Assembly: GCA_017395425.1 (NCBI GenBank)
Contig: JAFPUM010000055.1
Location: forward strand, 1 to 43,517
Direction: 5' to 3'
DNA: 43,517 nucleotides
DNA from: Clostridia bacterium
Lineage (GTDB): Bacteria > Bacillota > Clostridia > Oscillospirales > Acutalibacteraceae
Below the pieces are notes generated by a model. It worked only from the letters and a program-made list of their open reading frames with translations. It had not been told where the DNA came from and did not search any database. Position 1 is the first letter of the stretch. Each line of letters opens with the position of its first letter. Below, piece by piece: positions 1 through 43,517 of this stretch. The position numbers and the translations under genes were made by a program.

Positions 1-545
1 ACAACGACAACAACGACAACAACACCACCAGCAGCACAAGCAATACGGGCACGGGCACAGGCACAAACCCCACCAACCCCGGCGGCACCGACAGCAACCG
101 CTACAAGTTTACCCTCGACAGCGTATTCACATGGAAAAGGCAAACCAACGGCGGAATGCCGGTGGTCGTGAAAGACACGGTGGGAGATGACAGCACAACC
201 TATGACAAACTGGTGGCAGTGTATGTAGACGGAGCCCGTCTTACCCGGAATGTTCACTATACGGCAACCCGCGGCAGTATCAACATCACGCTGCATCAGG
301 ATTACCTGAAAACCCTCAGTGTTGGCACCCACACGCTTTACGTCCAACTGGAAGACGGTTATGTGCAGAATACTTTCACTATCACGGCGTCCAGCAGCGG
401 CAGTGATCCGGAAAAGGGCGATTCCCCTAATACCGGCGAAGAGGACGGCTCGTTGATTTTCTACGTCTGGCTGGTCATCGTTTCCTTCGGCGGCGTCGGC
501 AGTCTGCTCGTCCTGAAGAAAAAGATGAAGCACGCTTACAGATAG
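1..545 (+). CDS. Sortase-anchored surface protein, C-terminal part
   Basis: The reading frame is open from the left edge (first full codon at base 3), so only the C-terminus is seen. A low-complexity Asn/Thr/Ser/Gly linker comes first. It is followed by a roughly 85-residue beta-rich module with the pattern YDKLVAVYVDG...GSINITL...YL.TL..GTHTL, which resembles the X2-type Ig-like modules common in clostridial surface proteins. The end is a cell-wall sorting signal: SPNTG at 423-437, a hydrophobic segment (LIFYVWLVIVSFGGVG) and a basic tail (KKKMKHAYR). SPNTG is a variant of LPXTG. I infer that a sortase cuts after Thr and attaches the protein to peptidoglycan. The binding function cannot be told from this fragment. 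A terminator follows directly. Confidence 0.85.
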   Translation, partial: NDNNDNNTTSSTSNTGTGTGTNPTNPGGTDSNRYKFTLDSVFTWKRQTNGGMPVVVKDTVGDDSTTYDKLVAVYVDGARLTRNVHYTATRGSINITLHQDYLKTLSVGTHTLYVQLEDGYVQNTFTITASSSGSDPEKGDSPNTGEEDGSLIFYVWLVIVSFGGVGSLLVLKKKMKHAYR

Positions 546-591
546 ACGCGGGTTTTCCGGACGGATGGATTCTGGAAAAAAGATAAAAAAT

Positions 592-635
592 ATCGTCGGA
601 CACGGTCGAAAGACAATGTCCGGCGATTTTTTTTT
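592..635 (+). terminator. Rho-independent terminator of the surface protein gene
   Basis: An 11-bp stem (ATCGTCGGACA pairing with TGTCCGGCGAT, one G-T wobble) has a 14-base loop and is followed by a run of nine T. It lies 47 bases after the stop codon. Confidence 0.85.
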
Positions 636-674
636 GAAATTTTTTAAAAATAAAAAAAAATAAAAACAAGCCCC

Positions 675-700
675 CAACCTTTTCCGTTTTGCCTGCGTAT
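675..700 (+). promoter_or_regulatory. Candidate ECF-type promoter of the sigma factor operon
   Basis: CAACC at 675-679 and CGTAT at 696-700 are 16 bases apart and 43 bases before the sigma factor start. AAC-type -35 and CGT-type -10 elements with this spacing are typical of autoregulated ECF sigma factors. No good sigma-A hexamers are seen here. A near copy lies in front of the DUF4349 gene (22099-22128). Assignment to this sigma factor is inference. Confidence 0.5.
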
Positions 701-742
701 ATCATTATGAAGGCACAAGATCAAAGGAAGTGATGACAGAGA

Positions 743-1222
743 ATGGAAGAGTGGATTGCCCGGCATGGCAAGCGGCTTTACGCGCTGTGTATCCGCTTAT
801 GCGGCAGCACCTATGAAGCTGACGACCTATATCAGGAAACGTGGCTGCGGGTATACAGCAAGCGCGGTCAGTATGACCCGCTGCAGCCCTTTGAACCGTG
901 GCTCACTGCCGTGTGCGTCAATGCCTACCGCGATCTGCGGCGGAGGGAACGCTTTTCACGTCTGATGGCGCCCTTCTCCGACACAGAGGAAAAGGAACGC
1001 GTGCTGACATCGGTGCCAGACAATACGCCCGCCGTCGAAAACGCGGAATTGTGGGAAGCGGTGAGGTCATTGCCGGAAACATACCGTACCGTCATCGTGC
1101 TGCATTATTACAGCGGCTACGACGTGCGGGAAATGGCGCGCATTCTCACCGTGCCGGAGGGTACCGTGAAATACCGGCTGCACCGGGCACGGGAATTATT
1201 GAAAGGAGGACTGACACCGTGA
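743..1222 (+). CDS. ECF-family RNA polymerase sigma factor
   Basis: This is a 159-residue sigma-70 protein of the extracytoplasmic-function class. Region 2 is seen at about residues 20-90 (DDLYQETWLRVYSK, the core-binding and -10 recognition part). Region 4 is seen at about 110-155 (LPETYRTVIVLHYYSGYDV followed by the helix-turn-helix VPEGTVKYRLHRARELLK). The length and the lack of regions 1 and 3 fit ECF factors. AAAGGAAG lies 12 bases before the ATG. The stop overlaps the start of the next gene (GTGA), which indicates translational coupling to a membrane protein that could hold it inactive. The probable targets are its own operon and the DUF4349 gene at 22051, judged from shared upstream sequence. 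Confidence 0.93.
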   Translation: MEEWIARHGKRLYALCIRLCGSTYEADDLYQETWLRVYSKRGQYDPLQPFEPWLTAVCVNAYRDLRRRERFSRLMAPFSDTEEKERVLTSVPDNTPAVENAELWEAVRSLPETYRTVIVLHYYSGYDVREMARILTVPEGTVKYRLHRARELLKGGLTP

Positions 1223-1680
1223 AACACAACGGATATATGACGCTGACAGATGAATCGCTGGAACAGCGGCTGAGCGCCATGACGCAGGAGGGTATCCGCG
1301 ACGCGGCGCAGGAGGAGGAACTTCCCGCGCCGCCGATCGTCAATCTCTACCGGCTGGAACGGGAAGCCGAGCGGCGGCGGGATGACCGTGCGTTGAAACT
1401 CACGGCGGCGGCGGCAGTGATTTCGGTGCTGCTGATGACCCTGACAGTCACGGCAGCGGCGGTGTGGACGACAGCGCACGGCGAGGAAATCCGCCGCCTG
1501 CCGACTGTTGCGCGGATGCTGGGATTCTGGCAGGATTACGGTCGGGAACTGACAGCAGGTCTGACGGCGGCGGCGGCGATGACGCTGCTGGGGTCGCTGG
1601 TCTGCGCGGTGCTGCTCATAAAACACAGGGATATGCTTCCCTTCCTGCGGGACGATAGACGGGAAGCATGGTTGGTATGA
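1219..1680 (+). CDS. Two-helix membrane protein, probable anti-sigma partner
   Basis: The start is the GTG at 1219, which overlaps the sigma factor stop and follows AAAGGAGG at 1202-1209 with ideal spacing. The product has 153 residues: a charged cytoplasmic N-terminus of about 60 residues, a first membrane helix (LKLTAAAAVISVLLMTLTVTAAAVW), an outside loop of about 30 residues, a second helix (LTAAAAMTLLGSLVCAVLLI) and a short basic tail. No named domain is recognised. Translational coupling to an ECF sigma factor and the membrane topology with a cytoplasmic N-terminus suggest an anti-sigma factor, but there is no zinc-binding HxxxCxxC motif, so this is inference from position. Confidence 0.7.
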   Translation: MKHNGYMTLTDESLEQRLSAMTQEGIRDAAQEEELPAPPIVNLYRLEREAERRRDDRALKLTAAAAVISVLLMTLTVTAAAVWTTAHGEEIRRLPTVARMLGFWQDYGRELTAGLTAAAAMTLLGSLVCAVLLIKHRDMLPFLRDDRREAWLV

Positions 1681-1697
1681 TGAAAGGAGAATGAAAG

Positions 1698-2825
1698 ATG
1701 GCTGTTAGTGTGACTTTCGTTATGGCACTGGTAATGCTGCTGCTTGGTCTGGCGGTGCCGGTGGGACTGGGGGTTTATGTCTATCAGGACGCGAAAGCAA
1801 GAGGCATGGAGCCGCTGGCATGGGCATTGATCGCGGCGCTCGCGCCGAGCTTTATCGGACTGATTATCTATCTGGTGGCGCGGCGGGATTATGAAATACT
1901 GTCCTGTCCGAACTGCGGCTGCCGGGTGACGGAATCGTATGGCACCTGTCCCCAGTGCGGACAAAAACTCCGCGCGAGCTGTGAGAACTGCGGCACGCTG
2001 CTGCGTCCCGAATGGAAACTCTGTCCGCAGTGCGGCAGAGAGATGGAGCAGACGCAGACCTTTGCCCAGCCGGTGGTGGGACGCGGCGCGGGAAATAAGA
2101 AACTCATGGTGATTGTGGCGGCGATTCTGCTGATTCCGGTGATACTCGCGGCAGGCGTAGTGGTTGCCTTTGTCGGGCTGAGAGCCTATACCGATTCCGT
2201 ATCGGAGAGTGACGTTATCACGGAAGCCGTGTTGGACGATCATCTCACGGCACAAATCTTCCGCGACATGACCGATTATCGGGAATACGATGTGATTCCG
2301 CTGGACAAGGCTGATCTGGGAAAGGACGCGAAGAAATGGGTCAGGCAGTGCCGGAAGGGGGAGAAGGGCATTTATGCCCGCACCTATTCCAAAAATCAGA
2401 CCGGCGATTACGGCGACGTCCGCGGCAGCGGCATGTATGACATCACCTATGACTATACCGTGGTGGTGATTCATGATGACGAACCGTATGATTTCACATC
2501 GGGCGGATTTTCCCATTATGGCGATGAGGAATTTCTGATTACCGAGGAGATTTCCCAGACGTTCATCCGGCTGGCTTCCTCGGAGGACCGCAAGCAGGTC
2601 AAGGAATACGGCAACGTCTTTGTGCTGCGCTTTCCGTCGGCATATGACATCGACTTTACCTACGCAAACGGATACTCGTCCACTATGACTGCCAAACGGG
2701 TGAGCGAAAGCCTTGAACTGGTGCTGACGGACAAAGCGGGCAGTGAGACATTTTCCTACACCGTACCGTTTGACAAGGATTTCTATTCGCCGCTCGGACA
2801 GGAGAAAGACAGGGTCGCGGAGTAA
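1698..2825 (+). CDS. Zinc-ribbon membrane protein of the ECF operon
   Basis: The product has 375 residues. Two helices at about 5-28 and 40-60 enclose a short loop (YVYQDAKARGMEPLAW) like that of PLDc_N-type membrane modules. Two double-cysteine ribbons follow on the cytoplasmic side (C70/C73 with C84/C87, C95/C98 with C109/C112). A third helix is near 135-160, and a C-terminal domain of about 210 residues, predicted outside the cell, matches nothing I recognise. AAAGGAG precedes the ATG, and the gap to the previous gene is 17 bases, so this is the third gene of the sigma operon. A zinc ribbon inside, a helix, and a sensor-like domain outside suggest signalling or an envelope-stress role; this is inference. 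Confidence 0.8.
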   Translation: MAVSVTFVMALVMLLLGLAVPVGLGVYVYQDAKARGMEPLAWALIAALAPSFIGLIIYLVARRDYEILSCPNCGCRVTESYGTCPQCGQKLRASCENCGTLLRPEWKLCPQCGREMEQTQTFAQPVVGRGAGNKKLMVIVAAILLIPVILAAGVVVAFVGLRAYTDSVSESDVITEAVLDDHLTAQIFRDMTDYREYDVIPLDKADLGKDAKKWVRQCRKGEKGIYARTYSKNQTGDYGDVRGSGMYDITYDYTVVVIHDDEPYDFTSGGFSHYGDEEFLITEEISQTFIRLASSEDRKQVKEYGNVFVLRFPSAYDIDFTYANGYSSTMTAKRVSESLELVLTDKAGSETFSYTVPFDKDFYSPLGQEKDRVAE

Positions 2826-2842
2826 AGCGGTCGATAAATCAC

Positions 2843-2871
2843 TTGCCTTTTGCCAACCGGTGTGGTATGAT
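2843..2871 (+). promoter_or_regulatory. Promoter with repeated -10 elements
   Basis: TTGCCT at 2843-2848, a 17-base spacer and TATGAT at 2866-2871 make a sigma-A promoter. TGG stands just before the -10, giving an extended -10. Three more TATGAT hexamers follow at 9-base steps inside the tandem repeat. It drives the macro-domain gene at 2943. Confidence 0.6.
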
Positions 2872-2899
2872 AGGTATGATAGGTATGATAGGTATGATA
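2864..2899 (+). repeat. Four perfect tandem 9-bp repeats (GGTATGATA)
   Basis: Four identical 9-bp units run without interruption and end 43 bases before the macro-domain start codon. Each unit carries TATGAT, one mismatch from the -10 consensus. Perfect short tandem repeats can change copy number by slippage, which here would change the number and spacing of -10 boxes. Confidence 0.95.
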
Positions 2900-2942
2900 A
2901 AAATATCCTATTTCCATCACACAGCAGGGAGGCAATTTTGGT

Positions 2943-3917
2943 ATGAACCGATTCCGCGTATTTCTGAAAAACTTTACGGCAGGGCGCAAAGCGCTGGTAA
3001 AACGTATGGGCATTTATCTTGGAACCGCGCTGGCGGCGTTTGAGGTGGTCAACATCTTTCTGGAGGACGGCGCGATGGCGGAATTCTGCGCGAATACGTC
3101 GCTATTCGGGGTCAGTCTCAAGTCCATGCTCACCAATGTTTTATTATATCTGGGCGTGGGAGCGCTGCTGGCGGTCATACGGCAAAGCGCCTTTGCCCAT
3201 TATACCGCCCGGATCGCGGGGACAGACGTCACGCTGGAAATTTCCATGGCGGATATTTTTTCCAATAACGGTGAATTGGTGGTTCCCTGTAATACCACCT
3301 TCGCGGGACGGAGCGACGTAATCGGCGACAAAAGCATTCAGTCCCAGATGACGGCGCGTCTGCGTCAGCCCAAGGACAGCAAGCTTTCCAATGACGAATA
3401 TTTTGAACAAACGGTCAGAGAAGCGCTGGGCACCCCTGCCTGTCAGTCACGCAAACTGCCGCAGCAGCGGGAACTGGCGGGACGACTCTATGACGAATAT
3501 TCCTACGGTACAATGGCAAATGTCACCCTGCCGCTGGACGGCAAGTCCCGGAATGTGATTCTGCTGGCGGTCGCGCAGATGCAGGAGGCGCACAAGCCCC
3601 GTACCGACGGCATCCGCCTGATGCAGAGCATTGACGATATGTGGGAGCAGATCGCGCAGGACCGTACCCGTGAACAGACGCTGGTGGTGCCGGTGATGGG
3701 AACAGGCAGCGCGGGCATTACCGACAAGCCCCAGCAGACCGTGGCGCGCTACATTCTGCGCACCTTCGCGGATAACGCGTCCCGATTGGGCATCCGCCGG
3801 CTGATTCTCAGCGTCTACCCGCAGGATTATCTGGACAATAAGATTGATCTGGAAGAACTGCGCGCCTATGCCGATTATCTCTGCCGCTTCCCCGACAGCG
3901 ATTTTGATATCAGATGA
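2943..3917 (+). CDS. Two-helix macro-domain protein resembling a type II Thoeris effector (ThsA macro/DUF6430)
   Basis: The product has 324 residues. Two membrane helices (about 22-40 and 60-79) are followed by a cytoplasmic macro-type domain. The C-terminal part shows YGTMANVTLP (188-197), a run of about 45 residues leading to the ligand-loop sequence VPVMGTGSAGI (249-259), and IRRLILSVYP near the end. This order is that of DUF6430/ThsA_Macro proteins, in which a TIR enzyme makes a modified ADP-ribose signal and the TM-macro protein disrupts the membrane during phage infection. That mechanism is family knowledge. No TIR gene lies in this window, so a defence role here is inference. AGGGAGG at 2926-2932 sets the start. 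The gene has its own promoter and its own terminator, so it is a single-gene unit. Confidence 0.75.
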   Translation: MNRFRVFLKNFTAGRKALVKRMGIYLGTALAAFEVVNIFLEDGAMAEFCANTSLFGVSLKSMLTNVLLYLGVGALLAVIRQSAFAHYTARIAGTDVTLEISMADIFSNNGELVVPCNTTFAGRSDVIGDKSIQSQMTARLRQPKDSKLSNDEYFEQTVREALGTPACQSRKLPQQRELAGRLYDEYSYGTMANVTLPLDGKSRNVILLAVAQMQEAHKPRTDGIRLMQSIDDMWEQIAQDRTREQTLVVPVMGTGSAGITDKPQQTVARYILRTFADNASRLGIRRLILSVYPQDYLDNKIDLEELRAYADYLCRFPDSDFDIR

Positions 3918-3952
3918 TGTTTCAAAACGGATGCATGTCCGGATACGCAGCG

Positions 3953-3989
3953 AAAAGACCCGTCGAAGCCAAAGCCCGACGGGTCTTTT
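3953..3989 (+). terminator. Terminator of the macro-domain gene
   Basis: A 13-bp perfect stem (AAAAGACCCGTCG with CGACGGGTCTTTT) has an 11-base loop. The A-rich and T-rich stem ends would let it work in both directions. Confidence 0.9.
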
Positions 3990-4070
3990 CTGATTAGGAG
4001 AGAAAAAAGATATGGAGATATCGTGAAAAAGAAGATAGTCGTAGTAAAATGCGGAGCGCTAAGATAAACG

Positions 4071-4108
4071 CATTCATTGCGCATTACGCATTACGCATTA
4101 CGCATTGT
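4071..4108. repeat. Degenerate heptamer repeat island (GCATTAC units)
   Basis: Three GCATTAC units run at 7-bp steps from 4081 to 4101, with a fourth degenerate unit (GCATTGT) and an imperfect lead-in. It belongs to the dispersed heptamer-repeat family also found at 8648, 36813, 37866 and 40557. It overlaps the last codons of the minus-strand gene ending at 4091 and supplies that gene's stop codon. Confidence 0.8.
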
Positions 4109-4555
4109 AAATTGTCTGATGAAAGCGGCGATCAGGAAGACGGCGGCGGCAATCCAGTAGAAGAGATCATAATCCGATACACGCCCGGAGATTTCAATAA
4201 TGCCTCTGATCAGACAGCCGCTCATGAGGATTGCCACGCCGGAATGCCACAGCAGACAGGCTTGCCGCGAGAAGGGGAGCGCCTGACTTCGCAGCGCCAG
4301 CAGGTTGAAGGGCAGCACCCCCAACACCAGCGGCGCGAGGAACATCATCCGCATGAAATCGGAGGATTCGCCGAAACTGAACCGTTCGTAAATGAGGCAG
4401 AACACGATGCTGAAAAGCGTGACGCCAAGATAGGTCCGCGCGGTGCGGCGGTAAAGGCTTGCCGCGTTTATCGGTGCGGAATCCCTCACCGCGAGGGATT
4501 CTCCGATAGGATAAATCTTTTTGTTCTGATTAATAGCCGATGTAAACAATATCAC
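4091..4555 (-). CDS. Small multi-helix membrane protein, unknown
   Basis: The product has 154 residues with about four hydrophobic segments (LGVTLFSIVFCLIY; MMFLAPLVLGVLPFNLLAL; WHSGVAILMSGCLI; LFYWIAAAVFLIAAFI). No family is recognised. The GTG start at 4555 overlaps the end of the phosphodiester glycosidase gene by 26 bases, so the two are co-transcribed; an in-frame start further in is possible. The last residues (FTMRNA) and the stop lie inside a heptamer repeat island, so the original C-terminus has probably been replaced or trimmed by the repeat. Confidence 0.65.
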   Translation of the reverse strand: MILFTSAINQNKKIYPIGESLAVRDSAPINAASLYRRTARTYLGVTLFSIVFCLIYERFSFGESSDFMRMMFLAPLVLGVLPFNLLALRSQALPFSRQACLLWHSGVAILMSGCLIRGIIEISGRVSDYDLFYWIAAAVFLIAAFIRQFTMRNA

Positions 4556-5681
4556 TCACTGCCCTTTCTGAAATTCTGTTGCCGTTGGTGGTGGGGTTGT
4601 TGACCACCTGACCGTTGAAGACCATCGTGGAGGAACCGCCGCCGTCGAGATTATAAGCGGTTTTGCAGCCGTATTGCTGCATGAGCTGTGCCAGCTGATA
4701 GAGGGAAAGCCCTTCGCTTTCATTGGTTCTGCCGTCGGACACCACCAGAATATAGTGCAGGTCGTCGATGATGCCGATCGCCGTGCGGGGATTGTCCGCC
4801 ATCGCGCGTCCCACCTCGTCGTTTTCGGAAACAGTCACTTTTCCGTTCTGTACCAGTGCGGGACCGAACGACAGCAGGTTGTAGACGCCGCTGTCGAGAA
4901 GCTGCTGCGCGGTGACGTCCTTTTCATTGATGATGCCGAAGGAACCGTCGCGATAAATGACCAGATCCTCACTGTCGGAACTCTTGCGGACGGTGTCGCG
5001 GTAGAGAACGCCGTTTTTGATGACATAACCCTGACTGTTCGCGCCGTAGTAATCGCCGTTAATCGCGAGAATAGCGTTGTGATCGGACGCGATAGCGGAG
5101 GTCTTTTCGGTGACGTTGCGCCCGAAGGCGTTCTGCGCGAGGGCGGTCTTGAGATACGCCGCGGAGGACAATTGCACGTCCGCGATGTAGACCGTCGTAT
5201 CATTCGACCTCACGGTATTGATCTGAACGGAAATTTTTCCGTCCGAGTAGGAGGTATCGGTCAGTGTTTTCTGAATGGTTTCATTACTTTGGGCATTGTC
5301 GTTGGTTTGTGTGTTATCGCTGCTCTGCGTTTTGCCTTTTGAACTGTCCGAACTGCCGGAACTGTCAGAAGAGGAACTGCCATTCCGGCTGCCCTTGCTT
5401 TTTTTGCCGCCGCTGGGACGTGTGCGGCGGGAAGATCGCCCGCTGCCGTCGGCACTGTCGGTTCCGGGTTTGTGCCTTTCCATACGGGAATGCTCCTGGT
5501 TATTCTCACCGTTGTCGATGCGTTCGAGCGGTGACTGCTCGGATGTTTCCGCTGTCTCCGAAACGACGGTCTGCACCGACGGAATCAGAAAGGTTTTGAG
5601 CAGTACATACGCGTTGAGCGAAGTCAGCGTGACGGCAAATACCGTCGCGTAAACAAAAGGTTTTTTGAAGAAATCTTTCAT
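4530..5681 (-). CDS. Membrane-anchored phosphodiester glycosidase (NAGPA domain)
   Basis: The product has about 383 residues. An N-terminal membrane anchor (FVYATVFAVTLTSLNAYVLL) is followed by a long Ser/Asp/Asn/Lys-rich linker (about 45-145), then a NAGPA/YoqZ-type domain. Seen motifs are AILAINGDYYG, PRTAIGIIDD and the family signature NLDGGGSSTMVFNG near the C-terminus. The family cleaves GlcNAc-1-phosphodiester or related exopolysaccharide linkages; the substrate here is unknown and the domain is predicted outside the cell. An upstream in-frame ATG exists at 5696, but GGTGATC, complementary to the 16S rRNA end, lies just before the ATG at 5681, which is therefore preferred. Confidence 0.88.
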   Translation of the reverse strand: MKDFFKKPFVYATVFAVTLTSLNAYVLLKTFLIPSVQTVVSETAETSEQSPLERIDNGENNQEHSRMERHKPGTDSADGSGRSSRRTRPSGGKKSKGSRNGSSSSDSSGSSDSSKGKTQSSDNTQTNDNAQSNETIQKTLTDTSYSDGKISVQINTVRSNDTTVYIADVQLSSAAYLKTALAQNAFGRNVTEKTSAIASDHNAILAINGDYYGANSQGYVIKNGVLYRDTVRKSSDSEDLVIYRDGSFGIINEKDVTAQQLLDSGVYNLLSFGPALVQNGKVTVSENDEVGRAMADNPRTAIGIIDDLHYILVVSDGRTNESEGLSLYQLAQLMQQYGCKTAYNLDGGGSSTMVFNGQVVNNPTTNGNRISERAVSDIVYIGY

Positions 5682-5821
5682 GTCTCGATCACCCATTCCG
5701 TTTGGTATTGGTTTGTGGGAATGTTGTTTCTGTATTCCCTTGACCTTATGGCATTATTGTAATCGGGCAAACTTAAAATAACTTAAAAAACAGAAAAATT
5801 TTTTTGAGTTTTTTATTTTTT

Positions 5822-7156
5822 TTATTTTTGTGATGCGGGCTTACGCAGCCGCTTTTTCCTGAATATCAGAAGACCGCCTGTTGCAAGCAGCACTGCCGCC
5901 GGAGACAGCCATATGGCAATCGGGAGATTGTTCCGTATGCCGGAGGATTTTTCCGGCAAAGGTGGAAGGGTTTCTTCCGCCAGCAGTGCGCCGCAGGCAG
6001 TACAGGTCTGGCGGCGAAGACCTTCCTTGGACGTAGTGGGGGGAATGACGGTTTCCCAGTGCGGTTTGATGTGGCGGGGCGGGGTAAATGACTCGCGCCA
6101 TGTATGCCCGCAGGTCTGGCAGAGATAGGTGGTATAGCCCCATTCGGTACAGGTGGGCGGAGTGACGCCGACCCGATACTGCGGCTCGTCACATTTTTCC
6201 GGACGCAGTACCGTGGTATAGTCGGTAGATTCATTCCGGGTGAACTGCTGGGAATTGTCCGTCATCTCAATCGGGGGATCAAGCCGTTCACCGATGTAAG
6301 CGGCGCAATAGGCACGGCGGTCGGGGTTATCCTCAAAGAATGAAATCTGTCCTTCCACAAAATTCCGATTGACCCGCCCTGCCCGCCAGTCCGGTTCTCC
6401 GTTGAAATACATCCCGGTCAGACCGCCGTTGTGGACATAGCCGTGACAGGAATCATAGCCGTCAATGCGGATCATGCAGTCGGTGAAATGACCGGTGCCG
6501 CTCGCGAGCAATCCGCCCATGAACTGTTCGCAGCGTGACCCGGTGCGCCGGTCCTCAAAGAACAGCGTGGCGTCGGCGCGGCACCCGTCAAAATCCGAGA
6601 TGCCGTAGCCCGCCAGTCCTCCCACGCCCACGTTGACGCCCTTGCTGATCATGTTGACGCAGCCCTCAACCGAACAGCCGGAGAAGGTACTGTTTCTGAC
6701 ATAGCCCGCCAGCAGTGCCGCGAAGCAGCTCCCGTCGTTTTGGACGGAGATTTCCGCGCCGGTCAGGTGCAGATTTGATACGGCAGCGTTCTCCACCGTG
6801 GAAAACAGTCCGGCGAAGGTCGTGTCGTAGGGCTTGAGATTGCCGTCGGCGGTGGTGCGTACTTCGTGCCCTGTCTGAAGGACGCGGAGATTATAGAGGG
6901 TGTGACCGTCGCCGTCGAAGGTGCCGTTGAAGGGGAGGGGGAGCCAGTTTGTTTCGCCCATGTCAAGGTCGGCGGTGAGACGGTAGTGTGCCGAGGGAGC
7001 GCGGCGGATATCCACCAATTGGTCGGGGGTGGCGATTTCGATGATATCTTCTGTTCCGGACAGCGATTCCGCCCGAGCTGTGACCGAAGGATAAGACATC
7101 CATGTCAGCAGTGCTGCAGTGACGGCGGCGGCACAAATATATAGGAATTTCTTCAC
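5822..7156 (-). CDS. Secreted beta-helix-like surface protein with C-terminal membrane anchor
   Basis: The start is the GTG at 7156, 9 bases after AGAGGAG and behind a good promoter; upstream in-frame ATGs lack a ribosome site. The product has 444 residues with a signal peptide (KKFLYICAAAVTAALLTW...VTARA). A repetitive middle region follows with Gly/Leu-rich turns (FAGLFSTVENAAVSNLHLTGA, split into turns; GVGGLAGYG; GGLTGMYF) like GLUG-type right-handed helices. Next come two Cys-x2-Cys modules (YLCQTCGHTWRE, RQTCTACGALLAEE) of the kind found in clostridial surface proteins. The end is a helix (IWLSPAAVLLATGGLLIF) with a basic tail. No LPXTG-type motif precedes the helix, so it is likely membrane-anchored. 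The ligand is unknown. Confidence 0.75.
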   Translation of the reverse strand: MKKFLYICAAAVTAALLTWMSYPSVTARAESLSGTEDIIEIATPDQLVDIRRAPSAHYRLTADLDMGETNWLPLPFNGTFDGDGHTLYNLRVLQTGHEVRTTADGNLKPYDTTFAGLFSTVENAAVSNLHLTGAEISVQNDGSCFAALLAGYVRNSTFSGCSVEGCVNMISKGVNVGVGGLAGYGISDFDGCRADATLFFEDRRTGSRCEQFMGGLLASGTGHFTDCMIRIDGYDSCHGYVHNGGLTGMYFNGEPDWRAGRVNRNFVEGQISFFEDNPDRRAYCAAYIGERLDPPIEMTDNSQQFTRNESTDYTTVLRPEKCDEPQYRVGVTPPTCTEWGYTTYLCQTCGHTWRESFTPPRHIKPHWETVIPPTTSKEGLRRQTCTACGALLAEETLPPLPEKSSGIRNNLPIAIWLSPAAVLLATGGLLIFRKKRLRKPASQK

Positions 7157-7196
7157 GGTTATCCGGCTCCTCTGGTAAGATGATACTGTTATCATA

Positions 7197-7225
7197 ATAC
7201 TACTCCGTAAGGCAGCCATTGTCAA
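7197..7225 (-). promoter_or_regulatory. Sigma-A promoter of the secreted surface protein gene
   Basis: Reading the minus strand: TTGACA (7225-7220), a 17-base spacer, TAGTAT (7202-7197), about 40 bases before the GTG start. Confidence 0.7.
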
Positions 7226-7255
7226 ATCAAATCGGCAAATCCCGCACAAAAAATA

Positions 7256-7284
7256 TTTACAAACCCAAAAAGCTGTGGTATAAT
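7256..7284 (+). promoter_or_regulatory. Sigma-A promoter of leuCD
   Basis: TTTACA at 7256-7261, a 17-base spacer and a perfect TATAAT at 7279-7284. The leader to leuC is only about 45 bases. No T-box, attenuator or leader peptide fits in it. Confidence 0.88.
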
Positions 7285-7337
7285 GGCTTGTAACCTTTAT
7301 TTCACATATACATTTTTCTCAAGGAGGAATATGCCAC

Positions 7338-8621
7338 ATGGGTATGACAATGACGCAAAAAATTCTCGCGGCGCATGCGGGGCTTGACAGCGTGGTGGCC
7401 GGACAGCTGATCGAGGCGAAGCTGGATCTGGTACTGGGCAATGATATCACCTCGCCGGTCGCGATCAATGAACTGGAAAAAGCCGGTGTTGACAAGATAT
7501 TTGACAGGGAAAGAATCGCCTTGGTGATGGATCATTTTACCCCCAACAAAGACATCAAGGCGGCACAGCAGGTCGCTAAGGTGCGTGCGTTTGCCAGGCA
7601 GTACGATGTGCTGAACTATTTCGACGTGGGGCGCATGGGCATTGAACACGCCCTTCTGCCCGAACAAGGACTGGTGGGACCCGGCGACTGTGTGATCGGC
7701 GCGGACAGCCACACCTGCACCTACGGCGCGCTCGGCGCCTTCTCGACCGGTGTCGGTTCCACCGATATGGCGGCGGGCATGGCAACCGGCAAGACGTGGT
7801 TCAAGGTGCCTTCCGCCATTCGCTTTGTTCTCACGGGTCAGCCGCAGGGCTGGGTCACGGGCAAGGACGTGATACTGCACATCATCGGCATGATCGGTGT
7901 GGACGGCGCGCGTTATAAGTCGATGGAATTTACCGGCGACGGCGTGAAGCATCTGTCGATGGATTCCCGTCTGTGCATTGCAAACATGGCAATTGAAGCG
8001 GGTGCCAAGAACGGTATCTTCCCGGTGGACGAAATCACCGAGGAATACATCAAAGACCGTTTTCAGCGCACGCCGGTGGTCTATGCCGCCGACGAGGACG
8101 CGGAATACGATGAAACCTATACCATTGATCTCAGTGCGCTCCGTCCGACGGTTGCCTTCCCGCATCTGCCCGAAAACACCCGCACAGTGGACGAGATCGG
8201 CGCGACCGAAGTCAAGATTGACCAGAGCGTGATCGGCAGCTGCACCAACGGTCGCATCGAAGACCTGCGTGCCGCCGCCGCGATTCTCAAGGGACGCAAA
8301 GTCGCCGAGAATGTGCGCTGCATCATCTTCCCCGGCACCCAGTCCATCTATCTGCAGGCGCTGCGGGAAGGACTGCTCGAAATCTTTGTGGAGGCGGGCG
8401 CGGTGGTATCCACCTCAACCTGCGGACCCTGTCTGGGCGGTCACATGGGCATTCTCGCCGAGAATGAAAAGGCAGTCAGCACCACCAACCGCAACTTCAT
8501 CGGACGCATGGGACACATCACCAGCGAAATCTACCTTGCCAGCCCCGCCGTCGCCGCTGCCAGCGCCGTAACCGGCTACATCACGGACCCGGGAACGATT
8601 GGCGCTCCCTGCGGTCGCTAA
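7338..8621 (+). CDS. leuC: 3-isopropylmalate dehydratase large subunit
   Basis: The product has 427 residues and is the catalytic [4Fe-4S] subunit that isomerises 2- to 3-isopropylmalate in leucine synthesis. Aconitase-family motifs are clear: [27 protein letters not shown] and [12 protein letters not shown], whose cysteines ligate the cluster. The length fits the shorter HacA/archaeal-type LeuC. AAGGAGG at 7321-7327 sets the ATG at 7338; a second ATG two codons later is also possible. The last residues (TIGAPCGR) and the stop are encoded by one copy of a 24-bp direct repeat, so the C-terminus has been rewritten by repeat insertion. leuD follows 166 bases downstream; leuA and leuB are not in the window. 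Confidence 0.96.
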
Positions 8622-8645
8622 ATTGGCGCTCCCTGCGGTCGCTAA
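8598..8645 (+). repeat. Perfect 24-bp direct duplication at the leuC stop
   Basis: Bases 8598-8621 and 8622-8645 are identical and adjacent. Each begins ATTGGCGCTCCC and ends GGTCGCTAA. The first copy encodes the last seven leuC residues and its stop. The GGTCGCTAAATGAATA junction leads straight into the heptamer repeat island, so the 24-mer looks like the GC-rich head of that element. Confidence 0.95.
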
Positions 8646-8647
8646 AT

Positions 8648-8773
8648 GAATAGAGAATAGTGAATAGTGAATAATGAATAATAAAGGAGCGCTTCGCGCT
8701 GAATATATTATTTTTGTTCCGATTCAGTGATCACTGATCACTGATCACTAACCACTGTCCACTAACCACTATA
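8648..8773. repeat. Composite heptamer repeat island between leuC and leuD
   Basis: Five GAATAGT-type heptamers fill 8648-8682. A small hairpin follows (AGCGC-TTC-GCGCT, 8688-8700), then an AT-rich stretch. Seven CACTGAT/CACTAAC-type heptamers then run from 8725 to 8773. The second array ends two bases before the AGGAGG ribosome site of leuD. No coding potential is seen. Confidence 0.9.
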
Positions 8774-8787
8774 TTAGGAGGAATATT

Positions 8788-9276
8788 ATGCAAGCACAAG
8801 GCAAAGTCCATAAGTACGGGGACAACGTCGATACCGACGTGATTATTCCCGCCCGTTATCTGAATACATCATCCCACGCCGAGCTGGCGGCTCACTGCAT
8901 GGAGGACATCGACGCGGATTTCGTCAAGACTGTCAGGGAAGGCGAAATTATGGTAGCAGGCAAGAATTTTGGCTGCGGTTCCTCGCGGGAACACGCTCCC
9001 ATTGCGATTAAAGCATCCGGCATTTCCTGTGTGATCGCGTCCACCTTTGCCCGCATTTTCTATCGCAATGCCCTCAATATCGGTCTTGCCATTCTCGAAT
9101 GCGACGAGGCGGCGCAGGAAATTCAGGACGGCGATGAGGTCAAGGTGGATTTCGATACCGGCGTGATTACCGACGTCACCACCGGCAAGACCTATCAGGC
9201 GCAGCCTTTCCCGCCCTTTATCCAGAACATCATCACCTCCGGCGGTCTGCTGCAATCCATCCGCGACCGTCTGTAA
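8788..9276 (+). CDS. leuD: 3-isopropylmalate dehydratase small subunit
   Basis: The product has 162 residues and completes the LeuCD isomerase; it carries the swivel domain that closes over the LeuC cluster. Motifs are [15 protein letters not shown] at the N-terminus and [15 protein letters not shown], the substrate-binding loop of the family. AGGAGG at 8776-8781 lies six bases before the ATG. It is co-directional with leuC and has no promoter of its own in the repeat island that I can support. Confidence 0.96.
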
Positions 9277-9312
9277 TCGTTCGCCTGAAATTTTGCGAAG
9301 GGAAGCGTGACA

Positions 9313-10830
9313 ATGAAACCATTCTGGAAACAATTTAAAAGCGGCACCGATATCCGCGGCGTGGCAGTGGATGGTGTGGAAGGGGAGCCGCTCAACCTTA
9401 CTGACGAGGTTGTATCGCAGATGGCGTGCGGCTTTCTGCTGTGGCTTTCGGCTCGCACCGGGAAGCCCGCGGATCAACTGACCGTCGCCGTGGGTCACGA
9501 CAGCCGTATTTCTGCCGAACGCATCCGCGCGGCAGTGGTAAATGCCATGTCGGCACGCGGCGTAAAGGTGCTGGACTGCGGTCTCAGCTCCACCCCCGCG
9601 ATGTTTATGATTACGCTGGACAGGGACTGTGACGGTTCGATTCAGATTACCGCCAGCCATCATCCCTATCATCGCAACGGATTGAAATTCTTCACGCCTG
9701 ACGGCGGTCTGGACGGCTGTGATATCGAAGCCATTCTCGCCTTCTGTGACGCCGGTCAGCAGCCCGAAGAACGGGACGGCGGCAGCGTGGAGCAGGTGGA
9801 TTATATGAAGGATTACGCCGCGCATCTGCGGAAGCTCATTTGCGACGGCATCGGCGCGTCCGATACCGACAGACCGCTGGAAGGCTTTCATATCGTGGTA
9901 GACGCGGGCAACGGCGCGGGCGGTTTCTATGCCCATGACGTGCTGGCACCGCTGGGAGCGGATACGTCGGGCAGTGTCTTTCTGGAACCCGACGGCATGT
10001 TCCCCAACCACATTCCCAATCCCGAGGACAAAACCGCTATGCAATCCATCTGCGGTGCGGTGAAAGCGTCCAAAGCGGATCTGGGTGTGATCTTTGATAC
10101 CGATGTGGATCGCGGCGGCGCGGTGGACAGCAGCGGCGCGGAACTCAACCGCAACCGGCTGGTAGCAGTCGCGGCGGCGATTGCGCTGGAAAACTGTCCG
10201 GGCGGCACGATTGTCACCGATTCCACCACCTCTGCGGGTCTCAAGCCCTTTTTGGAGCAAACGCTCGGCGGGGTGCATTACCGCTATCGCCGCGGCTATC
10301 GCAACGTCATCAACCGCGCGATGGAACTCAACGCGCAGGGTGTCGCCTGCCCGCTTGCCATTGAAACCAGCGGTCACGCGGCGTTCAAAGAGAATTATTT
10401 CCTGGATGACGGCGCCTATCTGGTGACAAAAATTATTATCAAAATGGCGCAGCTCCGTGCGCAGGGCAAGACCCTCGCTTCGCTCACCGAAGGGCTGGCG
10501 GAACCTCTGGAAGAGACAGAACTTCGCTTCCGTATCCGGACAGAAGAATTCCGCGCTTACGGTGAAAAGGTGCTGTCCGATCTGGAAGCGTATGCCAAGG
10601 CGCGTCCCGACTGGCGCATTGCGGATGACAACCGTGAAGGTCTGCGCGTCTCCTTTGACGATGAAGAAGGCTGGTTCCTGCTGCGCCTGAGCGTGCATGA
10701 TCCGATTATGCCCCTGAATCTCGAAAGCGGAAAGACGGGAGGCTGCAAGGCAATTGCCCGCAGACTGTATGAATTCCTGCGCGGCTGCGAATGCCTCGAC
10801 CTCTCCGCGATAGAAGGATTTCTGGCGTAA
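9313..10830 (+). CDS. Phosphomannomutase/phosphoglucomutase family protein
   Basis: The product has about 505 residues with the four-domain alpha-D-phosphohexomutase plan. Seen in order are SGTDIRGVAV, the phosphoserine loop as TASHHPYHRNGLKFF, the metal loop as FDTDVDRGGAVD, the sugar loop ETSGHAAFKEN and a C-terminal phosphate-binding part. It should interconvert hexose 1- and 6-phosphates for cell-envelope sugars. Two oddities are visible. The usual TASHNP reads TASHHP, so the Asn after the catalytic Ser-His is His. The metal loop is DTDVDR rather than DGDADR. A GTG at 9307 is a possible start, but the ATG at 9313 is better spaced from GAAGGGA. The gene begins 36 bases after leuD and probably heads the yfmF-yfmH-lgt run. 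Confidence 0.88.
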   Translation: MKPFWKQFKSGTDIRGVAVDGVEGEPLNLTDEVVSQMACGFLLWLSARTGKPADQLTVAVGHDSRISAERIRAAVVNAMSARGVKVLDCGLSSTPAMFMITLDRDCDGSIQITASHHPYHRNGLKFFTPDGGLDGCDIEAILAFCDAGQQPEERDGGSVEQVDYMKDYAAHLRKLICDGIGASDTDRPLEGFHIVVDAGNGAGGFYAHDVLAPLGADTSGSVFLEPDGMFPNHIPNPEDKTAMQSICGAVKASKADLGVIFDTDVDRGGAVDSSGAELNRNRLVAVAAAIALENCPGGTIVTDSTTSAGLKPFLEQTLGGVHYRYRRGYRNVINRAMELNAQGVACPLAIETSGHAAFKENYFLDDGAYLVTKIIIKMAQLRAQGKTLASLTEGLAEPLEETELRFRIRTEEFRAYGEKVLSDLEAYAKARPDWRIADDNREGLRVSFDDEEGWFLLRLSVHDPIMPLNLESGKTGGCKAIARRLYEFLRGCECLDLSAIEGFLA

Positions 10831-10855
10831 CGGCTGAAAGGGGAATGAGGCTTTT

Positions 10856-11071
10856 TTGAAGAACATGGCGCAACTGTTTCGCATATTGCTGACGGCGCTG
10901 GGCATTCTGGGGATGCTCATGCTGATCGGCGGACTCTGGCTGCGGCGCCTCGACAGGGTCAATCATTCCCCGTCGGAAAAGCCCCGGATGCCGGAATCGT
11001 ATATTGAAGAATTCTTTTCGGGCGAGAATCGTACGCACCGTTTAGAGGATTATCTGGAACCGGAAGGGTGA
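10856..11071 (+). CDS. Small single-helix membrane protein, unknown
   Basis: The product has 68-71 residues with one N-terminal helix (FRILLTALGILGMLMLIGGLWL) and a polar tail of about 40 residues. The start may be TTG at 10856 or ATG at 10865, both behind AAAGGGGAATGAGG. It lies 25 bases after the hexomutase and 25 before yfmF, in the same direction, so it is part of that operon. No family is recognised. The tail would be outside the cell by the positive-inside rule if the first residues stay inside. Confidence 0.55.
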   Translation: MKNMAQLFRILLTALGILGMLMLIGGLWLRRLDRVNHSPSEKPRMPESYIEEFFSGENRTHRLEDYLEPEG

Positions 11072-11096
11072 TTGTTTGCAGGAAAGGGAACATCAA

Positions 11097-12392
11097 ATGT
11101 ATGGAAGTCGGCTGTGCGACGGTGTTGACTTCCGCGCGATCAACGAGACGAAATTCAAGACCGCCTGTCTTTCGGTTCATCTCATGGTGCCGATGACACG
11201 CGAGAATGTGACAGTCAACGCCATACTGTCAGGAGTATTGCGTCGTACCTGCGCCAGATATCCCGCATCCACACAGATGCAGCGTCGTTTGGCGATGCTG
11301 TACGGGGCAGATGTGAGCGCTTCCTTCGGCGGTCTGGGCAACTGCCAGATGCTCACGCTGGAAGTTTCGATGCTCGACACGCGCTTTGTGCCGGATGGGG
11401 AAGACGTTGCGGGAGAATGCGCGGATTTGCTGTGTGAAATGCTTTTCCGTCCCGCGCGGGAGGAAGACGGCAGTCTCTTCCGTGAGGAGGACGTGAGCCA
11501 TGTGCTGCGGATGGCAAAGGAACGCATTCTCTGCCGTATCAATGATAAAGAGGATTACGCGCTGCACCGCTGCCTCGATGAAATGTGTCCCGATGAACCG
11601 CTGGGGCTGGAACCCGGCGGATATCTGGAGGATTTGCCTCATATAACGCGCGTGTCACTGGCGGAGGCGTGGCAGGAACTGCTGCGCCGGGCATCCGTGA
11701 ACATCATCATGGTGGGGGCTGGCGATCATGGGTCGGTAGAGCAGCGGTTCCGGGAGGAATTTTCCCGTATTGAGCGGGATCCGATTGATTTGCCCGTACC
11801 GGAGATAAAGAAACAGGCGGAGCGTGAACGGGAGATTATCGAACGCATGGACGTGAAGCAGTGCAAACTGATGATGGGATTCCGTCTGCCCTTTGCGGAG
11901 CCTTTTGATGATACTGCGCCGGTCCGGTTGATGTCGCAGCTTCTGGGGAGCGGCACCCATAGTCTGCTTTTTCGTCATGTCAGAGAGGAGCGCAGTCTGT
12001 GTTATTATTGCTCATCTTCCTTTGCGCGCAAGCACGGCGTACTTCTGGTGAGCTGTGGACTGGACGAGGCGCATTATGCCGACGTGCGGGAAGCGATCGG
12101 AGAACAGATTGCCCTGATTGCGGAAAACGCGTTCAGCGACGAGGATTTTGAAGCGACCAGACGGGCGGCACTGAGTGATCTGGAGGAATGCAAGGATTCG
12201 CTTTTTTCCATAGAACGCTGGTATGCCATGCAGTACCGTGACGGCTGCGTGCGCACGCCGGAACAGACAGCGGAGCGGCTTCTTGCCGTCACCCGGCAGG
12301 AGGTGGCAGCCTGCGCGGCAGCCATGACGCTGGATACGGTCTATCTGCTCGCGCCGCACAGTCAATCATCGGAAGGAGGCGCGTGTCAATGA
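11097..12392 (+). CDS. yfmF: M16-family protein YfmF, catalytically dead
   Basis: The product has 431 residues from the ATG at 11097, which follows GGAAAGGG at a good distance. The fold is that of M16 zinc peptidases (an N-terminal half with LMVPMTRENVTVNAIL, a C-terminal half with MMGFRLPFAEPF and LLGSGTHSLLF), but the HxxEH zinc motif is absent, as in YfmF proteins. In Bacillus this protein and its partner are linked to 5-aminopentanol modification of elongation factor P. The stop overlaps the start of the active partner (ATGA), a sign of a fixed two-subunit pair. The name follows from homology and context. Confidence 0.85.
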   Translation: MYGSRLCDGVDFRAINETKFKTACLSVHLMVPMTRENVTVNAILSGVLRRTCARYPASTQMQRRLAMLYGADVSASFGGLGNCQMLTLEVSMLDTRFVPDGEDVAGECADLLCEMLFRPAREEDGSLFREEDVSHVLRMAKERILCRINDKEDYALHRCLDEMCPDEPLGLEPGGYLEDLPHITRVSLAEAWQELLRRASVNIIMVGAGDHGSVEQRFREEFSRIERDPIDLPVPEIKKQAEREREIIERMDVKQCKLMMGFRLPFAEPFDDTAPVRLMSQLLGSGTHSLLFRHVREERSLCYYCSSSFARKHGVLLVSCGLDEAHYADVREAIGEQIALIAENAFSDEDFEATRRAALSDLEECKDSLFSIERWYAMQYRDGCVRTPEQTAERLLAVTRQEVAACAAAMTLDTVYLLAPHSQSSEGGACQ

Positions 12393-13738
12393 AACCGGAA
12401 ACTGTCGTATCCGGCGTGTGGAACATCCGAAAAGAACCCTATACCGGTGCCGCCATTTATCAGATGACCCATTCCACCGGTGTGAAAATCGCGGTTGCTC
12501 CGATGCCCGGTTACCGTTCGGCTTACGCGGTGTTCGGTACGCGTTTCGGAGCGATTGACCGGCATTTTGCCGTGGGAGACGGTTCACCCGTCACGGTTCC
12601 GGACGGTACGGCGCATTATCTGGAACACAAGCTCTTTGAAGCGGAGGAACGCGGCGCCTTTGAACGGTTTGCCGAAACCGGCGCCGATGCCAATGCCTAC
12701 ACGTCCTATGATAAAACCTGCTATCTTTTTTCCTGCGGGGCGGAGAACTTCGCGCCTTCGCTGGAGGTTTTGCTGGATTTTGTGCAGACGCCCTATTTCA
12801 CTCCCGAAAATGTGGAAAAGGAACGCGGCATTATCGCGCAGGAACTCAAAATGGGGAAGGATAGTCCCTATCGCCGCGTGTATCGGGCGCTCATAGAAGC
12901 CATGTATCCTCTTCATCCGATACGGGTGGAGATTGTGGGCACGCTGGATTCCATTCAGGACATCACGCCGGAAATCCTGTATCAATGCTATGATGCCTTT
13001 TACAGTCCGGGACAGATGTCGCTTGCGGTCGCGGGAAATGTTGACCCGCAGGAAGTGCTGGATATCTGTGACCGCGTACTGACCGCGAGGGACAACCCGT
13101 CGGTCACGCGGCAGCGTCCCGTAGATGACGGTGCCGTGACGACCCATCTGGTGGAGCAGACCTTCGATGTGCCGGTACCCATTTTTGAACTGGGGTTCAA
13201 AGAGACGTGGCGCAAGCTGTCCGAGCGCGAACTCATTCTGACGGACATTCTGTTTGACGCGGTATTCGGTGTGATGACCGACTTTTACAGGCGGATGGCA
13301 AAGCGCGGACTGCTGGTGCGGGGAATGGGAAGCGACTATCTGCATTACGACGGTGTGCAGGCGGTGGTGCTGGCGGGACAGTCTCCTGACCCCGAAGCGC
13401 TGCGGGACGAGATTTTTGCCGAGATACGCCGGGTAAAGGAAGAGGGCGTATCGCCGGAATTGTTTGAGTGCGCCAGACGGCAGCTCTATGCGGGCTGCAT
13501 TGAAGGAATGGAATCGCCGGGCAGTGTGGGCGATTTCCTTCTGGGCGACCTGATGCTGGACAGAGACAGTCTGGAAGATTTTGAAATCGCGGCTACTGTC
13601 ACGCCGGAGGAAGGAACCGCGCGTTTCCGGGAGCAATTTGACATCGAACGCTGCGTGTTGTCAGTAGTACGAAAAAAGGAGGGCGATGAAACCAATGGAA
13701 GTGACCTTTCCGAAACTCGGTCTGGAGATGACCATTGA
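12389..13738 (+). CDS. yfmH: M16-family zinc peptidase YfmH
   Basis: The product has 449 residues. The catalytic motif HYLEH (in GTAHYLEHKLFE) and the downstream glutamate (GIIAQELKMG) are present, so this subunit should bind zinc and cleave peptides, with the inactive partner just upstream. AAGGAGG at 12373-12379 points to the ATG at 12389 rather than the GTG at 12383. By family it belongs with YfmH, tied in Bacillus to EF-P 5-aminopentanol modification; the substrate is not known from the sequence. Its 3' end overlaps lgt by 53 bases. Confidence 0.88.
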   Translation: MKPETVVSGVWNIRKEPYTGAAIYQMTHSTGVKIAVAPMPGYRSAYAVFGTRFGAIDRHFAVGDGSPVTVPDGTAHYLEHKLFEAEERGAFERFAETGADANAYTSYDKTCYLFSCGAENFAPSLEVLLDFVQTPYFTPENVEKERGIIAQELKMGKDSPYRRVYRALIEAMYPLHPIRVEIVGTLDSIQDITPEILYQCYDAFYSPGQMSLAVAGNVDPQEVLDICDRVLTARDNPSVTRQRPVDDGAVTTHLVEQTFDVPVPIFELGFKETWRKLSERELILTDILFDAVFGVMTDFYRRMAKRGLLVRGMGSDYLHYDGVQAVVLAGQSPDPEALRDEIFAEIRRVKEEGVSPELFECARRQLYAGCIEGMESPGSVGDFLLGDLMLDRDSLEDFEIAATVTPEEGTARFREQFDIERCVLSVVRKKEGDETNGSDLSETRSGDDH

Positions 13739-14582
13739 CCGGGTGGCGCTGAGTGTATTCGGATTTGATATTTACTGGTACGCGGTACTGATTCTGACCG
13801 GCTTTCTGCTGGCAGTGGGGTATTGCCTGCGCTGTGCCAAGCGGTTTGACATCAAGCCCGACCCCTTCATTGACATTGTGATGGTGGGGCTTGCCTGCGG
13901 CATTATCGGCGCGCGGACCTATTATGTGCTGTTCCGGCTGGACAGCTACGACAGCTTTTTTGACATGATCAATCTCCGCGACGGGGGACTGGCGATTTAC
14001 GGCGGTGTGATTGCGGCGTTTGCATCAGGTGTAATTATGTGCCGGTATGTGGAAAAAGTAGAAATCCTGCCTATCTTTGACGCGGTGAGCATCGGATTTC
14101 TCATCGGTCAGTGCATCGGGCGCTGGGGCAATTTCATGAACCAGGAGGCGTTCGGACGGGAAACCGATCTGCCGTGGGGCATGATGAGCGCCAACACCTA
14201 TTATTATGAAGTGGTGGACGGCGTGTCCCGCAAGGTGGGACCCACCACGGTACACCCCTGTTTCCTCTATGAATCGCTGTGGTGTCTGGCGGGTTTTCTG
14301 CTGCTGCACTTTATCAGTCAGCGGTATTACCGATTCAAGGGACAGTTGTTTCTGTGCTATCTGTTGTGGTACGGTCTGGGACGTGCGTGGATCGAAGGAC
14401 TTCGCACCGACAGTCTGTGGCTGGTAGACAATGTGATTAAAGTATCCCAGCTGCTGGCGATTCTCTGTGTACTGGTTTCGGCGGCACTGCTGTATGTGGG
14501 CTGGCAGGGAATCGCGATACGCGGCTGGCGGTTTCCACCCAAGGAGCCGTCCCTGACAGAGGTTCCCGCTCAGGCGGATTGA
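13686..14582 (+). CDS. lgt: Prolipoprotein diacylglyceryl transferase
   Basis: The product has about 298 residues with seven membrane helices. It moves a diacylglyceryl group from phosphatidylglycerol to the lipobox cysteine of prolipoproteins. Family motifs are present: GIIGARTYYVLF, RDGGLAIYGG, IGRWGNFMNQEAFG (the Lgt signature) and GLGRAWIEGLRTDSLW. AAGGAGG at 13676-13682 sits 3 bases before the ATG at 13686 and 12 before an in-frame ATG at 13695, so either may be used. Lipoproteins in the window that would need it are those starting at 22051 and 24822. Confidence 0.95.
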   Translation: MKPMEVTFPKLGLEMTIDRVALSVFGFDIYWYAVLILTGFLLAVGYCLRCAKRFDIKPDPFIDIVMVGLACGIIGARTYYVLFRLDSYDSFFDMINLRDGGLAIYGGVIAAFASGVIMCRYVEKVEILPIFDAVSIGFLIGQCIGRWGNFMNQEAFGRETDLPWGMMSANTYYYEVVDGVSRKVGPTTVHPCFLYESLWCLAGFLLLHFISQRYYRFKGQLFLCYLLWYGLGRAWIEGLRTDSLWLVDNVIKVSQLLAILCVLVSAALLYVGWQGIAIRGWRFPPKEPSLTEVPAQAD

Positions 14583-14628
14583 TCTGTTTTGCGGAAGTTT
14601 TTTTTGGAAAGAGACTGTAAGACGGGAG

Positions 14629-15726
14629 ATGACCGTATCAATGGACGGCTGGAATCCGGAAGAATTTGAGGCGGAGATTTCGCGCCGCCTGGAAGAAGAA
14701 CACAAGCGCCGTGCGGAAGAACAGTCCGTGCAGGCGCAGACGGCTGTGTCGGGGGAGGATTTTTCGCTTCCCCCGCTTCTTCCGAAAGAGGAAGAACTGC
14801 CGATGACGGAAACGCCCTCTGCCGTAGACAAACCGCCAAACGGAACCGATGTTTCCCCTGAAGCGCCGTCGGAAGAAGAAATACCGGTCAGCACAAAGAC
14901 GGGAGAAAAATACTCGGAGGAGCTTTCGGCGATTATGCAGGAGGAATCGGAACGGCAGCAGCGGCATTGCGCGACCGACGCTTTGCGTACCGCTGCCTCC
15001 GAAAATGATGTACAAAAAGCTTTCGTCTCCGAGGAGGCGCCGCCTTCGATGGCGGGCATCCGCCCGCTGCCGCTCGCGGCGAGGGTGATTCTGACATCAC
15101 TGCTGCTGATCGGCGGAGGCGTGGGGATCTTTCTGATGGCGGAGGAGCGTTATGCGTCGCTTCCCATGAACGCGTTATGCTTTATGGCAGCGGCGGGGTG
15201 TCTGCTGGGAGCCTTGGGACTGCATACCGCGGGTATGACCAACCGGCTGCTGAAAGCGCTGGTGATGAAACTGGGGGCGCTGGCGCTCTTCGGATTTTAC
15301 TGCCTGTATGCCCTGCGGACGCTGGGCATGACGGTGCTGCTGCATGGGGACGTGGGAAAGATCGACTGGCTGACCGTGGCGCGGGAAGGCATTGATTATA
15401 ACGTCCTGAAGGATGTGACGGCGCTGGGATACAAGGGCATGGCGGAAGTGGCGGCATTTGTGGTGCCGTTTGCCTTTTTCCTGCTGCTGCTGGTGCGACC
15501 GCTGCGCGGTGTAGGGGTGTATTTCTGTGTAATGCCGCTGGTACTGATCGGCGCGGGAACCCTGCGGGTCATTACGCATACCGGGTCGGTCAGCCTGGCG
15601 CACTGCGTGATTTGTCTGGTAGGTGCGGCGGCTGCCTATTTTCTCTTTATGCTGCCCCCGCTGCAAAACATCATGCGTCGCTCGGCGCTGATCGGCTGGG
15701 CGAGGGTGTTTGATGACGATGACTGA
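14629..15726 (+). CDS. Multi-helix membrane protein with acidic N-terminus, unknown
   Basis: The product has about 365 residues. The first 145 are highly charged and Glu/Pro-rich (ISRRLEEEHKRRAEEQS), with coiled-coil character at the start. Five or six membrane helices follow (ARVILTSLLLIGGGVGIFLM; LCFMAAAGCLLGALGL; LVMKLGALALFGFYCLYAL; AAFVVPFAFFLLLL; a C-terminal pair). The GTLRVITHTGSVS loop near residue 315 is the most conserved-looking part. I recognise no family. ATGs at 14629 and 14641 are both possible and neither has a well-placed ribosome site. It follows lgt by 46 bases. Confidence 0.7.
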   Translation: MTVSMDGWNPEEFEAEISRRLEEEHKRRAEEQSVQAQTAVSGEDFSLPPLLPKEEELPMTETPSAVDKPPNGTDVSPEAPSEEEIPVSTKTGEKYSEELSAIMQEESERQQRHCATDALRTAASENDVQKAFVSEEAPPSMAGIRPLPLAARVILTSLLLIGGGVGIFLMAEERYASLPMNALCFMAAAGCLLGALGLHTAGMTNRLLKALVMKLGALALFGFYCLYALRTLGMTVLLHGDVGKIDWLTVAREGIDYNVLKDVTALGYKGMAEVAAFVVPFAFFLLLLVRPLRGVGVYFCVMPLVLIGAGTLRVITHTGSVSLAHCVICLVGAAAAYFLFMLPPLQNIMRRSALIGWARVFDDDD

Positions 15727-15760
15727 ATTGATTAACATAAATCCGGAGGTTTAGAAAGCT

Positions 15761-16615
15761 ATGGCAAAGATTATCGACGGCAAGGCAGTTGCAGCCCGCG
15801 TGCGGGCGCAGGTCGCTGCCGAAACCGCGAAGCTGAAAGAAGAAGGCATTGTGCCGGGTCTGGCAGTGATTATTGTGGGAGATGATCCCGCGTCCAGAGT
15901 GTATGTCAACAACAAGAAAAAAGCCTGCGCGGAAGTCGGCTTCCGCTCGGAGGAATTCGCGCTGCCGGCTGATACGGATCAGAGCGAACTGATCGCTTTG
16001 GTAAAATGTCTCAATGATCGCAGCGATATCAACGGGATTCTGTGTCAGCTCCCTCTGCCCGGGGGACTGGATGACAAGGTCGTCATCAAGACGATTTCGC
16101 CGGAAAAGGATGTGGACGCTTTCCACGAAGAAAATGTCGGCAAAATCATGGTGGGCGCCTATGATTTCCTGCCCTGCACGCCCGCGGGTGTGATGGAACT
16201 CATCAAAGAAAGCGGCGTGGAAGTCGCGGGGAAGGAATGTGTGGTAATCGGTCGGAGCAATATCGTGGGCAAGCCGATGGCGATGCTGCTGCTCCATCAG
16301 AACGGTACGGTGACAATCTGTCACAGCAAAACCGCCAATCTTGCCGAAGTGACACGCCGCGCGGATATTCTGGTGGCGGCGGTCGGCAAGGCGAAGTTTG
16401 TAACCGGTGACATGGTGAAGGAAGGCGCCGTTGTGATCGATGTGGGTATGAACCGCGACGAGAACGGCAAACTCTGCGGGGACGTGGACTTTGCGTCTGT
16501 GGAGCCGAAATGTGCCGCCATTACGCCCGTGCCGGGCGGTGTGGGTCCCATGACCATTGCCATGCTCATGAAGAACACGCTCACCGCTGCCAAACGGCAG
16601 AACGGAGTTTTCTAA
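15761..16615 (+). CDS. folD: Methylenetetrahydrofolate dehydrogenase/cyclohydrolase
   Basis: The product has 284 residues, the usual FolD length. It interconverts 5,10-methylene-, methenyl- and 10-formyl-tetrahydrofolate for purine, thymidylate and initiator-tRNA formylation. Motifs are YVNNKKKACAEVG (catalytic Lys), LCQLPLPGG, PCTPAGVMELI and VVIGRSNIVGKPMAMLLL (NADP site). GGAGG at 15745-15749 precedes the ATG. It is the last gene of the rightward run; the next gene has its own promoter. Confidence 0.97.
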   Translation: MAKIIDGKAVAARVRAQVAAETAKLKEEGIVPGLAVIIVGDDPASRVYVNNKKKACAEVGFRSEEFALPADTDQSELIALVKCLNDRSDINGILCQLPLPGGLDDKVVIKTISPEKDVDAFHEENVGKIMVGAYDFLPCTPAGVMELIKESGVEVAGKECVVIGRSNIVGKPMAMLLLHQNGTVTICHSKTANLAEVTRRADILVAAVGKAKFVTGDMVKEGAVVIDVGMNRDENGKLCGDVDFASVEPKCAAITPVPGGVGPMTIAMLMKNTLTAAKRQNGVF

Positions 16616-16657
16616 GGAAGGCAGATAGCAGACTTTGTGATTAAATTCCTGAATCAC

Positions 16658-16686
16658 TTGACATTCACGTCGTATTGGATTACAAT
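16658..16686 (+). promoter_or_regulatory. Sigma-A promoter with flanking dyads
   Basis: TTGACA at 16658-16663, a 17-base spacer and TACAAT at 16681-16686. A GTGATT...AATCAC dyad (16637-16657, 9-base loop) ends at the base before the -35. Confidence 0.88.
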
Positions 16687-16690
16687 TATA

Positions 16691-16711
16691 AGATAAGGTT
16701 TTGTCTTATCT
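16691..16711 (+). promoter_or_regulatory. Perfect dyad at the transcription start
   Basis: AGATAAG and CTTATCT (7 bp each, 7-base loop) cover the expected transcription start of the promoter at 16658. It could be an operator or a 5' stabilising hairpin; it ends six bases before the GATGGGG ribosome site of the next gene. Confidence 0.5.
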
Positions 16712-16732
16712 TTCAGATGGGGGGCTGTGCCT

Positions 16733-18304
16733 ATGAAAATCAGACGGTCGATGGTGGCGCTGTTCGTCTTATCGACCTTTCTCATACCGATTTCGCTGTA
16801 CCGTGCGATGTATTCGGCGGGGGCTTCGGAGGAATTTCTCAGCACGGTGAGCATTATTCAGAATGTGCTGCTGGCGGTTTTTCTGGCGCTGGTCTTTTCG
16901 TTCTCGCTGTTTACCGACGATTATCCCCGTTCCTACACGCCCCGTGCGTCACGGTTGCTGGGTTTCATCTCGATGCTGCTGGCGGCGGGGATTGGTTACA
17001 CGTCCGCACTGGGCTTCATCAGTGAAGAATATTCCCCGTTCCGTGGTACATCGGGGACGGTGTTTGCGGCTTTAGGCGTACTGTCCGTACTGACGTTCAT
17101 GTTTTATTCCGTGACATATCTGAAGGGACAGAACATTATTCCGTCAATTGCCGTTGTCCCCCTGTTTCCGTCGCTGTGGTACGGTTTCCGGATGCTGTTT
17201 TGTTTTCTGAAATCCGCTTCCATGGCGGATATACGCGACGAACTGCCCATGATTGCGATGTGCTGCGCCTTCACGATTTTTTCACTGACACTGGGCAAGC
17301 TGTTCTGCGGCATTTCTTCCAATTCCATCAAGTGGGGATTTGCGGCAGGCTGTGTGGGCATCGTGACAGCGATGATGTACACGCTTGTATGGGTGGTGAA
17401 GGAGAGCGATTCCTTTGATGATCTGCTCTCGAATCCGCTCATTGTGGTCGATCTGCTGATGGCATTTTTTACTATCGGTTCGCTCTTTCATGTGTCGGCT
17501 CCGGCGGAATACTTTGACGATGAGCAGTGGGACGATTATTTCTACGAAAATTATGACCTCCCCAAGCCAAACCTCATTCTGCATACGCCGGTGGACGAGC
17601 TGGAAGAGGATAATCTTTTGGACGACGAAGCGCCCTATATTCCTTCCAGCTCGGGCGTGGGCGGCAGCGACTATAACGGCAGTATGGGGCAGAACGCGCC
17701 GGGTATACCTGCGCAGACTCCGTCGTATATTGCCAATCCGGCTGCCTATTATCCGCAGTATCCGACCTATCCGACCGCACCGGCACCTGCGTATTATCCG
17801 CCTGCCTATCCGGTCTATCCGCCGGTTTATCCGACCTATCCCTATCCTGCGGCTCCTCCGGCGGGATTTGACTATTACGGACCGACAGCCGCCTATGATC
17901 CCTATGATACGGCAGCGGCGCAGTATCAATATGACCGTCGTCGCGCCGAACTCCAAAGCCGTGAACTGGAAAAGCTGACGGGAGAGGTGGATCATTCGCT
18001 TGCACGTCTGGGCAATAACGTGGCGCAGAACCTTCCGCCGACGAACGAATTTGTCACGGCGTCACCTGATGAAACTTTCCGACCCGGACAGCAGCAGCCT
18101 TCCGGCGTGAATGTGCAACTCAATGGCGGTTATATCCGCTCGGGCGAACGGATCACGGATCATCTTGACCGGATCGGGCAGGAACGCCGGGATGCCGCTA
18201 TGAACGGAGACGGCTATCCGGGTGAGGGCGGCGATGAGGATTATACCTATGAATATTATTATCCGTCCGACGGCTCCCGCTATGATCTCGGACAGTTCAA
18301 GTGA
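16733..18304 (+). CDS. Membrane protein with Tyr/Pro-rich cytoplasmic tail
   Basis: The product has 523 residues from the ATG at 16733, eight bases after a G-rich ribosome site. The N-terminal 250 residues hold about seven helices (MVALFVLSTFLIPISLY; IIQNVLLAVFLALVFSFSLF; LLGFISMLLAAGIGYTSALG; and others). A 270-residue soluble tail follows: acidic to about 300, then a Tyr/Pro/Ala-rich stretch built on YPxYP and PAYYPP steps (about 340-405), then a coiled-coil-like segment (RRRAELQSRELEKLTGEV). Tyr/Pro-rich tails like this can drive clustering or membrane-protein assembly; no family is recognised. It has its own promoter and terminator and so is a single-gene unit. Confidence 0.75.
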   Translation: MKIRRSMVALFVLSTFLIPISLYRAMYSAGASEEFLSTVSIIQNVLLAVFLALVFSFSLFTDDYPRSYTPRASRLLGFISMLLAAGIGYTSALGFISEEYSPFRGTSGTVFAALGVLSVLTFMFYSVTYLKGQNIIPSIAVVPLFPSLWYGFRMLFCFLKSASMADIRDELPMIAMCCAFTIFSLTLGKLFCGISSNSIKWGFAAGCVGIVTAMMYTLVWVVKESDSFDDLLSNPLIVVDLLMAFFTIGSLFHVSAPAEYFDDEQWDDYFYENYDLPKPNLILHTPVDELEEDNLLDDEAPYIPSSSGVGGSDYNGSMGQNAPGIPAQTPSYIANPAAYYPQYPTYPTAPAPAYYPPAYPVYPPVYPTYPYPAAPPAGFDYYGPTAAYDPYDTAAAQYQYDRRRAELQSRELEKLTGEVDHSLARLGNNVAQNLPPTNEFVTASPDETFRPGQQQPSGVNVQLNGGYIRSGERITDHLDRIGQERRDAAMNGDGYPGEGGDEDYTYEYYYPSDGSRYDLGQFK

Positions 18305-18333
18305 CAGCAGGCAATCGCTTCACACCAGACCAT

Positions 18334-18376
18334 GCCATACCGATTCTCTAAAGAATCGGTATGGCTTTTCTTTTTT
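18334..18376 (+). terminator. Strong terminator
   Basis: A perfect 14-bp stem (GCCATACCGATTCT with its complement) has a 4-base loop and a T-rich tail, ending the Tyr/Pro-rich membrane protein gene. Confidence 0.95.
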
Positions 18377-18409
18377 GATAAAAAGAGATGTAGATTATTT
18401 GATATCGAT

Positions 18410-18425
18410 ATTACAAAAATGTAAT
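18410..18425. promoter_or_regulatory. Perfect inverted repeat upstream of the hemolysin III promoter
   Basis: ATTACA and TGTAAT, separated by AAAA, lie 20 bases before the -35 box. It could be a repressor or activator site; the binding protein is unknown. Confidence 0.4.
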
Positions 18426-18445
18426 CTAGTTTTGAAAATTAGATG

Positions 18446-18474
18446 TTGACATTATCAAAATATTATTATATAAT
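18446..18474 (+). promoter_or_regulatory. Consensus sigma-A promoter of the hemolysin III gene
   Basis: TTGACA at 18446-18451, a 17-base AT-only-but-one spacer and TATAAT at 18469-18474. Both hexamers match the consensus exactly. Confidence 0.93.
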
Positions 18475-18525
18475 TTAGTCATCGAAAAGATGTATAACCT
18501 GTGAAAAGGAGGGTATTCTAATCTT

Positions 18526-19269
18526 ATGAATATTTCGATCTATGATGTTCAGACCATTGCCGAAGGGCGAGTGCCCCGTGCCAAGCGCGAAGCATGGCGT
18601 CACAGCCGCATAGAAGCGCTGCGGCTTCCCGACTATACGTTTACCGAAGAGGTTCTCAATTGCGTGACCCACGCGGTAGGTGCGGTACTGGGCGCGGTGG
18701 GACTGTGGATGAGTCTGCGTGTGCTGCTGCATACCGGTTGCGCTCTGGCGATTGCCTCCATGACGATCTTTTGCGTGACTATGGTGATGCTTTACACCAA
18801 CTCGGCGCTCTATCACGGCTGGGAACTCACACCGGTCAAAAAGAAGTTTCAGGTGCTGGATCACTGCACCATCTACCTGCTGATTGCGGGCACCTATGCG
18901 CCCTACACGCTGATGGTGATGGGCAATGGAGTAGGGAAGATCATTTTCGGCGGTGTAGCGGCTGCCTGTCTCGTCGGTATAGCGCTGAACCTGATCGATA
19001 TGAAAAAATACCGTGTGATATCGATGGTCTGTTATCTGGCAGCCGGATGGTGCATTATCTTTGCCTACCGTTGGATCAGCGCCGCGCTCTCACCGGTACA
19101 GCTTGCGCTGCTGATCGGGGGCGGCGTGGCATATACCGTCGGCGCTGTCCTCTACGGACTGGGCAAGACCGTGCATTATATGCACACCGTGTGGCATCTC
19201 TTTGTGCTGGCGGGAAGCCTGATGCACTTTCTCAGCCTGTACGGTTTTGTGCTGACGCACTTTGGATAA
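18526..19269 (+). CDS. Hemolysin III (PAQR/YqfA) family membrane protein
   Basis: The product has 247 residues with seven membrane helices. The family signatures are all there: EEVLNCVTHAVGAVLG, SALYHGW, VLDHCTIYLLIAGTYAPYTL and MHTVWHLFVLAGSLMHF. The conserved Ser, His and Asp residues (S in NSALYHG, D in LDH, paired His near the end) form the putative metal site of this hydrolase-like superfamily. Its role in bacteria is poorly defined (membrane lipid homeostasis has been proposed). AAAGGAGGG is 12 bases before the ATG, a wide spacing. The N-terminus is about 35 residues longer than the shortest members. Confidence 0.92.
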   Translation: MNISIYDVQTIAEGRVPRAKREAWRHSRIEALRLPDYTFTEEVLNCVTHAVGAVLGAVGLWMSLRVLLHTGCALAIASMTIFCVTMVMLYTNSALYHGWELTPVKKKFQVLDHCTIYLLIAGTYAPYTLMVMGNGVGKIIFGGVAAACLVGIALNLIDMKKYRVISMVCYLAAGWCIIFAYRWISAALSPVQLALLIGGGVAYTVGAVLYGLGKTVHYMHTVWHLFVLAGSLMHFLSLYGFVLTHFG

Positions 19270-19288
19270 TTCTTTGGATTGTTTCACA

Positions 19289-19317
19289 TTGCAATCGCCT
19301 GTCTTTTCTGTTATAAT
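19289..19317 (+). promoter_or_regulatory. Sigma-A promoter of the LysR gene
   Basis: TTGCAA at 19289-19294, a 17-base spacer and TATAAT at 19312-19317, 35 bases before the GTG start. Confidence 0.8.
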
Positions 19318-19346
19318 GAACCCAACGAACAGGAAAGGCAGGCGAT
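19294..19346. promoter_or_regulatory. Long dyad bracketing the LysR promoter -10
   Basis: ATCGCCTGTCTTTTC at 19294-19308 and GGAAAGGCAGGCGAT at 19332-19346 are inverted copies matching at 13 of 15 positions. The 23 bases between them hold the -10 box and transcription start. Because the left arm is not transcribed, it is a DNA site, probably an autoregulatory operator. Confidence 0.6.
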
Positions 19347-19352
19347 CCGACT

Positions 19353-20246
19353 GTGGACGAAAGATTATTGAGCTGCTTTGTAAAGGTGTACGATCTGGGC
19401 AGCATTCACAAGGCGGCAGAAAAGCTGTTTGTCACGCCGCAGGCAGTGAGCAAGATGATCAAGAAGCTGGAAGAGGAACTGGGACGGGAACTGTTTGCCC
19501 GTTCGCCCCAAGGATTGTCTCCCACCATCTATGCCCACAAGCTCTATTCCACAGCCAATGTGATTCTCAGCGAATGCAGCCGGATTCGTGGAGAACTGCT
19601 GGAGCAGCATATCAGCGCTTCCGCGACGCTTCACATTGCGACCACCTATGGAGTGCCGAAATATCTGACGCTGCAATTTGTCACGGATTTTTATGACGCC
19701 TATCCCCAGATTCATCTCGATCTGGTGGAATATCCCGAATATCCCATCTACGATATGCTGCAAAGCGGACGGGTGGACTTTGCCTTTCTGCCCCAGCCCA
19801 TCGACCTGATCAATTACGAAGCCGCCTTTTGCTTTTCGCACGACTTTCGTGCCATTGTGCGGTACGATCATCCACTGGCAGAGAAGAAGCTGCTTTGTTA
19901 TCCCGATCTCAACGGTTATCCCATCATCCTCAAAGGAAGGGATTTTTCCCTTTATCCCCACAATATCACCCGTTTTGTCAAAGGCGGTCTGAATCCCAAT
20001 ATTCTGCTGGAAATCAGCGATGATTCTCTGATTGTGGAAGCGGCGCGGCAGGGGAGAGGAGTGGGAATTTCCGCCACCTTTCTGGCGGAGGAGTACGCGG
20101 ATGAGCAGGTCGTCACCATTCCTTTTGAGGACAGGAATTTTGTGCGAAGCGTTTTTCTCGTGCATCGGCGGGGGCAGAAGATGAGCCGTGCGCAAGCGTA
20201 TTTCTGGCAATACACCACAGACTGGATACTGCGTCATCCCCGATGA
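19353..20246 (+). CDS. LysR-family transcriptional regulator
   Basis: The product has 297 residues starting at GTG 19353. The N-terminal winged helix-turn-helix is clear (SIHKAAEKLFVTPQAVSKMIKKLEEELG, read in pieces; ELFARSPQGLSPT). The effector domain covers residues 90-297 (LHIATTYGVPKYL; GRVDFAFLPQP; GRGVGISATFLAEEY). The effector is unknown. Neighbours are hemolysin III upstream and a convergent unit downstream, so no target can be assigned except its own promoter, which carries a long dyad. Confidence 0.93.
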   Translation: MDERLLSCFVKVYDLGSIHKAAEKLFVTPQAVSKMIKKLEEELGRELFARSPQGLSPTIYAHKLYSTANVILSECSRIRGELLEQHISASATLHIATTYGVPKYLTLQFVTDFYDAYPQIHLDLVEYPEYPIYDMLQSGRVDFAFLPQPIDLINYEAAFCFSHDFRAIVRYDHPLAEKKLLCYPDLNGYPIILKGRDFSLYPHNITRFVKGGLNPNILLEISDDSLIVEAARQGRGVGISATFLAEEYADEQVVTIPFEDRNFVRSVFLVHRRGQKMSRAQAYFWQYTTDWILRHPR

Positions 20247-20256
20247 GGTAAAAGTA

Positions 20257-20308
20257 AAACCGACAGAGCCTTCTTTCCCTTGGCAGGGAGGGAAGGTTCT
20301 GTCGGTTT
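20257..20308. terminator. Bidirectional terminator between convergent genes
   Basis: A long imperfect stem (AAAACCGACAGAGCCTTC... with ...GGTTCTGTCGGTTT) separates the LysR gene from the minus-strand gene ending at 20325. Confidence 0.85.
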
Positions 20309-20324
20309 GTACGGTTATGAGTAT

Positions 20325-20963
20325 TTACGAAAACCGCAGCGTTTCGCCGTCTACATACAGTGTATAGCTGTCGTCCATATCGGCGACGTAGCCGTAGAAG
20401 AAGGTCATGGTGTCGGGATAGGAGACCGCTTCAAAGCGGGTCCGGCCGTTGTCCGACACGTTGACGGGGTCGTCGGCGATGGTGCCGCTGGCACTGTGCG
20501 CTACTGTGACGAAACAGTCATTCGTCCCCGGCACCCACAGCCGTTCAGCGATGCAGTAGCCCTGTGTAGTGACGTCACGGCGGCGGTTGTAGATGGTTTC
20601 GAGCTGCCATGTTCCGTCGCTGCGCCGGGGAAGGACATGGGTCGTGACCCGTTCGTCAACGGTGGAAGCCACCACAAAGGCGCACTTGTCATATTCGTCG
20701 ATTTCCAGAATTCCGCTGATGTGATTATAGCGGAAGGCGTTTTCCGGGGAAGCAAATCCCAAAAAGGTATTTTCCAGCGGCAGCAGCGAGAGCAGGAGTG
20801 TCGCGGCAGTCACCGCGGCGGCAGTACCTGCCAGCACGCCGGTATTCGTGCGCACGATGCGGCGGCGTTCTGCCACATAGGTGTCGCGGGTTTCACTCAG
20901 CAGCACAAAGGCAATGCCGCCCGCCGCCAGTGCAAAAACCAGCCGGATGAGTGTGTATAGCAT
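20325..20963 (-). CDS. Two-helix membrane protein, unknown
   Basis: The product has 212 residues: two hydrophobic segments (YTLIRLVFALAAGGIAFVLL and VLAGTAAAVTAATLLLSLL) around a basic loop, then a C-terminal domain of about 140 residues rich in beta-strand patterns, predicted outside. It matches no family I know. GGAGAAGGA precedes the ATG, and it follows the DUF4349 gene by 26 bases on the same strand, so the two form one operon and may act together at the membrane. Confidence 0.7.
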   Translation of the reverse strand: MLYTLIRLVFALAAGGIAFVLLSETRDTYVAERRRIVRTNTGVLAGTAAAVTAATLLLSLLPLENTFLGFASPENAFRYNHISGILEIDEYDKCAFVVASTVDERVTTHVLPRRSDGTWQLETIYNRRRDVTTQGYCIAERLWVPGTNDCFVTVAHSASGTIADDPVNVSDNGRTRFEAVSYPDTMTFFYGYVADMDDSYTLYVDGETLRFS

Positions 20964-20989
20964 GTTGTGTCCTTCTCCAAAGTGCCCCG

Positions 20990-22051
20990 TTATTGATTTC
21001 CGTCAGACGTATCGGGAGACTGCTGCGGAGCGGCGGGGGTGTAAACCGGGGGAGCATAGGGCGCAGCATTCTTGGGGGTTTTGGGCGCCTTGGGATGCTT
21101 TTTCCGATAATGGCGCACGATGAAGAAGATGACCAGACCGATGAGCGCCAGCGGAGAGAGTACCACGATGGCGATCAGAATCCACAGCAGAAGCGACCAG
21201 AGGAAATTGATCATGCCGAGGAAGCCGTTTTTCATGAGTTTGCCCACATCGCTGATGCTGAGGGAATCCCAGTGAAATTCGTCTTCAATCTGAGCGGGCA
21301 GCTTATCCCGCTGCTGAATGGAGAGATTGATGGTGGAGAGATCGACCTTGGCATCATAATAGCGCAGGGTCCCCTCCATGGATTCGATTTCGGCGGTGAG
21401 ATCGGTGATATAGCGCTGGACTTCCAGCGATTCCGAAACGTTCTTGGCATTTTTGAGCAGCTTGTAATAATTGTCCAGCGCGGCTTTTTTGCTTTCAAGG
21501 CGAATCTTGACGTCATAATATTCCCGCGTCACATCGTTCGACGTGATTTCCGCGTTGGTGACTTTGTCGGTTTTTTCGGCGAGTTTGATGAATTCCTCCA
21601 GCTTGTCGGGGGTGATTTTCAATGTGGCGTCGATATTGAAATAGTTGTAATTGCCGTAATTGTCGTGGGATTTGCGGACGCTGAGTTCACTGCCCCCGTT
21701 CTGCCGTGCGAACGCAAGCAGTGTGTCGTAGCAGGTCTGGGCGTCGTCGGATTCCATGGTGATGTTGGCGGTACGGATAATCTTGTCTTCCTGCCCGGCG
21801 GGATTGTCCGCGCCGGTGCCGGACTCACGTACAGTGGCGGACGAAGACTTATATTCGTCGGAATACGCTGCGCCATTCAGATCGTAGCTTTCTTCGTCCA
21901 TGGCATAACCGTCGTCGTAGATGACGCCGTTAGCTTCCCGCGAGGCGGCATAGTTGCCGTCACTTTTGGAGGAGGCGCTGCACGACGCGGCGCTCAGACA
22001 CAGCGCCAGTGTAATGAGCAGCGCGATGGATTTCAAATGGATTTTTGTCAT
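20990..22051 (-). CDS. DUF4349 lipoprotein
   Basis: The product has 353 residues. A signal peptide ends in a lipobox (LSAASC), so Lgt should lipidate the cysteine. After a disordered linker (about 25-90) comes the DUF4349 region: IIRTANITMESDD, NYFNIDATLKITPDKLEEFI, VTREYYDVKIRLESKKAAL and a long coiled coil to about 260. One membrane helix follows (LLWILIAIVVLSPLALIGLVIFFIV), then a basic Pro-rich tail. DUF4349 proteins are often ECF-linked or stress-linked, with unknown biochemistry. AAAGGAG precedes the ATG. The upstream region shares CCAACCTTTT and a GCG/TATA element with the ECF sigma operon. Confidence 0.9.
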   Translation of the reverse strand: MTKIHLKSIALLITLALCLSAASCSASSKSDGNYAASREANGVIYDDGYAMDEESYDLNGAAYSDEYKSSSATVRESGTGADNPAGQEDKIIRTANITMESDDAQTCYDTLLAFARQNGGSELSVRKSHDNYGNYNYFNIDATLKITPDKLEEFIKLAEKTDKVTNAEITSNDVTREYYDVKIRLESKKAALDNYYKLLKNAKNVSESLEVQRYITDLTAEIESMEGTLRYYDAKVDLSTINLSIQQRDKLPAQIEDEFHWDSLSISDVGKLMKNGFLGMINFLWSLLLWILIAIVVLSPLALIGLVIFFIVRHYRKKHPKAPKTPKNAAPYAPPVYTPAAPQQSPDTSDGNQ

Positions 22052-22098
22052 AAGTCAAACACTCCTTTTTTATTGATGTGCCGGAAGCACTTCTATCC

Positions 22099-22128
22099 GT
22101 TATAACCGCCGGAATCAGAAAAAGGTTG
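22099..22128 (-). promoter_or_regulatory. Candidate ECF promoter of the DUF4349 operon
   Basis: On the minus strand CAACC (22128-22124) is followed by TTTTT and, about 15 bases on, by GCGGTTATAA. The block CCAACCTTTT, then GCG and TATA, is the same as at 673-702 in front of the sigma factor, with one base difference in spacing. Confidence 0.45.
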
Positions 22129-22187
22129 GAGAAAAGCCGTTTTTTTTCTGTTTTTTTCCGCTGTACCTAATGATTTACAAAAATGTG

Positions 22188-22216
22188 TTGCGAAAAGCCT
22201 AAGGATATGGTAAAAT
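22188..22216 (+). promoter_or_regulatory. Promoter of the CotH-VTC operon
   Basis: TTGCGA at 22188-22193, a 17-base spacer ending in TGG (extended -10) and TAAAAT at 22211-22216, 52 bases before the cotH start. Confidence 0.75.
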
Positions 22217-22267
22217 AGTTCATAAGATTCGCATAGGGATCAGACAAAGAATGGAGTGAATGATAGC

Positions 22268-24844
22268 ATGGTCAATCTCATCGCGGCTGCGTGCTGGCTG
22301 CTTCTTTTTTTCATGATTGTTTCGGTTACGGTTGCGGTTGCGTATCCCACCACGGTTCCTGATGGCAAAGGGATTGCTTCCCTGCCAGCCGGACTGCTGA
22401 TCTGGGGGACGGGTCTTGGGGGCAACGCGCTGCTGTTCTCGCTGCTGCACTATTTGTTTATGGGCAGTTGGAACATTTTTACGACTTTCCGTTTAATAGC
22501 GTCGCGAACAATCACATATCAGAAACTGTATCTGGCGGCAGTGATGCTGGCGGTCTGGATGCTGTGCGCACTCCTGATGGGCGCGTATGTGGCAGCGTTT
22601 TTGCGTTCCCGCCGCGGTGCGTCTGATACATCGGCTCCCTCTCCGACGCTTCGGTATCGCAAAAAATGCGTCCTGCTGCTTTGCGGGAGCTGTCTGGCAC
22701 TGGTGCTGATTGCGTCGTTCTATTTCTGTTCCAGCGGTGTCCGTCAGCTCAGAATCAATGAAATCGCAAGCGAAAAAGTCAGCGGACTGCCGGAACAAGG
22801 GTATGTCGAACTGCGCAGCGAGGGCATACTGCCCTGTCAGGCGGAGGGACTGTATCTGAGCAGTGACGCCCATCAACCCAGACAATACGAAATACCTTCC
22901 TTTACCGTCGCGCCGGGGGAACTGATGCTGATTCCCGTGGACAAGGATGTGATATCTCTGAGCAAATCGGGAGGGGACATGCTGTTCCTGTGGGACAGAT
23001 GGGGCAATATGATTGATAAAGTTACGATCAAAGACGCGCGGCAGGATGGCTATTCCTACGGATGGAGCGTATCCGATCAGAAATGGTGCTATATGCCGCC
23101 TTCGCCCGGCGAAAGCAACCGTTTCTCTGACATTGTATTCAAAAAACCCGCGTTTTCTCATGCGTCGGGCTATTACAGTACAGCGTTTGACGTGACAATT
23201 GCTGCCGATTTTCTCAAACAGGGCGGTGAAATCCGCTACACCACCGACGGCAGCAAGCCTACGGCATCCTCCGCTCTCTACACAGAAGCCGTTCATGTGT
23301 ATGACCGCAGCAGTGAACCCAATATCTGGCGTTCGGTGAAAAATGTCGTGTACGACTGGCAAAATGCGGAAATAGACACCACACCCGTTCCAAAGGCGTT
23401 TGTCCTGCGTGCTGTCGCTATCGACCGGAACGGAAACGAAAGCGGTGAAGCCGTTGCGTCATACTTTGTCGGAAAAGCCTTCGACAGCGGCAGCGCGGTG
23501 ATTTCCGTAGTGGCGGACGAGAATGAACTCTTCGGTGAGGACGGCATTTATGTCACCGGCAAGACCTACGATGCGTGGTATCTCGGCAGTCAGAAGGGCG
23601 ACAGACCCATTGCCAATTTTGACGTTCACGGTGCGGAAACCGAGCGTCCCGCCTATATGGAATTTTTCCGGGACGGAAAAACACTGGATTTCGCTCAGCG
23701 TGCCGGGCTGCGTGTCCAGGGCGGCTCCACCCGCTGGCTCCCTCTTAAACGATTTTCCCTCTTTGCACGGAAGGGCTATGCGGGCAGCAATACCTTTGAC
23801 AGGGAGTTCTTCGAGGGCAAGAGCACCCATTCGGTGACACTGCGGACGGGATTTGAAAATGCCTTCAGCATGTACTGTGTGCCCGACAGGGATGTGGCAG
23901 TGCAGAAAAGCATTCCTGTGACGGTCTATCTGAACGGGGAATACTGGTACGATACCTATCTCCAGGAAAAATACAACAATACCTTTTTCCGCCAGACCTA
24001 CGGCATACGCGACGCGGAATTTCATAAAACCGGCATTAACGACGAAATCAAACACTACCTCAAGCATCATGACCTTGCCATTCAGAATTACTACGATACC
24101 TTCAATCAGATGGTGGATATCCAGAGTTATATCGATTACATCTGCATCAATGTGTACCTCGCCAACACGGATTATTCCGATTACGCCAACATAGGCATGT
24201 GGCGCACCACCTCTCAGGAAAACGATTCCTATGGCGACGGACGCTGGCGCTGGTGCCTGTATGACATGGATTTGCAGACCGAGGGCTGCCGAAAAAATTA
24301 CGGACTGACCGATATCACCGACGCGCAGCTCGATTCCTTCAATATCGTATGCGACTGGGATCCGCCTGTCAATCAGCGTGAGATTTACAGGAGCCTCAAA
24401 GCCAATCCCGGTTTTTGCAGACAGTTTGTCCTCTCCTTTATGGACATCGTCAACACCGACTTTACGGAGGAACGCATGACCGGACTGCTGGAAGCATGGG
24501 GCGAGGATATCAGCTTCCACGAGTATTTCTTCCGCGACCGCGCCAAAAATATGGAGGTTTTTCTGGCAAAGGAATTCGGGCTCAAAGGAAAGCCGGAAAC
24601 CCTCACCGTCACCGTCAGCGACCCCGACGGCGGAACCATTACCGTCAATACCTGTCAGCCCGATCTCAGCAGCGGCACATGGACGGGGCGCTATTTCACC
24701 GATTATGCCGTAACTGTCACGGCGCAACCCTGTCCCGGCTACGTTTTTGAAGGCTGGACGGGGGACAGTAACGCAACCGACCCAACCGTCGAAATCAATG
24801 TCAATGGAGGTGCTGCCGTTCATGCGGTATTTAAGAAAGAATAA
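22268..24844 (+). CDS. CotH kinase-family membrane protein
   Basis: The product has 858 residues from the ATG at 22268, preceded by GGAGTGA. Four N-terminal helices lie within the first 160 residues. Next come a lamin-tail-like module (about 160-280; LRINEIASEKVSG...GYVELRS), a chitobiase-type Ig module (about 290-370; IRYTTDGSKPTASSALY) and the CotH kinase domain (about 410-720; GLRVQGGSTRWLPLKRFSLF, VYLNGEYWYDTYLQEKYN, WRWCLYDMDLQTEG with the metal-binding Asp pair). A short repeat module ends it (GGTITVN...YVFEGWTG). CotH proteins phosphorylate spore-coat proteins in Bacillus; this one is predicted to act outside the cell. Its 3' end overlaps the next gene by 23 bases, and it is the first of four coupled genes. 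Confidence 0.9.
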   Translation: MVNLIAAACWLLLFFMIVSVTVAVAYPTTVPDGKGIASLPAGLLIWGTGLGGNALLFSLLHYLFMGSWNIFTTFRLIASRTITYQKLYLAAVMLAVWMLCALLMGAYVAAFLRSRRGASDTSAPSPTLRYRKKCVLLLCGSCLALVLIASFYFCSSGVRQLRINEIASEKVSGLPEQGYVELRSEGILPCQAEGLYLSSDAHQPRQYEIPSFTVAPGELMLIPVDKDVISLSKSGGDMLFLWDRWGNMIDKVTIKDARQDGYSYGWSVSDQKWCYMPPSPGESNRFSDIVFKKPAFSHASGYYSTAFDVTIAADFLKQGGEIRYTTDGSKPTASSALYTEAVHVYDRSSEPNIWRSVKNVVYDWQNAEIDTTPVPKAFVLRAVAIDRNGNESGEAVASYFVGKAFDSGSAVISVVADENELFGEDGIYVTGKTYDAWYLGSQKGDRPIANFDVHGAETERPAYMEFFRDGKTLDFAQRAGLRVQGGSTRWLPLKRFSLFARKGYAGSNTFDREFFEGKSTHSVTLRTGFENAFSMYCVPDRDVAVQKSIPVTVYLNGEYWYDTYLQEKYNNTFFRQTYGIRDAEFHKTGINDEIKHYLKHHDLAIQNYYDTFNQMVDIQSYIDYICINVYLANTDYSDYANIGMWRTTSQENDSYGDGRWRWCLYDMDLQTEGCRKNYGLTDITDAQLDSFNIVCDWDPPVNQREIYRSLKANPGFCRQFVLSFMDIVNTDFTEERMTGLLEAWGEDISFHEYFFRDRAKNMEVFLAKEFGLKGKPETLTVTVSDPDGGTITVNTCQPDLSSGTWTGRYFTDYAVTVTAQPCPGYVFEGWTGDSNATDPTVEINVNGGAAVHAVFKKE

Positions 24845-25670
24845 GGTGATGCACCTGTTGTTTGCCCTGCTGCTGTCGGGAACGCTGACAGCCTGCCAAC
24901 CGACCGACAATCCGTCGCCCGCCCCATCGGCGGTTGAGCCGTTCTATTCCCTGACAAGGGAAGACAGCCGTACAGAGCCCCGTTCGCCCACGGCAGTTTC
25001 ATTGGACGATATCCGCGATGAGCTTCTCATCACCGACGGGGGCGATTATGTACTGTCCGGCAGGCTTTCCGGCGGCGTGCATATCCGGGCGGAAGATCAG
25101 GTGGTGCATCTGTTTTTGAAGGATGTCGGGATCACAGCCGTCAAAGGTCCCGCTATTTATGTGGAATCCGCCGGAAAGGTGGTTATCACGGTCTGCGGCG
25201 GAACCGAGAATGAACTCAGCGACGGCGGTTCACATACCGCTAAAGACACCGACGCCTGCCTCTTCAGCATGAGTGATCTGACCATCAATGGCACGGGACA
25301 GCTCAGAATTTCCGGTTTCTACAAGGATGCGGTTCATACCAAAGACTATCTGAAAATTGCCGATGCCGATCTGACGGTGCAGTCCAAAAGAGACGGTCTG
25401 CACGGCAATGACGGCATTCTGATCACCGGGGCAAAAGTGGCTGTCGAATCGGAAGGCTGCGGCATCCGTACCACCAAGTCCGGCAAGGCAGCCAAGGGAA
25501 ATGCGGAAATCACTGACGCAGAGCTTTCTGTCATTGCGGGGGAATACGGCATTTCTTCCGAAAGAAATGTGTATATGACCGGAAGCAGCGCCTTTATCAA
25601 GGGAATTGTGGAAAACATCCATGCCGGCGGCGAAATCCATATAGAAGAAGGGTGCCTGCGCAATGAATAG
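24822..25670 (+). CDS. Cthe_2159-like beta-helix lipoprotein
   Basis: The product has 282 residues from the ATG at 24822, which follows GGAGG at 24806-24810. A lipobox (SGTLTAC) makes it a lipoprotein. The rest is a right-handed beta-helix with repeated turns (LFLKDVGITAVKGPAIYVES; SMSDLTINGTGQLRISG; AHTKD-like AVHTKDYLKIADADL; DGLHGNDGILITGAKVAVES). This pattern is that of the DUF4353/Cthe_2159 carbohydrate-binding family, in which one member binds acidic polysaccharide. It overlaps CotH upstream and the VTC gene downstream. Confidence 0.82.
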   Translation: MRYLRKNKVMHLLFALLLSGTLTACQPTDNPSPAPSAVEPFYSLTREDSRTEPRSPTAVSLDDIRDELLITDGGDYVLSGRLSGGVHIRAEDQVVHLFLKDVGITAVKGPAIYVESAGKVVITVCGGTENELSDGGSHTAKDTDACLFSMSDLTINGTGQLRISGFYKDAVHTKDYLKIADADLTVQSKRDGLHGNDGILITGAKVAVESEGCGIRTTKSGKAAKGNAEITDAELSVIAGEYGISSERNVYMTGSSAFIKGIVENIHAGGEIHIEEGCLRNE

Positions 25671-26343
25671 TTTCCGACACGAATACAAATACGTCATTGA
25701 TGCTGCGCAGCGGCAGATACTCCTGATACGGGCTTCGGGACTGATGCAGCGGGACGTCCACGCGGTACCCGACGGCGCCTATCTCATCCGCAGCCTGTAT
25801 TTTGACGATGACCGCGACACCTGTTTCTATGAAAATCAATCCGGCACCGACCCGCGTTCCAAGTTCCGTATCCGTTATTATAACGATAACCCGGCAATGC
25901 TCCGTCTCGAAAAGAAAATAAAATGGCACGGCATGACCCGTAAGGAATCCTGCACCCTGACACCCGAAGAAGCTGCCCTACTGACAGAAGGCGGTTTCCC
26001 GGTGACAGTCGGCATGTCTGACGACAAAAAAAGACTGCTGCTGGAATGGCAGCGCAGAGCGCTCCGCCCCAAGGTCATTGTGACTTACCGCCGTATTCCC
26101 TTTGTCTACCCGGCAGGAAATGTGCGCGTCACCTTTGACGAAGGCATTACATCTTCGGACGAAACACGGCGGTTTCTGACGCAGGATTACCGTCAGCGTC
26201 CTGTCTTGCCGCTTGGTCAGAGCATACTGGAAGTCAAATGGGACGGGCTGCTTCCCCTTCACATCAAAGACATGATGCAGCTCGACACACTCCGATGGAG
26301 TGCGTTTTCCAAATATTACACCTGTCGGTGTATCCATTTATAA
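25663..26343 (+). CDS. VTC-domain polyphosphate polymerase-like protein
   Basis: The product has 226 residues, close to a bare VTC catalytic tunnel domain. The basic residues that line the tunnel of yeast Vtc4 have counterparts: RHEYKYVID, the strand SLYFDDD, KFRIRYYN (paired Arg), LRLEKKIKW, VIVTYRRIPF, VRVTFDEG and the C-terminal ILEVKWDG. Vtc4 makes polyphosphate from ATP; bacterial homologues next to CotH and DUF4956 are not well characterised, so the product is inference. The ATG lies inside the end of the previous gene (8-base overlap). Confidence 0.88.
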   Translation: MNSFRHEYKYVIDAAQRQILLIRASGLMQRDVHAVPDGAYLIRSLYFDDDRDTCFYENQSGTDPRSKFRIRYYNDNPAMLRLEKKIKWHGMTRKESCTLTPEEAALLTEGGFPVTVGMSDDKKRLLLEWQRRALRPKVIVTYRRIPFVYPAGNVRVTFDEGITSSDETRRFLTQDYRQRPVLPLGQSILEVKWDGLLPLHIKDMMQLDTLRWSAFSKYYTCRCIHL

Positions 26344-26387
26344 AAATGACCCGTTTATCCTTACATTTTTACAGGAGGTTTTTTCCA

Positions 26388-27058
26388 TGGCACTCACAGA
26401 TATTTTGAAAAAGGCATTTATGCAAGGCTATGCTGCCAGCAATATCACGATCGGTACCGTGCTGATCTGTATGGTCTGCACCGTCGCGATTGCTGTCTAC
26501 ATTTATGCCATTTACAGAATGGTCAACCGCAAATCGTTCTACAACAAGGGCTTCAATCTCTCGCTGGTCATCATCGCGGTCATCACATCCGCCATCATTC
26601 TCACCATTCAGTCCAATATTGTTGTATCGCTCGGTATGGTGGGCGCACTTTCCATCGTCCGTTTCCGTACTGCTATCAAAGACCCCACCGATCTGGCTTT
26701 CCTTTTCTGGTCTATCAGCGTCGGGATCATCTGCGGCGCGGGTTTTGCGATGATTGCAGTGATTGCTTCGCTCTTTATTACGGTTCTGATTGTGTTATTT
26801 TCTTCATCCGCCAAAGCCGCCAGTACGCTCGTTTTAGTGGTCAATGCCGATTCTCACTCCCGCGAAGAGGAAATTATGAAGATTGTCGGGGAGCATTGCA
26901 AGTACTACCGCACCCGTGCCCGGAATGTATCCAAAAGCGGCATGAATCTTGCCGTTGAGGTCAAGACAGGCAACCAGTCTGAACTCATCGACAGCCTCAT
27001 GGCGTTGGATTTCGTTTCCGACGCCTCCTTGGTGGAAAATGACAGCGAAATTGTGTGA
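26388..27058 (+). CDS. DUF4956 membrane protein
   Basis: The product has 223 residues; AGGAGG at 26372-26377 sets the ATG at 26388. Three or four helices lie in the first 150 residues (IGTVLICMVCTVAIAVYIYAIY; LSLVIIAVITSAIILTI; FLFWSISVGIICGAGF; MIAVIASLFITVLIVLFSS). They flank the family signature MVGALSIVRFRTAIKDPTDLA, here split by the strand. A C-terminal cytoplasmic ferredoxin-like domain follows. DUF4956 is the standing partner of VTC-domain genes and may export or anchor the VTC product; this is inference. It is the last gene of the operon. Confidence 0.9.
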
Positions 27059-27114
27059 TATTTCCACATAATTGATAAACATCGATGAATGTGCAATGCA
27101 GAGAAAGAAAACCG

Positions 27115-27780
27115 TTACACTGTTTTTTTCAGATAATCCATGGTTTCGATAAGGTCTTTGCACACGGTTTCCGCCAGACGTTTCATCTCGTCGTCAGCCG
27201 GAACCATATCCGGCACCATGATGGGACGCATACCTGCGGCGTGTGCAGCCCTGATGCCATTGAAGGAATCCTCTATCGCAAAGGTGTCGCTTGGCGCAAA
27301 CCCGAATGCACGGCACGCCAGAAGATAGATTTCCGGATTCGGTTTACTGACCTTGACCGCGTCTCCCCCGATAAACCCGACAAAATAATCATAAAGCCCG
27401 GCGTTTCTGATCTGCTGTTCGACCTTCTGTCTTTTGGTGGAGGAGGCAACGCCGACGGAGATGCCGCCGGATTGCAGAAAATCAAGGATTTCCACAACGC
27501 CCGGTTTGATCGGAAGAACCCCGTCCGCATACCTGATTTTGTGCAGCTGAGCGCTTTCGTCCCAGATTCTCGTTTGCATTTCATCGCTCAGTATATGACA
27601 AAAGGCATTTCTGAAAATTTGCGTTGATTGGTTGCGATTGGTGCCGATACATTGCATATACGTATTTCTGATGAGGTCTTCATTCAAATCATATTTTTTA
27701 GAAGTTTCTATCCAGCACGCCAGAAGCGTTCTTTCAGAATCGAAAATGACACCGTCCATATCGAAAATCACATTGTACAT
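27115..27780 (-). CDS. HAD-family hydrolase, beta-phosphoglucomutase-like
   Basis: The product has 221 residues. HAD motif I is FDMDGVIFDSE (nucleophile and acid Asp), motif II is VASSTKRQ, motif III Lys is in VSKPNPEIYLL and motif IV is IEDSFNGIRAA. The cap is the small helical type of sugar-phosphate phosphatases and beta-phosphoglucomutases. The substrate cannot be told. It converges on the DUF4956 gene with a 56-base gap and has no operon partner. An inverted repeat with two TTGACA boxes lies 67 bases upstream. Confidence 0.92.
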   Translation of the reverse strand: MYNVIFDMDGVIFDSERTLLACWIETSKKYDLNEDLIRNTYMQCIGTNRNQSTQIFRNAFCHILSDEMQTRIWDESAQLHKIRYADGVLPIKPGVVEILDFLQSGGISVGVASSTKRQKVEQQIRNAGLYDYFVGFIGGDAVKVSKPNPEIYLLACRAFGFAPSDTFAIEDSFNGIRAAHAAGMRPIMVPDMVPADDEMKRLAETVCKDLIETMDYLKKTV

Positions 27781-27846
27781 GGCATTGTCCTCCTAGTGAT
27801 TTCTTTCAGTGATAATAAAATACAAAAGATGTTTGTGCTGCCTTTT

Positions 27847-27890
27847 TTGACACAGTCTTAGAGCCTGTTCACGAATGGATACTGTGTCAA
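27847..27890. repeat. 10-bp inverted repeat with a TTGACA on each strand
   Basis: TTGACACAGT at 27847-27856 and ACTGTGTCAA at 27881-27890 are perfect inverted copies 24 bases apart. Each arm offers a -35 box to one strand. The spacer reads GAGCCTGTTCAC, of the sort seen at insertion-sequence ends. It may be an operator or the end of a lost element. Confidence 0.5.
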
Positions 27891-27968
27891 TAATACCATA
27901 TTTCCGCTCGGAATACAACTGGCTCTTTGGTCATTCGTGCAGATTTTCTGCCGTTCGTGCGGAATCGC

Positions 27969-28057
27969 TTGATTTTACGTTTTGAAATGGTACAATACAA
28001 CAGTTAAAAGAATTTTAACAACTGACCGAAAAGAGCGGATAACCATGGGTTTAGCAA
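27969..28057 (+). promoter_or_regulatory. Orphan promoter, dyad and seven-codon gene stub
   Basis: TTGATT (27969-27974), 16 bases and TACAAT (27991-27996) form a plausible promoter. A GTTAAAA-GAA-TTTTAAC dyad covers the expected start (28003-28019). A purine-rich site then leads to ATG at 28044 and codons MGLATVQ before a stop. It looks like the severed front end of a lost gene. Nothing else coding is seen in 27861-28072. Confidence 0.35.
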
Positions 28058-28072
28058 CCGTGCAGTAATTAT

Positions 28073-28202
28073 TCAGTCATTTTCGACTGAGAAACTGTAA
28101 GGAACTATGCAGAAATAATTGATACATTTCACTTGCCGAAACACGCAAGCATACTGTAATTTCAGGCAGAAAATGACTGATTAAATTCTGCATAGTTCCT
28201 TA
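28073..28202. repeat. Interleaved inverted repeats, remnant of a small mobile element
   Basis: Two perfect inverted pairs are interleaved. TCAGTCATTTTC (28073-28084) pairs with 28169-28180. TAAGGAACTATGCAGAA (28098-28114) pairs with 28186-28202. The order is A-B-A'-B'. A small inner hairpin (CTTGC...GCAAG) lies between. The 17-bp pair encloses 71 bases, so the whole could be a MITE-like element of about 105 bp. It lies 7 bases beyond the stop of the broken ABC gene. There is no coding sequence. Confidence 0.7.
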
Positions 28203-28209
28203 GTTGTGT

Positions 28210-28475
28210 TCAGTTGTTTGTCAGACGAGTAAAATCAATCACCCTGTCGCAGATTGCCAATGCCGCCGGTCGGTGGGTAACAATGACCACCGTCTTATCG
28301 GTCATGCGCCGCAGATTCTGGAGCAAACGCTTTTCGGTTTGTTCGTCCAATGCGGAGGTTGCTTCGTCCAGCAGCAATATCGGGCTTTCCGAAAAAACGG
28401 CTCTCGCAATGGCGATGCGCTGCATCTGTCCCTCGGACAGACCTGTTCCGCGCTCTCCCATTCCGACAGAATAGC
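28210..28475 (-). pseudogene. C-terminal fragment of an ABC transporter ATPase
   Basis: About 85 residues remain: [20 protein letters not shown] (ABC signature), [13 protein letters not shown] (Walker B), and [13 protein letters not shown] (H-loop). The Walker A motif and the whole membrane domain are missing. The sequence is of the type found in peptide or bacteriocin exporters with a fused permease. The fragment joins the nucleotidyltransferase fragment out of frame at about 28460-28475, so one deletion removed the space between the two genes. Confidence 0.85.
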
Positions 28476-28715
28476 AGTACGCTCCACATCGAGATAAATA
28501 TTCTTGCGTACTGCTTTTTTATATGCCTGATCGAATGGCTTGTCTTCAATGCCTGCCCGTTTTAAAGCAATACAGATGGCAGCTCTTACGGAATGGAATG
28601 TCGCAAGCCGATAGAGCTTTTCCAAATCCATTGCCTGTACCCTGTCCCTGTCGGGCGTGAACCCATTCACGGCGCAGGACAGCAAATAAACAAGATTCTT
28701 TTCTGTATCGTTCAT
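28461..28715 (-). pseudogene. N-terminal fragment of a nucleotidyltransferase-family protein (NTP_transf_5)
   Basis: About 85 residues remain from the ATG at 28715: NLVYLLSCAVNGFTPDRDRV, DLEKLYRLATFHSVRAAICI and [17 protein letters not shown]. This is the start of the PF14907-type uncharacterised nucleotidyltransferases, which sit beside PqqD-like and transporter genes in RiPP clusters. The expected LKG and metal-binding parts are gone. After ILSEWE the frame runs into shifted ABC-transporter sequence and stops at 28302. Its ATG overlaps the pqqD-like stop. Confidence 0.8.
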
Positions 28716-28924
28716 TCTACCAACGCCCCGATGGAACGCAGCTTGCCGATAATCTCCGCCACGTCAACCGACACGGCGGAACGGTCGGCTCCCTCATATT
28801 GCGCAAGAAGCCTGTCTACGATGTTACTTTCCGTTGTATCGGCTTTCAGACACTCGACAATGAATGCCGCTGTTTCGTTATTCTTCACAATTCCCTTGAA
28901 ATTCGCATCGCTGGTGCTGATCAT
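28712..28924 (-). CDS. PqqD-family peptide chaperone
   Basis: The product has 70 residues. The family pattern is complete: an N-terminal strand pair (FKGIVKNNETAAFIVECL), then helices with VDRLLAQYEGADRSAVSVDVAEIIGKL in the usual order (D at the start of helix 2), ending in SIGALVE. PqqD-like proteins bind the leader of a ribosomally made peptide and hand it to modifying enzymes. This gene is intact while its neighbours are truncated, so it is probably a survivor without function. GGTGAGC precedes the ATG. Confidence 0.83.
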   Translation of the reverse strand: MISTSDANFKGIVKNNETAAFIVECLKADTTESNIVDRLLAQYEGADRSAVSVDVAEIIGKLRSIGALVE

Positions 28925-28931
28925 ATAATGC

Positions 28932-28976
28932 TCACCGTTTGTTTCGTGGGTAAGAAAACGGGGATTCAGGTTTCAT
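28932..28976 (-). CDS. 14-codon small ORF upstream of pqqD-like gene
   Basis: The ORF reads MKPESPFSYPRNKR and stops 8 bases before the PqqD-like start. GAAGAAGG lies nine bases before its ATG. It is the first ORF behind the promoter at 29062. The place is that of a RiPP precursor gene, but it is too short to hold a usual leader and core, so it may be a truncated precursor or a chance ORF. Confidence 0.35.
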   Translation of the reverse strand: MKPESPFSYPRNKR

Positions 28977-29061
28977 AAAAATTAACCTTCTTCGATTTTA
29001 GATATATGTCTATTGATTCACATCAAAAGATTGTGAAAATAAATCATAGCTTCTACCATCT

Positions 29062-29090
29062 ATTATACCATATAGAAAACAGATTTTCAA
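29062..29090 (-). promoter_or_regulatory. Promoter of the RiPP-remnant operon
   Basis: On the minus strand TTGAAA (29090-29085), 17 bases ending in TGG, and TATAAT (29067-29062). The transcript would begin about 80 bases before the 14-codon ORF. The surrounding 28977-29160 is AT-rich and shows no further gene. Confidence 0.75.
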
Positions 29091-29160
29091 TCCAGAGAAA
29101 CGTAAAAATCAGGGCAGGAGATAAAACCGGTCAGGAGGCAAAACATTCCCTGCATACAGC

Positions 29161-29189
29161 TTGAAAAGCCAAGGCGGTTATGATACAAT
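29161..29189 (+). promoter_or_regulatory. Promoter of the DUF445-GH97 unit
   Basis: TTGAAA at 29161-29166, a 17-base spacer and TACAAT at 29184-29189, 50 bases before the DUF445 start. Confidence 0.75.
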
Positions 29190-29238
29190 AAAGGTGTTAT
29201 CCTATTATATCCGAATCAAACGAAAGGAGCTGCTGACC

Positions 29239-30126
29239 ATGTTCAAATGGCTGCTTGCGCCGCTGCTGGGCGGAATGATCGGCTATATTACGAACGATCT
29301 GGCGATACGGATGCTGTTCCGACCGCGCCGCGCGATTTATATCGGACGCTTTCAGCTTCCCTTCACGCCGGGGCTGATTCCACGGCAGCAGGGACGCATT
29401 GCCGCGTCGATCGGGGCGGTCGTGAGCCGGGAACTGCTCAACCGCGAAACCCTCACCCGTACATTTCTTTCGGAGGAGGTAAGGAGTGCCATTCGCGGAA
29501 GACTGGATGAATTCACAGATAATCTGGCGCAGGAGCCTTGTACGCTGCGGGAGAAGCTGTCAGCTTGGCTGGGAGAAGAATCGGTGACGCATTATGAGGA
29601 ATCACTGCGCGTCAAAGGAACCGCCTATCTCTCGGAAAAACTCTCGGAAGCCGATGCGGGGGCGATGGTGGTGCGCACGGTGCGGGATTCCCTGCGGGAG
29701 CGCCGGGGCTTCGGACTGCTGTCGGGTCTGGTGGACGACAGCTTCTTTGTGCCCATCGGCGCGGGGATTAACCAATTGGTTCAGCAAAACGCGCCGCGCT
29801 TTATCGAAGATGAACTCGGACGTATCCAAGAAGAATGGCTGGATTGCCCTGTAAAAGAGCTGTATGCCCGATACGGAGAAAAATCCGAAATTGCCAAGCA
29901 GCGACTTCTGGAAATCTATGGCAATGTGGTGGAAACCAAACTCGGCGACGCACTGACTGTGGTCAATGTGGCACAGATGGTGACCGACAAAATCAATGCT
30001 TTTTCGCCGGAGGAACTCGAAGCCATGATACTCGACGTGATGAAGCACGAGTTGCGGGCGATTGTCTGGCTGGGAGCATTGCTGGGGGCGTTGATGGGAT
30101 TTTTGAATCTGCTGATCCGGTTTTAG
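29239..30126 (+). CDS. DUF445-family membrane protein
   Basis: The product has 295 residues from the ATG at 29239; AAAGGAG at 29222-29228 sets the start. It is of the YheB type: an N-terminal helix with the signature GGMIGYITNDLAIRMLFRP, the loop LPFTPGLIPRQQGRIA, a long helical middle, and a C-terminal helix (IVWLGALLGALMGFLNLLI). DUF445 proteins are membrane-tethered; in Bacillus the YheB relative is seen at the spore envelope, with no known activity. The GH97 gene follows 23 bases later on the same strand. Confidence 0.92.
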   Translation: MFKWLLAPLLGGMIGYITNDLAIRMLFRPRRAIYIGRFQLPFTPGLIPRQQGRIAASIGAVVSRELLNRETLTRTFLSEEVRSAIRGRLDEFTDNLAQEPCTLREKLSAWLGEESVTHYEESLRVKGTAYLSEKLSEADAGAMVVRTVRDSLRERRGFGLLSGLVDDSFFVPIGAGINQLVQQNAPRFIEDELGRIQEEWLDCPVKELYARYGEKSEIAKQRLLEIYGNVVETKLGDALTVVNVAQMVTDKINAFSPEELEAMILDVMKHELRAIVWLGALLGALMGFLNLLIRF

Positions 30127-30149
30127 CCATGGTGGAGGAGAGAAAGTGT

Positions 30150-32162
30150 ATGAAACAAGCGGTACAACCGTGGATTCGCGGCGGCATAGGGGTACTGTGT
30201 GCTGTCGTGATGGCAGCGGGAGCGGCGGCGCTGGTGCTGTGCGGCGCGGAATGGGACGCGTTACCGGGGCAACCGGATACACGCACTGCCGTTACCTCCA
30301 GCGACAATCCAAAGAATATGCTGCCGGATTTCACAGTATCGTCTCCGAATGGGACATTAGCACTGACCCTTCTGCCGGATGAGAACGGCGCACTGTTTTA
30401 CAAAGTGGAACAGCGGGTGGACGGTGCGAACTACCCGGTGCTGGAACCGTCGCCTATCGGACTGACTGCCGACAAATGTGATTTTTCCGAAGGTCTGACG
30501 TTTGTCTCGCAAAGTCCTGTCGCTTCACACGATGAAACCTATATCTCTTCTTCCGGCAAGCGGAAAGTGACGCGGAATGTCTATCGCGAGACAACATGGT
30601 CGTTTGTCAAGGATGGTTTTAATTTTGATGTGACGGCGCGGCTGTATGATGACGGGTTTGCCTACCGGTTTTCCGTGGATTCGCTGGACGGCACCGTGAA
30701 GACGCTCACGGTGCAAGAGGAAACCTGCGGATTCGTACTGCCCGAAGGCGGCAATGTATTGGCGCAGCGGGTCACGACTCTGAAAAAGGCATTCAATTAT
30801 GAGAACATGTATGACAGCGGGACGGTGGCAGAATTTTCTCGCGCCCAATCGCCGTATGTGTGCTTTCCCGCGCTGGTCTGTCCGAAGGACGGCGGGGAAG
30901 AGGGGGGCTGTGTGCTGTTGACCGAAGCCGCGCTGTACGGCGATTCCTACCGCGGCTCGCTGCTCAAGCCAATGGGCGGCAACGGTTTCCGGCTGTGTGC
31001 CGCTCCGCAGGTTTCAGGCAAAGAGCCCACCGTCATCACGACCGGCTTCACTTCGCCGTGGCGCTGCGGCATCGTGGGGAGTCCGGGAGAGATTGTGGAA
31101 AGCAGTCTGATCGAATCGCTCTGCCCGCCGCCTGAGGGAAACTATGACTGGGTGGAGCCGGGCGCAACCGCGTGGACGTGGCTCTCAAAGGGCTTCATGG
31201 GTCAGCGCACCAAGCGCACGCTGCGGGATACCATTGATCTTGCCGCTGAAATGGGCTGGAAATATGTGATTCTCGACGAAGGCTGGCAGCCCGATTCTCA
31301 GCGTAAGGGACGCGCCTATGACGGTTATTTTTCGTATTTCGACGACATTGTGAACTATGCCGATCAAAAAGGGGTGGGACTGATCGTCTGGGTCAAGTAC
31401 GTCGATCTTGATACGCCCGAGGAACGTGAAATTCTGCGGGAATGGGCGGCAAAAGGCATCAAGGGCATCAAAGCCGATTTTTTTGACAACGAAGATCAGA
31501 AGACCGTCGCGGATTACAAAGCAATCTATGAAATCTGTGCGGAGTGTCATCTGCTGGTCAACTGCCACGGCGCCAACAAGCCCACCGGCAAACGCCGCAC
31601 TTATCCCCACGTCATCAACCGCGAAGCGGTCAGGGGAGAGGAATTCGGCGCGCTCTTCGTGAAGGAGGCGGTGTGCTGGGCATATACCCGCGCTGTTGTG
31701 GGTCCCATTGATATCACGCCCCGTCTGTATCCCACCGGTGCGAAGGGAACACATACCACTCTCGGTGCTCAGATGGCTTGTGCGGTGCTGTTTGAATCGG
31801 GAATGCCCTGCATGGCGGGTGACGCGGAGGACTATCGGCGCTTCGGGGCAGCCGGATTCTATCGGGATCTGCCCGCCGCATGGGATGAAACGGTCTTTCT
31901 CGACGGCAAACCGGGCGAATACGTGACGCTGGCGCGTCGGACAGGGGACGTCTGGTATGCCGCCTCGCTGACCTATCCTGCTCAGAGCGGTCAGACACTT
32001 TCCCTGACCTTCCTTGGCGACGGCAGCTATGAAGCGGTTGTCTTCCGCGGGGACGGCATCAAAGAGGCGGATTGCGTGACACAGACCGTCACACGGAGCG
32101 ATACGCTGACATTTGATCTGCCCGCGGAATCGGGGTATGTCGTGCGATTCAAGCCGCTCTGA
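30150..32162 (+). CDS. Glycoside hydrolase family 97 (alpha-glucosidase/alpha-galactosidase)
   Basis: The product has 670 residues. A signal/anchor segment (GVLCAVVMAAGAAALVLC) starts it. A beta-sandwich N-terminal domain (about 55-310) is followed by a TIM barrel with GH97 motifs: YVILDEGW (about 373), GIKADFFD (about 443), NCHGANKPTGKRRTYPHV (about 471) and a C-terminal beta domain. GH97 includes inverting alpha-glucosidases and retaining alpha-galactosidases. The Asp in GIKADFFD fits the retaining nucleophile position, so an alpha-galactosidase-like activity is possible but unproven. GGAGGAG lies before the ATG. The enzyme is predicted to act outside the membrane. Confidence 0.9.
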   Translation: MKQAVQPWIRGGIGVLCAVVMAAGAAALVLCGAEWDALPGQPDTRTAVTSSDNPKNMLPDFTVSSPNGTLALTLLPDENGALFYKVEQRVDGANYPVLEPSPIGLTADKCDFSEGLTFVSQSPVASHDETYISSSGKRKVTRNVYRETTWSFVKDGFNFDVTARLYDDGFAYRFSVDSLDGTVKTLTVQEETCGFVLPEGGNVLAQRVTTLKKAFNYENMYDSGTVAEFSRAQSPYVCFPALVCPKDGGEEGGCVLLTEAALYGDSYRGSLLKPMGGNGFRLCAAPQVSGKEPTVITTGFTSPWRCGIVGSPGEIVESSLIESLCPPPEGNYDWVEPGATAWTWLSKGFMGQRTKRTLRDTIDLAAEMGWKYVILDEGWQPDSQRKGRAYDGYFSYFDDIVNYADQKGVGLIVWVKYVDLDTPEEREILREWAAKGIKGIKADFFDNEDQKTVADYKAIYEICAECHLLVNCHGANKPTGKRRTYPHVINREAVRGEEFGALFVKEAVCWAYTRAVVGPIDITPRLYPTGAKGTHTTLGAQMACAVLFESGMPCMAGDAEDYRRFGAAGFYRDLPAAWDETVFLDGKPGEYVTLARRTGDVWYAASLTYPAQSGQTLSLTFLGDGSYEAVVFRGDGIKEADCVTQTVTRSDTLTFDLPAESGYVVRFKPL

Positions 32163-32165
32163 CCG

Positions 32166-32717
32166 TCAGAGCTCGGGCGACTGAAATCCCGCGCGAAGCT
32201 GTTCAATGAGGACAGAAGAGGGAACGGTCATGCCCGATTCCACCCATTTGATCAGCATACTGTGCATACCCCCGACGCTGTACGCCAGCAAATAGGGGAG
32301 CGGTTGGGCAAATTCTTCTGCCTTCTCGGACGTGCGTATAGCAACGAAAATCTGACCGGCGTGGCGGTAGACATATTCAAACATACGCGACAGCAGATCG
32401 TCTTTGCCCAGCAGAAAGAGGATGTCTTTCCGGCTTTCCCAGAAATCAAAATATAACTGTACCATGTCCCAGTAGTGCCGGACGCCGTGGGTGCGAATCT
32501 CCGTGAAGAATTCCTCAAAGAGCCGGTCGAAGACCAGTGTGAGCACCTCGTCCTTATCGTTGAAAAGCCGATAGAAGGTCTTGCGGGAGAGTTCCGCCTC
32601 CTGTGTGAGCTGGGTTACGGTGATCTCGCGGTAATGATAGATTTTCATAAGGCTGAAAAGCGCACTGCCGATTTTCTGTCTGGATTCCTCTGCGATGCGT
32701 CCGTTTGTCTTGTTCAT
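32166..32717 (-). CDS. TetR-family transcriptional regulator
   Basis: The product has 183 residues from the ATG at 32717, which is preceded by GGAGGAA; an upstream in-frame ATG at 32807 lacks such a site. The N-terminal helix-turn-helix is typical (ALFSLMKIYHYREITVTQLT, then EAELSRKTFYRLFNDKDEV). The C-terminal half is the TetR_C-type ligand domain (SRKDILFLLGKDDLLSRMFEY). It is divergent from the EFR1 gene, and both promoters are flanked by matching TGTGACA palindromes, so it very probably represses itself and the EFR1 gene. Confidence 0.92.
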   Translation of the reverse strand: MNKTNGRIAEESRQKIGSALFSLMKIYHYREITVTQLTQEAELSRKTFYRLFNDKDEVLTLVFDRLFEEFFTEIRTHGVRHYWDMVQLYFDFWESRKDILFLLGKDDLLSRMFEYVYRHAGQIFVAIRTSEKAEEFAQPLPYLLAYSVGGMHSMLIKWVESGMTVPSSVLIEQLRAGFQSPEL

Positions 32718-32744
32718 ATAGATTCCTCCGGTACACCCGACCCC

Positions 32745-32759
32745 AATGTGTGACACATT
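32745..32759. promoter_or_regulatory. TetR operator O1
   Basis: AATGTGT-G-ACACATT is a perfect 15-bp palindrome lying 11 bases upstream of the EFR1 -35 and inside the tetR 5' leader. Confidence 0.75.
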
Positions 32760-32770
32760 AGCATTCAGGG

Positions 32771-32799
32771 TTGATTCTTTCTGAAAGATATTATATAAT
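32771..32799 (+). promoter_or_regulatory. Promoter of the EFR1 gene
   Basis: TTGATT at 32771-32776, a 17-base spacer and TATAAT at 32794-32799. The -10 overlaps the tetR -10 on the other strand. Confidence 0.82.
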
Positions 32800-32818
32800 A
32801 CAATCAATCAGGTTGCAA
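32790..32818 (-). promoter_or_regulatory. Promoter of the tetR-like gene
   Basis: On the minus strand TTGCAA (32818-32813), 17 bases and TATAAT (32795-32790). The two divergent -10 boxes share bases 32794-32795, so only one polymerase can open the region at a time. Confidence 0.8.
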
Positions 32819-32830
32819 GTGTGACAGATT
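32816..32830. promoter_or_regulatory. TetR operator O2
   Basis: CAAGTGTGACAGATT matches O1 at 12 of 15 positions and keeps the GTGTGACA centre. It overlaps the tetR -35 and lies just after the EFR1 transcription start. Confidence 0.65.
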
Positions 32831-32865
32831 AAAAAATCAGCGCATTGAAAAGGGGTTTTTTTGGT

Positions 32866-33708
32866 ATGAAAAAGGTTATCTACTGTTTCAGCGGTACGGG
32901 CAACAGTCTCAACGCGGCGAAAATCATCGCTAAGACCATCGGCGGCGCCACAGTTGTTTCGGTCAGGAAGGACACGGTCAGTGACCTTGCCGCGGACGCG
33001 GATGTGGTGGGATTTCTCTGTCCGGTGTACGAATGGGACATTCCCGAAACCATGAAGGATTTTGCCGAACAGCTTACGGTCAACCCTAAGGCGTACACGT
33101 TTATGGTAGCAACCTATGTTGCGGTACACGGCAGATGCTTTGAGACGATGGACGCGATTCTCCGTCAGAAAGGGACAAAGCTGCATTACGGCAAAGCGCT
33201 GCGGTGCGTGGCGAGCCAGTGCATTGTCTATGAACCCTTCCCGTCGCCACGCTTCATGGTGCCGCGTTCCAACCGTCACGCGAAGAAGATCGGCAAAGCG
33301 GTAGCATCGGGAAGACACAATGCCTATCCCAGAATGTCGCCCGTCACCCGTCGGCTGTATGGGAAGATGATGACCCCTTTCATGAACGTCCAGCATGAAT
33401 TTGACAAAGGCTTCTACACCTCGGACAAGTGCGTGGGCTGCGGTCTGTGCAGTAAGCTCTGCCCCTGCCGCAACATTACGATGGAGGACAAACACCCGGT
33501 CTGGAACCACAATTATATCGGCTGCAATGCCTGTGTGGTCTACTGTCCCACCAAGGCGATCCTCTTTGAAACGCCGGAGGCATACCGCAATCTGGATAAC
33601 GCGATTTCCCGCCGTCTGGGTCTGCCCGACAAGCGCACGCGGTATCACAATCCCGCCATCGAAGCCAAAGATATGCTGATGCAGCAGGAAGAAGTTTCTG
33701 TCGAGTAA
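32866..33708 (+). CDS. EFR1-family flavodoxin/ferredoxin fusion
   Basis: The product has 280 residues from the ATG at 32866, 10 bases after AAAAGGGG. The N-terminal half is a flavodoxin-like domain (IYCFSGTGNSLNAAK is the FMN phosphate loop). The C-terminal half is a bacterial ferredoxin domain. The first cluster motif is complete (CVGCGLCSKLCP). The second reads YIGCNACVVYCP, so the first of its four cysteines is Tyr. The fusion should pass electrons between FMN and Fe-S clusters in the cytoplasm; the partner is unknown. Its control by the adjacent TetR regulator suggests induction by a small molecule. Confidence 0.9.
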   Translation: MKKVIYCFSGTGNSLNAAKIIAKTIGGATVVSVRKDTVSDLAADADVVGFLCPVYEWDIPETMKDFAEQLTVNPKAYTFMVATYVAVHGRCFETMDAILRQKGTKLHYGKALRCVASQCIVYEPFPSPRFMVPRSNRHAKKIGKAVASGRHNAYPRMSPVTRRLYGKMMTPFMNVQHEFDKGFYTSDKCVGCGLCSKLCPCRNITMEDKHPVWNHNYIGCNACVVYCPTKAILFETPEAYRNLDNAISRRLGLPDKRTRYHNPAIEAKDMLMQQEEVSVE

Positions 33709-33714
33709 AGAAAA

Positions 33715-33760
33715 AGCAGTCGGAACCCCCCTATGAACGGTTCTGGCTGCTATTTTTTTT
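33715..33760. terminator. Bidirectional terminator between EFR1 gene and queA
   Basis: A 13-bp imperfect stem (AGCAGTCGGAACC with GGTTCTGGCTGCT) has a T-rich tail on each strand, and serves two convergent genes. Confidence 0.9.
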
Positions 33761-34796
33761 ATTTTTTTGTATCCGCAATCAGCATAGCATCGCCAAAGGA
33801 GAAGAAACGGTATTTCTCTTCCACCGCGACGCGATAGGCGTGCATCACATGATCAAATCCCGCAAACGCGGATACCAGCATGATCAGGGTGCTTTCGGGC
33901 AGATGGAAATTGGTGATCAGCCCGTCGATGACCTTGAACTGATAGCCGGGATAGATGAAAATCTGCGTCCAGCCTTCGGCGGGCTCAATCAGCCCGTCGG
34001 TCACGGGGCAGGATTCCAGCGTGCGGCAGCTGGTGGTGCCCACCGCGATGACCCGTCCGCCCCCGGCGTGGGTGGCATTGATGAGATCGGCGGTTTCCTT
34101 CGGCAGACAATAATGCTCAGAGTGCATCACATGATTGTTGACATCGTCTACCTTGACCGGACGGAAGGTCCCCAGTCCGACGTGAAGGGTGACATAGCCG
34201 ATCTTCACGCCTTTTTCCTGAATCTTTGCCAGCAGCTCTTTAGTAAAATGCAGTCCCGCCGTGGGTGCCGCCGCCGAACCGCGCTCGCGGGAATAGACGG
34301 TCTGATAACGTTCCTTGTCTTCCAGCTTTTCGGTGATGTAAGGGGGGAGAGGCATCTGTCCGATGCGGTCGAGTACCGAGAAAAACTCGTCCTCACAGTT
34401 GAAACGCACAATGCGGTTGCCGTCCTCCAGCACTTCTGTGACTTCCCCCGTCATCAGCCCATCGCCAAAGACGAAGCGTGTGCCAACCTTGGCGCGCCGA
34501 CCGGGTTTGGTGAGGCATTCCCAGACCTTCTGTTCCTTCTGGGTGAGCAGCAGGAATTCATTGACCGATTCACCGCCTTCCTTTACGCCGAAAATCCGGG
34601 CGGGCAGCACACGGGAATCGTTGAGAATCAGGCAGTCGCCGGGACGCAGTTCGTCGATGACGTCAGAAAAGTGACGATGGGTCAATGTGCCTGTCAACCT
34701 GTCCATTACCATGAGCCGGGAAGCGTCACGCGGTTCGATGGGATGTTGGGCAATCAGTTCGGGCGGAAGGTCATAATAAAAATCCGATGTTTTCAT
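33759..34796 (-). CDS. queA: S-adenosylmethionine:tRNA ribosyltransferase-isomerase
   Basis: The product has 345 residues. QueA transfers and isomerises the ribosyl part of SAM onto 7-aminomethyl-7-deazaguanine in tRNA, making epoxyqueuosine. Motifs are [54 protein letters not shown] and [17 protein letters not shown]. The ATG at 34796 follows GAGG at a good distance and lies 5 bases after the upstream gene's stop. No other queuosine gene is in the window. Confidence 0.97.
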
Positions 34797-34800
34797 GCTG

Positions 34801-35226
34801 TCAGTCCTCATGATGGTTTTCCTTGTTTTTCCTGACGGTCTGTGCCGCCGCGTCTTTGACAGACGAGAGCTTGCTTTCCGCCAGATGGGTAAACTTTTCA
34901 AAATAAGTGGTAGCCGACTGCTTCTGGGTGCGAAGGACGTCTTTCATCATCTTGTTGAATTCCTTCTCACTGAGCTGATCGGCGACCTTGGAAAGCTGCC
35001 CGCGCGTATTGGTCAGGCTGGTCACGAGATAGAACACAATTGCCAGCGCCCCCACGATTTTGAGCATGGCGTTGTCCTTGGCAAAGCCGAAAATCAGAAA
35101 CAGTACGCCCGCCACACCGGCAAGCGCATTGTTGATCAGACTTTGTGCCACGCCCGACAGCACCACCTGCTTGGGGAACTGCCGCACCGCGGCGGAATAG
35201 CGTCCGAAACCCGGTCTGTTTTTCAT
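34801..35226 (-). CDS. Two-helix membrane protein with coiled-coil tail, unknown
   Basis: The product has 141 residues: two hydrophobic segments close together ([16 protein letters not shown] and [18 protein letters not shown]), then a 70-residue charged helical tail ([20 protein letters not shown]). No family is recognised. The gene ends 5 bases before queA starts, so they are co-transcribed from the promoter at 35294. The ribosome site (AAAGGA) is far from the ATG. Confidence 0.7.
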
Positions 35227-35293
35227 GACTTTTTGTCACAATCCTTTCTTTTGTAAAATCCGTTGCCTTCTGACATTCTCCGCATATTCTTTT

Positions 35294-35321
35294 ATTATAA
35301 GGTTTTTTTCAGGAATGTCAA
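35294..35321 (-). promoter_or_regulatory. Promoter of the membrane protein-queA operon
   Basis: On the minus strand TTGACA (35321-35316), 16 bases and TATAAT (35299-35294). Both hexamers are exact. Confidence 0.88.
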
Positions 35322-35340
35322 TAATTGTGCCAAATCCCCC

Positions 35341-35368
35341 TTGACATTTGCCGCTGAATCGTTATAAT
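35341..35368 (+). promoter_or_regulatory. Promoter of the riboswitch-asd-dap operon
   Basis: TTGACA at 35341-35346, a 16-base spacer and TATAAT at 35363-35368. Both hexamers are exact. Transcription would begin just before the riboswitch. Confidence 0.92.
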
Positions 35369-35382
35369 AGATTCAGTGATAA

Positions 35383-35558
35383 CGAAAGATAGAGGCGCGG
35401 CATCAGATGAGTAACGGATACCGAGGCAGCCATTGCCGTCGGAGGCGTCCGGGAAAGGCTCTGCCGCCGAAGGATTCGCCGGAGTATGGCGCCGCGAATG
35501 CCTGGGGGTGCGGTCAACAGCCGTATCACTGTCATCATGCGTGATGGAGTGCTATCGT
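35383..35558 (+). ncRNA. Lysine riboswitch (L box)
   Basis: The leader between promoter and asd is about 330 bases and has no gene. It carries the conserved L-box blocks in order: AAAGATAGAGGCGCGG, then GATGAGTAA, GGGAAAGG, GCCGCCGAAGG, and GTGCGGTCAACAGCC, then ATCACTGTCATCATGCGTGAT. The outer helix closes with GATAG (35388-35392) and CTATC (35552-35556). It lies in front of aspartate-semialdehyde dehydrogenase, a lysine-pathway gene. Lysine binding should favour the terminator at 35640. Confidence 0.93.
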
Positions 35559-35639
35559 AACTTCTTCCTATGGATTCTGCCGGATGTTGCTTTTTGTGAG
35601 CAGGAGCAGGCGGCATTTCATAATGACAGCGCATAGATG

Positions 35640-35662
35640 ACCGGCATTCGACCGGTTTTTTT
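35640..35662 (+). terminator. Riboswitch expression-platform terminator
   Basis: ACCGG (35640-35644) and CCGGT (35652-35656) form a short stem followed by seven T, 44 bases before the asd start. The stem is short, so the regulated form may involve upstream bases as well. Confidence 0.75.
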
Positions 35663-35706
35663 GTTATCAATCCACTTTTCATTTTATCATCCGGAGGTTT
35701 TTGTGT

Positions 35707-36789
35707 ATGAAAGAGCAATACAAGGTAGGCATCATCGGTGCGACGGGCATGGTGGGTCAGCGCTTTGCCACGCTTCTGTCGGGACACCCCTGGTTCAAGG
35801 TGACGGTTCTCGCCGCGAGTGCGCGTTCGGCGGGCAAGACCTACAAAGAGGCAGTGGGAAGCCGCTGGAAGCTCGCTGCACCCATGCCGGAAGAAATGGC
35901 GGATATGGTGATCATGGATGCCGACGCGGAAATTGATGCCATTACGTCTATGGTGGATTTTGTCTTCTGCGCCGTGGATATGAAAAAGGATGAGATCAAA
36001 GCGCTGGAAGAAAAATATGCCAAGCACGAATGCCCTGTGATGTCCAACAACAGCGCCAACCGCTTCACCGAGGACGTCCCCATGATTATCCCCGAAATCA
36101 ACGCCGACCATTCGCAGATCATCGAGGCACAGCGCAAGCGTCTCGGCACCAAGCGCGGCTTTATTTCGGTCAAATCCAACTGCTCGATTCAGAGCTATGT
36201 CCCCGCTCTTACCCCACTGCTCGAATACGGTGTGGAAGATGTTCTCGCCTGCACCTATCAGGCAATCTCCGGCGCGGGCAAGAATTTTGAATCATGGCCG
36301 GAAATGGTTGACAACCTCATTCCCTTCATCGGCGGCGAAGAAGAGAAATCCGAGAAGGAACCCCTGAAAGTCTGGGGTACCTATGCCGACGGCAAGATCA
36401 CGCTGCGCGACGATATCCGCATTACGACCCAGTGCCTGCGCGTGCCGGTATCCGACGGACACACGGCTGCCGTCTTTGTACGTTTCAAAAATAAGCCTTC
36501 TATTGAAGAGATCAAGGAAAAGTGGGCTTCCTTCGCGGGCGAACCCCAGCGTCTGGGACTGCCCAGCGCGCCCAAACAGTTTATCCATTACTTTGAAGAA
36601 GATAACCGTCCGCAAGCCAAGCTCGATCGCAATCTGGAAGGCGGCATGGCAGTGAGCTGTGGACGTCTGCGCGAGGACACCCAGTACGATTACAAATTCG
36701 TCTGTCTCTCCCACAACACCCTTCGCGGCGCGGCTGGCGGCGCGGTTCTCATGGCGGAACTCCTCTGCGCCCAGGGCTGGATGGACTGA
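35707..36789 (+). CDS. asd: Aspartate-semialdehyde dehydrogenase
   Basis: The product has 360 residues. It reduces aspartyl phosphate to aspartate semialdehyde, the branch point to lysine/DAP and to homoserine. Motifs are GIIGATGMVGQRFA (NADP site), VKSNCSIQSYVPAL with the catalytic Cys, QAISGAGKN and VPVSDGHTAAVFV with the catalytic His. The CS-IQ pattern and length fit the archaeal/fungal-type branch of the family. CCGGAGG at 35691-35697 fixes the ATG at 35707. Transcription is controlled by the lysine riboswitch. Confidence 0.96.
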   Translation: MKEQYKVGIIGATGMVGQRFATLLSGHPWFKVTVLAASARSAGKTYKEAVGSRWKLAAPMPEEMADMVIMDADAEIDAITSMVDFVFCAVDMKKDEIKALEEKYAKHECPVMSNNSANRFTEDVPMIIPEINADHSQIIEAQRKRLGTKRGFISVKSNCSIQSYVPALTPLLEYGVEDVLACTYQAISGAGKNFESWPEMVDNLIPFIGGEEEKSEKEPLKVWGTYADGKITLRDDIRITTQCLRVPVSDGHTAAVFVRFKNKPSIEEIKEKWASFAGEPQRLGLPSAPKQFIHYFEEDNRPQAKLDRNLEGGMAVSCGRLREDTQYDYKFVCLSHNTLRGAAGGAVLMAELLCAQGWMD

Positions 36790-36792
36790 AGC

Positions 36793-36867
36793 GCGCCCTT
36801 TGGGCGCTAAATGAATAGTGAATAAAGAATAGTGAATAGTGAATAATGTTGGAAGCCCTGCGGGCTT
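36793..36867. repeat. Heptamer repeat island behind asd
   Basis: It begins four bases after the asd stop. GCGCCC-TTT-GGGCGC hairpin (36793-36807), five GAATAGT-type heptamers (36813-36847), then AAGCCC-TGC-GGGCTT hairpin (36853-36867). The order hairpin, heptamers, hairpin is the same as at 37845 and part of 8622. Confidence 0.9.
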
Positions 36868-36955
36868 GGAATAAATGGATGCACCTATTGTCTGTGTGTG
36901 GCATAACATGGACAGAGATATTTTATAGTATTTATTAGAAAGAGGGAATTGTTGC

Positions 36956-37843
36956 ATGAAGAATACGATTTTTACCGGTGCCGGCGTGGCAATTGTTACG
37001 CCTATGAACGAGGACGGTTCGGTCAATTATGATGCGTATGCCGACCTGATTGAATTCCAGATCGAAAACAAGGTGGACGCCATCATTTCCTGCGGTACCA
37101 CCGGCGAATCCTCCACCCTGAGTGACGAGGAACATCTCGCGGTTATCAAGTGTGCCATCGAACAGGCAGCCGGCAGAGTACCTGTCATTGCCGGCACTGG
37201 CAGCAACGACACCAAGTACGCCATTCAGCTTTCCAGCGAGGCGGCGCGTCTCGGCGCGGACGGACTGCTGCTGGTAACGCCTTATTACAACAAGACTTCC
37301 CAGCGGGGTCTGGTTGCCCATTTTGGCGCCATTGCCGACGCGGTGGACGCGCCCATCATTCTTTACAGTGTGCAGAGCCGTACCGGCGTGAATATCGCGC
37401 CCGAAACCGCCTATGCACTGTCGAAGTATGAAAACATCGTCGCTATCAAGGAAGCCAGCGGCAACATCTCGCAGGTTGCCAGGATCAAGGCGATGTGCGG
37501 TGACGACCTCGACATCTATTCCGGCAACGACGATCAGATCGTCCCGCTGCTGTCGCTCGGCGGCAAAGGCGTGATTTCCGTGCTTGCTAATGTGGCACCC
37601 GAAGTCACCCACAATATCTGCCAGCTTTACTTTGATGGCAAGGTCAAGGAAAGTGCGGCGCTCCAGCTCGAATATCTCGATCTGTGCAATGATCTCTTCA
37701 TCGACGTCAACCCGATTCCGGTCAAGGAAGCTCTCAACATGATGGGCATGAATGCCGGTCCCTGCCGTATGCCGCTGTATGAAATGACCGAAGCTGCCAA
37801 GGAGAAGCTGGCTGCGACCATGACCAGACACGGACTGATCTGA
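36956..37843 (+). CDS. dapA: 4-hydroxy-tetrahydrodipicolinate synthase
   Basis: The product has 295 residues. It condenses pyruvate and aspartate semialdehyde. The family signatures are CGTTGESSTLSDEEH, LLVTPYYNKTSQRGL (Tyr proton relay) and IVAIKEASGNI with the Schiff-base Lys. AAAGAGGG precedes the ATG. It is 166 bases from asd across a repeat island. I see no convincing promoter in between, so it is probably still served by the riboswitch promoter. Confidence 0.97.
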   Translation: MKNTIFTGAGVAIVTPMNEDGSVNYDAYADLIEFQIENKVDAIISCGTTGESSTLSDEEHLAVIKCAIEQAAGRVPVIAGTGSNDTKYAIQLSSEAARLGADGLLLVTPYYNKTSQRGLVAHFGAIADAVDAPIILYSVQSRTGVNIAPETAYALSKYENIVAIKEASGNISQVARIKAMCGDDLDIYSGNDDQIVPLLSLGGKGVISVLANVAPEVTHNICQLYFDGKVKESAALQLEYLDLCNDLFIDVNPIPVKEALNMMGMNAGPCRMPLYEMTEAAKEKLAATMTRHGLI

Positions 37844-37844
37844 C

Positions 37845-37984
37845 GCTCGCATTCGCTCGTTTAGAGAATAACGAATAGAGAATAGATAATAGATAATAGA
37901 GAATAGTGTCGGAAGCGCTTCGCGCTTAGAATACAGATCATGCGTAATGCGTAATGCGAAAATCGTCATTATGTATTACGCATG
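37845..37984. repeat. Heptamer repeat island between dapA and dapB
   Basis: It begins two bases after the dapA stop. A GC-rich head (CGCTCGCATTCGCTCG), six GAATAGA/TAATAGA heptamers (37866-37907), an AAGCGC-TTC-GCGCTT hairpin (37913-37927), then GCGTAAT units closed by a perfect 10-bp dyad (CATGCGTAAT at 37939-37948 with ATTACGCATG at 37975-37984). Confidence 0.9.
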
Positions 37985-38014
37985 ATTCATTCAGGAAAGG
38001 ACGTTACAAAAACT

Positions 38015-38773
38015 ATGACGAAAATCATTCTTTGCGGTTGCAATGGCAAGATGGGCGCTGCGATGACAGGTATTGTAGGGGAGAGGAGTGACTGTGAAAT
38101 CGTCGCGGGGGTGGATATCAACACCACTTCTCTGAGCGGCTATCAGGTCTATGCCGATATTGCCGATGTGAAGGAAACGGCGGATGCGATTGTGGATTTC
38201 TCCCATCCCGCCGCGCTGGATTCCATTCTCGCCTATGCGGTGGACAAGCAGATTCCCGCCATTTTGTGTACCACGGGCTATTCTGACGGACAGATTGCCC
38301 AGATCAAGGAAGCCTCCGAGAAAGTGGCGGTGTTCCATTCGGGCAATATGTCGCTGGGCATCAACCTGTTGATGGCGCTGTCGCGCAAGGCGGCACAGAT
38401 TCTGGGCGACAGCTTTGATGTGGAGATCATCGAAAAGCACCACAACCGCAAACTTGACGCTCCCAGCGGTACGGCGTTAATGCTAGCCAACGCCGTCAGC
38501 GAGGAACTGCCCTATGAATCCCGCTACGAATACGACCGCCACAGCGTGCGCCGCAAGCGAGAAAAGAATGAAATCGGTATTCATTCCGTGCGCGGCGGAA
38601 CCATCGTGGGCGTGCATGAAGTGGTGTTTGCGGGGCATGATGAGATTGTAACCCTTACGCACACTGCCCAGTCCCGCGGGGTCTTTGCGTCAGGCGCGGT
38701 CAATGCCGCCATCTATATGACGGGCAAGCCTGCCGGACTGTACGATATGGGCGACGTGATTGAGAATGCGTAA
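38015..38773 (+). CDS. dapB: 4-hydroxy-tetrahydrodipicolinate reductase
   Basis: The product has 252 residues from the ATG at 38015, with AGGAAAGGA upstream. It reduces the DapA product with NAD(P)H. Motifs are LCGCNGKMGAAM (nucleotide site), VDFSHPAAL, CTTGYSD and the active site EKHHNRKLDAPSGTALM. It completes the asd-dapA-dapB set for diaminopimelate, needed for peptidoglycan and lysine. Confidence 0.97.
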   Translation: MTKIILCGCNGKMGAAMTGIVGERSDCEIVAGVDINTTSLSGYQVYADIADVKETADAIVDFSHPAALDSILAYAVDKQIPAILCTTGYSDGQIAQIKEASEKVAVFHSGNMSLGINLLMALSRKAAQILGDSFDVEIIEKHHNRKLDAPSGTALMLANAVSEELPYESRYEYDRHSVRRKREKNEIGIHSVRGGTIVGVHEVVFAGHDEIVTLTHTAQSRGVFASGAVNAAIYMTGKPAGLYDMGDVIENA

Positions 38774-38817
38774 CCCCACCCCCTTTCAATGCCAAAACAC
38801 CGGGAGGATACAGGAAA

Positions 38818-39573
38818 ATGCTGGAACTTAAAAACGTCTCGTTTCAGGTAAACGCGGACGGACAGGATAAAGAAATAGTACGGGACGTCAATCTGACCGT
38901 GCCGGACGACAAACTGGTGGTCATCACGGGACCCAACGGCGGCGGCAAATCGACACTGGCGCGGTTGATCGCGGGTATTGAAAAGCCCACATCGGGACAA
39001 ATCATTCTCAACGGCGAGGATGTGACCTCTCTTTCCATCACCGAACGTGCCCGGAAAGGTGTGAGCTTTGCTTTTCAGCAGCCGGTGCGGTTCAAGGGCA
39101 TACAGGTCTTTGACCTGCTGCGGCTGGCAAGAGGGGGAAAGCTTACCATCGCCGAAGCCTGTGAATACCTCAGCGCAGTGGGTCTCTGCGCCCGTGATTA
39201 TATCGACCGGGAAGTCAACGCCAGTCTGTCGGGCGGCGAACTCAAGCGCATCGAGATTGCCACGGTACTTGCCAGAGGCTCGGCGCTGTCGGTTTTTGAC
39301 GAACCGGAAGCGGGCATCGACCTCTGGAGCTTCCGTAATCTGATAGAAGTCTTCCGGAGTATGCGGCAGCATATTCACGGCAGCTCGATTCTGATTATCT
39401 CTCATCAGGAGCGGATTCTCAACATTGCCGACGAAATCGTGGTGCTGAAGGAAGGCAGACTGACCGCGCGCGGCGCTAAGGAAGAGATTCTGCCGACACT
39501 GATCGGCACCGAATCGGCAGTGCTGGACTGCCGAAGAGACCGTCCGACCGAAGGGGGGAATGTCGTATGTTAA
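38818..39573 (+). CDS. smsC: SufC-type ATPase of a minimal Fe-S assembly system
   Basis: The product has 251 residues. An ABC ATPase with Walker A GPNGGGKST, Q-loop SFAFQQPVRFKG, signature ASLSGGELKR, Walker B LSVFDEPEAGID and switch His IISHQ. The SufC-like region after the Q-loop and the overlap with a SufB/SufD-like gene place it in Fe-S cluster assembly rather than transport. No SufS, SufU or second SufB/D gene is near, which matches the two-gene SMS (SUF-like minimal) type. The gene symbol follows that naming. Confidence 0.85.
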   Translation: MLELKNVSFQVNADGQDKEIVRDVNLTVPDDKLVVITGPNGGGKSTLARLIAGIEKPTSGQIILNGEDVTSLSITERARKGVSFAFQQPVRFKGIQVFDLLRLARGGKLTIAEACEYLSAVGLCARDYIDREVNASLSGGELKRIEIATVLARGSALSVFDEPEAGIDLWSFRNLIEVFRSMRQHIHGSSILIISHQERILNIADEIVVLKEGRLTARGAKEEILPTLIGTESAVLDCRRDRPTEGGNVVC

Positions 39574-40502
39574 ATTGGAAGGAAATGGACGAAATGCAGA
39601 AGCGTCTCCTGGACGAGGTTGCCGATCTGCACGAGATTCCGGAAGGCGCGTATAATATCCGTGCCAACAGCCAGTCGGCAGGACGGGCATCCACGGCGCA
39701 CATCGAGATCATTCCCCGCGAGGACGGCAAGGGGCTGACAGTGAACATTCAGCCCGGCACCAAGAACGAAAGCGTGCATATTCCGGTGGTAATGACCGAG
39801 AGCGGACTGAAGGAACTGGTCTATAACGATTTCCACATCGGCGAGGACGCGGATGTACTCATTGTGGCGGGCTGCGGCATTGACAACTGCGGTTCGCAGG
39901 ATTCGGAGCATGACGGTATTCACCGCTTTTTTGTGGGAAAGGGAGCGCACGTCCGGTATGTGGAGAAGCACTACGGTTCCGGCAGCGGCACAGGCAAGCG
40001 CATTCTCAATCCCGGCACCGAGGTCTATATGGAAGAAAACAGCTCCATGGAAATGGAAATGGTGCAGATCAAGGGCGTAGACGATACCAATCGCACCACC
40101 ACCGCGGAATTGGGCGCCGGAGCAAAACTGATTGTCCGCGAGCGGCTGATGACACACGGCAGACAGAATGCGCTGAGTACCTATGTGGTGCGTCTCAACG
40201 GTGACGGCGCCACGGCGGATGTGGTATCCCGCTCCGTGGCAAGAGACCATTCCTATCAGGAATTTGATGCCAAGCTGGTGGGCAATGCTGCCTGTTCGGG
40301 ACACACCGAGTGCGACTCCATTATCATGGATCGTGGAAAGATTCTGGCGGTGCCGGGTCTGGAGGCGAATCATGTGGACGCGGCACTGGTGCATGAAGCG
40401 GCGATCGGAAAGATTGCCGGTGAACAGATCATCAAACTCATGACGCTGGGACTGACCGAGCAGGAAGCGGAAGAACAGATCATCAACGGCTTCCTGAAAT
40501 AA
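39567..40502 (+). CDS. smsB: SufB/SufD-type scaffold of a minimal Fe-S assembly system
   Basis: The product has 311 residues, shorter than SufB (about 470). The beta-helix core is evident, ending in SGHTECDSIIMDRGK and HVDAALVHEAAIGKIAGEQ, the SufB-like part with the conserved Cys and Glu/His. C-terminal helices follow (GLTEQEAEEQIINGF). The ATG overlaps the smsC stop by 7 bases. With SmsC it should form a scaffold complex that builds clusters, here possibly for LeuC and the EFR1 protein. Confidence 0.85.
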   Translation: MLNWKEMDEMQKRLLDEVADLHEIPEGAYNIRANSQSAGRASTAHIEIIPREDGKGLTVNIQPGTKNESVHIPVVMTESGLKELVYNDFHIGEDADVLIVAGCGIDNCGSQDSEHDGIHRFFVGKGAHVRYVEKHYGSGSGTGKRILNPGTEVYMEENSSMEMEMVQIKGVDDTNRTTTAELGAGAKLIVRERLMTHGRQNALSTYVVRLNGDGATADVVSRSVARDHSYQEFDAKLVGNAACSGHTECDSIIMDRGKILAVPGLEANHVDAALVHEAAIGKIAGEQIIKLMTLGLTEQEAEEQIINGFLK

Positions 40503-40506
40503 AAAC

Positions 40507-40555
40507 AAAAGCAGTGTATTGGATTTTTGAAAGGCATCCAATACACTGCTTTTTT
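40507..40555. terminator. Bidirectional terminator after smsCB
   Basis: A perfect 18-bp stem (AAAAGCAGTGTATTGGAT with its complement) with an 11-base loop and T-run. It separates smsB from the convergent rqcP. Confidence 0.95.
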
Positions 40556-40556
40556 A

Positions 40557-40591
40557 CTACCCACTACCCACTAATCACTAATCACTACTCA
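40557..40591. repeat. Heptamer repeat island at the rqcP stop
   Basis: Five heptamers (CTACCCA twice, CTAATCA twice, CTACTCA) run from 40557 to 40591. The last unit supplies the TGA stop of rqcP on the minus strand. Confidence 0.9.
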
Positions 40592-40831
40592 TTGTACGGA
40601 TTCAAACAAACGATCCGCCGTTTCCTTCGTGGCGTATTCGCTGACCTCCAGCACGCGAATCCTGACCGACCGCACGCCCAGAGATACCTCAATGATATCG
40701 CCGATTTTGACGTCATAAGATGCTCGCGCGGGCTTGCCGTTGACCAGTACGCGCCCGGCGTCGCAGGCTTCGTTAGCGACGGTGCGCCGCTTGATAATGC
40801 GGGATACTTTTAAATACTTGTCCAGTCTCAT
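40589..40831 (-). CDS. rqcP: S4-domain RNA-binding protein RqcP
   Basis: The product has 80 residues from the ATG at 40831, placed 7 bases after AGGAG; the ATG at 40837 is too close to it. The S4 fold is clear (MRLDKYLKVSRIIKRRTVANEACDAG, read in two parts; VNGKPARASYDVKIGDIIEV). It is the YabO/RqcP type that works with RqcH on stalled 50S subunits. Its stop codon falls inside a heptamer repeat, so the tail (RLFESVQ) may be shortened. Confidence 0.88.
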   Translation of the reverse strand: MRLDKYLKVSRIIKRRTVANEACDAGRVLVNGKPARASYDVKIGDIIEVSLGVRSVRIRVLEVSEYATKETADRLFESVQ

Positions 40832-40858
40832 AATCATTCTCCTACAAATTTCAAATTA

Positions 40859-41776
40859 TTATTTCAGTTTGATCGAAACTGCCTTGGAAATCACACGGTT
40901 GCCGTAGCGATCGATGACCGTACACCGCACATAACGACCGTTGTTTTTCTCACTGAGGGTGGTGGAATAAGTGGATGTGACCTCGCTGCTGTCGCGCCAG
41001 TTCTTACCATCATCGTCCGAGAGCTGCCATTGATAGGTGAGTCCGGGACCTTGCGCCTCGACCGTAAGTGTCACCTTTTCGCCTGACTTGCCCTTGACAG
41101 AGGTCGGCTGTGTGAGAATACGGAGCGGCGTAATACGCATCACCGCTGCGCCGGATTCCGTACTGTTACCGTATCGGTCACTTACCACACATCGCACCCA
41201 TCGACCGCTGTTTTTTTCTTCCAGCTTGGTTTTATAGACGGCGGTCTGATTGGCACTGTCACGCCAGTTTCCCCCCTCATCGTCTGAGAGCTGCCATTGA
41301 TAGGTCAGGGATTCGCCTTCGGCTTTGATCTCAAAGGTTACATCTTCACCCTTCCTTGCCATCACGGTTTCAGGCTGTATCGTGATATACAGCGGTTTTG
41401 GTGTGGATTCAGCAGTATCAGATTTTGTTTCTTTGCCATGGCTGCCCAAAAGCCATCCGGCAGTCATTCCCACCGCAAAAAAAGCAATTGCCAGCACAAT
41501 TCCGCGAATCGGAAGGGGGCGCTTTCCGGTTTTGGGGGAGGGAAGAAAGGTCGGCTGCTCAGGAGGGAGCATGGGTTCTTTCTCCAGATTGATGGTCTGG
41601 GATGCGGAAAGGGCATAGTCGATATCGCACAAAAGATCGGGTGGCGCCTGGACGTTGGCATTCTCTATCTCTGCCTCAGCTTCGTCTGCCGTTTCCGATA
41701 AATCCACCGGACAGCCGCACGCCTCACAGAACAGTGCGTCATCATCTAATTCTTTACCGCAGTTGATACAATACAT
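40859..41776 (-). CDS. Zinc-ribbon membrane protein with two Ig-like repeats
   Basis: The product has 305 residues. An N-terminal zinc ribbon (C3/C6 and C17/C20), an acidic linker, one helix (GIVLAIAFFAVGMTAGWLLG), and two extracellular modules of about 85 residues each. The modules are near copies: LTYQWQLSDDEGGNWRDS and LTYQWQLSDDDGKNWRDS, RWVRCVVSDRYGN and RYVRCTVIDRYGN. The close match points to a recent duplication. The ligand is unknown. It is transcribed with rqcP (22 bases between them). Confidence 0.82.
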   Translation of the reverse strand: MYCINCGKELDDDALFCEACGCPVDLSETADEAEAEIENANVQAPPDLLCDIDYALSASQTINLEKEPMLPPEQPTFLPSPKTGKRPLPIRGIVLAIAFFAVGMTAGWLLGSHGKETKSDTAESTPKPLYITIQPETVMARKGEDVTFEIKAEGESLTYQWQLSDDEGGNWRDSANQTAVYKTKLEEKNSGRWVRCVVSDRYGNSTESGAAVMRITPLRILTQPTSVKGKSGEKVTLTVEAQGPGLTYQWQLSDDDGKNWRDSSEVTSTYSTTLSEKNNGRYVRCTVIDRYGNRVISKAVSIKLK

Positions 41777-41806
41777 ATTGATACCTCCATCTGTCAGTTA
41801 CCGTTA

Positions 41807-41835
41807 ATTGTAACATAATGAAAGGCGTTTTGCAA
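41807..41835 (-). promoter_or_regulatory. Promoter of the zinc-ribbon/Ig-rqcP operon
   Basis: On the minus strand TTGCAA (41835-41830), 17 bases and TACAAT (41812-41807). The 41836-41943 stretch shows no confident sporulation-sigma promoter for cotJA. Confidence 0.75.
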
Positions 41836-41943
41836 GCGAAAAATAACCGTGACCAGCCAGTTGCTTGTAGAATAATATGATAACAGGAAATACGCCATTG
41901 TGTTTTTTCCGAGATCAAGCACTTATCTGAAAGGAGAGATAGT

Positions 41944-42279
41944 ATGCAGGACGATTTTCACGATTACAGCCGTTTTATCCGGCGTTCTTTGAAGCAGGCG
42001 CAATGTCTGTATGATCAGAGCGTCATGCAGGCTCAGGCAGATGATCAGGACGATGTAATGTCAACGGAATATCACAAACCGTGTGACTGTTGTCAGGGTG
42101 ATACAGATTCCGCGGATAACCGCTGCGGTAGTCATACTTCTGAATCACTGCCCGTGATGGTGTTTATTACCTGTCAGACTTTCGGCAAACAGTATAACGA
42201 AGCAGAAGCGTTGCAGCGCGGCACGCTGTTTCCCGCGCTTGACAAACCGTTTTTAGGAAGAGGGTGTCATTGCAGATGA
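41944..42279 (+). CDS. cotJA: Spore-coat-associated protein CotJA
   Basis: The product has 111 residues; AAAGGAG precedes the ATG. The C-terminal 45 residues carry the CotJA pattern (VMVFITCQTFGKQYNEAEAL, then GTLFPALDKPF). The N-terminal 65 residues are a polar, Cys-containing extension (CDCCQGD) not usual in the family. It starts the cotJABC operon. CotJ proteins are laid down in the inner spore coat, so the host makes endospores. Confidence 0.88.
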   Translation: MQDDFHDYSRFIRRSLKQAQCLYDQSVMQAQADDQDDVMSTEYHKPCDCCQGDTDSADNRCGSHTSESLPVMVFITCQTFGKQYNEAEALQRGTLFPALDKPFLGRGCHCR

Positions 42280-42590
42280 ATCAGATGGACAAAAGACAGA
42301 AATTGTTGGCACAGCTTTCTGCGTGTCAATTTGCCCAATATGAATTGATGCTTTTTTTGGATACGCACCCTGACTGTACAGCGGCGATGAAGGTTCTTCA
42401 ACTTCACCGCGCCAATGCTCAAAAGCTCCGGGAGCAGTATGAATGCCAATTCGGTCCGCTCAGCAATCCCAAGGGGAATGGGCAGCACTGGAATTGGATT
42501 GATGATCCGTGGCCGTGGGATTATACCGGCGCGGGAGGTTGCTTTACACCGTCGATGGGCGCCAGAAACAAAAAAGGAGCGTGCAGATAA
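42276..42590 (+). CDS. cotJB: Spore coat protein CotJB
   Basis: The product has 104 residues from the ATG at 42276, which overlaps the cotJA stop (ATGA) and follows AGGAAGAGGG. The family hallmarks are FAQYELMLFLDTHPDC, a helix to QYECQFGPL, and WNWIDDPWPWDY. CotJB is needed for CotJA and CotJC assembly in Bacillus. Confidence 0.93.
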   Translation: MNQMDKRQKLLAQLSACQFAQYELMLFLDTHPDCTAAMKVLQLHRANAQKLREQYECQFGPLSNPKGNGQHWNWIDDPWPWDYTGAGGCFTPSMGARNKKGACR

Positions 42591-42706
42591 TGTGGAGCTA
42601 TGAGAAAAAATTACAATACCCCGTCAATATCAAAAATCCCAACCCAAAACTTGCTCAGATGATTATCAGTCAATACGGAGGTGCATACAACAAAAGATAT
42701 GGTTAA
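42590..42706 (+). pseudogene. cotJC: CotJC (manganese catalase-like), cut off after about 31 residues
   Basis: The ATG overlaps the cotJB stop and AAAAAGGAG precedes it. Residues 1-31 are excellent CotJC (MWSYEKKLQYPVNIKNPNPK, then LAQMIISQYGG). After QYGG the normal sequence (usually continuing into RYLxQR) is lost; seven other codons and a stop follow. The catalytic ferritin-like core is absent. The break lies at about 42683 and phage lysis genes begin at 42746, so a prophage end (attachment site) is likely at the break. If it excises in sporulating cells, an intact gene could be restored. Confidence 0.85.
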
Positions 42707-42718
42707 ACACTGGCAACC

Positions 42719-42765
42719 CCGGCTCATGCAAGGATTCTTCCATCCTCACATGAGCCGGTTTTTTA
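42719..42765 (+). terminator. Terminator at the prophage edge
   Basis: CCGGCTCATG (42719-42728) and CATGAGCCGG (42749-42758) with an inner AGGAT/ATCCT stem, followed by six T. It would stop rightward cotJ transcripts before they run antisense through the lysis genes. It overlaps the 3' end of the holin gene. Confidence 0.85.
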
Positions 42766-43174
42766 AATCTGTGGAGTTGTCATCGCCCTTGATCTGTTCG
42801 AGGGCTTTGAGGAGCTTGTCGGGAATGGGGATGCCGCACTTCGCACAGTTTTCGAGGATAGAGATACCCTCGTTGGCGATCAACACGCCTACAACGATGT
42901 TCTGCAATACGCCGTTCGCACCGGTTGCAACGTCCACGCAGTGTGCCACCGCGACGACGAAGAAATACATGACCTTTTTGAGAATGCCGATGAATCCGAT
43001 ATGCGAGCTAAGCTGGAGGTTAATGTATGCACCAATCACACCGCTGACGTAATCAATCACAACGAATGCCAGCAGCGTCATGAGCCAAATATCGGGCTTT
43101 CCGAACAGGAACGTGCAGATGCTCGCCATTCCTGCAATGAATATGCGGGCAAATCTGCCCCAGTCAATAGCCAT
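42746..43174 (-). CDS. Phage holin
   Basis: The product has 142 residues with about three or four helices (IFIAGMASICTFLFG; IWLMTLLAFVVIDYVSGVIGAY; ILKKVMYFFVVAVAHCVDV; VVGVLIANEGISILENCA). The VIDYVSG and NEGISILENCAKCGIPIP parts are the signature of the TcdE/Phage_holin_4 family. It forms membrane lesions that release or activate the endolysin. It follows the endolysin gene by one base and is transcribed toward cotJC. Confidence 0.93.
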   Translation of the reverse strand: MAIDWGRFARIFIAGMASICTFLFGKPDIWLMTLLAFVVIDYVSGVIGAYINLQLSSHIGFIGILKKVMYFFVVAVAHCVDVATGANGVLQNIVVGVLIANEGISILENCAKCGIPIPDKLLKALEQIKGDDNSTDLKNRLM

Positions 43175-43175
43175 A

Positions 43176-43517
43176 TCATACCACCTCCCGTCTGAGCATC
43201 AGGCGGGTCTTTTCGCCGACAATGCCGTCGGGAGTAAGACCGTGGGATTTCTGGAAGGCGATGACGGCGGCTTTCGTGACAGCGCCGAATTTGCCATCAA
43301 TGCTGATTTTTGCACCGCACTTCTTCAAGTGCCACTGAATCCACGCGGCACCTTTGTCACCGAATTTCCGGTTTTCGGACGGTTCGGCATAGGGACATTC
43401 CGAGAATGACTTGCGGACGTTGCCGCCGGAATCCTTCCAGCAGACGCGATTTTTGCGAGTGTCGATGTGTACGAATTTTTTCTGTTCGTACCAGCCGATA
43501 CCGCCGCAATCAAGCGT
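43176..43517 (-). CDS. Phage endolysin, C-terminal part (M15-type peptidase plus peptidoglycan-binding domain)
   Basis: The frame is open to the right edge; the last 113 residues are seen. The first 30 show GIGWYEQKKFVHIDTR, the zinc-ligand end of M15-type D-Ala-D-Ala or L-Ala-D-Glu peptidases (His and Asp). A peptidoglycan-binding type 1 domain follows: GDKGAAWIQWHLKKCG, then IDGKFGAVTKAAVIAFQ and GLTPDGIVGEKTRLML. It cuts host peptidoglycan at lysis. The stop is at 43176-43178, one base before the holin start. Confidence 0.9.
   Translation of the reverse strand, partial: TLDCGGIGWYEQKKFVHIDTRKNRVCWKDSGGNVRKSFSECPYAEPSENRKFGDKGAAWIQWHLKKCGAKISIDGKFGAVTKAAVIAFQKSHGLTPDGIVGEKTRLMLRREVV

Follow-up and report, generated by a model that had tools for sequence, protein, structure and literature searches.

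A prophage end inside the spore-coat gene cotJC, and recurrent large serine recombinase insertions in the same gene as candidates for excision during sporulation

Introduction

The sporulation-controlled excisions to be found in the literature, as far as its accessible text extends, are few (sigK, spsM, spoVFB, gerE and yabG). In Clostridioides difficile, the available text on the skin element of sigK describes a constitutive large serine recombinase (LSR) and a 72-aa directionality factor under the control of sigmaE and SpoIIID, which limits excision to the mother cell (PMC5025042). In Bacillus subtilis, the prophage SPbeta is excised from spsM by the SprA recombinase in the mother cell only, with sprA and sprB sufficient during sporulation and the accessory protein SprB conferring the timing, according to the accessible part of the report (PMC4191935). 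Further sporulation genes cut by mobile elements are described, again in partly available texts, as vfbin (spoVFB), gin (gerE) and yin (yabG) (PMC10747680, PMC5595907). Phage phi027 of C. difficile has its attachment site near cotG, a homologue of cotJC, although the accessible passages place cotG downstream of attR and do not describe it as cut (PMC11222575, PMC12122855).

The window (the whole stretch of DNA analysed here, 43,517 nucleotides) is the entire contig C50 of the 62-contig assembly G000 (completeness 98.67%), and it ends in a cotJC gene broken by phage DNA. The cotJ genes form a mother-cell operon. We consider it likely that the window holds one end of a prophage at a site in cotJC (S1), which is excised by its own LSR in the mother cell as skin is for sigK. 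A temperate tailed phage would have integrated through its LSR at S1 of cotJC, with which the spore-coat operon cotJABC ends, so that the window would represent attL, with the remaining prophage, the LSR next to attR (as in the related genome G017) and cotJC from codon 31 onwards lying past the contig end. The gene would remain cut in the forespore as well as in vegetative cells, and during sporulation the LSR and an excision helper would remove the insert from the mother-cell chromosome and join the halves in frame; the restored gene would then allow CotJC, a Mn-catalase-like coat protein, to be made, while the spore would retain the prophage.

Such a system would share with skin (CD1231 LSR and CD1234 directionality factor) an LSR insert in a mother-cell gene and restoration in frame. 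It would differ in its target (cotJC rather than sigK), in having four sites, with as many as three inserts in a single gene, and in that the directionality factor of skin is known whereas here a candidate helper gene and a predicted excision stand in its place. With SPbeta it would share a complete temperate phage within a spore-envelope gene and a site-specific recombinase, and the sufficiency of sprA and sprB is comparable to the reduced cotJC inserts of 2.3–4 kb; the gene, the host class and the LSR are other ones, and SPbeta uses a single site. The parallel to skin and SPbeta, drawn in an earlier reading made from the window's letters (the sequence-only reading), is supported. The kind of system is known, and what is new is the cotJC target, the four sites and the stacked inserts; within the open-access literature (preprints and most subscription papers being outside this scope) no description of an element-interrupted cotJC was recognised. 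Sequence comparison gives good support to integration at a dedicated attB and to the LSR clade, as well as to the missing half of cotJC, its conservation and the in-frame join in relatives; the timing in the mother cell, the helper and what becomes of CotJC are inferred.

Results and discussion

The cotJ operon and the phage end in the window

The features at the right-hand end of the window are as follows.

41944..42279, plus strand: cotJA, complete (PF11007, E 1.3e-12; ORF listing)
42276..42590, plus strand: cotJB, complete (PF12652, E 2.1e-25 on 42279-42587; start read from sequence)
42590..42681, plus strand: cotJC 5' piece, codons 1-31, ending in attL (PF05067 model positions 1-32 at 42590-42685)
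42674..42681, plus strand: attachment core TACGGAGG of site S1, codons Y29 G30 G31 (same core in sister attL/attR)
42682..42702, plus strand: phage-side half of attL, TGCATACAACAAAAGATATGG (its arm AAAAGATAT is similar to right arms of attP)
42719..42764, no strand assigned: terminator-like hairpin CCGGCTCATG...CATGAGCCGG TTTTTT between the att site and the holin (read from sequence, without a tool score)
42746..43174, minus strand: phage holin, 142 aa (PF05105, E 4e-38; phrog_199, E 1.7e-29)
43176..43517, minus strand: endolysin, C-terminal part of 113 residues only (PG_binding_1), running off the contig (PF01471, E 4.8e-16; phrog_2649, E 1.1e-14)

Both cotJA and cotJB are complete by their Pfam domains, as had been read from the sequence, and the cotJB ATG overlaps the cotJA stop. 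Residues 1-31 of CotJC in the window are identical to those of the complete cotJC of a sister species (G015, L004), which bears out the earlier statement that the gene is correct for 31 residues and then broken. DNA similarity to the complete copies L004, L039, L040 and L050 stops at 42681, the final base of the core TACGGAGG, and to the complete copy L005 at 42688; an attachment core had been predicted at 42655-42685, and the core now placed at 42674-42681 falls within that interval. Similar cores are found in the attP of viral contigs. The insertion point lies within the cotJC coding sequence (codons 29-31), as in sporulation gene-intervening elements of the skin and SPbeta type.

The phage genes in the window are the holin and the partial endolysin only, the contig ending 836 bases past the cotJC junction. 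The holin's 3' end is directed at the cotJC break and lies 64 bases away, as the sequence-only reading had it, but the endolysin that it placed alongside is present as the C-terminal part only, with the catalytic part falling outside the window. A Mn-catalase profile search of the 62 contigs of G000 found no 3' half of cotJC, the sole PF05067 match being the window's 5' piece. The S1 LSR search of G000 gave no close match and only distant LSRs on contigs C38 and C25; the matches listed by the S2 and S3 LSR scans include none in this assembly, and the S4 scan matched the C25 LSR, which has no adjoining cotJC piece. A SpoIVA gene was found in G000, which makes a sporulation programme likely.

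Elsewhere in the same genome, a stretch of contig C27 (~8029-8144, L003) matches the lysis genes of the window at 74% identity across 744 bases and is probably a second prophage. The window also holds a lysine riboswitch at 35382-35562 (RF00168, 82.8 bits).

The same junction in relatives

Among 18 genomes of the same genus, 16 had a cotJC match, which was full length in only two (G015, G002). The remaining pieces fell into few classes: codons 1-32 with the same end point in nine genomes (the window included), approximately codons 28-65 in six, codons 1-65 in three, and from approximately codon 59 onward in six. The window's host-to-phage junction itself was found again in G017 (L027, 88% over 42501-42956) and in G008 (L025, 71% over 42504-43075), and in both genomes another contig carries an LSR with the next cotJC piece directly after it (L116 and L115, respectively). 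The attL (L027) and attR (L116/L020) of G017 together hold both inverted arms of an attP.

An assembly chimera would be a conceivable origin of such a junction, the window being a draft contig with the break 836 bases from its end. We give this almost no credence: the junction is common to two separate sister assemblies (G017, G008), so that the window is no chimera, and the same site is interrupted in named genomes, some of them titled as strains rather than metagenome-assembled genomes.

In G016, which belongs to the same genus, the S1 element comprises head (major head), connector, tail, tape-measure, endolysin and holin genes, with an LSR beside the other cotJC piece, and its orientation is opposite to the window's; among S1 inserts, 37 loci show one orientation and 33 the other. 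Tailed phages use S1, the site of the window, and their free attP is found in viral contigs. What the sequence-only reading expected beyond the contig end is found in relatives: the remainder of cotJC is present and undecayed there (it is missing from the G000 assembly), an LSR lies at the far end in the window-type sisters G017 and G008, and phage genes other than the lysis pair are carried by the G016 element. Its observation of a prophage end inside cotJC is confirmed and its interpretation partly supported; it had caught a single case of a multi-site hotspot.

Four interruption sites across the family

In a sample of 250 family genomes (completeness at least 80%), 196 had a Mn-catalase/cotJC match. 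Classification by hand from the profile-search listings (G018 left out) gave full-length cotJC in 87 of the 250 genomes and pieces ending at one, two or three of four sites in 99, together with two genomes with unassignable pieces and seven with distant or weak matches only; among the 87, further matches were inspected only in G104. The interruption of yabG by yin differs in this respect, the accessible part of the yabG paper calling its insert unique, whereas cotJC pieces occur in 99 of 250 genomes of one family. The sites were S1 (codons 30-31; 45 genomes), S2 (codons 61-63; 42), S3 (codons 134-137; 15) and S4 (codons 173-175; 25), and 22 genomes had multiple breaks (two sites in 16 and three in 6), although some piece ends may be contig edges, so that individual counts may be inexact. 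Most of the surveyed assemblies are fragmented, and many pieces lie on separate contigs, where piece order could be checked only in part. Both halves of cotJC nevertheless flank an insert in relatives that include the single-contig genomes G239, G153, G064, G173 and G024; on the single contig of G239, pieces 1-33, 28-64 and 59-198 follow one another on the same strand in gene order, at distances of 14.6 and 31.4 kb.

In two Ruminococcus genomes (L136, L160, ~4460-4600), a second LSR abuts the first cotJC codons in addition to the S1 LSR, possibly marking a fifth site, S0.

Three cases fit simple excision poorly and were counted against the preferred reading. In G104 (C2 308291-314807, L092), cotJC is complete and its codons 58-196 recur ~5.5 kb downstream (94% identity across 477 bases), an ORF of 1650 aa separating the two copies. 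In G123 (C4 139706 and 168771, L078/L079), the cotJC 3' end is doubled at a distance of ~29 kb, as though an S4 element had come with a gene end of its own. In G112 (C23 111760-132700, L067/L068), housekeeping genes (guanylate kinase, priA, fmt, rsmB and rlmN) lie between the S2-S3 piece and the S3-end piece, and excision would strip the mother cell of essential genes; this interval is either a rearrangement around the att site or a misassembly.

Content of the inserts

Resolved inserts at S1-S4 range from 2.3 kb to ~31 kb, and distances between cotJC pieces reach ~60 kb (G130) and 99 kb (G228). Phage genes were identified by PHROG matches in inserts of G016, G128 and G217. Other inserts resemble phage remnants, the S1 insert of G112 retaining LSR, endolysin and holin, and G203 carrying similar genes. 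No phage gene was seen by eye (without a PHROGs scan) in inserts of G239 (hydantoinase and ABC-transporter genes), G213/G130 (superoxide dismutase, SOD) and G123 (Amidase_6). Remnants of 2-4 kb and complete phages share the same site, which makes a route of prophage domestication testable.

The 3.2 kb insert of G213/G130 consists of a Fe/Mn superoxide dismutase gene, small genes and the LSR; a Fe/Mn superoxide dismutase gene (L083 1504-2133 in G213, also in G130) is here carried by an insert that cuts a Mn-catalase-like coat gene.

In-frame joining, selection and the age of the inserts

Joining the flanks kept the CotJC frame in all 24 junction pairs for which both sides were available, 19 by an automatic rule of the longest shared core and five only with the crossover placed by hand at the site codon (G112 S2 and S3, G261, G035 S4 and G050). 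Internal stops were flagged in 7 of 168 cotJC pieces (a genome may count twice): in six the stop falls past the core, within alignment overhang, and in one it is real (L277). This check left out the 10 residues that follow a broken start and the 8 that precede a broken end, and the profile-search listings show stops in some cotJC pieces that were not gone through singly. Across 36 trimmed cotJC pairs with dS of 0.05-1.6 (other pairs dropped; some of the 36 include the uninterrupted G015 and G002), dN/dS was 0.00-0.10. The window's piece and that of G017 have silent differences only (dN 0, dS 0.44 over 30 codons).

For two pairs of species, the insert could be dated against the gene that it cuts. 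For G213/G130, dS was 0.589 for the LSR, 0.47 for the SOD gene and 0.585 for cotJC (cotJC dN/dS 0.036), and for G064/G173 it was 0.348 for the LSR and 0.325 for cotJC (cotJC dN/dS 0.013); dS of neighbouring host genes (~0.07-0.39) is below that of insert and cotJC, which makes the dating rough. Judged from these values, the insert appears to be about as old as the species split in both pairs, and cotJC appears to have been under purifying selection while cut.

These data bear on plain insertional inactivation, according to which cotJC would be dispensable and the window's piece a relic. Loss of CotJC-like proteins without a strong spore-coat phenotype in C. difficile or B. subtilis, as far as the available text of two reports goes (PMC11222575, PMC12122855), would agree with such a view. 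We nonetheless find it improbable, with only a small share of our belief: the cotJC pieces are nearly stop-free and strongly conserved, those on single contigs keep order and frame across up to three inserts, and G000 has no second PF05067 protein to stand in. A conserved but cut cotJC is unlike what is expected of a gene that is never restored, and decay of cotJC to a relic was rejected in view of the few stops, the low dN/dS and the age of the inserts.

Large serine recombinases and the free phage form

An LSR was found at most cotJC breaks examined, each site having its own main LSR clade. Resolvase, Recombinase and zinc ribbon domains were confirmed in one representative each for S1, two S2 groups, S3 and S4, and 26 of 39 motif-picked candidate ORFs in the fetched loci (some of the 39 not being LSRs) end 3-71 bases from a cotJC piece. 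When an alignment of S1 LSRs was searched against named genomes, 572 relatives were obtained, and 74 of the best 80 had a cotJC piece within the fetched DNA (the other six were misses), with the break nearly always at S1 and at the 3' end of the LSR. The 74 loci include Ruminococcus flavefaciens, Agathobaculum, Butyricicoccus, Faecalispora jeddahensis, Marasmitruncus massiliensis and Anaeromassilibacillus senegalensis (order unsettled for 18 of the 74). Strains that carry an S1 insert include Anaeromassilibacillus senegalensis mt9, in which it measures 3.2 kb, and Faecalispora jeddahensis JCD, besides isolates of Agathobaculum and Butyricicoccus. Scans with the S2, S3 and S4 LSRs (30 loci each, flanks up to 1.5 kb) found a cotJC piece at 8 of the first 13 loci and 1 of the other 17 for S2, at all of the first 10 and none of the other 20 for S3, and at 11 of the first 15 and none of the other 15 for S4.

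On a FastTree tree of 216 LSRs, which some genomes enter via two routes, the labels S0-S4 or none change 22 times, compared with at least 95 in 200 shuffles. Within the four main clades, 89 of 104, 23 of 28, 11 of 15 and 15 of 21 LSRs carry the site (support 77, 100, 100 and 10, respectively), and a second S2-using LSR group (G130, G228) is nested in the clade with an S1 majority.

Free phage forms were sought in IMG/VR, where 19 of the best 80 LSR loci adjoin cotJC; 50 further loci without cotJC and with at least 70 bases after the LSR served for the attP test. A stem of at least 9 bp directly after the LSR stop was present in 41 of these 50 loci but in only 4 of the 19 with cotJC (9 of 69 stretches in the shuffled control), and a core-like motif (GGNGG, its complement, or GGNCC) stood in the loop in 35 of 50 versus none of 19. 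By its sequence, a stem with a core-like loop after the LSR has the layout expected of an unrecombined attP.

Possible control of excision

A small gene family divergent from the LSR was found in 19 of 106 LSR regions (G130 and G213 counted twice) and provides a candidate directionality factor. In some LSR regions the motif CATAGGACAA, which we take to resemble a SpoIIID box, stands 35-47 bp upstream of this small gene. It occurs six times in 589 kb of window and element sequence, compared with 0.8 times in mononucleotide shuffles, and all six precede a small gene beside an LSR (four S1, one S2 and one S4). Counted by recombinase, it lies within 600 bases upstream in 11 of 89 S1 LSRs (at most nine S1 genomes, G130 and G213 having been entered twice), 1 of 26 S2, 1 of 15 S4 (other strand), none of 11 S3 and none of 72 other LSRs; the motif search had no match in the window. 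A looser form, CATARGACA, was not enriched over the 589 kb (9 versus 10.4 shuffled). In four whole genomes an extended form of CATAGGACAA had nine matches versus 17 for a reversed-pattern control: five at small genes of cotJC-site LSRs, two at those of non-cotJC LSRs and two at neither, none being recognised as a host sporulation gene. Its occurrence at LSRs outside cotJC too suggests that the motif belongs to LSR helper genes generally, and CATAGGACAA is a lead to a link with mother-cell control.

The general SpoIIID consensus is WWRRACARNY, and in this form it was not enriched upstream of the LSRs. Regular expressions for sigmaE-type motifs (7 of 106 cotJC versus 3 of 68 other LSRs) and sigmaK-type motifs (0 of 106 versus 2 of 68) likewise gave no separation upstream of the LSRs.

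A phage that excises only on induction, with cotJC restored as a by-product in few cells under no sporulation programme and selection acting in uninfected lineages with a fast turnover of phages, would be in keeping with these motif results, since with sigma-type and SpoIIID-type motifs unenriched no regulatory link is proven, and also with the free phage forms and the uninterrupted cotJC of 87 of the 250 family genomes. We regard this as unlikely, though as the most serious competitor to excision in the mother cell. Cut genomes (99) outnumber uninterrupted ones (87), and cotJC in G213/G130 and G064/G173 has kept its low dN/dS with inserts approximately as old as the species split. Moreover, the inserts without a phage gene by eye (2.3-31 kb; SOD, amidase and ABC genes) could not use lytic induction. 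Excision by the element's own LSR in the mother cell remains our preferred reading.

Interruption sites and the metal ligands

The ligands of the Lactobacillus plantarum Mn catalase, once aligned, presumably map to E35, E65, H68, E136 and H169 of CotJC. Each of the four cores lies at most 5 codons from a ligand, one per ligand group, an arrangement matched by 0.00017 of random draws when the 5-codon limit and the site centres are set, as they were here, after seeing the data. With the active site fixed, the LSRs would be targeting DNA that is unable to drift.

The position of the breaks also speaks to separate translation of the cotJC pieces and their assembly in trans. Some 3' pieces do lie in longer open frames, as in G239 (727 aa), where the LSR frame runs into cotJC, but the S1 piece has only 31 residues and the S1-S2 piece ~33, and the breaks presumably part the metal ligands, so that we hold assembly in trans to be very improbable. 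The frame in question is that of the S2 LSR in G239 (L065 5574-7625), which continues without a stop into the cotJC 3' piece to give an ORF of 683 aa.

With excision in the mother cell as the preferred reading for the window, a broader proposal, to which we give even chances, is that in this family cotJC is spliced at the DNA level: LSR lineages would independently have taken one each of four attB sites at the metal-ligand motifs of the catalase active site (~E35, E65/H68, E136 and H169), the two or three inserts found in many species, whether phage or fully domesticated, would all have to leave the mother-cell chromosome before the gene could be read, and small LSR-linked helper genes sharing the promoter motif CATAGGACAA would couple the timing to mother-cell development. 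If this is true, cotJC would play for spore-former serine integrases the part that tRNA genes play for tyrosine integrases. Apparently, cotJC is cut in approximately half of the classed genomes (99 of 186), at four sites and by four main LSR clades, cultured gut strains included. The choice by phages of mother-cell genes (a line without descendants, in which excision is free of cost to the phage) and the coordination of several excisions become testable, and the cotJC system supplies sets of LSRs with known attB and attP. A cut cotJC would also account for the gene being annotated as truncated in genomes of this kind.

Other genes may be cut likewise. In G153, two other LSRs (L366 8406-10050 and L367 9997-11731) have a divergent small gene preceded by TAGGACAA, and one of the two adjoins a FeoB-like fragment, as read from the sequence.
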